A stretch of DNA of 64,000 bases. Source: Peribacillus simplex. GTDB taxonomy: Bacteria; Bacillota; Bacilli; Bacillales; DSM-1321. Below the pieces are notes generated by a model. It was not told the origin of the DNA. It was given only the letters and a program-made list of their open reading frames with translations, and made no database searches. The translations under genes and the position numbers were made by a program. Shown piece by piece: positions 1 to 64,000 of this stretch; the first letter of the stretch is position 1, and every line of letters starts with the position of its first letter. Location: NCBI RefSeq assembly GCF_900156045.1, contig NZ_FTMX01000004.1:124001-188000 (forward strand), in the 5' to 3' direction.

Positions 1-13
1 GGAGGTATGGAAT

Positions 14-1393
14 ATGGTAATTTCTAAAACCGAGTCGAAAATCGAAAAATTAATTGAATCAGACAAAAAACATTATCTTCATCCAACGACTGTACCTAAA
101 TTGTTTATTGAAAATGGCCCAAAAATAATTTTTCAAGAAGGAAATGGGATCCGTGTAACAGACATTAAAGGTGATACATATATTGATGGCGCTTCCATGC
201 TTTGGAATGTGAATTTAGGACATGGAAACAAGGAACTTGCGCAGGCTTCATATGATCAGATGTCTACTCTTGCTTACAGTTCTTCATTCTATGGCTACTC
301 AAATGAAAAAGCTGTTCGCTTGGCCGAAAAAGTAGTTTCCGTAGCACCTGGTGATTTAAGTGCTATTTTTTTCACATCCGGTGGGTCGGAATCAAACGAT
401 ACGGCTTTTAAACTAGCACGTTTTTATTGGAATTTAAAAGGTCGTCCAACAAAGAAAAAAATCTTATCGATAAGCCGTAGCTACCATGGTGCAACGGTTT
501 CTGCTGGAACAGCAACTGGCATAGATGCTTTCCATAGTTTTGCAGGTTCAAGAGATGCCGATATGGTGAGGGCAAAATCACATTTGACTAATTGTGAGCT
601 TGGCGATAAAAATGATCCGAACTATGAAGGATGCATTCGTGATGTCATCGAAAAAGAAGGAGCGGAAACCATCGCTGCCCTAATCCTTGAACCAATTCAA
701 GGTGCAGGAGGAGTTCACGTTTCTCCTGATGGTTATTTAAAAGCAGTTAAAGCCCTGTGTGAAGAAAATGATATCCTGATGATTTCTGACGAAGTCATTT
801 GTGGATTTGGCCGTACCGGAAAAATGTTCGGTGTCGATAACTGGGACGTTGTGCCTGATATCATGAGTGTAGCAAAAGGGATTACGAGCGGTTATGCCCA
901 GCTTGGCGGCGTTTTGGTTAATAAAGAAATCAGAGATACTATCGTTCAATATGATCAAATTTTAGGTCATGGATTTACTTATAGCGGACATCCAACAGCT
1001 TGTGCCGTTGGATTGAAAACGATTGAAATTCTCGAACGCGACAACATTCTTGATAACGTTAACAAAATGGAGAAAGAGCTGAAGAAAGGGTTTGAATACT
1101 TAACGGATAAACACCGGTATTTCACGAAATCAAGAGCGGTCGGCTTGCTTGCCGGATTTGAGCTTCAGCAGGACCGTGACTTGGATGTACCATTTGCAGA
1201 ATCAGTCAAACCAGCTTCGTTTGTCGTTGATCAGTGCTTCAAACGCAAATTGATTTTAAGAGCTGCAGACTTTGAAAAGGGCAAGGATATTGTTGCCATT
1301 GCTCCGCCGCTTATCATTAATAAACAAGAAATTTCGGAAATGATCAATATCATCGATACAGCAGTGACTGAATTTAATAAAACCATTAAATAA
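14..1393 (+). CDS. class III PLP omega-aminotransferase
   Basis: A 459-residue cytosolic PLP enzyme of the class III (omega-amino acid:pyruvate) family. It moves an amino group from an amine or omega-amino acid to an oxo acid and leaves an aldehyde. The expected landmarks are visible: the SGGSESN phosphate loop near residues 122-128, SYHG near 156-159, ISDEVICGFGRTG with Asp259, and the PLP lysine Lys288 in SVAKGITSGY. Length is normal. GGAGG at the first bases of the window is 8 nt before this ATG. The aldehyde dehydrogenase that follows would oxidise the aldehyde product. The substrate (GABA, beta-alanine, putrescine or taurine-like) cannot be fixed from sequence. Confidence 0.88.
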   Translation: MVISKTESKIEKLIESDKKHYLHPTTVPKLFIENGPKIIFQEGNGIRVTDIKGDTYIDGASMLWNVNLGHGNKELAQASYDQMSTLAYSSSFYGYSNEKAVRLAEKVVSVAPGDLSAIFFTSGGSESNDTAFKLARFYWNLKGRPTKKKILSISRSYHGATVSAGTATGIDAFHSFAGSRDADMVRAKSHLTNCELGDKNDPNYEGCIRDVIEKEGAETIAALILEPIQGAGGVHVSPDGYLKAVKALCEENDILMISDEVICGFGRTGKMFGVDNWDVVPDIMSVAKGITSGYAQLGGVLVNKEIRDTIVQYDQILGHGFTYSGHPTACAVGLKTIEILERDNILDNVNKMEKELKKGFEYLTDKHRYFTKSRAVGLLAGFELQQDRDLDVPFAESVKPASFVVDQCFKRKLILRAADFEKGKDIVAIAPPLIINKQEISEMINIIDTAVTEFNKTIK

Positions 1394-1409
1394 ATGATTG
1401 GATTCATAC

Positions 1410-1457
1410 AACATGCTAGAGAGCTAGAAGGCTTAGCGGCTCGATCTCTGGCATGTT
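1410..1457 (+). terminator. hairpin with U-rich tail between aminotransferase and ALDH
   Basis: A 12-bp stem (AACATGCTAGAG paired with CTCTGGCATGTT, one G-U pair) encloses a 24-base loop and is followed by TTTATTTTTAG. It sits between the aminotransferase stop and the ALDH ribosome binding site. It could reduce read-through or act as an mRNA stability element. It also covers the upstream in-frame ATG at 1453, which argues against that codon as the ALDH start. Confidence 0.5.
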
Positions 1458-1482
1458 TATTTTTAGACTGGAGGAACCAAGA

Positions 1483-2964
1483 ATGGCGAACCAAACACTT
1501 GAAATCAGCAATAAGGTGAGTGAGTTTTTAAAAGGTACGAAAAAGTTGTACATCGATGGAAAATTTGTGGAATCGTGTTCTTCAAAAACCTTTGAAACTA
1601 TTAATCCAGTTACTGAAGAAATATTGGCAACAGTCTATGAAGCGGAAGAAAAAGATATAGATTTGGCAGTTAAGGCAGCAAGGAAAGCATTTGATGAGGG
1701 GCCATGGTCAAAGATGAGTGCCGCTGAAAGAGCAAAGTTCATCTTGAAATTAGCTGACCTTATTGAAAAACATCAAGAAGAGCTGGCACAATTAGATACT
1801 TTGGACAATGGAAAGCCAATAAATGAAACACGGTCCGTCGATGTACCAGGTACGATTGAAACGTTCCGGTATTTTGCTGGTTGGGCGACAAAGAATATGG
1901 GGCAAACAATTCCTGTTTCCGGTCCATTCTTAAACTATACTCGTCACGAACCAGTCGGAGTAGTAGGACAAATTATCCCTTGGAACTACCCTATTAATAT
2001 GGTTTCATGGAAAGTGGCTCCGGCTTTAGCTGCAGGCTGTACGGTTGTTTTGAAGCCCGCTGAACAGACTCCGTTATCGGCACTTTATTTTGCAGAACTT
2101 GTTGAAAAAGCAGGATTTCCTGCAGGAGTTTTTAACATTGTTCCTGGATTCGGTGCGAAAGCCGGTCATGCAATAGTGGATCACCCAGATGTAAATAAAG
2201 TTTCGTTTACCGGCTCGACGCCTATCGGGAAGCAAATAATGAAACAAGCCGCAGATTCAATGAAACGGTTGACGCTGGAGCTTGGGGGAAAGTCGCCTAA
2301 TATCATACTCCCTGATGCGGACCTTTCAAAAGCGATTCCCGGAGTGTTCAACGGCATTATGTTCAACCAAGGAGAAGTTTGCAGTGCGGGGTCGAGAGTA
2401 TACGTTCAGAAGGATCAATTCGATGAAGTTGTTTCCGGTATGGTTTCCCTAGCTGAAAACGTTAAGCTTGGAAATGGATTGGATACAGATACGACGATGG
2501 GGCCTCTTGTTTCTAAAAAACAACAAGACCGCGTGTTTGAATTTATTAACATTGGTAAAGAAGAAGGAGCAAAAGCAGTAACAGGCGGAAGAAAATCGGA
2601 TAAAGGTTTCTTTGTCGAGCCGACTATTTTTATTGATGTAGAAGAGTATATGACGATTGCAAAAGAGGAAATCTTCGGACCAGTCGTCGTTGTCATGCCT
2701 TACGATACGGTGGAAGAAGTCATTGAACGCGCAAACAACTCTCCTTACGGTTTAGGTGCGGGTATCTGGACAGAGAACGTGAAAATGGCACATAAAGTTG
2801 CTAATCAATTAAAATCAGGGAATATCTGGATTAATTGCTATGATGTAATAGACCCTGCCTCTCCTTTCGGGGGATATAAACAGTCGGGATTTGGTAGAGA
2901 TTTAAGTGCCTATGCTTTAGAAAGTTATACCGAGGTGAAGAGTGTTTGGGTAAATTTGGAATGA
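1483..2964 (+). CDS. NAD(P)-dependent aldehyde dehydrogenase
   Basis: A 493-residue ALDH superfamily enzyme of the betaine/phenylacetaldehyde/GABA-aldehyde type that oxidises an aldehyde to an acid. Visible catalytic residues are Asn168 in PWNYP, Glu266 in LELGGKSPN and Cys300 in QGEVCSAGSR. The start is the ATG at 1483 because GGAGG lies 8 nt upstream. The frame is open from 1453, but that ATG is inside a hairpin and has no ribosome binding site. The gene follows the aminotransferase and most likely oxidises its product aldehyde. A hairpin downstream (3144-3172) ends the unit. Confidence 0.9.
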   Translation: MANQTLEISNKVSEFLKGTKKLYIDGKFVESCSSKTFETINPVTEEILATVYEAEEKDIDLAVKAARKAFDEGPWSKMSAAERAKFILKLADLIEKHQEELAQLDTLDNGKPINETRSVDVPGTIETFRYFAGWATKNMGQTIPVSGPFLNYTRHEPVGVVGQIIPWNYPINMVSWKVAPALAAGCTVVLKPAEQTPLSALYFAELVEKAGFPAGVFNIVPGFGAKAGHAIVDHPDVNKVSFTGSTPIGKQIMKQAADSMKRLTLELGGKSPNIILPDADLSKAIPGVFNGIMFNQGEVCSAGSRVYVQKDQFDEVVSGMVSLAENVKLGNGLDTDTTMGPLVSKKQQDRVFEFINIGKEEGAKAVTGGRKSDKGFFVEPTIFIDVEEYMTIAKEEIFGPVVVVMPYDTVEEVIERANNSPYGLGAGIWTENVKMAHKVANQLKSGNIWINCYDVIDPASPFGGYKQSGFGRDLSAYALESYTEVKSVWVNLE

Positions 2965-3143
2965 ATATAGTTTGTGGTGAAATCACTATCAAGCCGTATT
3001 TAAATATATCTATCACATAGGAATAAAGATATAAAAGAAAACCAGTTTACAGATTTGTTTTTTGCTTGGGGATCTATATTTACAGTCATCGGTTTTTAAA
3101 GGAAAAATTGCTTATAGCGAAGACCTATTATGACAACAAAGGC

Positions 3144-3176
3144 GCCGGAGCTTGTGGGATTTTGGCTCCGGCTTTA
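3144..3176. terminator. terminator between ALDH and hmgA (convergent genes)
   Basis: A perfect 8-bp GC-rich stem, GCCGGAGC with GCTCCGGC, is followed by TTTATTTC on the plus strand. It lies between the ends of the converging ALDH and hmgA genes, so it best serves the plus-strand ALDH transcript; the minus-strand tail is less U-rich. Confidence 0.65.
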
Positions 3177-3219
3177 TTTCATGAATGATATAGAGATGAA
3201 CTGATCGAAAACACAGTTA

Positions 3220-4377
3220 TTATTTTGGCAGCCAGCTGCTCATATACGCATCATCTTCTATAGCGTGTGCTTCTTTTACGATATACAGCGGACGGAATGT
3301 ATCGACCATGACTGCTAATTCACGCGTTTCTTTTTTACCGATACTTGCTTCAATTTTACCTGGATGCGGACCATGAGGTAAGCCGCTTGGATGAAGGGTA
3401 ATCGATCCGGTTTCGATGCCGCGGCGGCTCATGAAGTCTCCATCCACATAATATAGCACTTCATCACTTTCCACATTGCTGTGGACATAAGGAGCAGGGA
3501 TGGCTTCTGGGTGATAGTCATACATACGTGGTACAAATGAACATACAACATAATTATGTGCTTCAAACGTCTGATGAACTGGCGGTGGCTGATGAACACG
3601 TCCGGTTATTGGTTCAAAATCATGAATGCTGAACGCATAAGGGAAGAGGTAACCATCCCATCCAACCGCATCAAGCGGATGAAAATCATACGTATAGGAT
3701 GTGATCATGCCTTGTGCACGCACTCTGATTTCATATTCTCCTTTTTCATCTTTAGGCTCCAATTTTTCTGGTGTCCGGAAATCACGCTCACAATATGGCG
3801 AGTGCTCAAGAAGTTGGCCAAACTCATTACGATAGCGTTTTGGTGGTACAATTGATGAATTCGATTCAAGGATGAAAAATCGAGCTTCTTCTGATTCCAA
3901 GACTACGCGATACGTGGTGCCAATCGGAATGATGAGATAGTCACCTGGCCAAAAGCTTAGTTCACCGAAAATACTTTCGATTTTGCCTCTTCCTTCATGG
4001 ACAAACAACATTTCATCACCCTCACCGTTTCGATAAAAGTAATCCATTTGCTGGTTAGGGCGAGCAACGCCAAGTGCAACATCATCGTTTGCCATGAAAA
4101 TTTTGCGAGCTTCAAGAAAATCGCCGCCAACATCCGTATTCCATGTCCGGAAATGACGATGTTTTAATGCATCTTTTTCTTCATATTCATAACGAACATC
4201 ACGAATTTTTTGTGCTTTTTTTACTTGTGTTGGTTGATTGATATGATAAATGAGTGACTGAATACTCGAGAAACCTTTCGTACCCATCAATTGCTCATAA
4301 TATATGCTTCCGTCCTCCTGGCGAAACTGAGTATGACGTTTATGGGGAATGCGGCCCATTTTAACATAATGTGTCAT
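3220..4377 (-). CDS. hmgA: homogentisate 1,2-dioxygenase
   Basis: A 385-residue cupin-fold Fe(II) ring-cleaving dioxygenase. It converts homogentisate to maleylacetoacetate in tyrosine/phenylalanine breakdown. C-terminal metal-site motifs are visible (HSNVESDEVLYYVDGDF and LHPSGLPHGPHPG), and an N-terminal cupin half holds FVHEGRGKIESIFG. It is the shorter Bacillus type, below the roughly 430-440 residues of animal and proteobacterial forms. AAGGAG lies 8 nt before the ATG. It is the last gene of the minus-strand operon hppD - 6661..5720 - fahA - hmgA, 50 bp after fahA. Confidence 0.93.
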   Translation of the reverse strand: MTHYVKMGRIPHKRHTQFRQEDGSIYYEQLMGTKGFSSIQSLIYHINQPTQVKKAQKIRDVRYEYEEKDALKHRHFRTWNTDVGGDFLEARKIFMANDDVALGVARPNQQMDYFYRNGEGDEMLFVHEGRGKIESIFGELSFWPGDYLIIPIGTTYRVVLESEEARFFILESNSSIVPPKRYRNEFGQLLEHSPYCERDFRTPEKLEPKDEKGEYEIRVRAQGMITSYTYDFHPLDAVGWDGYLFPYAFSIHDFEPITGRVHQPPPVHQTFEAHNYVVCSFVPRMYDYHPEAIPAPYVHSNVESDEVLYYVDGDFMSRRGIETGSITLHPSGLPHGPHPGKIEASIGKKETRELAVMVDTFRPLYIVKEAHAIEDDAYMSSWLPK

Positions 4378-4427
4378 TGCCTAAACTCCTTCCATGTAGC
4401 AGTCTTTTACATTTAGTATATTAGTTG

Positions 4428-5723
4428 CTAAATCTTCATTTTTTGATTGCCTAAAATCTGTGCCTCCGAAAGGGCTGGTAAAACTTGACCGCTTACTTGA
4501 CCAAATCCAATTCGATACCCATCTCCTTGACACCACCCGCTGATAGTCAACTTGTCCCCATCTTCAATCCAGCTTCGTTCACCGCCGTCGTTAAGTTGAA
4601 GCGGTTCTGTGCCGCGCCAAGAAAGTTCAAGGAGGCTGCCTCGTTCTTCACGGCTTGGACCGCTGATAGTTCCAGATCCATGCATGTCACCAGGACGGAT
4701 ATTACAGCCTGTAATGGTATGGTGAGCGACTTGCTGAGCGATTGACCAATACATATAGCTAAAGTTGGTATTCGTAATTCTGGTTGCTTGTTCTGTATTT
4801 TCTGGTGCCAAATGAACTTCAAGGTTAATATTAAATGCTCCATCTTTTGTTTGCTGCAAGTAGGGAAACGGCTCTGGATCCTGTTGCGGTCCAGCAGTAC
4901 GGAAAGGTTCCAGCGCTTCTAGCGGCACAACCCATGGCGAAATGGATGTTGCAAAGCTTTTTGAAAGAAAAGGGCCAAGAGGCTGGTACTCCCATGCTTG
5001 GATATCACGTGCACTCCAGTCATTTACGAGTACGAGCCCGAAAACATGATTTTCTGCCTGATTAACTGGAATTGGTTCTCCAAGAGGGTTGCCAGTTCCA
5101 ATAAACCAGCCCATTTCAAGTTCGAAATCAAGCTGTATAGATGGACCAAATACTGGATAATCTGCACCCGTTGGTTTGCGTTGTCCCGAAGGGCGACGCA
5201 CATGGGTACCACTTGGTACGATGGAACTGGCACGTCCATGGTAACCAATCGGCAAGTGTGTCCAGTTTGACATGAGGGCATTGTCTTTCCCTCTGAAAAT
5301 TGTACCCACATTGGTCGCATGCTCTCTTGAGGCATAGAAATCTGTATAGTCTCCAATATCTGCAGGAAGAAGCATCTCTACATCTGTCAATGGGTGAAAC
5401 GCTTTCAAACGAAGCTCTTCATTATCTCGTAAATCAGGCGTTTTCGAATCCAAAAGGTATTGAAGTTTGTTACGTACAGCAGTCCAGACAGGACGGCCAA
5501 GTGACATAAATTGATTAAGAGAGGAAGAGGAAAAAACTTTTTTTTCTTCTGCACCGGTCCCACTTAGCAATCCAACTTCATCGATTACAGATAAATCAAG
5601 AACATAATCACCGATGGCTGTACCGGCACGGGGACTTTGCCCTTTTTTTTGGAAAATGCCGTATGGCAAGTTTTGAATTGGAAAATGTGATTCTGGTGTT
5701 GTCTCAATAAAGGAATGTTTCAT
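4428..5723 (-). CDS. fahA: fumarylacetoacetase
   Basis: A 431-residue enzyme that hydrolyses fumarylacetoacetate to fumarate and acetoacetate, the last step of tyrosine catabolism. It has the two-domain layout: a small N-terminal SH3-like domain (about 1-120), then the FAH hydrolase domain. The DFYASREHATNVG segment carries the catalytic His, followed by LPIGYHGRASS, and metal ligands occur in the LDFELEMGWFIG region. The ATG overlaps the stop of the preceding gene by 4 nt (ATGA), so the two are translationally coupled. Confidence 0.95.
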   Translation of the reverse strand: MKHSFIETTPESHFPIQNLPYGIFQKKGQSPRAGTAIGDYVLDLSVIDEVGLLSGTGAEEKKVFSSSSLNQFMSLGRPVWTAVRNKLQYLLDSKTPDLRDNEELRLKAFHPLTDVEMLLPADIGDYTDFYASREHATNVGTIFRGKDNALMSNWTHLPIGYHGRASSIVPSGTHVRRPSGQRKPTGADYPVFGPSIQLDFELEMGWFIGTGNPLGEPIPVNQAENHVFGLVLVNDWSARDIQAWEYQPLGPFLSKSFATSISPWVVPLEALEPFRTAGPQQDPEPFPYLQQTKDGAFNINLEVHLAPENTEQATRITNTNFSYMYWSIAQQVAHHTITGCNIRPGDMHGSGTISGPSREERGSLLELSWRGTEPLQLNDGGERSWIEDGDKLTISGWCQGDGYRIGFGQVSGQVLPALSEAQILGNQKMKI

Positions 5724-6661
5724 CGTACTGCCTCCCCATGAAAAATAGTTAGCTCTCCTAGTTCTTCCTGAGGCTCATTAAAGCTGCAGCTTCCATATGA
5801 AGCTGCAAAGAAACTGCGCGCTTTGAAGATATCGGCCGAACTGACAGTAAAATCGCGCCAGGAAAGCGAGTCTGTTGTAAATGAAAAATTTGTTGGGTCT
5901 TCATCAAGCAAAATGGCTTGAATGGTTGCTGTATTGACAGAACGGCTATATGCCAAAATAGAAGCGGTAAATACGTTAACAAAACCATGCATACGTGTTT
6001 CCACTTCCGTTCGGTACTGGCGAATCGGATGGTGCAGTCCTGCTGTGAATTTAAGTGCCAGTTCTCGTTTCTGGCATTCGTGTATAACGAATGCGGCTTG
6101 TTTGACAGAAGGAAACAAATTAGCCGCGATTCCACCCATGCGCATTTTGATACCTATACGTTTCAGAGATTTTTGATTAATCGAATGGATGGTTTCCAAT
6201 GTATTTAGAAGTTGATCATTCGTTCCTGTCATTTCACAATAAATGGGATAACTCCCTGTTCGTTTTTCAAGATTCTCTAAGAAGGAAGAATTAATCTGTG
6301 GTGGAAGCGGAAACTCGATTGCTTCTATGGTTCCCGCGGTTTTATATGTTTCTAAAAAAAGTCGGATAGCTTCCATTTCGGTTTCGATTTCTTCGGATTT
6401 CGTTAAAATTACAGATAACCTAAGTGGATATTGATCATTAAACTGGGCTTTAAATGGTATAAGTTCACCCAATCGTGAAGCAGGAATAACAAACGGGCCG
6501 AGCATCCAGCTGTCCGATTCATGGATGTATGCATGGAAATTTGAAATAGCTTTTGGAAGCGGAAGCGCGGCCGGTGGAAATAGACCTGCATAATCTATAA
6601 GTTCGGTCATAAAATGACTGACCGCTTCTTCCCTCCACTTAACATTTACTTTAGTTAACAA
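5720..6661 (-). CDS. conserved protein of unknown function in the homogentisate operon
   Basis: A 313-residue soluble protein with no signal peptide or membrane segment. I recognise the family as widespread but uncharacterised. Conserved-looking blocks are IDYAGLFPPAALPLPKAI near the N terminus, FVIPASRLGEL, KFTAGLHHPIR, MHGFVNVFTASILAY and GSCSFNEPQEELGEL at the C terminus; the alternating strand/helix pattern suggests a TIM-barrel-like fold (inference). The start is TTG at 6661, 10 nt after AGGAGG. It lies between hppD and fahA and overlaps fahA by 4 nt. Its job should therefore be in homogentisate breakdown, possibly the maleylacetoacetate isomerase step, for which no known enzyme is seen here. 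Confidence 0.85.
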   Translation of the reverse strand: MLTKVNVKWREEAVSHFMTELIDYAGLFPPAALPLPKAISNFHAYIHESDSWMLGPFVIPASRLGELIPFKAQFNDQYPLRLSVILTKSEEIETEMEAIRLFLETYKTAGTIEAIEFPLPPQINSSFLENLEKRTGSYPIYCEMTGTNDQLLNTLETIHSINQKSLKRIGIKMRMGGIAANLFPSVKQAAFVIHECQKRELALKFTAGLHHPIRQYRTEVETRMHGFVNVFTASILAYSRSVNTATIQAILLDEDPTNFSFTTDSLSWRDFTVSSADIFKARSFFAASYGSCSFNEPQEELGELTIFHGEAVR

Positions 6662-6724
6662 CTACCTCACACCTCCTATTAAAGGAGGCCATACCGTGAG
6701 AGACAACGGTATGACCGTTCCAAA

Positions 6725-7846
6725 TCAAATATTTCCGCGAAGTTCTTGCTCACGTTCAATCGATTCAAACAATGCTTTAAAGTTCCCGTCGCCGAATCCA
6801 AGTGCACCTTTACGCTGAATGACTTCGATAAACAGCGTTGGACGATCAACAAGTGGTTTAGTGAAGATTTGTAGCAAGTAGCCTTCATCATCACGATCAA
6901 CCAAAATATTAAGTTCTTGAAGTCGTTTCACATCTTCATCAATATTTCCTACACGATCGGCAAGTTCTTTATAATAAGTCTCAGGGGTATTTAAAAATTC
7001 CACACCATTTTCTTTGAGGGCAGCCACCGTCCCGATGATATCGTTTGTCAAAAGGGCAAGATGCTGAACACCTGGTCCATTATAGTAATCTAGGTATTCT
7101 TGAATTTGAGACTTTCGCTTTCCTTCCGCAGGCTCATTAATTGGGAACTTAATGCGTCCTGTTCCATTCATCATGACTTTTGACATCAAAGCAGAGTACT
7201 CGGTCGAAATGTCTTCATCATCAAAATGCTTGAGTACTGTAAAACCGAATGCATTTTCATAATAGTTTGTCCATTCTTCCATAACTTCCACATTACCAAC
7301 AAGGTGGTCAACACCAATTAAACCGGTTGGTTGAGATTTAAATGTGTCCTCGCGAGCTTCGAACCCTGGCATAAATACGCCTTTATAATCGATTGGTTCA
7401 ATAAGCGTATGAATTGTATCCCCATATGTACCTAGAATCGCTTTTTTCACCTTGCCGTTTTCATCTTCTTCCACCCATGGTTCCCGAAGAGCGATGCCAC
7501 CTCGTTCTATCGCACCCGCAAATGTTTTATCCAGATCTTTTACGAGGAGGGCGATATCTTTTACACCCTCGCCATGAAGTTTAATAAACTCGGCAACGTC
7601 TGTATCGTCTGATAAGGTGCCTGTTAAAATCAATCGGATAGCACCCTGTTCCATCACGTAAGATACACGGTCACGGGAACCTGTTTCTAATCCTTTATAT
7701 GCTACAAGTTTGAAACCGAAAGATTTTGCATAGTAATAAGCTGCCAGCTTTGCGTTTCCTGTATAGATTTCTACGTAATGAACATTCTTTACCGGGAACA
7801 ATTCTTCTTTTTTTGCTTTAGGTGATGCTACCATTTTTTCTGACAT
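6725..7846 (-). CDS. hppD: 4-hydroxyphenylpyruvate dioxygenase
   Basis: A 373-residue Fe(II) dioxygenase of the vicinal-oxygen-chelate fold. It converts 4-hydroxyphenylpyruvate to homogentisate. Two VOC halves are visible, and the likely iron ligands are His in GVDHLVG, His in GVQHLALLTND and Glu in LFIEVIQRKG. The ATG at 7846 is preferred because AAGGAG lies 8 nt upstream; an in-frame GTG at 7855 abuts the ribosome binding site. It is the first gene of the tyrosine operon and sets its promoter region at about 7850-8080. Confidence 0.95.
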   Translation of the reverse strand: MSEKMVASPKAKKEELFPVKNVHYVEIYTGNAKLAAYYYAKSFGFKLVAYKGLETGSRDRVSYVMEQGAIRLILTGTLSDDTDVAEFIKLHGEGVKDIALLVKDLDKTFAGAIERGGIALREPWVEEDENGKVKKAILGTYGDTIHTLIEPIDYKGVFMPGFEAREDTFKSQPTGLIGVDHLVGNVEVMEEWTNYYENAFGFTVLKHFDDEDISTEYSALMSKVMMNGTGRIKFPINEPAEGKRKSQIQEYLDYYNGPGVQHLALLTNDIIGTVAALKENGVEFLNTPETYYKELADRVGNIDEDVKRLQELNILVDRDDEGYLLQIFTKPLVDRPTLFIEVIQRKGALGFGDGNFKALFESIEREQELRGNI

Positions 7847-7943
7847 TTTAACCACTCCTTTATCATTTTTAACTTTTAAGAAACAGAATTTTCGAAATTC
7901 GGATTCTGTAATGTTTCACATCTTAATCTATAAAAATCCAACG

Positions 7944-7978
7944 CGCAAATATGTGTTTTAACGCGTTTAGTATTTGCG
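7944..7978. promoter_or_regulatory. inverted repeat upstream of hppD
   Basis: Perfect 8-bp arms CGCAAATA and TATTTGCG are separated by 19 bases that contain the palindrome AACGCGTT (7960-7967). The site is about 100 bp upstream of the hppD start and about 110 bp upstream of the divergent DUF1450 gene. It is a candidate operator for the tyrosine operon; no local regulator gene is adjacent. Confidence 0.4.
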
Positions 7979-8087
7979 GCATCAGTCTTTTAAACCGTTA
8001 AAGCGAGTATGCGTTTGAGTGTACTCTTGCAAACATTTGGTTAATCCAATTAAAATGTTGGCAACAAAAACTGAAGGGGAGTTAACC

Positions 8088-8333
8088 ATGAAAATTAACG
8101 TAAAGTTCTGTCCATGTAATTTCGAAGACGAGTTGGAAACTATAAAGGGAAAATTAATTGAGCGCAGCGACTTGGAGGTTATTGAGGATAAGTGCTTGTT
8201 ATATTGCGGTCAATGTTTGATGGACCCATTTGCACTTATAAATGGTGAAAATATTGTTGCTGACGATCCGGATGAACTTTATAAAAAAATCAATCAATAT
8301 GTGGCTAGCATTAAACCAAGGGAAACTGTGTAA
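8088..8333 (+). CDS. DUF1450 (YuzB-like) small protein
   Basis: An 81-residue protein of the DUF1450/YuzB family, function unknown. It has cysteines in FCPCNF (residues 7 and 9) and CLLYCGQC, followed by the family's usual FALINGE segment. The paired cysteines suggest a metal or thioredoxin-like fold (inference). The start is ATG 8088, with AGGGGAG 6 nt upstream; the longer frame from 8019 has no ribosome binding site. It is divergent from hppD and probably stands alone. Confidence 0.75.
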   Translation: MKINVKFCPCNFEDELETIKGKLIERSDLEVIEDKCLLYCGQCLMDPFALINGENIVADDPDELYKKINQYVASIKPRETV

Positions 8334-8453
8334 AACGAAGAATAAAAAAATTTTTTGATAGATGTTTTGATCGAGAATTGTATTTTTAGGGTTGTTACCA
8401 TCCGCAAACTTGAGGCCTTCAGAAGGGATCTATGTATGATAAAATATAAGTAT

Positions 8454-8482
8454 GCCCTACTCCAAATTGATGATAGTAGGGC
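8454..8482 (+). terminator. hairpin upstream of the proteasome-like gene
   Basis: A perfect 8-bp stem (GCCCTACT with AGTAGGGC) and 13-base loop are followed by CTTATTTTTATT. It ends 30 nt before the next ATG. It may terminate the DUF1450 transcript or sit in the 5' leader of the next gene as a control element. Confidence 0.5.
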
Positions 8483-8511
8483 CTTATTTTTATTCTGAAG
8501 GGAATTTAATT

Positions 8512-9153
8512 ATGACTGCATTAATTGGTAAAAAGTTCGAAAATGGTGTTTTTATCATGGCTGATAAAAGAATAACCTACAGAGGGACTGAAAACTTTAG
8601 TGATGATGAAAAAAAAGTAATAGCATTAAATCAAAATGTGATCTTTGCCTTTGCGGGTGTTAAAAATATCATCGATATATGTATGGAAGAACTAAAAATG
8701 TTTTCACTTGGAACAATTTCAATTGAAGAAATCGAGGCTCAATCACAAAGAATGTTTAGAAATTCATTGGAGATATTCAAGAAGTTATATCCTGAACAAG
8801 ATTATGCAACTGTTTATATATTGGCAGGGGTTACAGCTGATGGTATACCTCGTGTCACTTACTTCTCTTCAGATGATGATTTTCAAAAAAGCAATCCTCT
8901 CGACTTTTTTTATAAAACGTTTCCGAATACAGAAATGATGTACCTTGGGAATTATTTAATAAATAAAGTGGATGACACCAGAACAGATATGAGTTATTTT
9001 ATCAATAAATTTTCTTCAGCCATCCGTCAGATAAACAATGAAAAGGTCAGTAAGGCTACGTATTCTTTATTCTTAACCAAAAATGGCTTATTTGAGATAG
9101 ACGTTGATGAGGATGGAATTATTAAGGTTGACCATATGAATCTTGATTGTTAA
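8512..9153 (+). CDS. stand-alone proteasome-like Ntn hydrolase
   Basis: A 213-residue protein with the N-terminal signature of 20S proteasome beta subunits and HslV. After removal of the initiator Met the chain begins with Thr, and Asp17 (IMADKR) and Lys33 (DDEKKV) then fall at the canonical spacing of the Thr1/Asp17/Lys33 catalytic set. FAFAGVKN corresponds to the usual AGV/AGS turn. There is no propeptide if the ATG at 8512 (GAAGGGA 9 nt upstream) is used; a longer frame from 8452 runs through a hairpin. It is distinct from hslV, since no hslU is adjacent. Peptidase or amidase activity is inferred, and the substrate is unknown. Confidence 0.75.
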   Translation: MTALIGKKFENGVFIMADKRITYRGTENFSDDEKKVIALNQNVIFAFAGVKNIIDICMEELKMFSLGTISIEEIEAQSQRMFRNSLEIFKKLYPEQDYATVYILAGVTADGIPRVTYFSSDDDFQKSNPLDFFYKTFPNTEMMYLGNYLINKVDDTRTDMSYFINKFSSAIRQINNEKVSKATYSLFLTKNGLFEIDVDEDGIIKVDHMNLDC

Positions 9154-9468
9154 AAGAAAGAGACTTGCTGCTCCCCGCAGACTCTTTTATGATGAGAATT
9201 GAGAAAACTATTTAACTTTAACGCGGTGAAAGATAGCTGTTTTGCAGAATGTCCGCTTTAGAGTATAAGCTTGCAGGAGTGGGAAACTTGTAATAATATT
9301 TAGAAAAATTGTGAAAATTAGTGTATAAATTGCTCTAATTACACTATTTTCACAGTGAAGGGCAGGTGGAATTAAAAAACGAGTATATGTTATGATGCTG
9401 ACAATATAAATATCACACTATAGTCAAAAACAATAAATTGATTTATGATGATGTAGACATATATTTTT
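9154..9468. other. intergenic region with inverted repeats
   Basis: No gene is seen. An imperfect hairpin with arms AAAGAG and CTCTTT right after the stop codon may end the preceding gene. At 9311-9353 is a long inverted repeat: GTGAAAATTAGTGTA pairs with TACACTATTTTCAC with one bulged base and a 14-base spacer. It is AT-rich, and could be a regulatory site for the GntR gene downstream or for an unseen small RNA. Confidence 0.45.
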
Positions 9469-9486
9469 TTGTATACATTATCTGAA
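9469..9486 (+). promoter_or_regulatory. candidate GntR operator, copy 1
   Basis: TTGTATACATTATCTGAA lies 26 nt upstream of the GntR start. A copy with one change (A to G) occurs at 11123-11140 before the CoA transferase. The TTGTATAC core resembles the palindromic TNGTNNNACNA sites known for FadR/FCD-type GntR proteins. This placement suggests autoregulation. Confidence 0.55.
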
Positions 9487-9511
9487 AATTTTGATTACGG
9501 ATGTGATAAAA

Positions 9512-10186
9512 ATGAAATTAAAAACAGTACAGTCGCAAACTCTTCAAAATCAAGTATATGAATATTTACATGAACAAATTGTAAGCGGGAACATACCACC
9601 TGGCCAACGAATTGTGGAAGGAAAAGTTTCTCAGGAAACAGGTGTCAGTAGAAGTCCAATCCGAGAGGCGATCCGCAGGTTAAACAGTGAAGGATTAGTT
9701 TCCGTCAGTCCAAGAGGCGGAGTAAGAGTGTACCGCGCAACTTTTTCAGATTTTAAATATCTTTACGAATGCCGGCTAAGCCTGGAACCTACAGCAGCTT
9801 TTTATGCCGCTTCACGTATGAATGAAAAACAGCGTAAACAATTGTCAGATTCAGTTGATAAAATGAACCTCATGGTTGATAAGAAAGAGCTTGAAAAATT
9901 AAAGATCCTAAGCAGCCAATTTCACTACCTGATTGTGGAGGCTAGTGGCAATCCTTATTTGCTGAAAATGATGAATCAGTTGAATTCATTAATTTCTTTT
10001 TATCGAAATGCCGTATTGAATATCCCTAAGAGAATAGAAGAGGGTGCAGATGAACATAAAGCGATATGGAATGCTATAAAAAATGAGGATGGGAAAGCTG
10101 CAGAGGAGTTAATGAAGGCACATATTCAACGTGATTATCAATTTTATGTTTCCATGTACTCTGGTGTTAAGGATGACGAATATTAA
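9512..10186 (+). CDS. GntR family regulator, FadR/FCD type
   Basis: A 224-residue DNA-binding regulator. The N-terminal winged helix (about 8-75) contains RIVEGKVSQETGVSRSPIREAIRRL, followed by an all-helical FCD ligand domain (about 80-215) with the FHYLIVEASGNP segment holding likely metal-site His residues. The ATG at 9512 is chosen by homology to normal GntR N termini; TTG 9491 and GTG 9503 are in frame and no clear ribosome binding site decides. It is 18 bp from the lyase gene and probably controls the 10.2-14 kb catabolic cluster through the two TTGTATAC boxes. Confidence 0.85.
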   Translation: MKLKTVQSQTLQNQVYEYLHEQIVSGNIPPGQRIVEGKVSQETGVSRSPIREAIRRLNSEGLVSVSPRGGVRVYRATFSDFKYLYECRLSLEPTAAFYAASRMNEKQRKQLSDSVDKMNLMVDKKELEKLKILSSQFHYLIVEASGNPYLLKMMNQLNSLISFYRNAVLNIPKRIEEGADEHKAIWNAIKNEDGKAAEELMKAHIQRDYQFYVSMYSGVKDDEY

Positions 10187-10204
10187 TAAAAGGAGAGTGA
10201 AAAA

Positions 10205-11089
10205 ATGATTTTTCCAGAAAAACTTAAAATTCGTGATGTTACATTGAGAGATGGTCTGCAAAATGAGCCAGTTTTTGTAGAAACCGATCAAAAGATAAAT
10301 AAAATTAAAAATTTAATTGAAGCAGGATTTGAACGTTTGGAAGTCACGTCCTTTGTTCATCCAAAGTGGGTTCCTGCGATGCAAGATGCGGATGAATTAG
10401 GACAAAATCTGCCAATGGCTCGTGGAGTAGAATATGAAGCTTTGGTCCCCAATAGACGGGGATTAGATAGGTTCCTAAATTCAAAGATACACAATGCGCT
10501 TTTTTTCCTGTCTGCGAGCACACAGCATAACCAGGCAAATTTAAATAAGAGTTCCAATGAATCTTTAATTGAAATAAAAGATTTAATTGAAGAAACCACT
10601 AAGGAGGGTAGAAAAACAATTGGTGCAATTTCAACCGCATTTGTTTGTCCGTTTGCTGGGATCGTACCGTACTCAGAGGTGGAAAGGATCGCAGAGTTCC
10701 TGGTTAATAATGGGATTTGTGAATTGGGCTTGGGAGATACAATCGGCAAAGCAACACCGAGACAGGTATATGAATATTGTAGCCGTTTAGCAGAGAAATT
10801 TCCGGACATTCCTATTGGACTTCATTTGCATGATACATATGGATACGGTTTGGCAAATGTTATGGCTGGGATACAGGCTGGTGTTCATTTAGTTGATGTA
10901 GCCCAAGCTGGTCTAGGAGGATGTCCGTATGCTCCTGGTTCTCCAGGGAATATTCAGGCAAGTCGTGTAGTGGAATTTTTAGAAAAACAGAACATCAAAA
11001 CGGGGTTGGATTTGGAACAGGTAAAGAATTTAGATAAAGCATTCCCTCAGCTGTTGAATAATGCTAGAAATTTTAAAAAAACTGTATAA
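10205..11089 (+). CDS. HMG-CoA lyase-like enzyme
   Basis: A 294-residue member of the HMGL-like TIM-barrel family, which cleaves hydroxymethylglutaryl-CoA-type substrates to acetyl-CoA and an oxo acid. Visible landmarks are RDVTLRDGLQNEP at 10-22 (catalytic Arg/Asp), GLHLHDTYGYG, and the lyase cysteine Cys240 in GLGGCPYAPGSPGN. The segment after this cysteine departs from the usual GASGNVATED signature, so the true substrate may be a related branched hydroxy-acyl-CoA such as citramalyl-CoA. AAAGGAGAG precedes the ATG. It lies in one cluster with a CoA transferase and a citrate-type transporter. Confidence 0.85.
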   Translation: MIFPEKLKIRDVTLRDGLQNEPVFVETDQKINKIKNLIEAGFERLEVTSFVHPKWVPAMQDADELGQNLPMARGVEYEALVPNRRGLDRFLNSKIHNALFFLSASTQHNQANLNKSSNESLIEIKDLIEETTKEGRKTIGAISTAFVCPFAGIVPYSEVERIAEFLVNNGICELGLGDTIGKATPRQVYEYCSRLAEKFPDIPIGLHLHDTYGYGLANVMAGIQAGVHLVDVAQAGLGGCPYAPGSPGNIQASRVVEFLEKQNIKTGLDLEQVKNLDKAFPQLLNNARNFKKTV

Positions 11090-11122
11090 ATTGATTAGGA
11101 ATGGAAAGAACCCCGCAGTTAA

Positions 11123-11140
11123 TTGTATACGTTATCTGAA
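11123..11140 (+). promoter_or_regulatory. candidate GntR operator, copy 2
   Basis: TTGTATACGTTATCTGAA, 17 of 18 bases identical to the copy before the GntR gene. It lies 82 nt upstream of the CoA transferase start in the 133-bp gap after the lyase gene. It suggests a second promoter under the same regulator. Confidence 0.55.
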
Positions 11141-11222
11141 TATTCAGTTAATTTTAAAAATGACATTTTACCTTATTAGGGAAACAAGAGTGAAATGTTA
11201 ATAATTGAAGGGCGGTAATCCT

Positions 11223-12386
11223 ATGAGAAAACCTTTAGAGGGTATTAAAGTTTTAGAATTAGGTAACTTTGTAGCAGCTCCATTTGCTGGGAAAATTTTT
11301 GGTGAATTTGGTGCTGAAGTGATAAAGGTTGAGGATCCTAATAAAGGGGATTCTTTACGAAATTGGCGAGTGATGCATAACGGAACGTCCCTGTGGTGGT
11401 ACGTGCATGCAAGAAATAAAAAATCTATAACTCTTAACCTTCGTGAAGAAGAGGGGCAGGAGATGGTTTGGGAGTTAGCAAAGGATGCAGATGTAATTAT
11501 TGAAAATTTCCGTCCAGGAACGTTGGAGAAATGGGGAATTGGCTATGAAGATATTAAGAAAATTAATCCCAGTATCATAATGACAAGGATTTCTGGTTAT
11601 GGTCAAACAGGTCCTTACCGAAATAAAGTAGGATTTGGCAGCGTTGCCGAATCAATGGGTGGTCTCCGATACCTGACAGGATTTCCTGATCGTCCCCCAG
11701 TTCGAGTTGGTTTAGCAGTTGGAGATTCCATAGCAGGTTTATATGCAGTGAATGGTACGTTAATGGCATTAAGAGCGAGGGATAACGATCCATTAAAAAG
11801 AGGACAATATGTGGATGTGGCTCTAACTGAAGCGGTATTTTCTTTGCTGGAAGGCGTACTGCCAGAATACGATTTAAAAGGAATAATAAAAGAAAGAACA
11901 GGTGCTACATTGGAAGGAATCGCTCCTTCAAATACCTATATATGTGCAGATGGAAAATATATCGTCATTGCAGCAAATAGCGATAGCATTTTCAAAAGAT
12001 TTGCGCATGCGATAGGGCGACCAGAATTTGCGGAAAATCCGACTTATTTAACCAATAATGGCAGAGCTGAAAATGCGGAATATCTAGATCAAGTTATTGA
12101 AGAGTGGACTAGGAAACACTCACAAAAAGAAGTGCAAAAAATATTAGATGAGGCTGGTGTGCCGGTTGGGCCTATTTATAATATTGAAGATATTGTAAGG
12201 GATGAACACTATCAAGCACGTGATATGCTTCAGACGGTCACTTTGCCGGATGGGGAGCAGGTACTAGTTCCAGGAATTGTACCAAAACTATCAGAAACTC
12301 CGGGTAGCATTGAATGGATTGGTCCTGAACTGGGACAACATAACGACGAAGTCCTTGGGGGAAAAAAATTGAATCAGCAAAAATAG
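11223..12386 (+). CDS. class III CoA transferase (CaiB/BaiF)
   Basis: A 387-residue family III CoA transferase. It moves CoA from a donor such as succinyl-CoA to an organic acid. The N-terminal LELGNFVAAPFAGK and IKVEDPNKGDSLR motifs are typical, and the catalytic aspartate is Asp168 in LAVGDSIAG. ATG 11223 follows GAAGGGCGG; the frame opens at a TTG six codons earlier that overlaps this site. With the upstream lyase it would make an acyl-CoA that the lyase can cleave, and the downstream transporter would import the free acid (inference). Confidence 0.88.
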   Translation: MRKPLEGIKVLELGNFVAAPFAGKIFGEFGAEVIKVEDPNKGDSLRNWRVMHNGTSLWWYVHARNKKSITLNLREEEGQEMVWELAKDADVIIENFRPGTLEKWGIGYEDIKKINPSIIMTRISGYGQTGPYRNKVGFGSVAESMGGLRYLTGFPDRPPVRVGLAVGDSIAGLYAVNGTLMALRARDNDPLKRGQYVDVALTEAVFSLLEGVLPEYDLKGIIKERTGATLEGIAPSNTYICADGKYIVIAANSDSIFKRFAHAIGRPEFAENPTYLTNNGRAENAEYLDQVIEEWTRKHSQKEVQKILDEAGVPVGPIYNIEDIVRDEHYQARDMLQTVTLPDGEQVLVPGIVPKLSETPGSIEWIGPELGQHNDEVLGGKKLNQQK

Positions 12387-12585
12387 TGCACTTTATTTTT
12401 GCTAGATATATCATAAAATTTCATGCCTGTCTGTCGGCCTATAGAGGTAGAAAGGGAATGAATACCTTTAAGCTATAAGGGGTTATAATGCTCTTATTCT
12501 GACCTGAAAAAAAAGAGATGGTTACAGTGGATTTTCGGGTGATTTTTGAAAGCGGTACCAATAACGAACCTTGGGGAGGAAGTTT

Positions 12586-13917
12586 ATGTTATCTATTTTA
12601 GGGTTTGCAATGATTTGTACCTTCTTATTTTTGATCATGTCAAAACGTATATCTCCGTTTATTGGCCTAACAATTGTACCTATCATTTTTGGTTTAATCG
12701 GAGGGTTTGGACCAGAATTAGGGACATTGATAATGGAAGGTATTCAAAATGTTGCGCCTACCGCTATTCTTTTGTTATTTGCCATTTTGTATTTTGGTGT
12801 CATGGTAGATACAGGGTTATTTGATCCCTTAACCTCAAAAATTATTCAGTTAGCTAAAGGAGATCCACTAAAGATTATCGTAGGAACTGCTGTGTTAGCG
12901 GGAATAATAGGGTTTGATGGTGATGGATCCACGACGATGATGATTGTTGTAACAGCTTTCCTTCCTCTATATAAAAAAATGGGGATCAGTCCTATCATAT
13001 TGGCCTCCATTACAATCATGCAAATTGGTATCACAACACTTGTTCCATGGGGAGGACCTGCTGGCCGTGTAGCGAGTGTGTTAAATCTTAATCCAACTGA
13101 ATTATATCTTCAAATGTTGCCAGGAATGCTTGCAAGTTTGCTGTATGTTATTGCCGTTGCTTATTTTATCGGTTTGAAAGAACGGACTAGATACAAAAAG
13201 ATAAATACAGAATCTTTATCATTGCCTGAAGCAAGCATAATAGATGCTGCAATTGAAAGCGCTACAATAGAAAATATCTCACCAAAAAACACAAACATTA
13301 AGCGTCCTAAATTAATTTGGATCAATTTCCTTTTATCAATTGTTATTATGATTGCCATTGTACTAGAATGGTTACCTGCTTACGTACTCTTTATCATTGG
13401 TACCGCTCTAGGACTGCTCATTAATTATCCAGTCTTAAATGATCAACGAGATCGAGTCGCCGCTCATGCACCCAATGCAATAGCAGTGGTTACCATGGTT
13501 TTTGCTGCTGGGATTTTCTCGGGAATTTTCAAAGGTACTCCAATCTCTGATTCTATGGCACAATCGATTGTTTCCATTATCCCTACAGACCTTGGTCCAT
13601 ATATGGCTTTAATTACTGCGGTTGTTAGTGCACCTGCCATCTTCTTGATTGGTCCAGATGGATTTTACTTCGGGATTCTGCCAGTCCTGGCTGAAACTGC
13701 TTCTACTTACGGCATTGATACTTTATCAATTGGAACAGCTGCATTATACGGAACTCCTTTTGGTATTATGGGTCCACTCGTAGCATCAGTTTATTTATTG
13801 ATTCACATAACTGGAATCAGCCTAGGTGACCTTCATAAATATGCAGCAAAATGGTCTTTAGGGATTTTTCTTATTTATATCATTGTAGGAGTGATATTAG
13901 GGACAATCTCTTTCTAA
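12586..13917 (+). CDS. CitMHS-type organic acid:H+ (metal) symporter
   Basis: A 443-residue integral membrane protein with about 11-12 hydrophobic segments, matching the CitMHS family (B. subtilis CitM/CitH), which imports metal-complexed citrate or related tricarboxylates. Signature-like segments are FGVMVDTGLFDPL, GFDGDGSTTMMIV and TLVPWGGPAGR. A hydrophilic central loop occurs near 195-245. The ATG at 12586 follows GGGGAGGAAG. Given the neighbouring CoA transferase and lyase, a citrate-like branched acid (citramalate, 3-hydroxy-3-methylglutarate) is as likely as citrate. Confidence 0.85.
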   Translation: MLSILGFAMICTFLFLIMSKRISPFIGLTIVPIIFGLIGGFGPELGTLIMEGIQNVAPTAILLLFAILYFGVMVDTGLFDPLTSKIIQLAKGDPLKIIVGTAVLAGIIGFDGDGSTTMMIVVTAFLPLYKKMGISPIILASITIMQIGITTLVPWGGPAGRVASVLNLNPTELYLQMLPGMLASLLYVIAVAYFIGLKERTRYKKINTESLSLPEASIIDAAIESATIENISPKNTNIKRPKLIWINFLLSIVIMIAIVLEWLPAYVLFIIGTALGLLINYPVLNDQRDRVAAHAPNAIAVVTMVFAAGIFSGIFKGTPISDSMAQSIVSIIPTDLGPYMALITAVVSAPAIFLIGPDGFYFGILPVLAETASTYGIDTLSIGTAALYGTPFGIMGPLVASVYLLIHITGISLGDLHKYAAKWSLGIFLIYIIVGVILGTISF

Positions 13918-14142
13918 AAATGAATACTTAACAAAATCATTGGAGAGAAGGAAGACAAACTCCATTGGTGGCTGTTAATAGTTAGGTGGAGACATATTAG
14001 GGAACAAACCGTGGCGGTTGTATGCAGAGGCCAGATTTAAGATTTTTATTCTATATTAATAGTGTTTAAGAAAGGTTCCGAATAGTGGTTGCTTTGGTTT
14101 TATTCTGGAATAATCAACATATTTTAAAAGGAGGAATGAATA

Positions 14143-14679
14143 ATGATTCATAAATTTAAAGGACACTACCCCAATGTACATCCAAGCGCATATATAGCCC
14201 CGGGAGCACAGTTAATTGGAAACATAGAACTTAAGGAAGATACGTCTGTTTGGTTCAATGCCGTTTTAAGAGGAGATAATGAGAAAATAACGATAGGAAA
14301 AGGATCGAATATTCAAGATGGTGCAATAGTTCACGTGGATCCAGGTTTTCCAATTAAAGTCGGAGAAAATGTTACTGTCGGACATAACGTGGTTCTACAT
14401 GGCTGTACTTTAGAAGATGGGGCATTAATTGGTATGGGTGCAACAATTTTAAATGGGGCATTAATCGGAGAAGGCACTCTAATCGCTGCGGGGGCACTAG
14501 TTCCAGAAGGCAAGATAATTGAACCGGGTGTTTTAGTAGCCGGAGTTCCCGCCAAGGTCATCAGAAAACTTACACCAGAAAACATAGAGCGGGCAAAAGA
14601 AGGAGCATCCCAGTATATCAAAAATGGCGCTCTATATAAAGAAGAGAACATAAGCGAAAAAGAGGTATCATTTAAATAA
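14143..14679 (+). CDS. gamma carbonic anhydrase-like hexapeptide protein
   Basis: A 178-residue left-handed beta-helix protein of the gamma carbonic anhydrase/YrdA/PaaY family. Hexapeptide repeats cover about 15-150. The three zinc-type histidines of gamma carbonic anhydrases appear to be present: one in AIVHVD and two in GHNVVLHG, five residues apart. AAAGGAGG precedes the ATG. Carbonic anhydrase activity is possible; members next to CoA catabolic genes (PaaY) act as thioesterases, which would fit the CoA transferase/lyase neighbours. A hairpin at 14710-14740 follows. Confidence 0.85.
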   Translation: MIHKFKGHYPNVHPSAYIAPGAQLIGNIELKEDTSVWFNAVLRGDNEKITIGKGSNIQDGAIVHVDPGFPIKVGENVTVGHNVVLHGCTLEDGALIGMGATILNGALIGEGTLIAAGALVPEGKIIEPGVLVAGVPAKVIRKLTPENIERAKEGASQYIKNGALYKEENISEKEVSFK

Positions 14680-14709
14680 TTTGCAGCTCTGTAAGTAAAA
14701 AGTGAGAAG

Positions 14710-14745
14710 GCAGACTGTCCGCAAGATTGGACGAGTCTGCTTAAA
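14710..14745 (+). terminator. probable terminator after the gamma-CA gene
   Basis: GCAGAC-TGTCC pairs with GGACGA-GTCTGC in a stem with one bulge and an 8-base loop, followed by TTAAATATT. The U-tract is weak. Confidence 0.45.
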
Positions 14746-14941
14746 TATTAATAAAACGGTAGAAAGATTTGGATTAAAAAAGCAGAAAAACCTTGCTGTA
14801 TATTTATTTGAAGAGCCTTTTGAATGGGTGTTTAAGGAAACATTTGTAATTGGTTCCCGGTTTAAAATATGAGCGCACCCCCATTGTGACGATAAATTTT
14901 TCTTCTAATATATATCATAATAGATATAATGGAGGTAGGTT

Positions 14942-15247
14942 ATGTACAAAAATAAATTGTCTGAGAAAAACATAAAACAATTATTTAAGGCTATTCTTTC
15001 ATTACAGACACAAGAAGAGTGTATGGCTTTTTTTGATGATTTGTGCACAATGAATGAAATAAAAGCTTTTACCCAAAGACTAGAAGTTGCTAGAATGCTT
15101 CAGGATGGCTTAACATACGAAGGTATTGAGGCAGAAACTGGTGCCGCATCAGCTACTATATCAAGAGTTAATAAACTATTGAATTATGGGAGTAATGGTG
15201 GTTATCAGATGTCGTTAGATCGCATGGATAATACTAAAAAATTGTAA
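14942..15247 (+). CDS. yerC: YerC/YecD family TrpR-related protein
   Basis: A 101-residue all-helical protein of the TrpR-like superfamily, matching Bacillus YerC. The DNA-binding helix-turn-helix is seen near 58-80 (LTYEGIEAETGAASATISRV). GGAGG is 7 nt before the ATG. It is not the tryptophan repressor of enterobacteria; Bacillus uses TRAP for that, and the ligand and targets of YerC are poorly known. It stands alone, far from the operon with pcrB/pcrA/ligA where B. subtilis carries it, so this may be an extra paralogue. Confidence 0.82.
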   Translation: MYKNKLSEKNIKQLFKAILSLQTQEECMAFFDDLCTMNEIKAFTQRLEVARMLQDGLTYEGIEAETGAASATISRVNKLLNYGSNGGYQMSLDRMDNTKKL

Positions 15248-15503
15248 GAGTTTCGGCAGTTGGGGACTGATATTTTGGGTCTAGGTCATTCTTTAATTTT
15301 TATGAAAAAATATCAATATAATAATAGAAGAAACTCGTCAATAAATAGCTTTTCGATTTCTTTTAAAACATACAACACTTGGGATTGTAATATACAGTCT
15401 CTTTTTTTGTTTGAAAAAGTGTCATAGCATAGATAGGGTAACGCTTGTCCAAACACTTGCATAATATATAAATAAGGCGTGAGGAAGCACCTGACGTCAC
15501 CTT

Positions 15504-15530
15504 AGACTGACTATAGTCAGTCTTTTTTTC
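15504..15530 (+). terminator. intrinsic terminator
   Basis: A perfect 20-base palindrome (AGACTGAC, TATA loop, GTCAGTCT) is followed by seven T. It is preceded by CACCTGACGTCA at 15488-15499, a 12-mer that also precedes another hairpin at 28332. It is the first good terminator after yerC. Confidence 0.75.
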
Positions 15531-15787
15531 GGAAGAAAATTTACCCAATACTTAAAAGAATAGATAACATGTTTAAATATTATAAAAACAAGGAATTCTT
15601 CCACATGAATCCAATCGATTCCCGGTATGTAATTGTATGTATCGTTGTCAAAATAATTTGGCTTGTTTAAAAATCAAAAGAGTATGTGGATATATAGATT
15701 GTTGGTTTATTAGATGTTTAGTAGAGTTCAATGTTATTTTACTGAAAAATTGAGTTACCTAAAATTCTGAATATTCAAAAGATATTG

Positions 15788-15816
15788 TTGACATTTATAA
15801 TGATGGCTTGTAATAT
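15788..15816 (+). promoter_or_regulatory. sigma-A promoter, TTGACA-N17-TAATAT
   Basis: Consensus -35 TTGACA (15788-15793), exactly 17 bp, then -10 TAATAT (15811-15816). It is about 310 bp upstream of the permease at 16129, the next intact gene, with possible gene debris in between. Confidence 0.55.
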
Positions 15817-16128
15817 TTCATTAAAGGAATATATAAGGATATATTCCGAATGTTACCAACTTCATTGTGTAAGAATATAAGAGGAGGAACAGAAAATGAC
15901 TTAAAGAGGGCGTTGAAATGAAGAGAATTTGTAGGTTTGTCACCGAAAACTTTCAGGATACATTCCCCATTATGTATAGTCCTTAGTGCTCGTAATCGAA
16001 GATACCCTTTAAAAGTCGGAAAGACACAACTTCTTCAGAATATAAGGAGTTAAGCAGAGCAGATATGCTAGTACCGTGAAATGGAAAATCGGCTGAAATT
16101 AAACCAATAGTAAAAGGAAGGTGAAACT

Positions 16129-17574
16129 ATGGCGGATAATTACACCAAGCAGGATTCATTTACACAGGACAAACTCCAAAACACGTTAAAGAACCGGCAC
16201 GTAACAATGATAGCACTCGGTGGAATCATCGGAGCCGGGCTCTTCGTTGGAAGCGGTGCGGTCATCAATTCAACAGGGCCGGCGGCTGTAATCAGTTATA
16301 CTTTGTCAGGAATTCTCATGCTTTTAATCATGCGCATGATAGGTGAAATGGCAGTAGCACAACCATCTGCCGGTTCAATTTCCGAATATGCACGGTCGGG
16401 ATTAGGGAATTGGGCTGGATTTAGTGTTGGCTGGCTCTATTGGTATATGTGGGTGATCGTGGCTGCAATTGAGGCTGTAGCTGGTGCTGGAATACTTGTG
16501 AATTATTTTCCGGATATTCCACCTTGGATATTGTGCTTGGTATTATTAGTGGTGCTCACTTTGACCAACCTTTACTCGGTGCGTTCATTCGCTGAAACTG
16601 AGTTTTGGTTCGCATCTATTAAGATATTCGCGATAACCTTCTTCATTGTCTTTGGAGCCATATATACTCTTGGGCTATGGCCTGGTGAATCACCCGGTCT
16701 CTCGAACCTGTATACAGCAGGCGGCTTCTTTCCAAATGGGATCGTTGCAGCTCTAGTGGGAAGCGTTACTGTACTTTTCTCGATGGGAGGGGCAGAAATT
16801 GCCACCATTGCAGCAGCAGAGTCCGATCAGCCGGCAAAATATGCGGCGAAAGCTACCAATCAAGTCATGTATCGAATCTTATTCTTTTATATCCTCTCTG
16901 TCTTCTTCATCGTTGCAATCGTGCCATGGAATTTCGAGTTTGCTGGCATTGCTATTCAAAGCCCGTTTGCGATTGCACTAGAACGATTAGGTATTCCTTT
17001 CGCTTCTTCGCTAATGCAAGTAGTAGTTCTTACCGCAGTACTCAGTTCGCTTAATTCTTGTCTGTACATTACGTCTAGAAGTTTATTTACCTTAACCAGA
17101 CAGGGAGACGCACCAAAATTTCTCATCAAACTTAATAAAAGGGGCGTTCCGATCAGGGCAATACTGGCAGGGACGGTCTTTGGATATGTAGGCGTTGTTT
17201 TAAACTACTTTTTTCCACAGACAGTTTTTTTATTTTTAATCAATTCCGCTGGGGCAATTAGCCTATTCTACTATTTGGTGCTCGCTTTCGCTCAAATCCG
17301 TCTGCGACGAAGGTTAGAACTGGAAGCACCTGAGAAATTAAAGTTGAAAATGTGGCTATTTCCCTATCTATCTTATGTAGCCATTATCTGGATGTTCGTA
17401 GTGCTTATAGCAATGGCATGGATTCCTGGTACACGTTCGCAACTTCTTCTCAGTTTAGCGAGTTTCGGTTTGATTCTTGTAGCCTATTTAGTACGGTCTT
17501 GGTACAGTAAACGGAAAAATGGGCAGATTGCTGAAGAGAGTGAGGACTATGCCGATGCTACTGTAGGTGAGTGA
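16129..17574 (+). CDS. APC family amino acid permease
   Basis: A 481-residue, 12-segment membrane transporter of the amino acid-polyamine-organocation family (GabP/AnsP branch). It shows the TM1 signature GGIIGAGLFVGSG, then PSAGSISEYAR after TM2, and the family's SRSLFTLTRQGDAP loop. It is probably a proton-coupled importer of an amino acid. AAGGAAGG is upstream of the ATG. It is related to the GabP-like protein at 34498 but clearly more divergent from GabP. RidA follows 105 bp later, which fits amino acid or imine metabolism. The substrate is not predictable. Confidence 0.87.
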   Translation: MADNYTKQDSFTQDKLQNTLKNRHVTMIALGGIIGAGLFVGSGAVINSTGPAAVISYTLSGILMLLIMRMIGEMAVAQPSAGSISEYARSGLGNWAGFSVGWLYWYMWVIVAAIEAVAGAGILVNYFPDIPPWILCLVLLVVLTLTNLYSVRSFAETEFWFASIKIFAITFFIVFGAIYTLGLWPGESPGLSNLYTAGGFFPNGIVAALVGSVTVLFSMGGAEIATIAAAESDQPAKYAAKATNQVMYRILFFYILSVFFIVAIVPWNFEFAGIAIQSPFAIALERLGIPFASSLMQVVVLTAVLSSLNSCLYITSRSLFTLTRQGDAPKFLIKLNKRGVPIRAILAGTVFGYVGVVLNYFFPQTVFLFLINSAGAISLFYYLVLAFAQIRLRRRLELEAPEKLKLKMWLFPYLSYVAIIWMFVVLIAMAWIPGTRSQLLLSLASFGLILVAYLVRSWYSKRKNGQIAEESEDYADATVGE

Positions 17575-17679
17575 AAACATTAACTTTTATGTTGTGGGAA
17601 ATATTTTCCCCAAGAATAAATCTTGGGAGGACATTATTTAATTAGGTAATAAAATAATGAACTGGAGGTATTGGATGAT

Positions 17680-18147
17680 ATGACAGGACTGGGAGAAGTT
17701 AAAAATTCAGGGATTAAGAGATTTAGGAAGTTCAAAACAGATCAGTATTATCCTTCAACGTTGGGAAAGCCAGAGCATCATATTGTAAACGAGTTTAGCA
17801 TGGCAGTAAGGGCAGGAAACAGAATCTTCTTAAGAGGGCAAACTGGTTTTGATTTAGACGGTACTTTTCATGGGATTGGAGATGTGGTGAAACAAGCTGA
17901 TCAGGCATGTAAGTGCGTTAGGCAGCTTATTGAAGAAGCGGGCGGTTCAGTCTATGATATTTGTAAGATTACCGTGTACTTGCTTGATCGGGAAGATCGA
18001 AGTAAAGTTTATCCCGTAATAGCCGAACATTTTAAAGATGTTTATCCTTGCAGTACTGGTCTAATAGTAAGTGGTTTTGCTATGCCGGAAATGCTAATGG
18101 AGATAGATGTTGAAGTTATGATTAGTGAAGGAAGAATTGAAAATTAA
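17680..18147 (+). CDS. RidA (YjgF/YER057c/UK114) family protein
   Basis: A 155-residue protein of the RidA superfamily, which hydrolyses reactive enamine/imine intermediates released by PLP enzymes and amino acid oxidases. The domain spans about 35-150. An arginine typical of imine-binding RidA proteins is not obvious at the usual place, so this may be an Rid subgroup with another role. GGAGG at 17664-17668 is 11 nt before ATG 17680 and only 2 nt before the in-frame TTG at 17671, so the ATG is used. It follows the amino acid permease. Confidence 0.82.
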   Translation: MTGLGEVKNSGIKRFRKFKTDQYYPSTLGKPEHHIVNEFSMAVRAGNRIFLRGQTGFDLDGTFHGIGDVVKQADQACKCVRQLIEEAGGSVYDICKITVYLLDREDRSKVYPVIAEHFKDVYPCSTGLIVSGFAMPEMLMEIDVEVMISEGRIEN

Positions 18148-18178
18148 TAGGTATCGCTATCAATGAGTGAAATCAATC

Positions 18179-18219
18179 AAAACGCAAACCCTTGAAACGT
18201 AAGGGTTTGCGTTTTTTTT
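18179..18219 (+). terminator. strong intrinsic terminator after RidA
   Basis: A 15-bp perfect stem (AAAACGCAAACCCTT with AAGGGTTTGCGTTTT), a 7-base loop and a run of T. It ends the permease/RidA unit. Confidence 0.9.
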
Positions 18220-18649
18220 ATATTTCGTAATGGATGTAACCATTAGGGGGAGGGGACAATACTTGTGAGAACTACAATAAAAGTGTGTGAATTTCTTGTT
18301 ATGAAAAGGCAGAATTACACGAGAGTGAAAATATTAGAATTCGAAAAAGAATAAGGCCTACAAAAAGCAACTACCCCTCAAAGCTTAATTCGTATTAATT
18401 AAGTTTAGTAGGCATACGAAAATTAAAAATTCTTTTATCAGAGGCACAGTTTTTGAAATTCGATATATAAATAGGAAGAAATACGTCATTATAAGCGTAA
18501 ACAGATGTATGTGCTGTTAAAAAGTTTGTTAGCAAAGTAATTAAGATAGCAATTTTCCCTTATTGGAAAAAATAACTTCATTGTTAAATTATTGTTATTG
18601 AATTATAATCTTCTTGAAACATATGAAATGTTATGAATAGGAGAAAAGT
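18220..18649. other. 430-bp AT-rich intergenic region with a nested inverted repeat
   Basis: No gene. At 18356-18413 outer arms GCCTAC/GTAGGC enclose an inner hairpin CTTAATT-CGTATT-AATTAAG. No T-run follows. The rest is AT-rich and should hold the promoter of the acidic surface protein, but I do not see a convincing -35/-10 pair. Confidence 0.35.
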
Positions 18650-20065
18650 ATGAAAATGAAAAAACTGTGGACCATTTTACTTTCATTTACGTTGTTAATT
18701 AGCTTATTCCCGCAATTAGCGATGGCAGCACCAAGCAAAAATTTTGAGCAGGAACTCACAAAGTATTTAAAAGAGGTAAGCCTTGTTAGAGGTTTTGAAG
18801 TGACGAAGGATGATATTGAAACGTCTCTTTCTTTTTACGATGAGAGTATTGAAAACTTTGAATCTATTGATGATCTTAAAGATGCCTTGGGCGAAGTTAT
18901 TAAAGCAGATTTAAGTAATTTAGATGTCATTTATGAAGATTATAATCTAACAAATGAGAGCCTAATTAAACTATTGCATGAAAATGGCGAAGAAATTGAC
19001 GATTATATTTTTATCTGGGACCTCGATGAGGCTGTTTATTTCTATGCAGAAGAGGGCGATTTTGAACGCGATCCAAACTTTGACAAAGAATTTGTCAATT
19101 ATTTAGCCAAGGTTAGTAAAGAAAGAGGCTTCGAAGTAACAAAGGAAGATATCGAAGCGTCTTTGGAACTCTATGATTTTAGCACGGAAGAATTCGAATC
19201 TGTCGCTGAGCTTAGCGAATTCTTAGGTGACGTGATAAAGGCAGACCTAAGCAACTTAGATTATTTTAATGAGAATTATGGATTGGATAAACAAGCGTTG
19301 CTTCAAATGTTGGAAGAAAATGGTGAAGATATTAACGATTATATTTACATAGATAATCTTGAAGAAACTGTTTGGAACCTTACTGGTGGGGGAATAGATG
19401 GTGAAGTTGCCGAAGATTTCCTTCCTATTTTCGAGGAAGAACTCGGTTTAACGGAAGAAGAATTACAGCGGCTTGAAGACCACTTAATGTCTTTGGAAGA
19501 CCATCTTTCCAATCCGGAAACAGTCAAGCGACTTGAAGAATTGGGCAACCGCATGATGGCTTTCGAGGAATTTGATGTAGCAACCGAGCTTACAGCTGAA
19601 CAGATAGCTGAAATGGCATCAATCTATGAAGAATTACTTTCCATCTTTAAGCTGAATGTATCCTATTCCCTTGTGAAAAGTGGCTCGGAATCTCCTGTAA
19701 CCCTTTTGGATTTAATGAAATTGGAAGAACTGAAAGGTGCTAACCTGAAAATAGAGATATACTCTACTGACGGAAAGTTCCTGGCTGATCTTTTAATAAC
19801 AGGTGATATGGTAGATTCCGACACTCTTACTAATGCAGGCGGACAAATAAAGGAATCTGCTAAAGAGGTGCAAAAGACCATTGAAAAGGCACCAGTTGCT
19901 AAACCAGTAAAACAAAAGATCAGCACTCATACTAATTCGGAACATCAAACTGTAAAAGGGGCTAAACTACCAAATACCGCTTCCGATTATATACCTAATG
20001 CCCTTTTAGGACTATGCATTGTCTTGTTCGGAAGCTTGATGTATCGAAAAATCAGGAAAGCTTAA
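18650..20065 (+). CDS. acidic surface protein with LPNTA sortase motif
   Basis: A 471-residue secreted protein. Residues 1-26 are a signal peptide (KMKKLWTILLSF..., cleavage after AMA). The body is strongly acidic and opens with two homologous copies of a ~100-residue module (about 31-133 and 145-247; shared pieces RGFEVTK.DIE, VIKADLSNLD, ENGE.I.DYI). A Glu-rich helical stretch follows. The C terminus is a sorting signal: LPNTA at 440-444, a hydrophobic segment, then the charged tail YRKIRKA. LPNTA is the motif used by B. anthracis class D SrtC. It matches the processed acidic surface protein family. The sortase gene starts 1 bp after its stop. Confidence 0.88.
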   Translation: MKMKKLWTILLSFTLLISLFPQLAMAAPSKNFEQELTKYLKEVSLVRGFEVTKDDIETSLSFYDESIENFESIDDLKDALGEVIKADLSNLDVIYEDYNLTNESLIKLLHENGEEIDDYIFIWDLDEAVYFYAEEGDFERDPNFDKEFVNYLAKVSKERGFEVTKEDIEASLELYDFSTEEFESVAELSEFLGDVIKADLSNLDYFNENYGLDKQALLQMLEENGEDINDYIYIDNLEETVWNLTGGGIDGEVAEDFLPIFEEELGLTEEELQRLEDHLMSLEDHLSNPETVKRLEELGNRMMAFEEFDVATELTAEQIAEMASIYEELLSIFKLNVSYSLVKSGSESPVTLLDLMKLEELKGANLKIEIYSTDGKFLADLLITGDMVDSDTLTNAGGQIKESAKEVQKTIEKAPVAKPVKQKISTHTNSEHQTVKGAKLPNTASDYIPNALLGLCIVLFGSLMYRKIRKA

Positions 20066-20066
20066 T

Positions 20067-20705
20067 ATGAAACAATTAAAGAAAAGGCGGTTGCTTCTGC
20101 TTTCTTGCACAATTGCCATCATTTTATTTGGGGTTTGGTTTTCCACATCCAATATGTATAAGTTTGCAAAAGGCTACTTTCTTTACAAGACTCATACTCC
20201 AAGTAGCCAAGTGAATGAAACTGTTCAGAAGCCACCAAGTAGTGAACCAATAAGTAAAAAAACAACAAAGAAAGAGCTATATCCTGTCCGCCCTAAAACG
20301 GGTGAAGAAATCGGGGAACTGTATATACCCAAACTAAAAGCCAAACTCCCTATTTTCCATGGCACAAACGAGGATGAATTGGAAAAAGGCGTTGGTCACT
20401 TCGCAGGAAGTGTACTACCAGGTGAAAATGACAATTCCGTTCTTTCCGGTCATAGAGATACGGTATTCCGTAAACTCGGACAAGTTGGCGAAGGAGATTT
20501 GTTGATTGTAAGAACATCGGCAGGCGAGTTCACATACAAAGTCAACAAAGTTCGAATTGTGGATGAAGATGATCGAACCGTTATCGTACCAAAGCCGCGG
20601 GCAACGCTAACAGTCAGTACCTGTTATCCCTTTGATTATATCGGGGCGGCACCTGAACGCTATATACTTGTCGCTTATTTGTCTTCAAAAAAAGTAAGTT
20701 CTTAA
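20067..20705 (+). CDS. srtD: class D sortase
   Basis: A 212-residue membrane-anchored transpeptidase that cleaves between Thr and Ala/Ser of a sorting signal and links the protein to the cell wall. It has an N-terminal signal anchor (about 8-28), a linker, and the catalytic barrel. The triad is visible: His129 (SGHRDT), Cys186 (TLTVSTC) and Arg198 (APERYILV). The small size and TLTVSTC box are class D. It is encoded 1 bp after the LPNTA protein, making a dedicated enzyme/substrate pair, and is followed at once by a strong terminator. In Bacillus such pairs act late, in sporulating or stationary cells (known for SrtC, inferred here). Confidence 0.92.
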   Translation: MKQLKKRRLLLLSCTIAIILFGVWFSTSNMYKFAKGYFLYKTHTPSSQVNETVQKPPSSEPISKKTTKKELYPVRPKTGEEIGELYIPKLKAKLPIFHGTNEDELEKGVGHFAGSVLPGENDNSVLSGHRDTVFRKLGQVGEGDLLIVRTSAGEFTYKVNKVRIVDEDDRTVIVPKPRATLTVSTCYPFDYIGAAPERYILVAYLSSKKVSS

Positions 20706-20735
20706 TAAGCAACTTTTTATTACATGTTCTAAAAA

Positions 20736-20775
20736 AAAAGAGTCCCGATAAGGTAAAACTTATCGGGACTCTTTT
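20736..20775. terminator. bidirectional terminator between srtD and the DoxX-like gene
   Basis: A 17-bp perfect stem (AAAAGAGTCCCGATAAG and its complement) with loop GTAAAA. The outer ends are A-rich and T-rich, so it works on both strands for the two converging genes. Confidence 0.9.
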
Positions 20776-20818
20776 AATTTCCAATTCTTCTTATATGAGA
20801 CGAGATTATTTCACATTA

Positions 20819-21226
20819 TTATATTGTTAAGCTATCCTTATTGCTCAAAGTGCTCGATGTAGCGGATTTTAATATTTTATGATGGTAAATATAAGAGCCG
20901 GCTATCAATATATATCCGATAATGAAAAGCAGCCATCCACTGGCAGGGTCGCCCACTGATATGCTTGAATACATAGCACCCGTCAAATCAAATACAAAAC
21001 CGGCATAAGCCCATTCCTTAATTCTCGGAAAACCTGGAATGAGTATTGCCGCGACACCTAATAATTTGGCTATTCCAATGAAGGGCAGAAGGTAGGTAGG
21101 ATAACCTAAATGATCAAATAAAGCGACTGCATCGGGAACAGACATTATATCCGGAATAGAACCCAAAACCATTAGTGCCACCAAAAGCCCTGTGAAAATC
21201 CAATATATAATTTTTATTTTTTTCAT
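20819..21226 (-). CDS. DoxX-like membrane protein
   Basis: A 135-residue protein with four hydrophobic segments (about 5-25, 45-65, 72-92, 97-117), matching the DoxX-like family. Motifs are the GSIPD segment after TM1, LGYPTYLLPFIGIAKLLG and IKEWAYAGFVFDL. Members are small quinone- or redox-linked membrane proteins of uncertain role. GGGAGGGAA precedes the ATG. It is a single gene, convergent with srtD. Confidence 0.82.
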   Translation of the reverse strand: MKKIKIIYWIFTGLLVALMVLGSIPDIMSVPDAVALFDHLGYPTYLLPFIGIAKLLGVAAILIPGFPRIKEWAYAGFVFDLTGAMYSSISVGDPASGWLLFIIGYILIAGSYIYHHKILKSATSSTLSNKDSLTI

Positions 21227-21311
21227 TTATTCACATTCCCTCCCTTAGGTTGACATTTTAATCATATTCCACTTTCCTTTTTTTAATGCACTCTATATTA
21301 TTGAACTTCTA

Positions 21312-21353
21312 CAGTCGTGGCGCGATTCTTTAATAAGAATCGCGCCACGACTG
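21312..21353. repeat. perfect 19-bp inverted repeat (hairpin 1)
   Basis: CAGTCGTGGCGCGATTCTT, a 4-base TAAT loop, then its exact complement. It is GC-rich in an AT-rich setting and is immediately followed by a second perfect hairpin. There is no T-run of its own. It could be a folded RNA element, a factor binding site, or the remnant of a mobile hairpin element. Confidence 0.7.
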
Positions 21354-21396
21354 CAGGCAAACTCGAAGAAAAGCGAGTTTGCCTGCGGTTTTTTCT
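21353..21396 (+). terminator. perfect 13-bp hairpin with T-tract (hairpin 2)
   Basis: GCAGGCAAACTCG and its exact complement flank an 8-base loop, followed by GGTTTTTTCTT. It forms a good plus-strand terminator directly abutting hairpin 1, yet there is no plus-strand gene upstream before the convergent DoxX gene. The two hairpins could be the end of a small RNA. Confidence 0.6.
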
Positions 21397-21432
21397 TGAA
21401 AAATAGTCAGATGATTTCAGAAATCCGTCCCC

Positions 21433-21690
21433 ACGAGTAAAGGTGCGAAATCAAAGGTGCAGCACGAATTCACGAGTAAAAGGCCAAAACTCACGAGTAA
21501 ACGGTCCAAACTTACGAGTAAAAGGCCAAAACTCGCGAGTAAACGGTCCAAACTTACGAGTAAAAGGCCAAAACTCACGAGTAAATGGGCCAAACTCACG
21601 ATAAACGTGCGAAATCATGGGTGCAGCGCGAATTCACGAGTAAACATGCGAAATCCCGGGCGTAGCACGAAAGCACGAACAAAATGTATA
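21433..21690. repeat. 21-bp tandem repeat field with longer flanking units
   Basis: ACGAGTAAA-type starts fall at 21472, 21493, 21514, 21535, 21556, 21577 and 21598, exactly 21 bp apart. Two variants alternate (…AAGGCCAAAACTC and …ACGGTCCAAACTT), giving a 42-bp higher-order unit. Flanking copies (21433, 21598, 21636) have a longer form containing GTGCGAAATC and GGTGCAGC.CGAATTC. Because 21 is divisible by 3 the reverse strand stays open with a 7-residue repeat, but there is no ribosome binding site, so I do not call it coding. Similar arrays occur between genes in Bacillus relatives (from memory). Confidence 0.85.
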
Positions 21691-21747
21691 TCGATAGGGG
21701 GATATGCTTGATCAGTCTTCCCTGTTGCAGCACTTGTAGGTATGGCT

Positions 21748-22329
21748 TTATCTTATAAAAATGTTTATTGCCTTAAAAGAATTGATAATGGAGACGCATA
21801 TGCCGACACAGGAAATCGTGATGAGTGAATACATTAACTTTAAGTCATTCAATATAATAATTCCCGCAATTACTATGAGTGAATCAATAATAAAAATAAT
21901 GATTCCAGGATTAGTTGCTGTGGTTTTAGCGATTAATAGTGCTAGTAAATCCACTCCACCGGGGCTAATATGTTGTCTCAGCATAAAACCAACACCAATC
22001 CCAATCGTCATTCCACCGATAATGGCACTCGTTATGATCGGTAGATGAACCAAACCGTTTAGTGGTGTTAGCCAATCAATAATGGTTGAAGTAAAAGCTA
22101 ACCCAAGGATGGCATTGAAGAAATAAGACTTGTCGTATAGAAGAGATACAAGGTATATGGGAATGTTGATCATGATCATGGTATGTCCAACCTGGATTCC
22201 CCAAACATATTTGATTAACAAACTTATTCCGAATATCCCGCCATTTATTAGATGAATGGGGACAATGAACAGATTAAGACCTACTCCAATGCAAAAACTT
22301 GAAAAAAGCAGAGTAACGAACTTTTTCAT
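21748..22329 (-). CDS. YitT family membrane protein
   Basis: A 193-residue integral membrane protein with about five to six hydrophobic segments, matching the YitT family. Typical blocks are GVGLNLFIVPIHLINGGIFGISLL near the N terminus and GFMLRQHISPGGVDLLALL in the middle. It lacks the C-terminal soluble DUF2179 domain of full-length (about 280-residue) YitT proteins, so it is the short form. ATG 22329 is preferred, with AAGGGGA 8 nt upstream; the frame extends seven codons further. Function unknown, probably small-solute transport. It is a single gene. Confidence 0.85.
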   Translation of the reverse strand: MKKFVTLLFSSFCIGVGLNLFIVPIHLINGGIFGISLLIKYVWGIQVGHTMIMINIPIYLVSLLYDKSYFFNAILGLAFTSTIIDWLTPLNGLVHLPIITSAIIGGMTIGIGVGFMLRQHISPGGVDLLALLIAKTTATNPGIIIFIIDSLIVIAGIIILNDLKLMYSLITISCVGICVSIINSFKAINIFIR

Positions 22330-22524
22330 AAAAACATTCCCCTTGTCCAAATCATTATCTTAAAATATATGAGAGGAAAGTAAATATATACTTAGTATAA
22401 TGAAAGTACCATTGCAATTTGTGTATTGTTTGCTTTGCTCCCCAAATGATGTTCTGAAATTTTAGATGCATGCGAGCAGCAGTATCAAAATGGATGCCGT
22501 CACATTGAGCACATGAAGTAATTT

Positions 22525-22569
22525 GGCAAAAAAAAGAGACACTCATAAAAAGTGTCTCTTTTTTTTGCC
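22525..22569. terminator. bidirectional terminator after the MFS gene
   Basis: A 19-bp perfect stem starts with GGC and eight A, continues GAGACACT, has the loop CATAAAA, and ends with the exact complement. The oligo-A/oligo-T stretches within the stem let it work on either strand. The gene it most clearly serves is the minus-strand MFS transporter 70 bp away. The remaining space to YitT (22330-22524) shows no gene. Confidence 0.85.
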
Positions 22570-22639
22570 TTAATGGGGCAAGTCAGTTTTTAAGAATTTT
22601 TTATACCTTGGAAAATAGGTTGAATTTAGCCTTGTTTAT

Positions 22640-24130
22640 TCAAGCTCTTTTTTTTGATAGGCGATTTGTAATGGTATCTTCTTGAGGTGAAGTTTGCCGT
22701 ATATAAAAGGCCAGTATGAATGCAACTATGGTCAATCCTGTTGCAATCATGAATGCATCATCCACTCCCATTACGCTACCTTGTTTAATGGCCATGGCCA
22801 TTTGTGATGTATTATCTGGTGATATGTTTCTTTGAGATAAGATTTCCTGAACATGCTTCGTTCCCTGGTTTGTCATGATGGAAACAAAGAATGCCATGCC
22901 AACAGCACCTGCTACCATTCTCAATGTATTGACCATTGCTGTTCCATATTTATTTAGGCTAAGTGCCAATTCATTTAATCCAGCAGTGAAGATGGGCATC
23001 ATCAGTATCGACATTCCGAACATTCTAATAGTATATACCCACACCACATAAGAATAGGACGTATCTGTTTCAAGCCGCGTTAAAAGATAGGTTGTAATGA
23101 TAGTGATGGCAAGTCCGCTCACCGCAAGCCATCTCGCACCAAATCGATCGAACAGCTTACCTGTGATAGGAGACATGATCCCCATTAAAATCCCGCCAGG
23201 CAATAGCATGAGACCGGATTCCATCGGAGTAAACCCCCGGATATTCTGCATATAGATTGGCATGATGATCATTCCAGAGAACATACCCATAGTTGCGATG
23301 ATGTTGATAACCGTCGTTAAAGTGAACATCCGATACCGAAAAATTCTAAATTCCAAAATAGGATGGGATACAGTAAATTGCCTCCAGACAAATAAAACTA
23401 AACTGATTCCCCCTACAAGGAACATCGTCAGTACTTCGGGACTGTCCCATCCCTTGGTACCGCCTGTAGCGAATCCATATAGAACTCCGCCAAATCCGAT
23501 AGTGGAAAGAATTACACCCATTTTATCGAGTTTAGGCCGACTCGTTTTCCCTACTTTTTTGATGATGAAAATGGCAAAGATGAAGTCAAGCAGTGCAAAT
23601 GGGAAAATGACAAAAAACAGAACCCGCCAAGAGTAGTTTTGTATAATCCATCCTGATAACGTCGGTCCTACAGCAGGGGCAAAATTCATCGCGATACCAA
23701 ATATACCCATTGCGAAACCGCGTCTGTTAGATGGAAATATAGTGAAAATCACATTTGTGATCAAAGGGAATAAAATCCCCGCCCCGGCGGCTTGAACCAC
23801 ACGTCCGATCAATAAGACGGAGAAGCTGGGGGCAATTCCACATAGGAAAGTTCCTAAAGCGAAAAGTCCCATCGAAGCAAGATATAGTTGTCTTGTATTG
23901 AAACGTTCCATTAAGAAAGCAGTGATAGGGATGACGATCCCATTGACCAATAGGAAGATTGTAGTAAGCCAGTTAGCTGTTGCAGCTGAGATTTCAAAGT
24001 GATTCATTAATTGAGGCAATGCTATATTAATTAAAGTCTGATTTAAGAAAGCGACTAGAGCCCCAGCCAGCATCACCGCAAACATGGGACCCGTACGAAC
24101 TTTAGTGATGGCTGTTTTGTCGTGATTCAT
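22640..24130 (-). CDS. MFS multidrug exporter, DHA2 (EmrB/QacA) family
   Basis: A 496-residue transporter with 14 predicted membrane segments, typical of the DHA2 drug:H+ antiporters. It has the TM1-TM2 region with FLNQTLINIALPQL and NWLTTIFLLVNGIVIPITAFL, motif A-like LMERFNTRQLYL, and motif C-like APAVGPTLSGWI. AAAGGA lies before the ATG. A palindromic site at 24155-24177 directly upstream suggests repression by a TetR- or MarR-type protein that is not encoded next to it. It ends with a strong terminator. Confidence 0.9.
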   Translation of the reverse strand: MNHDKTAITKVRTGPMFAVMLAGALVAFLNQTLINIALPQLMNHFEISAATANWLTTIFLLVNGIVIPITAFLMERFNTRQLYLASMGLFALGTFLCGIAPSFSVLLIGRVVQAAGAGILFPLITNVIFTIFPSNRRGFAMGIFGIAMNFAPAVGPTLSGWIIQNYSWRVLFFVIFPFALLDFIFAIFIIKKVGKTSRPKLDKMGVILSTIGFGGVLYGFATGGTKGWDSPEVLTMFLVGGISLVLFVWRQFTVSHPILEFRIFRYRMFTLTTVINIIATMGMFSGMIIMPIYMQNIRGFTPMESGLMLLPGGILMGIMSPITGKLFDRFGARWLAVSGLAITIITTYLLTRLETDTSYSYVVWVYTIRMFGMSILMMPIFTAGLNELALSLNKYGTAMVNTLRMVAGAVGMAFFVSIMTNQGTKHVQEILSQRNISPDNTSQMAMAIKQGSVMGVDDAFMIATGLTIVAFILAFYIRQTSPQEDTITNRLSKKRA

Positions 24131-24154
24131 TATTATGGCACGTCCTTTCCGCTA

Positions 24155-24177
24155 AGATAGTACGTATTGTACTGTCT
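24155..24177 (-). promoter_or_regulatory. candidate operator of the MFS exporter
   Basis: An imperfect palindrome: AGATAGTAC, spacer GTATT, GTACTGTCT (9-base arms, one mismatch). It lies 25 nt before the start codon, in the leader or core promoter, the usual position for a repressor site of a drug-exporter gene. Confidence 0.55.
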
Positions 24178-24590
24178 GCTAGTTTTTAAAATTATAGAAG
24201 TTAAAGCGACTTCACTAAGTTTATAAGTAAACCAACCTATATTTTCCAATGATATACACCATCTTAAGGAGATTAACCTCAATTCACGATTTTGGAGGTG
24301 TTTATTCTTCATTAGCAACTTACTTGACAATAACCAGGATATATTCTCTTTTTTAGGAAATTCCCCAGTTTAACATCCATTCTACAGGTATACCATACTT
24401 CGAACAATAATCACCAATATAATACTTAATACGTATCAGAAAAATTGTTCCCTTTAGTATAAATACTTTAACATTCTATCATTCGTATTCACTAAATAAT
24501 AGTTAATTGATAAAAAGGTGTGATGGACAATAAAATCACGCCTTTTCCGTATGTTGAGAATTAATGTTTTTTAAATATTCAAAATAATCA
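24178..24590. other. AT-rich gap between the MFS and frl units
   Basis: No gene. A hairpin at 24513-24546 (AAAAGGTGTGAT with ATCACGCCTTTT, one G-U pair) resembles a terminator with no gene in front of it and may shield the frl promoter from read-through. TTGACAATAACC near 24324 could belong to a promoter, but it has no clear partner box. Confidence 0.4.
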
Positions 24591-24637
24591 TTGCAATCGA
24601 TGTACTGTTTAATTATAATACAAAGCATAACAAATAA
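24591..24637 (+). promoter_or_regulatory. frlC promoter and shared frl box
   Basis: TTGCAA (24591-24596), 17 bp, TATAAT (24614-24619). The -10 box runs into a 24-base block, TATAATACAAAGCATAACAA plus ATAA, that recurs with one change at 26935-26958 before frlB. The block covers the transcription start, a natural position for the FrlR repressor operator. The frlC ribosome binding site follows 14 bp later. Confidence 0.7.
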
Positions 24638-24663
24638 AAAATCTTTATGAGGAGGTGAAATAA

Positions 24664-25482
24664 TTGAACATTGCAGGGATGAATATCACTTTTAGGCATT
24701 TCCCTTTTCATTATTTTTTGGATTGCATGGATCACCTTGAGATTAAAAGCATTGAATTATGGGGTGGGGAGCCACATCTATATGTTTATCGCAACATACT
24801 AGAAAATATAAGAAGTTTGAGAAGGGAAATTAAGTCCAGAAATATGAAAATCATCTGCTATACTCCAGAGCAATGTATCTATCCTTATAACATTGCATCC
24901 TCGGATGCACATTGGCGAAAAAAAAGCATTGAATATTTTATGGACAATCTTTACGCCGCGCTGGAGTTAGACACAAACATGATGCTTATCACTTCTGGAA
25001 TAGGGGACTTTTCCGTCTCACAAGAGGAATCATGGAAGTATGCGAGTGACTCAATCTTTCAATTAACCAAAGTAGCTGAGATGGAAGGTTTGATTCTTGC
25101 TTTAGAGCCATTAACAAAATATGAATCCAATCTGGTAATAGACTCTATAGGGCTAAGGAAAATGTTAGAGGAAATCCAGTCTTCCTCATTAAAAGGAATG
25201 ATAGATACAGTTTCGATGCAGCTGGCAGGTGAAACGCCTGATGAGTACTTTTCCTTCCTTCCCGAATTAAGCCATTTTCACCTAATGGATGGAGATGGTC
25301 AATCAGATACGCATCTGGCACTAGATGATGGGATTTTAAATTGGAGAGAATACTTAGCAAGCCTTAAAGACCATCGTTATAAAGGAAGTTGTTCTCTAGA
25401 GATTATGGGATCAAATTATTATCAAAATCCAAGAGATGCAATCATGAAATCTATTGAAAAAGTAAGGGAAATGGGAATTTAA
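24664..25482 (+). CDS. frlC: fructoselysine 3-epimerase
   Basis: A 272-residue TIM-barrel enzyme of the xylose isomerase-like sugar epimerase family. It interconverts psicoselysine and fructoselysine so that both can be used. It matches E. coli FrlC in blocks such as IELWGGEPH, ICYTPEQCIYPYN, LALEPLTKYESNLV (metal-ligand Glu) and DGDGQSDTH, and in length. The start is TTG 24664 after GAGGAGGTG. The whole neighbourhood (frlA, frlB, frlD, frlR) confirms the call. It is first in the operon, not third as in E. coli. Confidence 0.9.
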   Translation: MNIAGMNITFRHFPFHYFLDCMDHLEIKSIELWGGEPHLYVYRNILENIRSLRREIKSRNMKIICYTPEQCIYPYNIASSDAHWRKKSIEYFMDNLYAALELDTNMMLITSGIGDFSVSQEESWKYASDSIFQLTKVAEMEGLILALEPLTKYESNLVIDSIGLRKMLEEIQSSSLKGMIDTVSMQLAGETPDEYFSFLPELSHFHLMDGDGQSDTHLALDDGILNWREYLASLKDHRYKGSCSLEIMGSNYYQNPRDAIMKSIEKVREMGI

Positions 25483-26850
<1,368 letters not shown>

Positions 26851-26911
26851 CAGAATGCTAAGGGAAGTTAGGCCTCTTCGATAAACGCCCTAAAAATTTA
26901 AACTAAAACAA

Positions 26912-26958
26912 TTGTGAGATTTATTATATTTGGATATAATACAAGGCATAACAAATAA
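26912..26958 (+). promoter_or_regulatory. frlB promoter with second copy of the frl box
   Basis: TTGTGA (26912-26917), 17 bp, TATAAT (26935-26940), merging into TATAATACAAGGCATAACAA plus ATAA. This is 23 of 24 bases identical to the box before frlC. It gives frlB-frlD an independent promoter under the same control. Confidence 0.7.
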
Positions 26959-26984
26959 TTGAGGATACAGGGAGGAATATATTG

Positions 26985-27998
26985 ATGCTAAAGTTTGATG
27001 AGGGGTTATTTCTTGATCTTGTAGAAAAAGAGGGCCTTGCTTTTAGAGGTCAGATTGAAGAAATCGTAGATGGAATCACAAAAAGGGGCTACAGCAATAT
27101 TTTCCTGATCGGGGCTGGTGGCACCATTGCCATGATGTATCCATATGAATACATTTTAAAATCAAATTCTACCATTGATGTCCATGCAGAAATTGCTGCT
27201 GAGTTCATGGTGATGGATCATAAGCATTTCAGCAAAGATTCAGTCTGTATTTTTACATCTGTATCTGGGACAACTCAAGAAACAGTTGCCGCTGCTGAGT
27301 ATTGTAAAGCAAAAGGGGCTACTACAATCGCTTTAGTTGCAGAGCCAAATACCCCGTTAACACAAATTGCGGATTACTGTATAACGACAGGTTCTGAAAC
27401 GCACTCTTTTGATACTTTCTTTATGCTTTTGTACATGTTCGTCTTCCGTTTCATGTATAACAATGATGAATTCCCACAATATGAACAATTCACGAAGGAG
27501 GTTTCTCTACTTCCACGTGCAATTCTGGATGCCGTTAATTCTTTTGATAAAAAAGCAGAGGAATTTGCCATTACCCATAAAGACACGGATTACCACATGA
27601 TGGTCGGTTCTGGTAACCTATGGGGAAACACTTATTCATATGCGATGTGCATTTTAGAGGAAATGCAATGGATCCAAGCGAAATCCATCCACGCGGCAGA
27701 GTTTTTCCATGGTACGCTTGAACTTGTTGTTGAAGATACAAGTGTTATTTTACTAAAGGGAGAAGACGAAACAAGACCGCTGATGGACCGTGTAGAGAGA
27801 TTTGTAGAAAAAATCTCAAAAAATATAACGGTTATTGATACCAAAAACTTTGATATGGAAGGCATCAGCGAAGAATTTAGAAAGCACTTTTCTGTTAGTA
27901 TTAACTGGTCAATATTAAGTCGAATCAGCGTTTACCTTGAGCGTGAAAGAAATCATCCATTAACACTTAGAAGATACTATCGACAAATGGAATATTAA
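26985..27998 (+). CDS. frlB: fructoselysine 6-phosphate deglycase
   Basis: A 337-residue protein with two SIS (sugar isomerase) domains, about 30-160 and 190-320. It splits 6-phospho-fructoselysine into glucose 6-phosphate and lysine. Typical segments are NIFLIGAGGT, HAEIAAEF, TSVSGTTQETVAAAEY (phosphosugar-binding loop) and IHAAEFFHGTLELV. ATG 26985 is 9 nt from GGGAGG; the TTG just before it is the alternative. It has its own promoter and is separated from frlD by a repeat element. Confidence 0.93.
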   Translation: MLKFDEGLFLDLVEKEGLAFRGQIEEIVDGITKRGYSNIFLIGAGGTIAMMYPYEYILKSNSTIDVHAEIAAEFMVMDHKHFSKDSVCIFTSVSGTTQETVAAAEYCKAKGATTIALVAEPNTPLTQIADYCITTGSETHSFDTFFMLLYMFVFRFMYNNDEFPQYEQFTKEVSLLPRAILDAVNSFDKKAEEFAITHKDTDYHMMVGSGNLWGNTYSYAMCILEEMQWIQAKSIHAAEFFHGTLELVVEDTSVILLKGEDETRPLMDRVERFVEKISKNITVIDTKNFDMEGISEEFRKHFSVSINWSILSRISVYLERERNHPLTLRRYYRQMEY

Positions 27999-28027
27999 GA
28001 TATGTAGAGCATTACTTAGTAGTGCCC

Positions 28028-28310
28028 AAGACTGTATCTTAAAAAAAGTTCCAACAGATCAAAAAAGCATTCCAGTTGATTGGAGCGGGTGTGCGAGACT
28101 CCTGCGGGAAATACGTGCCCAAGGGAGACCCCACACACAGGCGCACATAGCGCCAAAGGAGGCTCCCTTTCCGCCGACTGTCTGCCAAGCCTCATCAAAG
28201 CATGAGCCAATGTGGTCTTGGCTAGCCAGTTATTCGGCAGGAGTGTCGCAAATCTCTTCAATTCAGAGGGTGTTTCGTTTCATTCTTAAAATCAAGTAAA
28301 AAACATGAAG
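28028..28310. repeat. Bacillus-type GC-rich interspersed repeat inside the frl locus
   Basis: A non-coding block, more GC-rich than its surroundings, containing GCGAGACTCCTGCGGGAA, CCAAGGGAGACCCC, GCGCCAAAGGAGGCTC and CCGCCGACTGTCTGCC. I recognise these phrases as a degenerate repeat scattered between genes in many Bacillus relatives. It separates frlB from frlD. A terminator-like half-palindrome (28007-28025) on its left resembles the complete palindrome on its right (28332-28353), as if the element entered or duplicated a hairpin. Confidence 0.75.
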
Positions 28311-28331
28311 GATTCACCTGACGTCAAAACG

Positions 28332-28358
28332 GAGCACTACTTAAGTAGTGCTCATTTC
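28332..28358 (+). terminator. 22-base palindrome before frlD
   Basis: GAGCACTACTT followed by its exact complement, then ATTTCTT. The U-tract is weak, so it may only partly terminate. CACCTGACGTCA at 28315-28326 precedes it, the same 12-mer found before the terminator at 15504. Confidence 0.5.
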
Positions 28359-28386
28359 TTAAGTTCAAAGAAAGCGGGGGAAAATG

Positions 28387-29169
28387 ATGAGAACGGTTTC
28401 AGTCGGAGATAACTGTATGGATGTCTATCAAAAGAGCGGGGAGGTCTATCCTGGCGGTAATTCTTTAAATGTGGCTGTCTATTTAAAAGGGTTAGGTGCT
28501 GAATCTGCTTATATTGGCTGGGTGGGTTCCGATCAATATAGTGAAAAAATGGTTCAAGCGATTCTGGGAAAAGGCGTTGATATAACTCATCTTTCGAGGA
28601 AAGAAGGAAAAACAGCGGTTACTTTTGTTGAAATGGTAGGAAATGACCGGAGGTTTGGAGAATACGACGAAGGTGTCATGGAACATTTCTGTTTAACGAC
28701 GGAAGAACTCCAATACATTCAAACATTTCAGCTCATACATTCAGGGATTTGGGGACATGCGGATAAGTTCTATTCCTTTTTTAAAGAAAAAGGAATGCTC
28801 ACGTCTTTTGATTTCTCAGATCAGCTTGATCACGATTTAGTGAAGACTTTGCCGCAGTTTGTTGATTATCCTTTTTTTTCTTATACGAAGGATGATGCCT
28901 TTATCCGCCAATTTCTAAAGGATGTAAAAAATCAAGGATCTAAAATTGCGGTCGCCACTTTAGGTGAAAATGGTTCACTTGCCTATGACGGTATTCAATT
29001 TTATCAATGCGGTGTCGTTGAAGCGAAAGTGTTGGACACTATGGGGGCAGGGGATTCCTTCATTTCTGGATTCATTTATGGAATATTGAATGGCAAATCT
29101 ATCGGCAATTGCTTGGAATTGGGTACAGAGTCTGCTGCGAAAACAATTAGATATTTCGGTGCGTGGTGA
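28387..29169 (+). CDS. frlD: fructoselysine 6-kinase
   Basis: A 260-residue PfkB/ribokinase-family kinase that phosphorylates fructoselysine on O6 before FrlB acts. It aligns with E. coli FrlD throughout: VGDNCMDVY, PGGNSLNVAVY, IHSGIWGHA, FDFSD, VATLGENGSLA, DTMGAGDSF (catalytic Asp223) and the C-terminal AAKTIRYFGAW. ATG 28387 has better spacing from the GGGGG ribosome binding site than the ATG three bases earlier. There is no strong promoter just upstream, so it probably depends on read-through from frlB across the repeat. Confidence 0.94.
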   Translation: MRTVSVGDNCMDVYQKSGEVYPGGNSLNVAVYLKGLGAESAYIGWVGSDQYSEKMVQAILGKGVDITHLSRKEGKTAVTFVEMVGNDRRFGEYDEGVMEHFCLTTEELQYIQTFQLIHSGIWGHADKFYSFFKEKGMLTSFDFSDQLDHDLVKTLPQFVDYPFFSYTKDDAFIRQFLKDVKNQGSKIAVATLGENGSLAYDGIQFYQCGVVEAKVLDTMGAGDSFISGFIYGILNGKSIGNCLELGTESAAKTIRYFGAW

Positions 29170-29236
29170 CTGGGACTGGAAATAATGTATAATAGATAGT
29201 AAATAATAAATTTTGACGGATAAGGATGAATCTAAT

Positions 29237-29965
29237 ATGAATTTAAATCCTTCAACCCCTCAGCCATTATATATGCAAATAAGGCAAATGTTGAAGAATG
29301 ATATTCAGAACGGTAAATATAAACCAGATGAACAGATCCCAACCGAAGCGGAGCTTTGTGAAACTTATAGCGTTAGTCGCATTACCATACGAAAAGCAAT
29401 AGAGGAATTGGTGAAGGAAGGAACACTGACACGTATTCCGCGCAGAGGTACCTTTGTTGCATCTAATAAGTTCCATAATGAATTGTTATCCATAAGTGGA
29501 TTCTCGGAGTTTAGTCATCAGCTTGGGATGATACCTAATTCCCGGATTTTAAGAAGTGAGGTCATACCAGCGCCAAAAGATGTTGCAGGTCATCTCCTCA
29601 TTGAAGAAGGTAGCCCCGTTCTCGAACTTGAGAGACTCATGTATGTGAATGATCGTCCGCTTTTCTACGATACCGCTCATTATTCGTTAATTCGTTTTCC
29701 GGATTTAGAAAAGAAGATTGCAAGGGATGAATCAACTTATAAAATCCTTATGGAAGATTACCATACAGAAATAGTCAGTAACGATAAAATTATAGACGTG
29801 ATTGGTGCTACAAAAAACTATGCTAAATTTTTAGAATGTGATATTGGCGCCAATTTATTTAGAATATTAAAGACCGCCTTCGATGCAAACGACCGGCCTG
29901 TGCATCTTTCAACGTTCATGTGCGAAACCAACAAGGTCAATCTGACTGTTCATCGGGCAAAATAG
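29237..29965 (+). CDS. frlR: GntR/HutC-type regulator of the frl locus
   Basis: A 242-residue regulator. It has an N-terminal winged helix (about 8-75, IPTEAELCETYSVSRITIRK) and a C-terminal UTRA ligand domain (about 95-235). E. coli and B. subtilis FrlR are of the same family and size and respond to an Amadori product or its phosphate. ATG 29237 follows AAGGA; the frame opens at a TTG eight codons earlier. The likely targets are the two identical boxes overlapping the frlC and frlB promoters. Confidence 0.9.
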   Translation: MNLNPSTPQPLYMQIRQMLKNDIQNGKYKPDEQIPTEAELCETYSVSRITIRKAIEELVKEGTLTRIPRRGTFVASNKFHNELLSISGFSEFSHQLGMIPNSRILRSEVIPAPKDVAGHLLIEEGSPVLELERLMYVNDRPLFYDTAHYSLIRFPDLEKKIARDESTYKILMEDYHTEIVSNDKIIDVIGATKNYAKFLECDIGANLFRILKTAFDANDRPVHLSTFMCETNKVNLTVHRAK

Positions 29966-29997
29966 GTCATGCCAGTTTATTGGCATGACCTATTTTG
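29958..29997. terminator. bidirectional terminator after frlR
   Basis: A 17-bp perfect stem, CAAAATAGGTCATGCCA with its complement, and loop GTTTAT. Its outer A/T stretches serve frlR on the plus strand and the small gene at 30011 on the minus strand. It overlaps the last codons of frlR. Confidence 0.85.
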
Positions 29998-30010
29998 GTG
30001 TATTACTCCT

Positions 30011-30175
30011 TCAACTCTCATCTTCCAATCTTTCTTCTTTGATCATTGCATATAAAATATCCTTACAATTAAAACATAAGATTTTTTTGTTATCTAACAG
30101 AATACCGTTCAGAAATCCAGCAGTACAATATACTTTACGTGCACAGCGAACACAATTGCCAACTAGTTCGTCCAT
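30011..30175 (-). CDS. 54-residue cysteine-rich (zinc-ribbon-like) protein
   Basis: A small gene on the minus strand: ATG at 30175 after AAGGGGATG, ending TGA at 30013. The product has CVRC (8-11), a lone Cys17 and CFNC (34-37), the CXXC...CXXC arrangement of a treble-clef or zinc-ribbon fold. The rest is charged (MIKEERLEDES tail). It lies between a bidirectional terminator and the DinB gene 43 bp upstream on the same strand, so it may be cotranscribed with DinB. Function unknown; metal binding is inferred. Confidence 0.65.
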   Translation of the reverse strand: MDELVGNCVRCARKVYCTAGFLNGILLDNKKILCFNCKDILYAMIKEERLEDES

Positions 30176-30217
30176 CGATACATCCCCTTATTCAGGAATC
30201 GGATATTGTTTGGTTTT

Positions 30218-30727
30218 CTATTTTGAATAAAGGTAAAGGCCAAAATCTTGCATAACGGAAGTGTGCCCCATTTGCCGCAACATGGTAGCAATATTGCCAC
30301 GATGATATGATCCGTGAGTGACAACGTGTAAAACCGATTCGGAAATGGAAGTTTCAAGCAACCCAGCATATGGGTTATCCACGACAATTACCTTATCCGT
30401 ATCCTCCTCTGTACTCAGTATTTCTTTGTTTCTGTCGTATAAAGCTACAAATATTTTTTTCATTTCCTCAATACTTTTCTTTTCAACCTCTTCTCTTAAT
30501 TGATTGGAACATGCCATTGCTTCATCCATACTTTTACCCGAGATAATGTCAAACCACGCATAATCTGTGAGATAAATGTGAGACAACACTTTTGAAACCG
30601 ACGAAAAACCACTCTGAATTTCCTTATGGTAAATGTGCTGTGGAAGATCATTTAACCGATCGATGATGACTCCGTTTGCCCATGAGTGATAGTTATACAT
30701 TTCTAATACTGGCTCGGGATGATTCAT
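30218..30727 (-). CDS. DinB family protein
   Basis: A 169-residue four-helix DinB/YfiT-like protein. Likely metal-binding His residues are at LSHIYLTDYAWF and LHVVTHGSYHRGNIATMLRQMG, the C-terminal family motif. Bacillus members are metal-dependent thiol (bacillithiol) transferases or damage-induced proteins of unknown role. I chose ATG 30727 (GGGGG 8 nt upstream); the frame continues upstream without a better site. It is followed by the 54-residue cysteine-rich gene. Confidence 0.82.
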   Translation of the reverse strand: MNHPEPVLEMYNYHSWANGVIIDRLNDLPQHIYHKEIQSGFSSVSKVLSHIYLTDYAWFDIISGKSMDEAMACSNQLREEVEKKSIEEMKKIFVALYDRNKEILSTEEDTDKVIVVDNPYAGLLETSISESVLHVVTHGSYHRGNIATMLRQMGHTSVMQDFGLYLYSK

Positions 30728-31028
30728 TAAAAAAACCCCCATATACACTAGTTTTTTCGTATTCAACAATTTATGCAGTAAAAACAAAAAAATACACGAA
30801 TGTATAATTATTAATATACTGTTCTCTTATATATATAACAATTCCCCCTAACCGTTCGTACGCTCATCGCGAATTTCCAATGTATAAAAAAGAGGTTTTG
30901 AGATAATACGGACTACTTATCACTCTGATTAGAAAAATGAATAGTTAGTGGAGGTCACCTTAGAGTATAATTTCTTGCAGGAAAACAGCTCCTTATATCG
31001 AACTGATAGTAAAGGAGATGGTATTTTT

Positions 31029-31235
31029 ATGAATCTGAGGATCAAATATAGGCTTTATATCCATGTAGACGGAAAACTTATTCCAGAACAGTATGACCGA
31101 TACGAGATACTAAATGTCAGGGAAGGTATAGATCCAAATGATACTAAGGATTACCAAGAGCTCATTAGTAAATTGAGTAAGTCGATTAATCGACCACTAA
31201 GTGAATTTGAAATAAAAAACTATGAAACAATGTAA
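31029..31235 (+). CDS. small conserved-looking protein of unknown function
   Basis: A 68-residue soluble protein starting at ATG 31029, with AAGGAGATGG 7-8 nt upstream. It is rich in charged and aromatic residues (IKYRLYIHVDGKLIPEQYDRYEIL...). No signal peptide, membrane segment or known motif. A longer frame from 30948 lacks a proper start. It stands alone between the DinB gene and a long gap. I do not recognise the family. Confidence 0.55.
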   Translation: MNLRIKYRLYIHVDGKLIPEQYDRYEILNVREGIDPNDTKDYQELISKLSKSINRPLSEFEIKNYETM

Positions 31236-31948
31236 GTGCAGTTACGTATTCTAAAATTTTCTTCTTCATTAGAATGAAAATCAAAATATAAAAGTGAAAA
31301 TATTTAAAGAGAACTAGTTTCAGTCTCATTTTTCTTCTTTACTAGTTTAAAATGTTGTAGGTATCTGAGTGAGCACCGCCTGATGTATCTCTAAAAATAA
31401 CGGCGGTGGTATAGACTTGCTCCGGTAGAGGCCAAGGAGACACACATGATTGAAGTGCATGATATATAACGCCAATTAAGCGCGCCATTTTCTTGGAGCG
31501 CTTAATTGGCGTTTACTCATTTAAATCAGATATCCGTCGAAAATATTGTTTACGGCTTATTTATTGAGAAATTGTTTCTGATTTTTTGAATAGTCGTTGA
31601 AGCGCTTCATCCGAATGGGCTGGCATTTATATTTGTGAACAAAAAACCTCCTTATTAACCTTGACTTTGTAATATTTATTTCATATTATATTTTATAATG
31701 AAATGTTTATTTTAATAATTAGGGAATTCACTTTGGGTACAACCGGGGGTGAATGAGAAGCTTGGAATGATGGTTGGTGGAAGCAATTTCAAAGTGTATA
31801 CCTTATCTTCTTTTATCTTCTTATGGTCGGGCTGGACCTGGTTGCTTAATCAATTGAGTATCTGGGTTTGGTCTGAAAAATATCCACATTTAATAGAAGT
31901 TTGATTAAATTGTAAAAAATATCTTCTATTATTTATCAATCCTTTCGC
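31236..31948. other. 710-bp gap with hairpin, palindrome and promoter
   Basis: No gene. At 31469-31513 a 16-bp perfect hairpin (AACGCCAATTAAGCGC and complement, 14-base loop) is terminator-like. At 31598-31609 lies TGAAGCGCTTCA, a perfect 12-base palindrome resembling LacI/CcpA-family operators but two bases short of a cre site. At 31661-31689 TTGACT-N17-TATTAT is a good promoter pointing at the aminotransferase 290 bp away. Confidence 0.5.
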
Positions 31949-31981
31949 ATGAAAGAAATCTATATAAAGGGGAAATTAATT

Positions 31982-33355
31982 ATGATACTACACGAGAAGA
32001 ATTCATTGTCAGAAAAAACGAAAAAATCAGCTGATTTATTTGAAAAAGCTTGTGACGTGATTCCGGGCGGTGTCACAGCACATATTAAATACTTTCCGCC
32101 ACATCCATTAATGATGGAAAAAGGAAAAGGCAGTAAGTTATATGATGTAGATGGCAATGAATATATCGATTATTTATTATGTTATGGAGCTCTTATATCA
32201 GGTCATGGTCATCAACAAGTATTTGATGCTGTGACAAAACAAATGTTAGAGTCTGGAACTACCATATTCGGTACGCCTCACAAGATGGAAACAACAATGG
32301 CTGAAAAATTAGTAGGGTTATATCCTGGGATTGAAATGGTTCGTTATACGAATTCGGGCTTAGAAGCTACACTTCTTGCAATTCGTACGGCGGTGGCTTA
32401 TACCGGAAAACCGAAATTGGCAAAGTTTGAAGGACATTATCATGGGGGATATGATCAAGTATTAGTGAGTGTTAACCCTGATATGGATCAGGCAGGTAAC
32501 GCAACAGCTCCTAAAGCGGTAGGGGAATCAAGAGGAATACCAGATTACTATATTGAAAATACCGTCATTCTTCCATTCAATGATTTAGAATCTACCGAGA
32601 AGATCTTACGTTCACATGCACATGAATTAGCAGGTGTTATTTTAGAGCCAATTCAAGGAGGGTTCATACCTGCTGAACAAGAATTCATGGAAGGACTTCG
32701 TAGAATAACAGAAGAACTTAATATTGTGCTTATTTTCGATGAAGTAAAAACAGGTTTCAGGATATCAATTGGGGGAGCTCAAAAAGTATATGGCATTAAA
32801 CCGGATATCACTACCTTAGGAAAAGTTCTGGGCGGCGGATTCCCAGTAGGGGCCATTGGAGGTAAAAAAGAAATAATGATGATTACCTCTGCTAGAGGCG
32901 GACGAGATATTTTAACAGCTGGAGCAGATAATGCAGATAAACAAAATCCGTTATATCATAGTGGAACATACAATGGTCATCCAACCATATTGGCTGCCGG
33001 TTTAGCAACTATTGACTTATTGGAACAAGAAGGAACAATGGAAGATTTGTTTGCTAAGACGCAATCTTTACGTAAGGAACTTGAGAATGTGTATAAAAAA
33101 CATGGCTTAAACATGCAAACGGTCGGTATGGGCAGTATCTTTAACATTATCTTAGCCGAAGGCCCGATTAAAAATTATCGTGATATGAGCAGGGCAAATA
33201 CGAAGTTAAGAAAAGAGATTGACTATGAGTTATTAAAATTAGGTATTTATACAAAGCCGCTAAATCGTTATTCGATGTCTGTTGTACACACGGAGGAAGA
33301 TATTCTTCGAACTGTGGAAGCGCATGACGAAGCCATTGGGCGGATCCTGAAATAA
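31982..33355 (+). CDS. glutamate-1-semialdehyde aminomutase-like class III aminotransferase
   Basis: A 457-residue PLP enzyme of the GSA aminotransferase branch. Landmarks are NEYIDYLLCYGALISGHGH, the RYTNSGLEATLLAIR phosphate loop, EGHYHGGYD, Asp253 in LIFDEVKTGFR and PLP lysine Lys281 in TLGKVLGGGFPVGAIGG. It is not hemL: it stands away from other heme genes and precedes an RpiR regulator and a GabP-like permease, so it is probably catabolic (an aminotransferase or amino acid racemase/epimerase of this fold). ATG 31982 follows AAAGGGGAA. Confidence 0.85.
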   Translation: MILHEKNSLSEKTKKSADLFEKACDVIPGGVTAHIKYFPPHPLMMEKGKGSKLYDVDGNEYIDYLLCYGALISGHGHQQVFDAVTKQMLESGTTIFGTPHKMETTMAEKLVGLYPGIEMVRYTNSGLEATLLAIRTAVAYTGKPKLAKFEGHYHGGYDQVLVSVNPDMDQAGNATAPKAVGESRGIPDYYIENTVILPFNDLESTEKILRSHAHELAGVILEPIQGGFIPAEQEFMEGLRRITEELNIVLIFDEVKTGFRISIGGAQKVYGIKPDITTLGKVLGGGFPVGAIGGKKEIMMITSARGGRDILTAGADNADKQNPLYHSGTYNGHPTILAAGLATIDLLEQEGTMEDLFAKTQSLRKELENVYKKHGLNMQTVGMGSIFNIILAEGPIKNYRDMSRANTKLRKEIDYELLKLGIYTKPLNRYSMSVVHTEEDILRTVEAHDEAIGRILK

Positions 33356-33387
33356 TTCAGCTTAACTGAGTGTCAGATGAGAAAGCA

Positions 33388-33429
33388 AAAGGCCCGATCA
33401 AAGCGATTTTAATTGATCTGGCCTTTTTT
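33388..33429 (+). terminator. terminator after the GSA-like aminotransferase
   Basis: AAAGGCCCGATCAA pairs with TTGATCTGGCCTTT (one mismatch), with an 11-base loop and a TTTTTT tail, 32 bp after the stop codon. Confidence 0.85.
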
Positions 33430-33562
33430 AATTCCACCATGGCACTTGCAATTAACTTGACAAAAAAGGATGAAAAAACCTATTGTTAAATTATAATCCT
33501 TCACAAAAAGGAAATAGATACTCCTACAATACATAAATATAATTAAAGGGGCGCTCTTTTTA

Positions 33563-34423
33563 ATGTCAAACGTCTATCAAAACATCGCTGGACAAATAGG
33601 GGAAATGAGCAAGTCCCACGTGAAAATAGCTACATATATTTTAGAGAATCAAACGACCGTTCCTTTCTTTACAGTTGGGAAATTAGCAAAAATGGCAGGC
33701 GTCAGTGATGCCACTGTTGTACGGTTTGCAACCTCCCTTGGCTATACAGGCTATCCAGAGATGCAGCAGTATATGCAGAATTCCGTTAAGCAGCAGCTGA
33801 CAACGACAGAACGATTGAAGATGTCCCAAAAAGTATACAATAAAGAGTCTTCAGGGGTATACGAAGTTTTCCAGGATGACATCGCAAACATAAAATCCAC
33901 TATGGAGAAATTGGATGAAGATGCATTCCATGAAGCAGTGAAATGCTTATTACAAGCGAGACGAGTATATGTTATCGCAAACCGCAGTGCCACTTCCCTA
34001 GGCGTGTTTTTGGAATATTATCTTCAAATTGTTTTAAATAATGTGGAACTTCTGCAGTCATTGGAGAATTCATCGGAAAAGTTATATAATTTAGGTGAAA
34101 AAGATGTAGTGATTGGCGTCAGTTTTGCACGATATACGAAAAGCACAATTCAAATGTTTTCGTTTGCAAAGGAAAAAAATGCGACAACAATTGCCATTAC
34201 TGATAATTTACTCTCACCGCTTATTCCTCATGCGGACATTCCGTTGACAGCATCCAGTCAGATGCCCAGCTTCATTGACTCTTTCGTTGCACCATTAAGC
34301 TTGATTAATGCTTTGATCATGTTTGTCGGAAAAGAGAAGCAGGAAGATATACACGATCGATTAGAAGTTTTGGAAGACATCTGGAGTCATTTTGATGTTT
34401 TTCAAAGAAAGAAAATGCAATAG
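33563..34423 (+). CDS. MurR/RpiR family transcriptional regulator
   Basis: A 286-residue regulator: an N-terminal HTH_6 domain (about 1-77, VGKLAKMAGVSDATVVRFATSLGYTGYPEMQ) and a C-terminal SIS domain (about 115-260) with VIANRSATSLG and VVIGVSFARYTKSTIQMF. RpiR proteins usually sense phosphosugars, but here the neighbours are an aminotransferase and a GabP-like permease. AAAGGGG precedes the ATG. It converges on the permease gene through a shared terminator. Confidence 0.88.
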   Translation: MSNVYQNIAGQIGEMSKSHVKIATYILENQTTVPFFTVGKLAKMAGVSDATVVRFATSLGYTGYPEMQQYMQNSVKQQLTTTERLKMSQKVYNKESSGVYEVFQDDIANIKSTMEKLDEDAFHEAVKCLLQARRVYVIANRSATSLGVFLEYYLQIVLNNVELLQSLENSSEKLYNLGEKDVVIGVSFARYTKSTIQMFSFAKEKNATTIAITDNLLSPLIPHADIPLTASSQMPSFIDSFVAPLSLINALIMFVGKEKQEDIHDRLEVLEDIWSHFDVFQRKKMQ

Positions 34424-34425
34424 AA

Positions 34426-34466
34426 AAAAAGCCTTACTCTTCCAATGTGGAAGAGTAAGGCTTTTT
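34426..34466. terminator. bidirectional terminator, RpiR/GabP-like convergent pair
   Basis: A 19-bp perfect stem, AAAAAGCCTTACTCTTCCA and its complement with a 3-base loop (ATG), with A and T tracts at its ends. Confidence 0.9.
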
Positions 34467-34497
34467 AATTTATCACATAATGATATTCCGCCATAGC

Positions 34498-35901
34498 TTA
34501 TTTCAATGGAGGCAAATTACTGGATAGTTTACTTTTCTCCTCTGCGCTACTGATTTTCTTTTTTCCGAAAAAATGAGTCAACACAATGATTACCCCGGTT
34601 AGTAATAGTGTTGAATATAGTTGGCTTCTTGTAGAATCGATAAAAGCCATGGAAATTAAAATGATGGAAATCCCCAGGATCGTCGCATATGTCAAATATG
34701 GGAACAACCACATCTTCACTTTCAGAGCATCAGGATTCTCTTTTTCCAATCTATTTCTCATCCTTAACTGAGAAATGGAAATAACCAAATAAACTAGCAA
34801 GATAATCGCTCCTGAAGAGTTAACCAGAAAGAGAAAAACCAATTCAGGCGAAACATAACTCATCACCACAGCAATATAAGAAAATATGGTAGCTGCAAAA
34901 ACAGCTCTGGCAGGTACGCCATTTTTATTCAACTTACTAAAATATTGTGGGGCATCCCCTTTTTTTGCTAAAGAGAAAAGCATTCGGGATGTTGTATATA
35001 ATCCAGCATTTAGACATGATAAAACAGCAGTTAGTACGATGAAATTCATGAGGTGAGCTGCAAAAGGAATTCCTAGGTTTTCTAAAACGGCAACAAATGG
35101 ACTTTGTAATACATTAGCAGAATTCCAAGGAAGTAATGTCACAACTACGGCTATTGAGCCTACATAAAAGATCAAGACACGCCAAATTGTACTATTAATG
35201 GCTTTAGAGACGGACTTAACAGGATCCTTTGATTCAGCTGCTGCAATGGTCGCTACTTCTGTACCGGCAAAAGAGAAAAATACAGTGATGACTCCAACGA
35301 AGACGGAACTTACACCATTAGGGAAAAATCCCCCGTTTTGCACAAGGTTAGATATTCCAACCGTCGATTCTCCAGAAAATCCGAATATATAAGATACCCC
35401 TAAAATTAAAAAGGCGATGATGCTCGCTACTTTAATCATGGCAAACCAATATTCAAATTCTCCAAAGGATTTCACTGAATAGATATTTGTTAAAGTCAAA
35501 GCGATTGTCAAGGCCAAAGCAAGAAACCATAAAGGAATACCTGGGTACCACATATTGATGATGGCTGCACCTGCAATGGCTTCAATGGCAATAACGACAA
35601 CCCATTGAAACCAATAAAGCCACCCAACCGTAGTACCTGCCCAAGGGCCAATTGCGTCCCGGGCATATTCTGAAAATGAACCACTTGATGGATTGGAAGT
35701 GGCCATTTCACCGAGGCTCTTCATAATCAAGAACACTAATACACCGGCAATTACATAAGAGACCAAGATGCCAGGCCCGACCTTATGTATGGCAGCTCCA
35801 CTACCTACAAAAAGACCTGCACCAATGACGCCTCCGATTGCAATCATTGACATGTGACGAGAACTGAGTGATTGTTCTAAATCATTCTGTTGTTTTTTCA
35901 T
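34498..35901 (-). CDS. GabP-like amino acid permease
   Basis: A 467-residue APC transporter with 12 membrane segments. It resembles B. subtilis GabP over most of its length (RHMSMIAIGGVIGAGLFVGSG, EYARDAIGPWAG, TNIYSVKSFGEFEYWFA, FIVLTAVLSCLNAGLYTTSRML, KVKMWLFPYLTYATI). It therefore probably imports GABA or a related omega-amino acid or proline-like solute. It starts at the ATG complementary to 35899-35901, after AGGGAGG. It faces the RpiR regulator and the class III aminotransferase, with which it may form a small uptake-and-transamination regulon. Confidence 0.88.
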   Translation of the reverse strand: MKKQQNDLEQSLSSRHMSMIAIGGVIGAGLFVGSGAAIHKVGPGILVSYVIAGVLVFLIMKSLGEMATSNPSSGSFSEYARDAIGPWAGTTVGWLYWFQWVVVIAIEAIAGAAIINMWYPGIPLWFLALALTIALTLTNIYSVKSFGEFEYWFAMIKVASIIAFLILGVSYIFGFSGESTVGISNLVQNGGFFPNGVSSVFVGVITVFFSFAGTEVATIAAAESKDPVKSVSKAINSTIWRVLIFYVGSIAVVVTLLPWNSANVLQSPFVAVLENLGIPFAAHLMNFIVLTAVLSCLNAGLYTTSRMLFSLAKKGDAPQYFSKLNKNGVPARAVFAATIFSYIAVVMSYVSPELVFLFLVNSSGAIILLVYLVISISQLRMRNRLEKENPDALKVKMWLFPYLTYATILGISIILISMAFIDSTRSQLYSTLLLTGVIIVLTHFFGKKKISSAEEKSKLSSNLPPLK

Positions 35902-36124
35902 GTAAGACCTCCCTGAAAAATGTTGTGTAAAAGCTTACAATTACCCTAACCGAAACTGGATTGATTATAGTTTACACAATTTTTAGATTTTTTGAAATAA
36001 AAAATTCAAATTTATATACAAAAAGAAATAATCATTGCTTAATTGAATGAAATAAAATATTATTAAATTAAACACAGATTTCTAAAAAATCTGATAATTT
36101 TCGTTTGCAGAAAAGGATGTGCTT

Positions 36125-36928
36125 TTGTTGATTAAGGTTGCTGCAGTTCAATTACAAGCTATCCCTGGTGAAAGGGATAAAAATATTAAAAATTGTATAG
36201 AAATGGTTGAAGAGTCGGCTAAACAGGGAGCTGAATTAATCGTATTACCTGAACTTTGGGTGAGTGGCTACTATTTATCGAAGGAGCAATTCGAATCGTT
36301 GCAAGAGGTTCCGGCTGGAGAAACCGTTACATTATTTCAAAAGCTCGCTAAAGAGTTAAAAGTAATACTCATCGTCCCTTTTGTTGAGGGAGAAAATGGA
36401 AACCTTTACATATCCTTAGCTGTAATCGAGTCAACAGGGGAAGTCATTGCCACTTATCGAAAATCATTTTTATGGGGAAGAGAGAAGGATATATTTACTC
36501 CTGGTGAGAAAGTCTATAATGCAATAGAAACATCGAAAGGGAAAATAGGTGTTCTTATTTGTGCAGATATTGAATTTCCTGAACCAAGCCGGATTCTAGC
36601 TCTTCAAGGTGCAGAACTTATTATTGTTCCTTCAGTGTGGAGTTACGGAGCTGAAACAAGATGGGATATTCAACTTCCGGCACGTGCACTCGATAATACG
36701 GTTTATATTCTTGGAGTAAACACGGTTAATGAGGGAAGTTGCGGAAAGAGTAAACTTGTTGCTCCGAACGGTGAGGTCCTATGTGAAGCTTCAAGAACAG
36801 AGCAGAGTATTCTAATTCATGATGTGGATTTTTCAATTATATCCGAGGTGCGAAATGAAGTTCCTTATCTGGAGGATTTAGACAAGAAATTGTGGCCGAA
36901 TGAGTCGTTATTTGCATTGGAAAAATAG
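36125..36928 (+). CDS. nitrilase-superfamily carbon-nitrogen hydrolase
   Basis: A 267-residue amidase of the nitrilase superfamily with the triad Glu43 (LPELWVSG), Lys113 (YRKSFLWG) and Cys146 (GVLICADIEFPE). These enzymes hydrolyse amides, omega-amido acids or carbamoyl compounds. The start is uncertain: AAAAGGA is followed by TTG at 36125 (7 nt) and TTG at 36128 (10 nt), and the frame opens at GTG 36119. Its neighbours are the GabP-like permease (divergent) and the hydantoinase cluster, where an N-carbamoyl-amino-acid amidase would fit (inference). Confidence 0.87.
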   Translation: MLIKVAAVQLQAIPGERDKNIKNCIEMVEESAKQGAELIVLPELWVSGYYLSKEQFESLQEVPAGETVTLFQKLAKELKVILIVPFVEGENGNLYISLAVIESTGEVIATYRKSFLWGREKDIFTPGEKVYNAIETSKGKIGVLICADIEFPEPSRILALQGAELIIVPSVWSYGAETRWDIQLPARALDNTVYILGVNTVNEGSCGKSKLVAPNGEVLCEASRTEQSILIHDVDFSIISEVRNEVPYLEDLDKKLWPNESLFALEK

Positions 36929-36992
36929 ATTTTTTCAAAATTCATTAAACGAATCACGTGGGTCTATAACTAAAATCTTATAAAAGTTTATT

Positions 36993-37032
36993 AAAATCCA
37001 TTTTTCATTATTAAATGATTAATGGATTTTTT
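36993..37032 (+). terminator. terminator after the nitrilase-family gene
   Basis: AAAATCCATT pairs with AATGGATTTT around an 18-base loop, itself partly self-complementary, followed by TTGTTTT. Confidence 0.7.
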
Positions 37033-37185
37033 GTTTTATTAGGAATTATAAGCAAAATAATTTTTGAACCATGAATCGGGTTTTTCGAATTATCATGCCC
37101 CTTCTAAAGGTCAATGTATTGATCCCTGTAAAACTACATTTATCACAATAATAATTATAAACCGGGGAAAAATTTCAGAAAATTA

Positions 37186-37214
37186 TTGTTTTTCTGAAAT
37201 ATACACTTTATAAT
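37186..37214 (+). promoter_or_regulatory. TetR-gene promoter, TTGTTT-N17-TATAAT
   Basis: A -35 TTGTTT, 17 bp, and a perfect -10 TATAAT 30 nt before the TTG start codon, placing the operator at the transcription start. Confidence 0.65.
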
Positions 37215-37216
37215 TT

Positions 37217-37234
37217 ACCTAACAAACGTTAGGT
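37217..37234 (+). promoter_or_regulatory. palindromic operator for the TetR-type regulator
   Basis: ACCTAAC, 4-base spacer AAAC, GTTAGGT: perfect 7-base arms directly downstream of the -10 box and overlapping the ribosome binding site. This is a classic position for TetR autorepression. Confidence 0.7.
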
Positions 37235-37243
37235 GGGGATGAA

Positions 37244-37840
37244 TTGAAAAAGCAAGAATTGATAGATGCAGCCCTTTTGCATTATTCACTACATGGATAT
37301 CAAGGAGCTACCATGAAGAAAATCGCGGATGAAGTGGGAATAAAACCAGCATCCATTTATTTTTTTTATAAAAACAAAGAGGAATTATTTATCGCCGCTT
37401 TTCAACATTTACTTGATAACCATTTAGCCGAAATGAAACGAATTTTAGCTAAAACAAGTTCACGATCAGTTGATCGGATTTTTAGCGAAATGCTTCATGG
37501 GATCGTTAAGTATCACAAAAATGATGAGAGAGGGACTATGGCGTATATATCGTTAGTTACGTCACCCATTCCGGAAATCAAACTATATTTACAAAAGTAT
37601 TTGTTGCATTTTAATGATTGGATGGCCAGTTCACTTGAGGATCTATTGAGGCAGAGGTATCCGAGCATTTCTTCAGACGAAGTGGACCAAATCATTAAGC
37701 AATTTGTTTTACTCGGGAATGGATTATTCTGGGGTATAAACTTGTATGAGGGACAAGATTTAATGGAACAAGTTCATATTGCAGATCGTTTCATCAGCTC
37801 CATGTTTAGTGATATAGAGAGGAAATATGTGAAGTCATAA
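37244..37840 (+). CDS. TetR family transcriptional regulator
   Basis: A 198-residue regulator: an N-terminal TetR helix-turn-helix (about 3-50, GYQGATMKKIADEVGIKPASIYFFYKNKEELF) and an alpha-helical ligand domain (about 75-190). It begins at TTG 37244 with AGGTGGGG upstream, since no ATG is in place. It sits in front of the racemase/permease/DUF917/hydantoinase genes and is probably their local regulator, though the only palindrome I found is in its own promoter. Confidence 0.88.
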   Translation: MKKQELIDAALLHYSLHGYQGATMKKIADEVGIKPASIYFFYKNKEELFIAAFQHLLDNHLAEMKRILAKTSSRSVDRIFSEMLHGIVKYHKNDERGTMAYISLVTSPIPEIKLYLQKYLLHFNDWMASSLEDLLRQRYPSISSDEVDQIIKQFVLLGNGLFWGINLYEGQDLMEQVHIADRFISSMFSDIERKYVKS

Positions 37841-37960
37841 TTATGGCAGGAATGGATTAGTTGCTAAAAGGGGGTGATATAAATAATAAAATCATGACAA
37901 AGAAAAAATGGTTCAGCATGTCTATTAAAAACAAAGGAGTGTATTCCAATAAAAATTAAA

Positions 37961-38674
37961 GTGATCATGCCAGTTATATCGGATATTTTTAATGAAGAAA
38001 TTAGAAAAGAGATTAAATCTTATGTTTCTGAAAGCACTGAAGTAGGAGTTTGCAACCTTGATTATGGACCTGAATCAATTGAAAGCGAATATGATGAAGC
38101 ACTATGTATACCTAATTTCCTGGAAAAAGCAAAGCAGGCTGAAGAAGATGGGTATCAGGGTGTAATCAGTGATTGTTTTGGAGATCCAGGTGTGAAGCCT
38201 GCAAGAGAAATATTGGATATTCCCGTTGTTGGGCCGTGTGAGTCCTCCATGCTTGTTGCGAGCTCATTGGCAAAATCCTTTTCGATTGTAACGGTGCTGC
38301 CTAATGTTGTGCCCATGATTGAAAATATAAGTAAAACTCTAGGTGTGGATGGGAATGTCGCCTCCATTAGATATGTAAATATTCCTGTTCTGGAAGTTCA
38401 AGACAAGGAAAAGTTAAAAAGTGCGTTGTTTGAAGAAATGATAAAGGCGATTGAACATGACAATGCCCATGCTTTAGTGTTAGGGTGTACAGGCTTTATG
38501 GGTGTTGCAGCGGAGCTTCAGGAACGATTATCGCAAAAAGGTTATGATGTTCCGGTTATTGATCCCGCATTTGCAGCTACAAAGATGCTTGAAATTTTAA
38601 TTGCTATGGGGGTTAAACAAAGCCGCTTGACCTACATGACTCCACCTTCTAAACAGAGAGTAAAAAGTTCATAA
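37961..38674 (+). CDS. Asp/Glu/hydantoin racemase family protein
   Basis: A 237-residue racemase of the two-cysteine, cofactor-independent superfamily, closest in pattern to hydantoin/allantoin racemases: Cys72 in ISDCFGDPG and Cys176 in LGCTGFMG. It would interconvert D and L isomers of a 5-substituted hydantoin or an amino acid. The start is odd: GTG 37961 has no ribosome binding site, whereas AAAGGAG at 37933-37939 is 9 nt before an in-frame ATA (37949), which would give IKIKVIMP. It lies in a cluster with NCS1, DUF917 and HyuA-type genes. Confidence 0.82.
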   Translation: MIMPVISDIFNEEIRKEIKSYVSESTEVGVCNLDYGPESIESEYDEALCIPNFLEKAKQAEEDGYQGVISDCFGDPGVKPAREILDIPVVGPCESSMLVASSLAKSFSIVTVLPNVVPMIENISKTLGVDGNVASIRYVNIPVLEVQDKEKLKSALFEEMIKAIEHDNAHALVLGCTGFMGVAAELQERLSQKGYDVPVIDPAFAATKMLEILIAMGVKQSRLTYMTPPSKQRVKSS

Positions 38675-38823
38675 ACATTTTTGAAGAAAAAGAAAACACC
38701 GAATCTTGTAAAGTGAATTAACGGAATATTCAGGATATTAAAGATTCAGGATAGCTTTAAAAAGGCAGGGAAATCTCCAAGTTGATCGATAAAGCTGAGG
38801 AGTAATTCATAGGGGGTGAGTTT

Positions 38824-40143
38824 ATGGAAGATCATACAAAGTTGGGAGACGATTACTCTCTATCGAGAGTTCCACAAAATGCGAGATTGCCAATGTGGGA
38901 TATCATGATTGTCAGAGTCGGTGCCCTTGCTACACTTTCTCAATTTATGCTAGGAGCGGCATTAGGATACGGAATGACTTTTTGGCAGGCGTTTTGGGCC
39001 ATGATGTTTGGAAGTGTCATTTTACAAGTTATAAGTTTTCTAATCGGTTATGCCGGTGCACGTGAAGGGCTTTCAACTAGTCTATTGTCGCGTTGGACAG
39101 GATTCGGCAGGTATGGTTCGAGTATCATTGGCGCGGTCATTGCTTTTTGTACAATTGGCTGGTTTGGAGTGCAGAACACTGTTTTTGCTAATGGATTGGT
39201 CGAAGCCACCGACGGTAAATTGACCCTCCCAATTGCAGCTGCCATTACCGGATTAGGTGTAACTGTGCTGGTTATATTTGGTTTTAAGCTATTAAGCATG
39301 ACAGCTAAAATTACCGTTCCTGCCTTTTTATTGGTGGTAGGGATTGGCATCTATCAAGTTCTTAGTGATCATTCCATTTTAAGTTTAATGGGAACGCCGC
39401 CTCCGGGAGAGAGTCTTTCTCTGGGAGTGGGTGCAACAATGGTTGCTGGAGGATTCATTATTGGTGCCGTAATCACACCTGACTTCAGTCGGTTTGCCCG
39501 AAATGGTAAGGATGTTTTTTGGATGACTACCATTGGTACGCTAGTGGGTGAACTAGGGGTGGGAATGATCGCTGTGTTAATGGCCCATGCAGCAAAAACG
39601 AGCGATGTCGTCAGCATCATGCTACAAACATCTGGCTGGCTTGGCGCTGCAGTTGTCGTTTTTTCCACAGTGAAAATTAATAACGTAAATTTATATTCCT
39701 CTTCTCTTGGCTTTACTAATATTTTCGATTCTGTTTTTAAGGTCAAGATGAATCGAGGACTCGTTACACTTGTAATTGGTGCTATCGGCACTTTGCTTTC
39801 CATTATGGGCATTCTTGATAGATTTGTAGACTTCCTTGTTTTACTTGGAATCATGATACCTCCAATAGCCGGAATTATGGTGGTTGATTACTTCGTGCTT
39901 AGAACGTATCGAAAAGCCCTTGATGAAAGCAGGGAAAAAGGAACATTGCCATCTGAGCCTGAAAAATTGAATCCAGTTACATTAGTTGCCTGGGCAGCAG
40001 GATTTGCAAGCGGCTATTTCATTACAGTTGGCATACCATCTATCAATTCCCTTCTAATAAGCGGCATTATCTATTACGCAGGTGTGTTATTCACAAAAGC
40101 CATCAAAGGGAAAAAAGAGAATAGGGATCATATCGCATCATAA
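38824..40143 (+). CDS. NCS1 family permease (cytosine/hydantoin type)
   Basis: A 439-residue, 12-segment transporter of the nucleobase-cation-symport-1 family (CodB, Mhp1). Family features are the polar N terminus with DYSLSRVPQNARLPMWDI, the GAALGYGMTFWQAF segment, and GAVITPDFSRFARNGKDVFW in the middle. GGGGGTGAG precedes the ATG. NCS1 members import cytosine, allantoin or hydantoins; the racemase upstream and the DUF917/HyuA genes downstream favour a hydantoin-like substrate. It is 27 bp from the DUF917 gene and probably in the same operon. Confidence 0.88.
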   Translation: MEDHTKLGDDYSLSRVPQNARLPMWDIMIVRVGALATLSQFMLGAALGYGMTFWQAFWAMMFGSVILQVISFLIGYAGAREGLSTSLLSRWTGFGRYGSSIIGAVIAFCTIGWFGVQNTVFANGLVEATDGKLTLPIAAAITGLGVTVLVIFGFKLLSMTAKITVPAFLLVVGIGIYQVLSDHSILSLMGTPPPGESLSLGVGATMVAGGFIIGAVITPDFSRFARNGKDVFWMTTIGTLVGELGVGMIAVLMAHAAKTSDVVSIMLQTSGWLGAAVVVFSTVKINNVNLYSSSLGFTNIFDSVFKVKMNRGLVTLVIGAIGTLLSIMGILDRFVDFLVLLGIMIPPIAGIMVVDYFVLRTYRKALDESREKGTLPSEPEKLNPVTLVAWAAGFASGYFITVGIPSINSLLISGIIYYAGVLFTKAIKGKKENRDHIAS

Positions 40144-40170
40144 TTTTTGAAAATCGGGGGTTGTGAGAAA

Positions 40171-41265
40171 ATGAGGAGATTAGGTAAACAGGAAATTGAA
40201 GATATAGCAGTAGGTGCGGCTTTACTCGGAACGGGTGGAGGAGGAGATCCTTACATTGGTAAACTAATGGCTTTACAGGCAATTGAAGAATACGGGGAAA
40301 TCACATTGTTGGATGTGGATGAAGTTCCTGATGACGCACTAGTAGTTCCTTCCGCGATGATGGGAGCACCGACGGTAATGTTGGAAAAAGCTCCAAGTGG
40401 TGAAGAAGCAACAGCTGCTTTCAAAAACCTCGAAGCTTATTTAGGAAAAAAGATTTTTGCAACGATGCCGATTGAAGCAGGCGGAGTGAATTCGATGGTG
40501 CCACTTGCGCTTGCTGCCAAACTTGGCTTGCCTGTAGTGGATGTTGATGGAATGGGAAGAGCTTTCCCCGAATTGCAGATGGTCACTTTCTATTTGGATG
40601 GAATTGCAGCCACTCCGATGGTTCTTGCGGATGAAAAAGGCAATACGTCACTGCTCTCAACCATAAACAATGTCTGGACGGAAAGGATTGCCCGTGCCGC
40701 AACGATTGAAATGGGCGGTTCCACCATGACAGCCATCTATCCAATGACAGGAAAGAATATAAAGGAAAGTGGAATTAGAAATATACTAAGTTTAGAAGAA
40801 CAAATCGGCAAGACAATAAGGCTTGCAAAGCAAAACAATGTTGATCCAATAAAAGAAGTGTTGAATAAGGCGGACGGGTTTGAATTGTTTCGTGGAAAAG
40901 TGAGTGATATCAACCGCAAGACAGAGGCGGGATTTGCTAGAGGTGTGGCAACATTCGAGGGAATCAATGAGTATAAGGGAGAAAAACTCGAGGTGCGATT
41001 CCAAAATGAACATTTAATTGCACAGACAGAGAAACGCTTGCTTTGTGTCACTCCAGATTTGATTGCCGTGCTTGATGCAGAAACAGGCTTGCCAATCACT
41101 ACTGAAGGGATCAGATATGGAGCAAGATGCGTGGTGATCGGAATGCCATGCCATCCTAAGTGGCGAACGGAAAAGGGAATTGAAGCTGTAGGCCCAAGAT
41201 ACTTTGGCTATGAAGTTGGTTATGTACCTGTTGAAGAACTAGTGAAAAAAGGAGGGATAGCATAA
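40171..41265 (+). CDS. DUF917 (S-methyl thiohydantoin desulfurase domain) protein
   Basis: A 364-residue protein of the DUF917 family, recognised from AVGAALLGTGGGGDPYIGK at the N terminus, PIEAGGVNSMVPLALAAKLGLPVVD and MGRAFPELQM. From memory, Pfam links this domain to S-methyl thiohydantoin desulfuration, and it usually travels with or is fused to HyuA-type hydantoinases, as here. ATG 40171 has GGGGG about 10 nt upstream. Its stop overlaps the next start by one base (TAATG), so the two are coupled and probably form a complex. Confidence 0.85.
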   Translation: MRRLGKQEIEDIAVGAALLGTGGGGDPYIGKLMALQAIEEYGEITLLDVDEVPDDALVVPSAMMGAPTVMLEKAPSGEEATAAFKNLEAYLGKKIFATMPIEAGGVNSMVPLALAAKLGLPVVDVDGMGRAFPELQMVTFYLDGIAATPMVLADEKGNTSLLSTINNVWTERIARAATIEMGGSTMTAIYPMTGKNIKESGIRNILSLEEQIGKTIRLAKQNNVDPIKEVLNKADGFELFRGKVSDINRKTEAGFARGVATFEGINEYKGEKLEVRFQNEHLIAQTEKRLLCVTPDLIAVLDAETGLPITTEGIRYGARCVVIGMPCHPKWRTEKGIEAVGPRYFGYEVGYVPVEELVKKGGIA

Positions 41266-42845
41266 TGGGTGTTTATCGAATAGGAATTGATGTCGGGGGA
41301 ACCCATACAGATGCAGTGCTTTTAGATCAATATAATCAGGTCATTTCGGAAACGAAATCGCATACAACGGAGGATGTTTCCATTGGCATCTATACAGCAA
41401 TGAGAAAAATAATCGATGATGCAAAGGTTCCGGTGGAGCAAATTAAGTATGCAATGCTCGGTACGACCCATTGTACAAATGCTATCGTTGAACGAAAGAG
41501 ATTAAACAAAATCGCAGCAATCCGTATTGGTGCACCGGCTACTTTAGCAGTTAAACCGCTGATCGGCGTACCTGAAGACCTCTGCGCAGTACTCGGAAAA
41601 TACGTATACCTAATCCGCGGCGGACATGAATATGATGGCCGTGAGATTGTTGAATTAGATGAAGCCCGTTTGTATCAAATTGCAGAAGAAATCAATGGGA
41701 AAGTGGATTCCATCGCGATTACATCTGTCTTCTCACCTGTATCGCAAACACATGAACAAAGAGCAAGTGAAATTTTCAAAGAAGTGCTGGGAGAAGAAAT
41801 TTCAATTTCTTTATCTTCAGAAATTGGTTCAGTCGGTTTACTGGAAAGGGAAAATGCGACGATTCTTAATGCTGCTGTCGTAAATGTCGCTAAAACGACT
41901 GCTGACGGATTCATCAATGCCCTGAAGAATGAAGGAATTGAGGCAAAAGTATTCTTTTGCCAAAACGATGGGACATTAATGTCAATTGAATATGCGGTTA
42001 AATACCCAATCTTCACTGTTGCTTGCGGTCCGACTAACTCATTAAGGGGAGCATCCTATTTGAGTGAGTTAACAGATGCAATCGTTGTTGATGTTGGGGG
42101 GACAACAACAGATATTGGTGTTCTAGTTCAATCGTTTCCAAGGGAATCTTCTTTGGCAGTAGAGATTGGAGGAGCCAGAACAAACTTCCGGATGCCTGAT
42201 TTAATTTCGATTGGACTTGGCGGAGGGACAATAATCCGCATAGAAGATAATGGGGAGTTTACAATTGGACCCGACAGTGTCGGTTACCGACTGCCAGAAA
42301 AATCCTTGATTTTCGGAGGTGATACTTTAACGACAACTGATGTTGCTGTGGCTCTTGGTAAGGTGGAACTTGGGGATGCTTCAAAAGTGGCTCACCTTGA
42401 TAAGGAATTATTAAATAGAGTCTATTTAAATATGGTCAATCTGGTCGAAGAAGCCATTGATAAGATGAAAACAAGTGCTGCACCAGTGCCTGTCATTCTC
42501 GTTGGAGGTGGAAGCATCCTTTTACCTGAGGAATTAAAAGGTGCATCTGAAGTCATACGCCCGTTACATTCAGGTGTAGCAAATGCCATTGGGTCGGCTA
42601 TCTCACAGGTTAGCGGACAGATTGAAAAAGTATATGCACTAGCTGAAATAGGAAGGGAAACAGCATTGGAACAGGCAAAGGAAATAGCGATGTCAGAAGC
42701 GATCAGCGCCGGAGCCGATCCAGAAACGCTTGTTATTGTCGATATAGAAGATGTACCTTTAGCGTATATGCCTGGGAATGCAACCCGTATTCGTGTGAAA
42801 GCAGCTGGTGATTTAGCCCAGACTGAAATGAATGAACTGGTGTAG
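41265..42845 (+). CDS. hydantoinase/oxoprolinase A-type ATPase (HyuA-like)
   Basis: A 526-residue protein of the hydantoinase A/5-oxoprolinase family. The N-terminal actin-like ATP-binding half starts with YRIGIDVGGTHTDAVLLD, and a second phosphate-binding loop, VVDVGGTTTDIGVL, lies near 272-285. Such proteins open cyclic amides (5-oxoproline, N-methylhydantoin) with ATP, normally with a HyuB partner; here no HyuB is present and DUF917 takes its place. It is about 150 residues shorter than full HyuA/OplaH (near 690), typical of the DUF917-paired subgroup. GGAGG precedes the ATG. Last gene of the cluster. Confidence 0.88.
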   Translation: MGVYRIGIDVGGTHTDAVLLDQYNQVISETKSHTTEDVSIGIYTAMRKIIDDAKVPVEQIKYAMLGTTHCTNAIVERKRLNKIAAIRIGAPATLAVKPLIGVPEDLCAVLGKYVYLIRGGHEYDGREIVELDEARLYQIAEEINGKVDSIAITSVFSPVSQTHEQRASEIFKEVLGEEISISLSSEIGSVGLLERENATILNAAVVNVAKTTADGFINALKNEGIEAKVFFCQNDGTLMSIEYAVKYPIFTVACGPTNSLRGASYLSELTDAIVVDVGGTTTDIGVLVQSFPRESSLAVEIGGARTNFRMPDLISIGLGGGTIIRIEDNGEFTIGPDSVGYRLPEKSLIFGGDTLTTTDVAVALGKVELGDASKVAHLDKELLNRVYLNMVNLVEEAIDKMKTSAAPVPVILVGGGSILLPEELKGASEVIRPLHSGVANAIGSAISQVSGQIEKVYALAEIGRETALEQAKEIAMSEAISAGADPETLVIVDIEDVPLAYMPGNATRIRVKAAGDLAQTEMNELV

Positions 42846-43052
42846 GCGTGGCAGGGGACTGTAGTTTAGCTATTTACTGTGCAGATGGAAGCTTTTCTTT
42901 TTTCAGTAAGTGGAAAAGGCGAGGCGCTATGCTAACACAGATAAATAAGCTTATACACTAACTTGTTTGCCGAATAACATTGAATATAAATGTTTTTGAT
43001 TGGCGATAATTATATTATTGTACTACCCCCTAAGTGGTACTCCTCCATTGTT

Positions 43053-43088
43053 AAAAGCCCCTCTCTTAATCGAGGGGCTTTTTTTGTG
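43053..43088 (+). terminator. terminator after the hydantoinase cluster
   Basis: AAAAGCCCCTC pairs with GAGGGGCTTTT around an 8-base loop, followed by TTTTT. It is about 210 bp after the hyuA-like stop, and also near the end of the minus-strand gene at 43133. Confidence 0.8.
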
Positions 43089-43132
43089 TCGGGAATTGTT
43101 AAATGAATTTGTAGGAGCTTTTTGGACTGCAT

Positions 43133-43600
43133 TTAGATTGAATTGGATTTTTTATACTTCTGTCCAACCAAAAATATCAGCGGTGAACCTATAATGCTTG
43201 GAAGAAACCAAAAAATTAATGGGTTCCATTCATTCAAGAAAGTTATATTGGGTACATTCACTACAAGAATGGCAGTACAAATGGCGATATAGGAACCGAG
43301 CATCCCGCTAATATGAGATGCGATCCAGTTTTTCCATTTCTTCTTACCAGCAAGATAGCCTATAAATGCGAAAGAATATGAAAATATCCCAATGAAAAAT
43401 AAATATGCGCTGCTTTCCCAATTCAATATTGCCATTGTCAGGGATGTGACAAAGAGTACAACATATGCACTGTGATAAATTTCACCACAAATTGTATGCA
43501 TACCTCTTTTTTTATTTGAAGACATAGCACCTATTCCACTAATAAGACATATGCCTCCAGCGAAAATATGAATGAATAGAATGATCTGAAAGATAAGCAT
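43133..43600 (-). CDS. DUF2306-like four-helix membrane protein
   Basis: A 155-residue integral membrane protein with about five hydrophobic segments. The N-terminal block HIFAGGICLISGIGAM...HTICGEIYHSAYV, with His residues in the first two helices, resembles DUF2306 proteins, small membrane proteins of unknown role. GGAAAG is upstream of the ATG at 43600. It is a single gene, converging on the cluster terminator. Confidence 0.7.
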   Translation of the reverse strand: MLIFQIILFIHIFAGGICLISGIGAMSSNKKRGMHTICGEIYHSAYVVLFVTSLTMAILNWESSAYLFFIGIFSYSFAFIGYLAGKKKWKNWIASHISGMLGSYIAICTAILVVNVPNITFLNEWNPLIFWFLPSIIGSPLIFLVGQKYKKSNSI

Positions 43601-43932
43601 CTTTCCTTTCGTTAAATAATCAATATCATAACGTAACAGATTAAATATTTATTTTATTATAATACAAATATTTACCAAAATATGAATGTAATTTTTGCAA
43701 AGAACAAAATCAATTTAGTTATGGAAGATGAGTTTCAAAATACAATGGAACATCCTTTGCAAAAAGGGTTCAGACGCTGTATTCGTGGCGGATAGTCGTC
43801 AGTGAATCTGGTTTTTTTATGAGTTGAAAGGGCATACCCACTCAAATAGGCAGTATGCGTCGTCCTTTTTAAGGATAAAGGAGGATTTTTCGTTTCATTT
43901 GAAGAATGTTTTGAGGAATGGGGGTGGATTAT
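43601..43932. other. 330-bp gap
   Basis: AT-rich. It should contain divergent promoters for the DUF2306-like gene and the small gene at 43933. TTTTTTATGAGTTG and similar stretches give no convincing -35/-10 pair. I see no gene or repeat. Confidence 0.3.
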
Positions 43933-44274
43933 TTGCGACAACATATTGAACAGGACTTATCTAAAGATGATATTTTTAGAATGATTGTTAAGCACCTTGA
44001 TGTATTTCCGTTGACTAGTCTAGAGGCTATTAGAGAAGTGATCAGAAGTTCATTAAAACAAAGAGGCTTGATAGGGGGGATGAATAAACAATCAGGAGCC
44101 GCTAATGTAGCATATAACCGGAAAATATCAAACCAGGATATCCAGTTATTAAATGATTGTATTTGTGACCTTCTATATAGCCGCATTATCCAACCTGGTA
44201 TTAATGAAGTTAATCAGGATTTACCATGGATTTCTGTTTCTGATAAAGAGAAACTTAAAACATATCTAAAATGA
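43933..44274 (+). CDS. small helical protein of unknown function
   Basis: A 113-residue soluble, mostly alpha-helical protein (RQHIEQDLSKDDIFRMIVKHLDVF...). No known motif. I favour the TTG at 43933, since GGGGGTGG at 43919-43926 is a strong ribosome binding site 6 nt away. The ATG at 43918 is in frame and contains that site in its own first codons, so it would lack one. It is a single gene followed by a terminator shared with the LysR gene. I cannot name the family. Confidence 0.6.
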   Translation: MRQHIEQDLSKDDIFRMIVKHLDVFPLTSLEAIREVIRSSLKQRGLIGGMNKQSGAANVAYNRKISNQDIQLLNDCICDLLYSRIIQPGINEVNQDLPWISVSDKEKLKTYLK

Positions 44275-44543
44275 AAAATATAGTATTTAATCTGAAAAAA
44301 AAACCTTTATCATTCATGAAATATTTTCTTCTTCTACTTAAGGGGCACCATTTCTGTAAAGAATAAGGTTAAAGCATGAACGCCCACTTAGAGGTCAGTT
44401 TTTTTTCATATTCTTAATATATCGCGGCCCAATCAAATTAATATTTGAGGCTGCTGAATTCGTAAAACTTCAACGTTAGTTCAAAATTAGCTGCTCCAAT
44501 TTTCTTCTGTACGACATAATTTCCGTGCACGTTCTCAGATTCT

Positions 44544-44599
44544 AATAAAATTAAGTGACTCGAAAAGGTAACCCCCTTTTTGAGTCACTTAATTTTATT
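44544..44599. terminator. long bidirectional hairpin, convergent genes
   Basis: AATAAAATTAAGTGACTC and its complement make an 18-bp stem that continues through GAAAAGG/CCTTTTT with one mismatch. It lies between the plus-strand small gene and the minus-strand LysR gene. The 44275-44543 stretch before it shows no gene. Confidence 0.85.
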
Positions 44600-44619
44600 C
44601 ACGAAAAGACGTTATAATG

Positions 44620-45501
44620 TTAAAAATCCAGTAAATTGTGGTCACTAAGCCATGAGCGGACACAATCAATAAACTTTTTAGTGGCTGGGGATAAATTAGG
44701 TTTTGTAGCAATACCTATAAAACGAAAAGACTCCTTTTCCAAATTAAGTATACGAACGTTTTTAGGGATTTGAGATAAAGTCATTTCTGGTCTTATACTG
44801 ATTCCTAAATTATTTTGCACCATGGCCATAATGGCTTGATCATCTGATACCTCAAATTTCACATTCGGTTTAATATTATTTTCTCTAAAAATTTGATTTA
44901 TTTCATTATCCCAACCTACTTTGGGCATAATCATAGCTTCTTCTTCTATTTGTTTAAAGGTTATTTTATCTTGATTATGAAGAGGATGCTGATCTGATAG
45001 AATACAAAGCAAGTTATCCTGTTTTAAGGGAAGAAATTCAATTGATTTCGAAGTAGGTAAAGTGAGAAAACCACAATCAATAACCCCGCTTAAAATCCAC
45101 TGTTCTAAGGTAGAGTAATCACCTTCAAACAATTTCACGACGATGCCTGAATAATCATCTTGGAACTGTTTTATAATATAAGGCAACCATTGAATAGCAA
45201 CACTCGAAAATGTACCTATTCTCACTACACCCACATCTAATCCGTTTATTGCTGATGCTTCTTGTTTCATTCTATCATTTAAGATTAAAATATCACGGAT
45301 ATATTCAAGCATACGTTCACCGTTATTTGTTAAATAAATCCCTGATCGATTTCTTGTGAGCAACGAGAAACCTAATTCATTTTCAAGACTATTAATTGCA
45401 TGGCTGATGCCAGATTGTGATAATTTTAACATTTCTCCAGCCTTTGTAAGACTCCCTGATTCGACTACAGTGTGAAATACTTCAAATCTACTAAGTGTCA
45501 T
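44620..45501 (-). CDS. LysR family transcriptional regulator
   Basis: A 293-residue LysR-type regulator: an N-terminal winged helix-turn-helix (about 1-60, LTKAGEMLKLSQSGISHAINSLENELGFSLL) and a periplasmic-binding-like effector domain (about 88-290). AAGGAG is before the ATG at 45501. LysR genes are often divergent from their target, and here the divergent neighbour is the PucR gene 530 bp away, so it may add a second layer of control on the PucR cluster (inference). The effector is unknown. Confidence 0.88.
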   Translation of the reverse strand: MTLSRFEVFHTVVESGSLTKAGEMLKLSQSGISHAINSLENELGFSLLTRNRSGIYLTNNGERMLEYIRDILILNDRMKQEASAINGLDVGVVRIGTFSSVAIQWLPYIIKQFQDDYSGIVVKLFEGDYSTLEQWILSGVIDCGFLTLPTSKSIEFLPLKQDNLLCILSDQHPLHNQDKITFKQIEEEAMIMPKVGWDNEINQIFRENNIKPNVKFEVSDDQAIMAMVQNNLGISIRPEMTLSQIPKNVRILNLEKESFRFIGIATKPNLSPATKKFIDCVRSWLSDHNLLDF

Positions 45502-46030
45502 CTTTATCTCCTTATTCTATTAATTCACCTCATACATTACATTATAAACATTCATTTTAATAATGCAAAATATTGGGTTATACTAGAAATAATCCATATA
45601 ATCGATCCTGCAACTTGAAGTAGCTTCATGCTAAGTTATACGGTCTCTATCTATATGATAAATACTATTTAGGAAAAATGAAAACGCTTTAGTTATAAGT
45701 GGACAGTAACAGCTTATTTAGTTTTTCATTCTATTTTTTTAAAGCGCTTTCTTTGCAGTTTTAAAATGTGTTTAACTATGTATTTAATATGTAGATGTGA
45801 GTTGTATGTGAGAATATGTGACATGTTTATTGGAGGGGATATAGTTTATGGATATAATAAATGTTTGAATAAATAAAAATCCAAAAAAGTATTTCTAAAA
45901 AAGTCCGAATTTTCAAATATCTTTAGGGAGTAATAGAATAATCCATTGTAATTAAGATAGCTCAGGATTTTATGAATTCACTGTATGTATATTAAAGTTT
46001 CTCTAAAACCGAATAAGGAGGAAGTTTCCC
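45502..46030. promoter_or_regulatory. divergent control region with two cre-like sites
   Basis: A 530-bp AT-rich region between lysR and pucR. Two sites resemble CcpA cre elements: TGAAAACGCTTTAG (45679-45692) and TTAAAGCGCTTTCT (45739-45752), each two mismatches from TGNAANCGNWWNCA and 60 bp apart. Carbon catabolite repression of the downstream amino acid catabolic genes would make sense. No gene is seen. Confidence 0.5.
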
Positions 46031-47662
46031 ATGAATTTTGAAGTAGAAATATCGGTTCAAGAAATTTTACAGAATAAACATTTTGAACATGCAAAAGTAA
46101 TCGCTGGAAAATCCGGACTATATCGGCAGGTCAGATGGGTCCATGTTCTGGAAGTGCCATCTATTGAAAATCTGTTAAATGGAAATGAACTTATTCTATC
46201 TACAGGGGTTGGATGGAATGAAGATAAAGAGGTTTTTGGTTCATTAGTTCAACAGTCTATTAATTCTAATGCTGCTGGCCTCTGTATAGAATTAGGATCT
46301 TATTTATCTAAGGTACCAAAAGCAATTATAGAATTAGCTGACTCTTGCGATTTTCCAATAATCGTTTTCTTCAAAAAAGTGAAATTCATTGATATTACCC
46401 AAGAGATACATAGTCTATTTATAAAAAAACATTATCTAACTCTTTCGGAATTGGAAGAATATTCGAGTAAATTGAATCAATTACTTCTTACTTCTAATCC
46501 ACAAAAAAAAATCTTGCAACTTTTACATGAGCAATTAAAAGTTACAGTAGTGAACATTTCCAATCAAGGGGAAGTTCAAGTTATCTCTAAAAAGACAAAA
46601 GCAGAACAAAAGCAAATAATTCAATCTCTAAAAGATGATAAGTTATCCAATCATTTGAACATTGCTCACCAATCTGTACAGGCCCTAAATCAGACTTTTG
46701 CAGATTTGTTTATTATTTCGGAAAGGGAGGATATTACCGAATTTGAATCTCTAATTTTAGACCGAAGTTCTATAGCTCTAGCTCAAAGTCTTTTACGCGA
46801 ACTATATTTTGAAGAACAAAGTAAGGCTAAAGAAGCTGAATGGGTCCGAACTTGGCTTGAAGGGGGGGAAAGTGATGAACAAATTCATAGATATCTTTCA
46901 GAACTTGAACCTAATCTCAAACCCAATGGATGTACTGTTTTACTCTGTAAAGTGGATAATCTGGAAAAAGTAATTTCAGAATTTACCTACTTAAAATTAT
47001 ATATTCGCTCTATTTTTGAACAAAGAGGTATCTTCCTTTTAGCTCATACTGAAAAAAATAAAATGATTTTTGTACTTCTTAATAACCGCAAAAATAGTGA
47101 TTTCAAATGTAGAGTGCTAGAAGGAATAGAATGTTTGAAAAGATCTGATTTTATAAAAAAACAAAAATTCCTTGAATTTAGTGTAGGGAAATTTGTGAAT
47201 AATTTAAGTCATGTTAACAATAGTTATCATACAGCAATCGAAACATTAAATATTCGAGAAAAAATACCAAATGAATTAAGCAGTTACTTTTATGAGGATT
47301 TATATATTTTCCGCATGATATTAGCCGCCCATGATCAAGGAATTCTTAACGACTTTATTGCAGATTATTTGGGTCCGGTTCTATCACAAGATCAGCAGAA
47401 TAGCGGTGAGTTGCTAAAAACACTAAAAACATATTTACAATGCAAAGGTGCAAAAAAAGAAACAGCCGAACAGCTCCATATTGTTCGCCAGACCTTGTAC
47501 CATCGCCTTGAAAAATTGTACGAATTAATCGGAAGAGATTTTATGGATTCCTATAAGCGTCAAGCGATTGAAGTAGCAATTTCTGCTTATGAATATCTTT
47601 CTACTTCTAAGCCGGAGTATGAATACTCTTCCTTGCCAAGGGCAGCTAATAGTTTGTACTAA
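46031..47662 (+). CDS. PucR family transcriptional regulator
   Basis: A 543-residue regulator: an N-terminal PucR (PurC-like) sensory domain (about 8-130, LSTGVGWNEDKEVFGSLV), a middle region, and a C-terminal PucR-type helix-turn-helix (about 470-530, KKETAEQLHIVRQTLYHRLEKLYELIG). AAGGAGGAAG is before the ATG. PucR proteins activate purine, GABA or amino acid catabolism. A degenerate copy of its residues about 174-240 lies downstream (47901-48074), so the gene was once duplicated. It probably activates the symporter and catabolic genes that follow. Confidence 0.9.
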   Translation: MNFEVEISVQEILQNKHFEHAKVIAGKSGLYRQVRWVHVLEVPSIENLLNGNELILSTGVGWNEDKEVFGSLVQQSINSNAAGLCIELGSYLSKVPKAIIELADSCDFPIIVFFKKVKFIDITQEIHSLFIKKHYLTLSELEEYSSKLNQLLLTSNPQKKILQLLHEQLKVTVVNISNQGEVQVISKKTKAEQKQIIQSLKDDKLSNHLNIAHQSVQALNQTFADLFIISEREDITEFESLILDRSSIALAQSLLRELYFEEQSKAKEAEWVRTWLEGGESDEQIHRYLSELEPNLKPNGCTVLLCKVDNLEKVISEFTYLKLYIRSIFEQRGIFLLAHTEKNKMIFVLLNNRKNSDFKCRVLEGIECLKRSDFIKKQKFLEFSVGKFVNNLSHVNNSYHTAIETLNIREKIPNELSSYFYEDLYIFRMILAAHDQGILNDFIADYLGPVLSQDQQNSGELLKTLKTYLQCKGAKKETAEQLHIVRQTLYHRLEKLYELIGRDFMDSYKRQAIEVAISAYEYLSTSKPEYEYSSLPRAANSLY

Positions 47663-47692
47663 AGAACTTTAGTTTTGACGGGGGAGAATTAT

Positions 47693-48075
47693 ATGGAGGA
47701 AGTTATAAACTGGCACAATGGCAATGGAGTTGTTTGGAGTTCAGCACTGGTTTAAATTTTCTTGTAATTAGGACTATTCTATTTAATAGCTACTCACTTC
47801 CTTCAAATAAGACATTTCAAGGACATGAGAAAGTTAATTTTTTAAGGTGGAAGTTCTGGTTAAGGGTTTTCTCCTTTCCAAGCATTAGCCATAGTAGGCA
47901 ACATCTCTAATAAAGGGGAAGTTCAAGTTATCCCTTAAAAAAACAAAATCAATCTTTAAAAGATGATAAGATACCCAATCATTTAATCATTGCTCACCAA
48001 TCTGTACAAGCTTTAAATGAGACATTTGCAGATTTGTTTATTATTTCGGAAAGGGAGATATTACCGAAATTTAAA
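47693..48075 (+). pseudogene. debris of a tandem duplication: symporter 5' end fused to a pucR fragment
   Basis: 47693-47900 reads MEEVINWHNGNGVVWSSALV then stop. It aligns with the intact symporter start METLVNWLNGYIWSPVLV and continues as degraded similarity through the TCCTCTTTCCAAGCATTAGC region of that gene. 47901-48074 is then a clear copy of pucR interior DNA (46552-46745), for example GCAGATTTGTTTATTATTTC and GGGGAAGTTCAAGTTAT are identical in both. Both halves are frameshifted. The arrangement pucR - part-symporter - part-pucR - symporter is what a decayed tandem duplication of the pucR-symporter pair leaves behind. Confidence 0.85.
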
Positions 48076-48227
48076 GTAGGTAGCAACAATAGTATGGCTT
48101 GGTTTAAACAGAAACATACTTTTAAATTAAGCTTTAAGAGGAAGACACTATTGTCATCATCTCTTTAAAACCGTTGGCAAAAATGAGATTTCAGAAAAGG
48201 AATAAATGAATGAAGGGGCGGTTTTTA

Positions 48228-49712
48228 ATGGAGACATTAGTAAATTGGTTGAATGGGTATATTTGGAGTCCGGTTTTGGTTTTTATCTTTCTGGGAATTG
48301 GATTAGTTTACTCAATTGCTACTCGTTTTCTTCAGTTGAGATACGTTAAGGAAATGGCTGTATTGGTGTTTGATAGCAAGAGTTCTTCTTCTGGAATTTC
48401 CTCTTTCCAAGCATTAGCTTTGTCACTAGGCAGTAGAGTAGGAGTAGGAACCATTGCAGGTGTAGCTACGGCTATTGCATATGGAGGACCAGGTGCAGTC
48501 TTTTGGATGTGGGTTACGTCTTTTCTTGGAGCCAGTACCTCATTTGTTGAAACAACCCTTGCTCAAGTATATAAAAGCAAACAAGATGGTGAATTTCGAG
48601 GAGGCCCCCCTTATTATATTGAAAAAGGTTTAGGAATAAAGTGGTTTGCCGTATTATTTGCCATTGTTACCATGATTGTGTCGGCAGTTCTGCTGCCGGG
48701 TGTACAGGTAAACGCTGTTTCTGCTGCAATGGATAATGCATTCGGCGTAGAACCTGTGGTAACTGGATCAATATTTGTTGTTGCTCTAGGTCTGGTTATT
48801 TTTGGTGGTATCAAACGAATTGCAACAGCTTCTGAGTTTTTGGTGCCTATTAAAACAATTGCTTATCTTGTTGTATGTTTTATAGTTTTGCTTGCCAACA
48901 TCAATGAATTGCCTAGTGTAATTGCGCTCATCTTTAATAGTGCTTTTGGTATGGATGCTACCTTTGGTGGGATTATAGGTTCTGCAATCGTATGGGGGGT
49001 AAAAAGAGGGGTATACGCAAACGCAGCAGGAGTCGGTAGCGAAACGTTTGGACCTGCTTCTGCAGAAGTATCCCATCCTGCTAAACAAGGATTAGTCCAG
49101 GCCTTTTCTGTCTATATAGATACATTGATACTTTGTTCAGCAACTGCATTCATGATTCTTGTTACAGGAATGTATAATGTCGGAGCAGAAGGAAAACCAT
49201 TAATTGTAAATAATATTGGTAACATTGAGCCAGGCGCAATTAATGCGCAACAAGCAGTAGAATCGGTATTACCAGGGTTCGGGTCACCATTTATTGCTAT
49301 TTCCCTCACACTTTTTGCTTTTACTACTTTATTGTCATACTATTATACTGCAGAAACGAACCTTGCTTTTCTTAATCGTAATCGTAAGGTGAAAATGGTT
49401 TGGCCGAGCTATATTTTAAGAATTGGCATGGTGATTGCTGTCTTCTATAGTAGTGTGAAAACATCTGCTCTGGCATGGGCTCTAGGAGACACAGGCTTAG
49501 GAAGTATGGCCTGGTTAAACGTTATTGCTCTGCTTCTTCTCACAAAACCTGCACTCAAAATACTAAAGGACTATGAAAATCAGAAGAAAGAAGGAAAAAA
49601 TCCTGTGTTCGATCCAGTAAAGATAGGATTTAAAAACGCTGATTATTGGGAGAGAGAGTCCGAAAAAAGAGAAAATTCTGAATTAATAGAAAGAAAAAAT
49701 ATACCTTCCTAA
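48228..49712 (+). CDS. AGCS family sodium:alanine symporter, copy 1
   Basis: A 494-residue, roughly 11-segment Na+-coupled symporter of the alanine/glycine:cation symporter family (AgcS, AlsT). Signature pieces are SSFQALALSLGSRVGVGTIAGVATAI, GGPGAVFWMW, FRGGPPYYIEKGLG, GVKRGVYANAAGVGSE and SVYIDTLILCSATAFMIL. ATG 48228 follows AAGGGGCGG; an ATG six codons earlier has no site. It probably imports alanine, beta-alanine or a similar small amino acid for the enzymes downstream. A close paralogue lies at 55781, with similar upstream DNA. Confidence 0.92.
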   Translation: METLVNWLNGYIWSPVLVFIFLGIGLVYSIATRFLQLRYVKEMAVLVFDSKSSSSGISSFQALALSLGSRVGVGTIAGVATAIAYGGPGAVFWMWVTSFLGASTSFVETTLAQVYKSKQDGEFRGGPPYYIEKGLGIKWFAVLFAIVTMIVSAVLLPGVQVNAVSAAMDNAFGVEPVVTGSIFVVALGLVIFGGIKRIATASEFLVPIKTIAYLVVCFIVLLANINELPSVIALIFNSAFGMDATFGGIIGSAIVWGVKRGVYANAAGVGSETFGPASAEVSHPAKQGLVQAFSVYIDTLILCSATAFMILVTGMYNVGAEGKPLIVNNIGNIEPGAINAQQAVESVLPGFGSPFIAISLTLFAFTTLLSYYYTAETNLAFLNRNRKVKMVWPSYILRIGMVIAVFYSSVKTSALAWALGDTGLGSMAWLNVIALLLLTKPALKILKDYENQKKEGKNPVFDPVKIGFKNADYWERESEKRENSELIERKNIPS

Positions 49713-49950
49713 GAAAAAAGTGATTGATGTTGGGGTGGATATCGTTGATACGGCGATTTGATATCTTGCAGGATTAACTTCTCAACCAAGTGTACAAACA
49801 CTCCAATATGCATTATACCAGACTGTGTATTTCGTATGTTTAATAGTGATATGTTTTCCGCTCATGCCGCTCTTTGTAAAGATATGGGCGAAAATTTAAT
49901 AGGTATCTTATATATGTCGAAGTTTTATCCACGAAAGGGAGAAAATTCAT

Positions 49951-50643
49951 ATGAATGTTCGTGTTGTTGTTATTACAGGGGCTGGAAGTGGGTTAGGTGC
50001 TTCATTGGCAAAAAAATATTCTGATCTAGGCTGTCACGTGTGCTTGCTTGGACGAACCAAAACAAAACTTACTCGAACAGCTGAAACATTAAGTAACAAT
50101 TATTCTATCTATGAAATAGATATTTCGTCTAAAAATGATGTAGTAAAAACCATGCAATTGATTAAAGAAGAAGTTGGACTAATTGATCTATTAATAAATA
50201 ATGCAGGAGTTGGCTTCTTTGATTTGACGGAAAATTTAAGCGAAGAGTCTGTCCATCAAATGATTGATATTAACTTAAAAGGCACTATCTTTTGTACTCA
50301 AGAAGTATTAAACGACATGAAAAAGAGAAATCAGGGTTGTATTGTCAACATCGTATCTCTATCAGGTAAGAGAGGGAAAATTAATGAGTCTGTTTATAGT
50401 GCGAGTAAATTTGGCGCAAGAGGGTTTACTGAAAATCTAGCCATTGAACTCGAGGATACTGGGATCAGGGTATTTGGAGCTTATATGGGGAACATGAAAA
50501 CTGAATTATGGGAGGGGGCTAGAATAGAGGAAACGTATATGGAACCAGATGATGTTGCTGATATCATCATGGAAAGTATCAAACCGCGAAAAAACGTATT
50601 AGTTGAAGAAGTGGTTATTAAAGACAATAAATATAAGAATTAA
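49951..50643 (+). CDS. short-chain dehydrogenase/reductase (YqjQ-like)
   Basis: A 230-residue classical SDR with the nucleotide motif TGAGSGLG at the N terminus, NNAG near 84-87 and the catalytic Ser/Tyr/Lys in IVSLSGKRGKINESVYSASK. It uses NAD(P)H to interconvert an alcohol and a carbonyl. GAAAGGGAG precedes the ATG. In context it might act on a 3-hydroxy acid or semialdehyde (3-hydroxypropionate type), which is inference. The next SDR starts 91 bp later. Confidence 0.87.
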   Translation: MNVRVVVITGAGSGLGASLAKKYSDLGCHVCLLGRTKTKLTRTAETLSNNYSIYEIDISSKNDVVKTMQLIKEEVGLIDLLINNAGVGFFDLTENLSEESVHQMIDINLKGTIFCTQEVLNDMKKRNQGCIVNIVSLSGKRGKINESVYSASKFGARGFTENLAIELEDTGIRVFGAYMGNMKTELWEGARIEETYMEPDDVADIIMESIKPRKNVLVEEVVIKDNKYKN

Positions 50644-50734
50644 CAAAATAAGGTGTTTATACAAAGTCATATTAGTTAGAGTCTATTTAAAATTAATAAA
50701 GATAAAAAATACTTACATTTTAGGAGTGTTGAAT

Positions 50735-51484
50735 TTGAGACTTAAAGATAAAGTGGCGTTAGTGACGGGTGCAGGATCTGGTATGGGAGCTGCGATTGCA
50801 CAAAGATACCTTAAAGAAGGCGCACAGGTTGTTTTTGCAGATATAAATATAGAATCAGCGCAAAGAGCAGCTCAAGAATCAGGAGCGTCAGAGGATATGT
50901 GGCTTGCCACATACATCAATGTTGGCAGCCAAGTCGATGTGAAAAATTGCGTAGAACAAACAGTTCAAAAATTTGGCAAGTTAGATATTCTCGTGGCAAA
51001 CGCAGGAATTACGATACGGAAACCTTTTCTTGAATTAACCGAAGAAGATTACGACCGTGTTATGCAAGTTAATGCTAAAGGAGTATTTCTTTGCAGCCAA
51101 GAAGCTGCTCGTGTTATGTCTACTCAAGGAGGTGGCGCTATTATACATATCTCTTCTACTACTTCTATCCTTGCAGAACCAAATACTGTAGAATATGGTG
51201 CTTCCAAAGGAGCGGTTGCTGCTATGACACGTCATATGGCATCTGATCTTGGAGGGATGAAAATCCGAGTGAACGCCATTGCACCAGGAACTATTCGGAC
51301 CAATTTGACCGGGGCACGGCTCGCAGATCAAGGGGTAATGGAACGTGAAAGTAGTCTAACCATGCTTAACCGGGTTGGTGAGACTGGAGATATTGTAGGT
51401 CCAGCTGTTTTTCTGGCCTCAGACGAATCTTCCTTCATCACTGGGACTCATATTTTCGTAGATGGAGGTTACTCAGTGAAATAA
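50735..51484 (+). CDS. short-chain dehydrogenase/reductase (FabG-like)
   Basis: A 249-residue classical SDR: TGAGSGMGAAIAQRYL at the N terminus, LVANAGITIRKPF, and the catalytic Ser/Tyr/Lys in HISSTTSILAEPNTVEYGASK. The C terminus has the usual DESSFITGTHIFVDGGYSVK. The start is TTG 50735 with AGGAG 8 nt upstream; the frame is open 44 codons further but without a site and through AT-rich DNA. It differs from the upstream SDR in type (FabG-like), so the two are not a recent duplication. The substrate is unknown. Confidence 0.88.
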   Translation: MRLKDKVALVTGAGSGMGAAIAQRYLKEGAQVVFADINIESAQRAAQESGASEDMWLATYINVGSQVDVKNCVEQTVQKFGKLDILVANAGITIRKPFLELTEEDYDRVMQVNAKGVFLCSQEAARVMSTQGGGAIIHISSTTSILAEPNTVEYGASKGAVAAMTRHMASDLGGMKIRVNAIAPGTIRTNLTGARLADQGVMERESSLTMLNRVGETGDIVGPAVFLASDESSFITGTHIFVDGGYSVK

Positions 51485-51833
51485 TTATGTGATTAGAAGC
51501 TATATGCAAATTCAAGGCAAGTTCGGACTATGAGAGTGTTGTCAATCCAAAGGTGTAATGTGTTTATGAATATGTCTCTGAGTTAATATATTCTTCTTTA
51601 TATTTCTATATTATAAAATTTGTACTGAAACCCTTAAAACAGGTTACTCAATTTATCGACAAATGGAGTTCGGATGGTCTCTCAAATCATGATTTTAAAA
51701 CAAGACTAGGTTATACATAATGGTTTTTTACTGACTTTTGAAACCCTTATTGATTTAAGAGATTTGCCACCGAACATCGTTAGAAGCTTGCGGTGAGGAG
51801 GATTGGCAGACAGTCGGCGAAATGGAAGTGTTT
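51485..51833. other. intergenic region, unassigned
   Basis: No gene. The part from about 51730 to 51830 is less AT-rich and contains CCACCG...CGGTG arms around an 18-base loop. It may be the 5' part of a structured RNA that continues in 51834-51937, or a remnant of foreign DNA. I could not match it to a known element. Confidence 0.3.
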
Positions 51834-51937
51834 CTGAAGACAACTGAACGTTTTTCAAAGAAATTAACTGAAGGCAACTCGATTTCCTCGAATTTGTCTT
51901 CAGTCTTGAAACCCATAATACGGGTTTCTTTTTTTTA
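51834..51937 (+). ncRNA. possible structured leader or small RNA ending in a terminator
   Basis: A long-range 10-bp stem, CTGAAGACAA (51834-51843) with TTGTCTTCAG (51894-51903), is followed directly by a terminator hairpin, GAAACCC-ATAATAC-GGGTTTC (51908-51928), and nine T. It ends 145 nt before the semialdehyde dehydrogenase start. The layout is that of a riboswitch/attenuator or a free small RNA; no known riboswitch core (glycine, SAM, T-box) was recognised. Confidence 0.4.
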
Positions 51938-52081
51938 TACAGGACAACTTGTAAATAATTTATTTTCATGTGCAGAAAAAAGTTGCAGAATATTTTACAT
52001 CTTGTCTAATGGTGTGGATTTAGAGAGCTAATATAATAAGCTCTAAGGATGGCTAAACTTTTACATATAGGGGGATTTAAA

Positions 52082-53539
52082 GTGGAATTAACAAAGGAAG
52101 TTCAAATACTAAAGAACTATATCGGCGGAGAATGGGTAGAATCTGCAAGTGCGCAAATTGAGGAGGTTCCAAACCCAGCAACTGGAGAAATCATTGCTCG
52201 TATACCAATTTCTACTCGTGAAGATTTAGACCAAGCGGTTGTGGCTGCAAAGGAAGCCTTTAAAAAATGGAGAAAAGTGGCTGTACCTCGACGGGCACGC
52301 ATTTTATTCCGCTATCAGCAACTGTTGATTGAAAACTGGGAAGAGCTGGCCAAGATTGTTACATTAGAAAATGGAAAAAGCTATAACGAAGCTTATGGAG
52401 AAGTTCAAAGAGGGATTGAGTGTGTAGAATTTGCGGCAAGTGTGCCAACTTTAATGATGGGGGAACAACTTCCTGATATTGCAACAGGTGTCGAGTCAGG
52501 CATGTATCGTTATCCAATTGGAGTTATTGGTGGTATTACTCCTTTTAATTTCCCTATGATGGTTCCGTGCTGGATGTACCCGCTGGCCATTGCATGCGGA
52601 AACACGTTTGTATTAAAGCCATCAGAAAGAACACCTTTGCTGGCTAACCGTTTAGCTGAACTTTTTAAAGAAGCAGGTCTTCCAGATGGCGTATTAAATA
52701 TTGTCCATGGTGCACATGACGTTGTTAATGGCATTCTAGACAATGAGGATGTAAAGGCTGTATCTTTTGTGGGCTCTCAACCTGTGGCTGAGTATATATA
52801 CAAAACAGCAGCAGCTAATGGCAAACGTGTTCAAGCTCTTGCTGGAGCAAAAAATCATTCGATTGTCATGCCAGATGCAGATTTGGACAATGCCGTAACC
52901 AATATTACAGGTGCTGCCTTTGGATCTGCAGGTGAACGCTGTATGGCTGCTGCCGTCGTTGTTGCAGTTGGAGACGTAGCAGAAGAATTAATCAATCGGC
53001 TTAAAAAAGCAGCTGATGAAATCAAAATAGGAAACGGGATGGATGAAGGTGTATTCCTTGGGCCAGTTATCCGTGATTCACATAAAGATCGCACCATTAG
53101 TTATATAGAAAGTGGCGAAGCTGAAGGCGCTTCCTTAATCCGAGATGGAAGAAATGATGCAGTAGATGAGCAAGGCTACTTTGTTGGACCGACAATCTTT
53201 GATCATGTGCAGCCTAAAATGAAAATCTGGCAGGATGAAATTTTTGCTCCTGTATTATCGGTTGTACGAGTGGAAAGTTTGGAAGAAGCAATTGAACTTA
53301 CAAACAAGTCTGAATTCGCAAATGGTGCATGTCTATATACAGACAGTGCGAAAGCGATTCGTGAATTCCGTGAAGAAATAGATGCTGGCATGCTTGGTGT
53401 TAATCTTGGAGTCCCTGCTCCCATGGCTTTCTTCCCATTTTCAGGTTACAAGAAATCCTTCTACGGTGATCTTCATGCAAATGGAAAAGATGGGGTAAAC
53501 TTCTATACTCGTAAAAAGATGCTTACTGCCCGATATTAA
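52082..53539 (+). CDS. mmsA: CoA-acylating (methyl)malonate-semialdehyde dehydrogenase
   Basis: A 485-residue ALDH-fold enzyme close to B. subtilis IolA (MmsA). It converts malonate semialdehyde or methylmalonate semialdehyde with NAD+ and CoA to acetyl-CoA or propionyl-CoA. Cys287 in [11 protein letters not shown] is the nucleophile. The general-base Glu of ordinary ALDHs is absent (LAGAKNH in place of LELGGK), as expected for this CoA-dependent branch. GTG 52082 follows AGGGGGA; the ATG at 52049 is in frame but lacks a site. With the aminotransferase just downstream it forms a beta-alanine (or 3-aminoisobutyrate) breakdown pair. Confidence 0.92.
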
Positions 53540-53580
53540 AAAATAAATATAGATTCAGTCGTATATGGGGGTTGATTATT

Positions 53581-54921
53581 GTGAAAACAACAGAGCTTAC
53601 GAAGAGTTTACAAGCAACAGATGAAAAGTACTTATGGCATGCAATGAGAGGTGCAACTGTAAATCCATCAAATTTAATTATTACAAAAGCAGAAGGTGCA
53701 TGGGTGACTGATATTGATGGAAAACGTTATTTGGACGGAATGTCAGGTCTTTGGTGTGTGAATGTTGGATACGGTAGAAAAGAGCTTGCGAAAGCCGCCT
53801 TTGAACAGCTTGAAGAAATGCCATATTTCCCTTTAACGCAAAGTCATGTCCCAGCCATTAAATTGGCCAAAAAGTTGAATGAATGGCTTGGTGATGATTA
53901 CGTTATTTTCTTTTCTAATAGTGGATCGGAAGCGAATGAAACTGCATTTAAAATCGCTCGTCAGTATCACCAACAAAAAGGGGATAATGGACGCTATAAA
54001 TTTATCTCACGCTATCGTGCTTACCACGGTAATTCAATGGGGGCTCTCGCAGCAACAGGTCAAGCACTACGTAAGTACAAATATGAGCCATTAGGGCAAG
54101 GCTTTTTACATGTAGCACCGCCTGATACATACCGAAATCCCGATGATGTTCATACCCTTTCGAGTGCTGATGAAATTGATCGTGTTATGACATGGGAGTT
54201 AAGCCAGACGGTAGCTGGTGTGATTATGGAACCGATCATTACGGGGGGCGGGATTTTGATGCCTCCTGATGGATATATGGAAAAGGTGAAAGAAATTTGT
54301 GGGAAGCACGGTGCGTTACTTATTTGTGATGAAGTAATATGTGGATTTGGCCGGACAGGGAAACCGTTTGGGTTTATGAACTATGGAGTCCAACCAGATA
54401 TTATTACAATGGCAAAGGGGCTTACAAGTGCTTATCTTCCTTTGTCTGCTACAGCAGTCAGAAGAGAAATTTATGAGGCTTTCACAGGTAGTGAAGATTA
54501 TGACCGGTTCCGCCATGTCAATACATTTGGAGGAAATCCTGCTGCTTGCGCTCTAGCTTTGAAGAATTTAGAGATTATGGAAGACGAAAAGCTCATTGAA
54601 CGTTCCAGAGAGTTGGGTGAACGGCTGTTACGTGAGCTGGAAGATGTAAAAGAGCATCCAAACGTAGGAGATGTTCGCGGAAAAGGTCTTCTTTTAGGTA
54701 TAGAACTAGTCGTAGATAAGCAAACAAAGGAACCAGTTGGGATTAAAAAGGTGAACAAAGTGATTAACTTTTGTAAAGAAAAGGGTCTTATTATTGGTAG
54801 AAATGGTGACACCGTTGCAGGTTATGATAACGTTTTGCAACTATCTCCTCCATTAAGTATTACAGAAGAGGATTTTACTTTTATTGTTAAGACATTAAAG
54901 GAAAGCATATTTCAATTGTAG
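53581..54921 (+). CDS. class III omega-amino acid:pyruvate aminotransferase
   Basis: A 446-residue PLP enzyme of the omega-aminotransferase group. Landmarks are SGSEANETAFKIAR, RYRAYHGNSMG, Asp250 in LICDEVICGFGRTG and PLP lysine Lys279 in MAKGLTSAYLP. GTG 53581 has GGGGG 9 nt upstream, 42 bp after mmsA. Beta-alanine plus pyruvate would give malonate semialdehyde and alanine, the substrate for the gene before it. It is only distantly similar to the aminotransferase at 14-1393. The AGCS symporter and PucR regulator upstream complete an uptake-and-breakdown module. Confidence 0.9.
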   Translation: MKTTELTKSLQATDEKYLWHAMRGATVNPSNLIITKAEGAWVTDIDGKRYLDGMSGLWCVNVGYGRKELAKAAFEQLEEMPYFPLTQSHVPAIKLAKKLNEWLGDDYVIFFSNSGSEANETAFKIARQYHQQKGDNGRYKFISRYRAYHGNSMGALAATGQALRKYKYEPLGQGFLHVAPPDTYRNPDDVHTLSSADEIDRVMTWELSQTVAGVIMEPIITGGGILMPPDGYMEKVKEICGKHGALLICDEVICGFGRTGKPFGFMNYGVQPDIITMAKGLTSAYLPLSATAVRREIYEAFTGSEDYDRFRHVNTFGGNPAACALALKNLEIMEDEKLIERSRELGERLLRELEDVKEHPNVGDVRGKGLLLGIELVVDKQTKEPVGIKKVNKVINFCKEKGLIIGRNGDTVAGYDNVLQLSPPLSITEEDFTFIVKTLKESIFQL

Positions 54922-55780
54922 TAACTTTGTCATAAATCAATTTTAACTAACAGACTTTGATAAAAAATATCTTATTTTAATGTTGTGTAAGAAACAGAAT
55001 TGAAGTAGATTAAAAGCCTTTTAAATCAAATTTTTATAAAAAGGTGGGGCTTGCCCCATCTTTTTTATTTCTAAACAATAAGGAATTTGAGGGTAGGGGG
55101 AGAACTTTGATAGTCAAACATATACTGGTAGGCCAGCTTCAGCCACTTTTGGACTAAATGGACCGTAGTGTGAAAGTGTAATTAAAGATTGAAAGTATCA
55201 AAACGACTAATGAAATAAGTCTTAAGGTGACATCAACTCAACAATATAAACTCTATTAGTGCTCTATGCCCGGAATTGTTGTCAAAAATATAAGAAAATG
55301 GAATTAAAATAAAAGAGGTTTTTCTATGGAGATAAGTGACATATATTATGGCGGTTTTTCTTTGTTTAGGGGCTATTGATAAATGTATGGGGTAAATTAT
55401 TTCAAAATTATTAATATTTTATTATTTAATTGATGAGTAATGAAATATTTAAATGCATAATCTTGTGGTAACTACTATATTACAAAACACGAGATTTAAT
55501 AATAAATTGTTGAGATAAATTAACTGCAATATTTTCATGGTGGATGAGAAGTGAGTAAATTAAATGTTGGAAATATAGGGAGTAATACCTTTCAATAAAA
55601 GCTTTCCTTCTTCATTAAGCCGAGAGAACAAAAGTTAGATAAGCCAGAACAGAAACATCATTAGAAAGCCGGTATTTGGAAGAAGAAACTCTTTATAATA
55701 CTCTGATGATCTCTCATAAGACAAAGGCAAAAATGAGAAATCAGAAGGGAAACTGCAACTGGATGAGAGGGGTATTCATT
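54922..55780. other. 860-bp gap with terminator and conserved leader of symporter 2
   Basis: A terminator lies at 55038-55065. The middle (55070-55600) is AT-rich with no gene. From about 55680 the sequence resembles the region before symporter 1 (for example GATGATCTCTC...CAAAAATGAGAAATCAGAA versus the 48150-48197 stretch), so the two symporter genes were duplicated with their leaders. Confidence 0.5.
55038..55068 (+). terminator. terminator after the omega-aminotransferase
   Basis: AAAAAGGTGGGGC pairs with GCCCCATCTTTTT (one G-U pair) followed by further T. It ends the 48.2-54.9 kb catabolic unit. Confidence 0.85.
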
Positions 55781-57265
55781 ATGGGGACATTAGTAGACTG
55801 GTTGAATGGCTATGTTTGGAGTCCAGTATTAGTCTATACTTTTTTAGGTTTAGGATTGTTTTACTCAATTTCTACTCGTTTTCTCCAGTTCCGACTTGTT
55901 AAAGATATGATAAAACTTATTTTTGAAAGTAAAAGCTCTGAAGCTGGAGTATCTTCTTTTCAAGCATTAGCTTTATCATTATCTAGTAGAGTAGGGGTAG
56001 GAACGATTGCAGGAGTAGCTACAGCAATCGCTTACGGTGGACCGGGTGCCGTATTCTGGATGTGGTTTATGACATTTTTGGGTGCATGTACTGCATTTAT
56101 TGAAACAACCCTTGCACAAGTGTACAAAAGAAAACTAGATGGAGAGTTTCGTGGTGGGACACCTTACTATATTGAAAAAGGATTAAAAATAAAGTGGTTG
56201 GCAGTTTTATTTGCTGTGATAACAATGATTGTTTCATCAGTTTTGATACCTGGTGTTCAAGCGAACGCTGTTTCATCTGCAATGAATACTGCATTTGGGA
56301 TAGAACCTTTAGTCACAGGAATTGTATTTGTTGTTGGACTAGCAGCCATTATTTTTGGTGGTGTGAAACGTATCGCTAAAACTGCTGAGATTGTTGTTCC
56401 ATTTATGGCCATTGCCTACATTTTAATTTGCGTGATTGTATTAATTAAAAATGTTGCTCAAATCCCTGATGTAGTAACCTTGATTTTTACGAGCGCCTTT
56501 GGGACAAATGCTGCATTTGGTGGAATTATTGGTTCAGCTATCACATGGGGAGTAAAGCGAGGTGCTTTTGCGAATGCTGCTGGATTTGGCAGTGAAACAT
56601 TTTATCCTGCTGCTACAGAGGTATCTCATCCGGCAAAACAAGGGTTAGTTCAGGCTTTTTCAGTCTATATTGATTCATTAGTAATTTGTTCAGCAACAGC
56701 ATTCATGATACTAGTTACAGGTATGTATAATGTGACACCAGAAGGAAGAGCACCAATGGTAAATAATCTAGGGGATCTAGAACCCGGTCCAATCTATACG
56801 CAAAAAGCAGTAGAATCTGTAATGCCAGGCTTTGGAGCTCCTTTCGTTGCCATTGCAATTTTGTTCTTTGCTTTTACTACTCTCATGACTTATTTCTATA
56901 TGGCGGATACAAACCTTGCATTTCTTAATCGGAAACGAAAAGTGAAGTTAGTTTGGCCAAAACATGTTCTAAGGGTTGCCCTATTGATCACTGTTTTTTA
57001 TTGTAGTATAAATACATCGACACTAGCATGGGCATTGGGTGATCTCGGTTTCGGGGTGATGGCCTGGTTAAATCTTATAACCCTCATAATTCTTACAAAG
57101 CCCGCCATAAAAGTTCTAAAAGATTATGAAAGACAGAAGAAAGAGGGGAAAGATCCTTTATTTGATCCAATAAGGATAGGTGTTTCAAATGCTGATTTTT
57201 GGGAGAAGGAATATCAGGAAATAGACTCCCCAGAAAAAAAAGAGCAAAAAACTATGTCTTCCTAA
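55781..57265 (+). CDS. AGCS family sodium:alanine symporter, copy 2
   Basis: A 494-residue symporter, a close paralogue of copy 1 over its whole length with conserved blocks (SSFQALALSLSSRVGVGTIAGVATAI, GGPGAVFWMW, FRGGTPYYIEKGL, SVYIDSLVICSATAFMILVTGMYN). ATG 55781 follows GAGAGGGGT; the frame is open 35 codons upstream into the leader. It precedes an aldehyde dehydrogenase and a probable hydroxyproline pathway, so its substrate may have shifted to (hydroxy)proline, glycine or a similar small amino acid (inference). Confidence 0.92.
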   Translation: MGTLVDWLNGYVWSPVLVYTFLGLGLFYSISTRFLQFRLVKDMIKLIFESKSSEAGVSSFQALALSLSSRVGVGTIAGVATAIAYGGPGAVFWMWFMTFLGACTAFIETTLAQVYKRKLDGEFRGGTPYYIEKGLKIKWLAVLFAVITMIVSSVLIPGVQANAVSSAMNTAFGIEPLVTGIVFVVGLAAIIFGGVKRIAKTAEIVVPFMAIAYILICVIVLIKNVAQIPDVVTLIFTSAFGTNAAFGGIIGSAITWGVKRGAFANAAGFGSETFYPAATEVSHPAKQGLVQAFSVYIDSLVICSATAFMILVTGMYNVTPEGRAPMVNNLGDLEPGPIYTQKAVESVMPGFGAPFVAIAILFFAFTTLMTYFYMADTNLAFLNRKRKVKLVWPKHVLRVALLITVFYCSINTSTLAWALGDLGFGVMAWLNLITLIILTKPAIKVLKDYERQKKEGKDPLFDPIRIGVSNADFWEKEYQEIDSPEKKEQKTMSS

Positions 57266-57379
57266 AAAAAGACACTTTAACTTATGCCTAGTATGTAGCT
57301 AAAATGCTTTGATGAATAACTAAAAATTCAGTAATAAAGCAGCGGATATAGATTCTCTTGATGAATATGTAACAACTTT

Positions 57380-57426
57380 AAGCAACCATTCCTTAATTCT
57401 CAATAGAATATGGTTGCTTTTTTTTA
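57380..57426 (+). terminator. terminator after symporter 2
   Basis: AAGCAACCAT pairs with ATGGTTGCTT around a 20-base loop, followed by a run of T. It separates the symporter from the ALDH unit. The rest of the 360-bp gap should hold the ALDH promoter. Confidence 0.8.
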
Positions 57427-57627
57427 TTAGGTTTAAAGTGGTCTGATTATACTTTTGTGTAATTTGAGGTTGTGTTGCGATATGTGTCAAATGAGAGAAT
57501 AGCTATTTTTTACACAGTGTCCAATGGAAACAAAAGTAATATATCTTATCTTTAGATTAATCACATATTAAAAGTTCAATGAACTTAAAATTAGTGAATT
57601 CATAATTACGTTGAAGAGGTGAGTGTA

Positions 57628-59148
57628 ATGAATTTAGTTATAAATGAACTTCAATCAGCTTTAGTCAACACTGATATTACTCAAAAAATGTATATCAACG
57701 GTGAGTGGGTGTTAAGTGAAGCCAATCAAACAAGAGACATCATTAATCCTGCAAATGGAGAGGTAATTGGAACAGTTACTGAGGGATCAACAGAAGATGC
57801 AAAAAAGGCAATTGAAGCTGCGCGAAAGGCATTTTATGTAAATGGATGGATGAATAGCAGAGCTAGACATCGTTCAGAACTCCTTCTGCAAATTTCAAAT
57901 AAACTAGAAGAAAGAAAAGCAGAATTTGCTTATTTGGATACATTGAATAACGGAAAAACATTAAGAGAGTCATTGGGTGATGTTGAAGATGCAGTAAACC
58001 AATTACGTTATTATGCAGGGTTAGCAACGAAACCTCATGGTCAGACATATGATGTTCCGGATGATATTCAAGCAATGGTTGTACGTGAGCCAATCGGAGT
58101 TGTAGGAATAATCGTTCCGTGGAACTATCCATTAGTAATGGCAAATCAAAAAATTGCTGCTGCCCTAGCTGCAGGTTGTGCAATAGTAGTCAAACCAGCA
58201 CAACAGACACCACTTTCTGTCATTCGCCTATTTGAAATAATAGAAGAAGTAGGATTTCCGCCAGGTGTCGTTAACTTAGTGTTGGGTGCTGGAAGTAAAG
58301 TTGGAGCCGAGTTAGTTTCTAATCCTGATGTAGATAAAATTTCCTTTACTGGCGGTACCGATACAGGTATTAAGTTAATGAAATCAGCGGCAGATACCGT
58401 TAAAAAAATTAGTTTAGAATTAGGTGGAAAATCTCCTAACATCGTTTTTGCTGATGCAGATTTTGAAACAGCAGTTGATTATGCATTATATGCTATTTTT
58501 GCAAATCAAGGCCAAGTGTGTTCGGCAGGTTCAAGGTTATTACTGGAAGAAAGCCTCTATGAAAAGTTTGTGCCTGAACTAGTGAAACGTGCGAATAAGA
58601 TTAAGGTAGGTCCAGGATGGATAGACGGAATTGAAATGGGACCACTGGTTTCAGAGGCCCATATGAACACTGTGCTTGATTATATTGAGATTGGAAAAAA
58701 TGAAGGAGCCACCTTGCTTTGTGGAGGAGACCGAATTGTCGAGGGTGATTATGGAAAAGGTTATTTTGTTAATCCTACAATCTTTGGCGATACGACTCCT
58801 AGTATGAGAATTGTACAGGAAGAGATTTTTGGTCCTGTTTTGGTGATTCAAACGTTCAAAACAGAAGAGGAAGCCATTGAATTAGCGAATGGTACTGCCT
58901 TTGGATTGGCAGGTGCTGTTTTCTCAAATGACGGCGCTAAAGCACAGCGTGTGATTCGCCAATTACGTGCAGGGATTACTTGGATCAATACGTATCATCC
59001 AACATTTAATGAAGCTCCTTGGGGCGGATACAAGCAAAGTGGAATCGGAAGAGATCTGGGAACATATGGTTTTGACGAGTATCTAGAAACGAAGCAAATT
59101 AACATAAATCTTAAAGTAGAACCATCAGGATTTTTTGAAGGAAACTAA
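57628..59148 (+). CDS. aldehyde dehydrogenase, candidate 2-oxoglutarate semialdehyde dehydrogenase
   Basis: A 506-residue ALDH of the betaine-aldehyde/GbsA type, with Asn166 (PWNYP), Glu264 (LELGGKSPN) and Cys298 (NQGQVCSAGSR). ATG 57628 follows AGAGGTGAG; a GTG three codons earlier overlaps the site. It is 35 bp before the DAO-type oxidase and in the same unit as a DapA-family lyase. In the trans-4-hydroxyproline pathway an ALDH oxidises 2-oxoglutarate semialdehyde at the end, so that role is suggested by context, not sequence. Confidence 0.88.
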   Translation: MNLVINELQSALVNTDITQKMYINGEWVLSEANQTRDIINPANGEVIGTVTEGSTEDAKKAIEAARKAFYVNGWMNSRARHRSELLLQISNKLEERKAEFAYLDTLNNGKTLRESLGDVEDAVNQLRYYAGLATKPHGQTYDVPDDIQAMVVREPIGVVGIIVPWNYPLVMANQKIAAALAAGCAIVVKPAQQTPLSVIRLFEIIEEVGFPPGVVNLVLGAGSKVGAELVSNPDVDKISFTGGTDTGIKLMKSAADTVKKISLELGGKSPNIVFADADFETAVDYALYAIFANQGQVCSAGSRLLLEESLYEKFVPELVKRANKIKVGPGWIDGIEMGPLVSEAHMNTVLDYIEIGKNEGATLLCGGDRIVEGDYGKGYFVNPTIFGDTTPSMRIVQEEIFGPVLVIQTFKTEEEAIELANGTAFGLAGAVFSNDGAKAQRVIRQLRAGITWINTYHPTFNEAPWGGYKQSGIGRDLGTYGFDEYLETKQININLKVEPSGFFEGN

Positions 59149-59183
59149 TCGTAGGGAAACTATTTATTTAGAGGGGATTACAA

Positions 59184-60377
59184 ATGAGAAGTTTCGACGT
59201 CATTGTCATTGGAGCAGGTGTAATCGGATCTAGCGTTGCATATCATCTGACAAAAAAGGGTCTTAAGGTTGCATTAATTGAAAAGGGCGGCGTTGCCTCG
59301 GGTACATCCAGTAGATGTGACGCAGTTGCATTAATTTGTGATAAAAAACCTGGTATTGATACCGAAATAGGGTATGCAAGTATTCAACTCTTCAAACAAT
59401 TAGCCAAAGAATTTTCAGTGGATTTCGAATTTGCCTCACGAGGAAGTCTATATGTTTGTGAAACAGAAAAAGAGCTTGAAATTGCTAGGGGATATGTTTC
59501 TCAACAAGCTAAAGATGGTTATGATATGCGCATGGTTGATAGACATGAATTGCAGGAAATTGAACCATATTTGGCTGATGATTTAGCTGGTGGGATTTGG
59601 ACAGAAGTAGATTCTTCCATGAACCCATATAAATTATGTTATGCGTTTGTTGAAGAAGGAAAAAAGTTAGGGTTGGAAGTTTATGACTATCATTCTGTTC
59701 AGAGTATTTCACTGGATACCAAAGGGCGAGTTGAACGTGTAGTGACAGACCGGGGCACGTTTAAAACAAAAAGGATTGTAAACTGTGCCGGTGTATGGTC
59801 ACCTAAGATAGCAGAAATGGTAGGGATTCACATACCGATCAAGCCAAGAAAAGGAATGGTATTAATCTCTGAAAAAACGCCATTCAAAGTAGCCAGTCAA
59901 AAAGTTCATGAATTTGGATACATGTTATCCAAATTTGAAGATATTCAGTATAAAAGAAATGTAAGTGAATTAGTAGAAAAACATAATGTAGCTTTTACAA
60001 TTGAACCTACTGATGCCAATAATTTCTTGGTGGGAGGGCATCGGGCCTTTACAGGATATGATGTTAGTTCTGAAGTTGAAGTTATGCACGCAATAGCAGA
60101 GAGGGCAATTCGGTTCTTGCCTATCTTAAAAGAAATTAACTGTATAAGAGCTTACGCAGGAGTAAGACCTTGGGTTGAAGATCACCTTCCTATTGTATCA
60201 GAAGTAGAAGAAGTCCCAGGGTTCTTTATTGCCAGCGGACATGAGGGGGACGGCATCAGCATGGCTCCTATTACAGGAAGAATGGTGACGCAGCTTATTG
60301 CGGGTGAGCCAACAGATTTTAATATTGATAAACTAAATTATTCTAGATATAAGAAAAAACAAGCTGTTAATGGCTGA
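59184..60377 (+). CDS. DAO-family FAD-dependent amine/amino acid dehydrogenase subunit
   Basis: A 397-residue FAD enzyme of the D-amino acid oxidase family (sarcosine oxidase beta/HcnC-like). The N-terminal dinucleotide motif is VIVIGAGVIGSSVAYHL, followed by GGVASGTSSRCD, and a C-terminal FAD contact is GHEGDGISMAPITG. AGAGGGG precedes the ATG. In bacterial D-hydroxyproline (and D-proline) dehydrogenases such a subunit works with an HcnB-type FAD subunit and small Fe-S subunits. All three are encoded at 62.5-64 kb, so this is the probable substrate-oxidising subunit. Confidence 0.88.
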   Translation: MRSFDVIVIGAGVIGSSVAYHLTKKGLKVALIEKGGVASGTSSRCDAVALICDKKPGIDTEIGYASIQLFKQLAKEFSVDFEFASRGSLYVCETEKELEIARGYVSQQAKDGYDMRMVDRHELQEIEPYLADDLAGGIWTEVDSSMNPYKLCYAFVEEGKKLGLEVYDYHSVQSISLDTKGRVERVVTDRGTFKTKRIVNCAGVWSPKIAEMVGIHIPIKPRKGMVLISEKTPFKVASQKVHEFGYMLSKFEDIQYKRNVSELVEKHNVAFTIEPTDANNFLVGGHRAFTGYDVSSEVEVMHAIAERAIRFLPILKEINCIRAYAGVRPWVEDHLPIVSEVEEVPGFFIASGHEGDGISMAPITGRMVTQLIAGEPTDFNIDKLNYSRYKKKQAVNG

Positions 60378-60435
60378 AACTTATGAATGTAATTAAAAAT
60401 TAAAATAATAGGGTTAATAATAGGAGGAATAAATT

Positions 60436-61353
60436 ATGAGTATTGCACCAAAAGGGATTTTTGTACCATTAATTACACCATTCAATGAGGATGAAACAAT
60501 AGATTTTCCGTCTTATAAGAAAGTAATCGACTTTCAAGTAGAAAATGGAGTCCATGGTCTTCTGGTTGGAGGCACAACAGGAGAATATCATGTTATGTCA
60601 TTAGAGGAACGTAAAAGCTTAATCAAGGCGGGGTGTGAATATGCTGCAGGACGAGTGCTTGTTATGGCAGGTGTTGGATGCTCAACGGCCCAGGAGACAA
60701 TCGAACTTGCCAATTATGCTGCAGAATGTGGCGCTAAATGGGGGCTGGCTCTGCCTCCGTATTATCATAAGACAAGTGAAGAAGGCATTCTTGAATTCTT
60801 CAAAGAAATAGCTGCAAAATCAAATGTCGGAATCGTCATCTACAATTATCCAGGAGCAACTGGTGTTACCATTTCACCTGAAATGATTTATGAATTGAGC
60901 CAGGAAGAAAACATTGTAAGTGTCAAAGAGTCTGCAGATTTTGGTCACTTATGTGAAGTTGTGTCTTTGACGAAGGATGTTGAAAACTTTACTGTATTTA
61001 CCGGTGAAGAACACTTTATTCTTCCTACTTTCTCTATTGGAGGACAGGGTGCTTTTGGAATCCTCGTCAACCTGCTTCCTAAGGAACTGGTTGAGCTATA
61101 CGAGCTGGTCGTTGAGAAGAGCGATATAAATGCTGCACGTGATTTGAATCGAAAATTATCAAGTATCTATGGCTTAATGGAGGCGGAAGGCAATCCATAT
61201 CCTGGTCCGGTAAAAGCAGGCATGGACTTGATCGGCCTGAAAGGCGGAAAAGTGAGAAAGCCTTTAACACAGCCTACTGACGAGATAAAAGCAAAACTTA
61301 ATGAGGAACTGGTCAAGTTAGGATATGAGGTTAAATCACTGACAAAAGCGTAA
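60436..61353 (+). CDS. DapA-family lyase/deaminase
   Basis: A 305-residue TIM-barrel Schiff-base enzyme of the dihydrodipicolinate synthase/N-acetylneuraminate lyase family, with Lys164 in SVKESADF and Tyr138 in IYNYPGATG, plus the GGTTGEY phosphate/carboxylate loop. TAGGAGG precedes the ATG. It is not biosynthetic dapA judging by its neighbours. In the hydroxyproline pathway this family supplies pyrroline-4-hydroxy-2-carboxylate deaminase, which makes 2-oxoglutarate semialdehyde for the ALDH. This role is inferred from the cluster. Confidence 0.88.
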   Translation: MSIAPKGIFVPLITPFNEDETIDFPSYKKVIDFQVENGVHGLLVGGTTGEYHVMSLEERKSLIKAGCEYAAGRVLVMAGVGCSTAQETIELANYAAECGAKWGLALPPYYHKTSEEGILEFFKEIAAKSNVGIVIYNYPGATGVTISPEMIYELSQEENIVSVKESADFGHLCEVVSLTKDVENFTVFTGEEHFILPTFSIGGQGAFGILVNLLPKELVELYELVVEKSDINAARDLNRKLSSIYGLMEAEGNPYPGPVKAGMDLIGLKGGKVRKPLTQPTDEIKAKLNEELVKLGYEVKSLTKA

Positions 61354-61374
61354 TTTGAATAGAATAAGATTAAG

Positions 61375-61410
61375 AGTTTCAGAGAATACACATTTGTATT
61401 CTCTGAAACT
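61375..61410 (+). promoter_or_regulatory. 15-bp hairpin abutting a ribosome binding site
   Basis: AGTTTCAGAGAATAC, loop ACATTT, and its exact complement end 2 nt before GAAGGAGGG of the next gene. There is no T-run, so it is not a plain terminator. It may protect the downstream mRNA or mark a processing site. Confidence 0.6.
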
Positions 61411-61427
61411 AGAAGGAGGGTCCTTCA

Positions 61428-62216
61428 TTGACCACCAAATCATTGAACGATGAACGGGAATATGGCTATTTGGAAAAGGAAATCCAGATTATCACCATGA
61501 AAAAAGGGCAATATGTAGCGGGCTATTCCGTTGGCATTCTTTATTTAGATGACTGCTGGTATCCGGTTTTACCGGGAAACGTTGCTAACCTTTCCACTTA
61601 CGACTTCCCAGTACAGCTAAAAGTAGTGCCCAACTGTAACCAGGAAAGAATCCATGCAGGCGATCCTACACTGCTGGATGACATAATAAAAGCAGCCAAG
61701 CAATTTGAAGCAGAGGGAGCACGCGCCATATGTGCAGCATGCGGATTTTTTGGGAATTTTCAAGATAAAGTAGCGGCAGCTGTTGATATCCCTGTTTATC
61801 TTTCAAGTGTTGTTCAAGTACCTTGGATCAAAACAGGCTTGAAGCCGAGCCAGAAAGTAGGCATGCTTACAGCAGACGCTCATGGAATTACGCCCGAGTT
61901 ATTCAAAAGCTGCGGGGTAGATAATCCGGATATGTGTGTAGTAAAGGATTTGGGAAAACTGCCGGAATTTTCAGCGATTATCGAAAGCAGAGGATCTTTT
62001 GATAATGAAAAAGTGAGAAAAGAGGTAGTGGATGCAGCTGTACAAATGGTGAATGAAAATCCTGATATTGGTGCCATCCTGCTTGAATGCAGTGATTTGC
62101 CACCATATGCAGCTGATATTCAAAGAGCAGTGAAGCTTCCAGTATTTGATTTTATTACGATGATCAGATGGGCTCATTTTGCGACCAGCCAAAAACCATA
62201 TAACGGCTTTATCTAA
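61428..62216 (+). CDS. Asp/Glu racemase superfamily protein of unknown substrate
   Basis: A 262-residue protein with the two-cysteine pattern of the Asp/Glu racemase superfamily: Cys105 in ICAACGFFGN and Cys221 in LLECSDLPPYA. It has an N-terminal extension of about 30 residues and YSVGILYLDDCWYPVLPGN. The start is TTG 61428 after AAGGAGGG. It could act as an epimerase or as a maleate isomerase/decarboxylase-like enzyme. In a hydroxyproline cluster an epimerase is expected, but the known one is of the proline racemase family, so this gene is either a substitute or has another job. Confidence 0.8.
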   Translation: MTTKSLNDEREYGYLEKEIQIITMKKGQYVAGYSVGILYLDDCWYPVLPGNVANLSTYDFPVQLKVVPNCNQERIHAGDPTLLDDIIKAAKQFEAEGARAICAACGFFGNFQDKVAAAVDIPVYLSSVVQVPWIKTGLKPSQKVGMLTADAHGITPELFKSCGVDNPDMCVVKDLGKLPEFSAIIESRGSFDNEKVRKEVVDAAVQMVNENPDIGAILLECSDLPPYAADIQRAVKLPVFDFITMIRWAHFATSQKPYNGFI

Positions 62217-62519
62217 AACATAAAGATAAAACAAGATAAACGTAGCATGCAAATCTGTAAACACCCCAGCTTTTCAACATATCTTCTGATGTGCTGCTCT
62301 ATACTGTACGTATGAGACATCTAACGTTCTCTTCTGCGTAAAAATAGTTGGTTGCGCATCTATTTTTATACAAGAAGAATGTTGATGTCTTTTCTTCTAA
62401 GGAATTGAATCCTTATAAGGAATTACTAGAACACTTTGATAGAAATTGCAGTTTCTAACACAATTCAAAAAAACTTAAAAAATAAACTAGCTATTTTGAA
62501 AGTAGTGGAGGTGCATTCA
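62217..62519. other. 300-bp gap before the Fe-S/FAD subunit genes
   Basis: No gene. AAGGAATTGAATCCTT near 62399-62414 is a near-palindrome that could be a small hairpin or binding site. A separate promoter for the three overlapping subunit genes may lie here, but I see no clear boxes. Confidence 0.3.
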
Positions 62520-62792
62520 ATGAATGAAAAACAAACAATAGTATGTAGATGCGAAGAAATCACTATGAATGAAATAAAAGAAACCATTGAACAGTTTCAT
62601 TGTTCCTCACGTGAAGTGAAATTGCGAACACGTGCAGGAATGGGCTCTTGTGGAGGGCGTACTTGCCGCACCGTAATTGATCGATTAGTAGAACAGCTGG
62701 GAGGAACAGCTATTTCTAATGAAGTGCCACTTAGCTACCGTCCTCCTGTACGGCCTATTACATTCGGGGTTTTAGGAGGAGAAAAAGAATGA
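62520..62792 (+). CDS. BFD-type [2Fe-2S] small subunit
   Basis: A 90-residue protein with the bacterioferritin-associated ferredoxin-like fold. Its four cluster cysteines are Cys9, Cys11, Cys44 and Cys49 (VCRCEE and GSCGGRTC). In HcnB-type proteins this domain is normally fused at the C terminus of the FAD subunit; here it is a separate chain, as in the multi-subunit archaeal proline dehydrogenases. GTGGAGG precedes ATG 62520. It overlaps the next gene by 4 nt. Confidence 0.88.
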   Translation: MNEKQTIVCRCEEITMNEIKETIEQFHCSSREVKLRTRAGMGSCGGRTCRTVIDRLVEQLGGTAISNEVPLSYRPPVRPITFGVLGGEKE

Positions 62793-63124
62793 ATTCTATG
62801 AGAGTGGAACATCATCCTGTTCTAGGGGATCTTAACAATCAAAAAGAAATTAAGATTTACTTTGATGGTCAACAATATACGGCTCGCGAAGGTGATACAA
62901 TTGCCTCTGCCTTGCTCGCATCTGGAATTCGAACGCTTCGCCTTCATGAAGACAAAGCAACGCCACGTGGGATTTACTGCAATATCGGCCACTGTTTTGA
63001 ATGTCGAGTAAGGGTGAATGGGAAAAATACAGTTCGTGCTTGTTTAACGCCAGTAGAAAACAAGATGCATATTGAATCAGGCAAAGCTCTTCCTGCCTCT
63101 TTATTAAAAGGAGGTACATTATGA
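62789..63124 (+). CDS. [2Fe-2S] ferredoxin-like subunit (HcnA-like)
   Basis: A 111-residue Fer2_4-type protein with cluster cysteines Cys64, Cys69, Cys72 and Cys85 (YCNIGHCFECR...RACL). It corresponds to the gamma/HcnA subunit of hydrogen cyanide synthase-like and D-hydroxyproline dehydrogenase complexes and to opine oxidase small subunits. GGAGGAG lies upstream of ATG 62789. Four-base overlaps (ATGA) with both neighbours show tight coupling of the three subunits. Confidence 0.9.
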   Translation: MNSMRVEHHPVLGDLNNQKEIKIYFDGQQYTAREGDTIASALLASGIRTLRLHEDKATPRGIYCNIGHCFECRVRVNGKNTVRACLTPVENKMHIESGKALPASLLKGGTL

Positions 63125-64000
63125 TTGACGTAGTTGTTGTAGGCGCAGGCCCCGCTGGGCTAAGCGCAGCTATTGGAGCTGCAGAACATGGGTTACAAGT
63201 ATGCGTGGTTGATGAGTTTCTAAAGCCTGGAGGTCGTTTATTAGGGCAATTGCATGAAGAGCCTGATGGGAAATGGGTGAACGGTATCGAAGAAGCCCAA
63301 AAACTTTATAATCAAGCCATTGAGCTGGGCGTGGATATCCGCTGCGGTATCTCTGTGTATGATTTAAGAAAATTAGAAAGCAGCTGGTGTGTATATACCA
63401 CTGATGACATGATCGAGTCTAAATGCCTTTTGCTTGCTACTGGTGCATCAGAAACTCCGATCCCTATTCCAGGGTGGACGCTTCCAGGTGTAATGTCGAT
63501 TGGAGCAGCCCAGGTAATGGGAAATGTGCATCGTGTGAAGCCCGGGGAAAAAGGCATTATCATCGGTGTGAATGTGCTTTCGGTTGCCATCGCAAGAGAA
63601 TTGCAGCTATGTGGAGTCCATGTTGAAAGTATTTTACTTCCGCAGCCAGGACTTTTGGCTGGAAGTGCCGGCAATCCAGAAAAAATGATGGAATCCCTTC
63701 TGAGATTGTCTCATCTGGCTCCTTCCCCTTTAATACGGATGGGAGGAAAATGGGTAAGTCCAAAATTGGGTGCGCGTTTGTTTCCGAAAAATGGATTCAA
63801 AATGTGGGGTATTCCGATTCAGCTGCGTAAAGCGGCTCTTGAAATCTTAGGGGACAATCAAGTGGAGGGTGTTCGAATGGCTGAAGTTTCTGCTAGCGGG
63901 GAAGTGTTGCCAGGAACTGAAAGAACAGTATCAGCTGATTTTGTTTGTATTGCCGGCGGCCTTACCCCTATGTCTGAACTTGCCTCTGTTGCTGGGTGCT
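63121..64000 (+). CDS. FAD/NAD(P)-binding oxidoreductase subunit (HcnB-like), cut by window end
   Basis: The first 293 residues of an FAD-dependent pyridine-nucleotide-disulfide-type oxidoreductase. The chain starts MIDVVVVGAGPAGLSAAIGA and has LLLATGASETPIPIPGW (second ATP/NAD-site region) and VCIAGGLTPMSELAS near the visible end. It has no stop codon before base 64000. AAAGGAGG precedes the ATG, which overlaps the ferredoxin stop by 4 nt. It is the electron-transfer alpha (HcnB) subunit of the complex; with a separate BFD protein present, its own C terminus may lack that domain. Confidence 0.9.
   Translation, partial: MIDVVVVGAGPAGLSAAIGAAEHGLQVCVVDEFLKPGGRLLGQLHEEPDGKWVNGIEEAQKLYNQAIELGVDIRCGISVYDLRKLESSWCVYTTDDMIESKCLLLATGASETPIPIPGWTLPGVMSIGAAQVMGNVHRVKPGEKGIIIGVNVLSVAIARELQLCGVHVESILLPQPGLLAGSAGNPEKMMESLLRLSHLAPSPLIRMGGKWVSPKLGARLFPKNGFKMWGIPIQLRKAALEILGDNQVEGVRMAEVSASGEVLPGTERTVSADFVCIAGGLTPMSELASVAGC

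Follow-up and report, generated by a model that had tools for sequence, protein, structure and literature searches.

A predicted barrel protein encoded beside fumarylacetoacetase as a candidate glutathione-independent maleylacetoacetate isomerase

The GST fold consists of a thioredoxin-like domain joined to a helical domain. GSTs of the zeta class isomerize maleylacetoacetate when glutathione is present, as described in the available part of PMC10950700. In B. anthracis the fate of maleylacetoacetate is unclear and no isomerase gene has been identified, according to the available passages of PMC4457819, and the accessible text on a metagenome with a Bacteroidales bin reports that no maleylacetoacetate isomerase gene was found (PMC8674449). 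Excerpts on other species describe consecutive hppD, fahA and hmgA genes for B. thuringiensis (PMC6193087) and list a mycothiol-dependent gene of the maleylpyruvate isomerase type for Streptomyces, with no gene given there for the maleylacetoacetate step (PMC11012174).

The window analyzed in the current study (the whole stretch of 64,000 nucleotides from Peribacillus simplex, contig NZ_FTMX01000004.1) carries a tyrosine operon in which an ORF of an unnamed family, here called gene X, adjoins fahA. Protein X lies outside the GST-zeta family and every family of Pfam and NCBIfam, and most likely works like a maleylacetoacetate isomerase. Judged by its genome context, it is probably the glutathione-independent enzyme for this step in the operon. 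The proposed reaction is the same as that of GST-zeta MaiA (TIGR01262, EC 5.2.1.2), and both genes are found beside fahA, whereas MaiA is a GST of about 210 aa and the 313-residue X, which has no sequence match to it, is predicted to fold as a (beta/alpha)8 barrel; the two are unrelated in sequence as well as in predicted fold. Unlike the setting of MaiA, the X genomes searched held neither MaiA nor glutathione synthetase over the cut-off. If the assignment is correct, X would add a non-homologous enzyme to EC 5.2.1.2 and would explain the homogentisate pathway in many organisms without glutathione. Its family, which spans many phyla and has no Pfam or NCBIfam match, is a candidate for filling the isomerase gaps reported in the available parts of the studies on B. 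anthracis (PMC4457819) and the Bacteroidales bin (PMC8674449).

Operon organization and absence of MaiA

On the minus strand of the window the genes are arranged in the order hppD-X-fahA-hmgA. The product of hppD (6725-7855), 4-hydroxyphenylpyruvate dioxygenase, scored 446 bits against TIGR01263 (cut-off 277), and that of fahA (4428-5723), a fumarylacetoacetase of the canonical long form, 613 bits against TIGR01266 (cut-off 375). HmgA (3220-4377) is a divergent, short homogentisate 1,2-dioxygenase, with a match to Pfam HgmA_N at 3e-13 and a score of 64 bits against the NCBIfam hmgA model TIGR01015 (cut-off 511). The original prediction had placed a gene for a 313-residue protein between hppD and fahA, translationally coupled to fahA, and the ORF (5720-6661, minus strand, TTG start) was confirmed. 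The X stop TGA (5722-5720) and the fahA start ATG (5723-5721) form an ATGA at 5720-5723 on the minus strand, an arrangement that suggests translational coupling.

The ribosome-binding site of X, AGGAGGTG (6670-6677, minus strand), precedes the TTG start by about 8 nt. Hairpins were predicted in the gap between hppD and X (6670-6720, minus strand), and the one that covers this site (-22.7 kcal/mol, z -2.0, with 5 of 200 shuffles as good) may limit translation of X. Beyond hppD, in the opposite orientation, is a DUF1450 gene (8091-8333, plus strand); a DUF1450 gene is likewise found upstream of hppD in the operon on one Priestia plasmid. The region at 8452-9153 (plus strand) encodes a protein of 233 aa with a weak match to a proteasome subunit family (PF00227, 1e-7), in a genome of the bacillus type.

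The isomerase step had been noted as missing from the operon, leaving room for a MaiA encoded elsewhere in the genome. None was found there: TIGR01262 gave no match at E<=10 in the window's own genome (6.08 Mb in 31 contigs, 99.99% complete). The same model matched five of 14 control genomes, one of them over the cut-off. MaiA was also absent, at E<=0.01, from all 16 X-bearing genomes of the window's order, and it was over the cut-off in none of 50 X-bearing genomes of the named collection, which had been chosen from 80 loci for longer contigs and a spread of phyla; weak GST matches occurred in three of the 50. Glutathione synthetase (TIGR01380) was over the cut-off in none of these 66 genomes, compared with three of the 14 controls. 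Weaker matches to it were detected in 11 of the 66, four of them substantial (G611, G618, G621, G639), and the window's own genome gave a weak match of 47 bits.

Bacillales use bacillithiol and Actinobacteria mycothiol. Cyanobacteria generally make glutathione, and the presence of X in the cyanobacterium Kovacikia counts against the proposed glutathione-independent role of X.

The X family and its predicted structure

Protein X was predicted to belong to a conserved but unnamed family, and the searches bore this out. It had no match at E<=1 in either Pfam or NCBIfam and none at E<=10 among PDB sequences, and at least 563 relatives were confirmed in a scan of one genome per species. A known family overlooked by a single-sequence search was considered and rejected, because a scan of 86 members gave only isolated weak matches of one member each (13 Pfam families at E<=0.1, two NCBIfam families at E<=0.01). 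None of the 86 matched TIGR01262 at E<=0.01. The DinB/maleylpyruvate isomerase Pfam domain was detected neither in X (E<=1) nor among the 13 weak matches, and X matched no cofactor-binding family in Pfam or NCBIfam when the 86 members were scanned. A profile of the family gave two weak matches in the PDB (E 0.037 and 4.9). No function for X was found in the open-licence PMC literature, a weak negative whose scope is limited to such papers; the one paper there that mentions a "TIM barrel" as well as "maleylacetoacetate isomerase" deals with fungal genes and gives no function for X.

Among the matches listed, the nearest named relative was that of Neobacillus niacini (64% identity). The best 80 of the at least 563 relatives, many of them from metagenome bins, were kept for locus analysis. 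According to the record titles, their hosts include Bacillota, Verrucomicrobia, Planctomycetes, Bacteroidota and relatives, Chloroflexi and Krumholzibacteria, and further hosts are Calditrichaeota, Acidobacteria, Armatimonadetes, an acidimicrobiium, marine Euryarchaeota and a heimdallarchaeote. With at least 563 relatives in species genomes, the notion of X as a plasmid-borne curiosity was rejected. One contig titled Moorena, a cyanobacterium (L026), carries a Priestia-like hppD-X-fahA-hmgA operon whose HmgA is 84% identical to that of the window, as in Priestia plasmids; this operon is probably a binning error.

The conserved blocks seen earlier in X correspond to 21 columns that are invariant in the 86 aligned sequences, and an alignment of X with the Kovacikia, Streptomyces, Pseudonocardia and Rhodococcus proteins has 33 columns in which all five agree. 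The AlphaFold2 model, based on the alignment of 86 sequences, had a pLDDT of 93 and a pTM of 0.91. Eight strands (residues 22-24, 54-60, 80-85, 110-118, 140-143, 169-174, 203-206 and 286-291) alternate with helices, and the fold was read as a confidently predicted (beta/alpha)8 barrel. The original prediction had proposed structure prediction together with a fold search, and the latter agreed only in part: TIM barrels headed the Foldseek list, with mostly aldolase-type and dehydroquinase barrels in the top 50, but no PDB entry matched at E<=0.001 (best E 1.8e-3; none of the 50 listed entries exceeded a query-normalised TM-score of 0.44). The top matches included DERA, archaeal ADH synthase and type I dehydroquinase, which are TIM barrels of the class I aldolase type. 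X resembles these enzymes in its predicted (beta/alpha)8 fold and in its invariant lysines on strands 6 and 7, the lysine positions of DERA, but it has no significant structural match and no convincing sequence match in the PDB.

In the model, D23, E116, K172, R174, K204 and T206, all invariant in the 86 sequences, are placed in strands, with K172 in strand 6 and K204 in strand 7 (each present in 86 of 86 members). E143, found in 85 of the 86, is at the end of strand 5, H210 and H211 belong to the loop that follows strand 7, and C292 comes just after strand 8. C292 is likewise present in 85 of the 86, the remaining sequence (L100) being cut at a contig end. Beyond these 86, E116 is replaced by Ala in Kovacikia and H211 by Arg in Rhodococcus, so neither residue is universal.

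In the proposed mechanism, X would convert the cis compound made by HmgA to the trans form used by FahA, with no need for glutathione. The invariant Cys292 would do the job of the glutathione thiol, adding to the C=C bond, allowing rotation and then leaving, and Lys172 and Lys204, with Arg174, Thr206 and His210, would bind the diketo acid and polarize it, perhaps through a Schiff base. Perhaps the reaction proceeds in this way, although the roles given to cysteine and lysines are a guess from the invariant residues.

Three roles had been suggested for X: an isomerase, a chaperone-like helper of the pathway and a separate hydrolase. The chaperone-like helper is disfavored by the confident, enzyme-like barrel model with its invariant pocket. 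The isomerase is favored by genome context, because MaiA was over the cut-off in none of the 66 X genomes and X tracks canonical FahA.

Association of gene X with fahA

In a set of 299 genomes of the window's order (Bacillales), only TIGR01266 matches over the cut-off were counted as true FahA. There were 94 genomes with a match at E<=1e-10, of which 15 were over the cut-off and 79 under it. Gene X was present in all 15 genomes with FahA over the cut-off and in 16 of the 299 in total (Fisher 2e-24; this value and those given below are too small, since related genomes are not independent). In the sixteenth X genome (G427) the match stops at a contig end. The co-occurrence proposed as a check on the original prediction was therefore seen in this order, X accompanying FahA in 15 of 15 genomes and MaiA being absent from 16 of 16 X genomes. 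In a phylum-wide sample X was found in one of 299 genomes, namely the window's own. A genome of the same genus (G428, contig 8, loci L017 and L185) carries two tyrosine operons, one with a full-length X and the other with about 45 X residues kept between hppD and fahA.

These counts bear on the suggestion that X is a maleylacetoacetate hydrolase or a partner of FahA, and that the cis compound is cleaved directly to give maleate. A maleylacetoacetate hydrolase with no known gene was described in some Bacillus by Crawford 1976, as cited in the available passages of PMC4457819, and the strand 6 and strand 7 lysines of the predicted X barrel could support cleavage of a carbon-carbon bond. A direct cis-hydrolase would, however, make FahA unnecessary, and canonical fumarylacetoacetase accompanies X in 15 of the 16 X genomes of the order, the other being the one cut at a contig end; this role is therefore quite unlikely.

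Across the 80 loci, fahA was found downstream of X on the same strand in 69, with a gap of 0-447 nt (median 58), hmgA in 23 and hppD in 21. Four of the 11 loci without fahA are at a contig edge (L049, L054, L079, L100) and seven are not, so that X has no fahA beside it in seven of the 76 loci clear of contig edges, a finding that counts against the isomerase reading. In six fahA-less loci (L052, L075, L076, L086, L098, L101) a scan of one to three neighbors each revealed no pathway gene; hmgA lies upstream of X in L052.

Several operons share a similar organization. The order is hppD-hmgA-X-fahA in marine Euryarchaeota (L061, L062, L069, L090), hppD-X-fahA-hisC-type aminotransferase-hmgA on Priestia plasmids, and hmgA-X-fahA on Pseudonocardia and Rhodococcus plasmids. 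The gene between hmgA and fahA on Rhodococcus pNit, annotated as hypothetical, is a member of the X family. In all of these operons X is the sole pathway gene without an assigned step.

Plasmid records were also searched by tblastn, which gave 21 records with X as the query and 16 with the Rhodococcus homolog, or 23 combined, assuming that one unlisted record of the X query is the Nonomuraea record of the Rhodococcus search. FahA was found in 119 plasmid records and MaiA-like proteins in 228; the ten commonest genera among the latter are all Proteobacteria, with 48 further genera beyond these. Nine plasmid records were opened. Seven contained X (L018-L022, L147, L149), with fahA beside it in each case, and the Neorhizobium record (L146) had hmgA-fahA-maiA, with MaiA present and no X between. 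In the ninth, from Nocardia farcinica (L148), fahA follows hmgA directly and no X was found, which counts against the isomerase reading.

The Nocardia hmgA-fahA arrangement is easier to reconcile with X as an accessory protein, acting in damage control of by-products (maleylacetone, succinylacetoacetate) or as a helper of FahA, with isomerization occurring non-enzymatically via thiols or through a bacillithiol- or mycothiol-dependent enzyme of the DinB type encoded elsewhere. A maleylpyruvate-isomerase-like gene on one Streptomyces plasmid, about 4 kb and several genes away from X-fahA, points in the same direction. Such a role is nevertheless unlikely, given that X and FahA stay together in different phyla and in archaea, and that X fills the only unassigned step in several operons.

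Bacteroidota and the flavin-reductase-like gene

The assignment of X as the isomerase was examined further in the phylum of L078 (titled Bacteroidetes), from which 247 genomes were sampled. FahA was present in 90, and the first 80 of these were analyzed. None had MaiA (TIGR01262 at E<=0.001). X was detected at E<=1e-5 in 31 of the 80, and with 49 FahA-bearing genomes lacking it, a number that counts against the isomerase reading, the rule that FahA without MaiA always means X was rejected. The X scores fell into 25 genomes with at least 243.9 bits and six with at most 194.2 bits, a split chosen after the scores had been viewed. In all 25 high-scoring proteins K172, R174, K204, T206, H210, H211 and C292 were retained, and in one (G727) E143 was replaced by Gly. 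Of the 25 high-scoring genes, 18 lay no more than 500 nt from fahA and 23 no more than 5 kb.

When X-lacking fahA loci were opened, six of 20 showed a protein of about 270-300 aa near fahA. One member scanned was a flavin-reductase-like protein (PF01613), and the proteins of this type (about 290 aa; L165:3123-4019, L178:2042-2935 and others) had no NCBIfam match at E<=1e-5. A profile built from ten members gave a copy of more than 330 bits in 47 of the 80 genomes, the next best genome scoring 190 bits; the score line was put in this 190-330 bit gap after the scores had been viewed. By these measures, 24 of the 80 genomes have high-scoring X alone, one (G712) has both genes, six have the flavin-type gene with a low-scoring X, 40 have the flavin-type gene and no X, and nine have neither. 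The available text on the Bacteroidales bin also describes a flavin reductase gene, together with an isomerase/cyclase-like gene, beside hmgA, hppD and fahA (PMC8674449).

The flavin-type gene was thus rare in genomes with high-scoring X (one of 25; Fisher 5e-12, or 4e-7 with any X). This exclusion gives weaker support than it appears to, because only 19 of the 47 copies lie 5 kb or less from fahA, and a test restricted to these gives a Fisher value of 0.004. Of the 28 distant copies, 20 were opened, and none had a fahA, hmgA or hppD gene in the surrounding 4 kb or so. The pattern may thus be a matter of taxonomy, and the view of the flavin-type gene as the plain Bacteroidota counterpart of X was weakened accordingly; the isomerase role of X also became slightly less likely. 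Both proteins are encoded near fahA in some genomes and the flavin-type gene seldom resides together with an intact X, but the two belong to unrelated families and the flavin-type gene is away from fahA in 28 of 47 genomes. It is possible that the flavin-type protein is another maleylacetoacetate enzyme, or it may be unrelated, and the notion of a third isomerase is no more than a lead.

The family assignment of this gene also bears on a bypass of isomerization, in which X would reduce maleylacetoacetate to succinylacetoacetate. FahA also splits succinylacetoacetate, and in Bacteroidota X tends to exclude a flavin-reductase-like gene (PF01613, one member scanned). X itself has no match to any cofactor-binding family, and such a bypass is very improbable.

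Neither X, a full-length flavin-type gene nor MaiA was found in nine of the 80 genomes, all of which have a shorter, lower-scoring flavin-reductase match. No candidate enzyme was seen among the sampled neighbors and cluster members scanned around fahA in five of the nine (G656, G673, G677, G704, G799). The step may therefore need no dedicated enzyme, or further kinds may exist, and these nine genomes speak for the accessory role of X described above.

With X taken as the isomerase, it is conceivable, though somewhat doubtful, that at least three unrelated solutions exist for the maleylacetoacetate step. These would be the glutathione-dependent MaiA, the barrel protein X in lineages that mostly lack glutathione (Bacillales, Actinobacteria, Verrucomicrobia, Planctomycetes, marine archaea and others), and a protein of the flavin-reductase-like type in those Bacteroidota in which X would have been lost or have decayed.

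The six low-scoring X-like copies in Bacteroidota all coexist with the flavin-reductase-like gene. All six have lost R174, T206, H210 and C292, and all are located on another contig than fahA or more than 200 kb from it. The fahA regions of three genomes (G689, G720, G768) were opened and contained no X. The six paralogs without the pocket (L170-L175) may have taken on a new function or be in decay, and most of them share HemN-like, HU and rhodanese-like neighbors.
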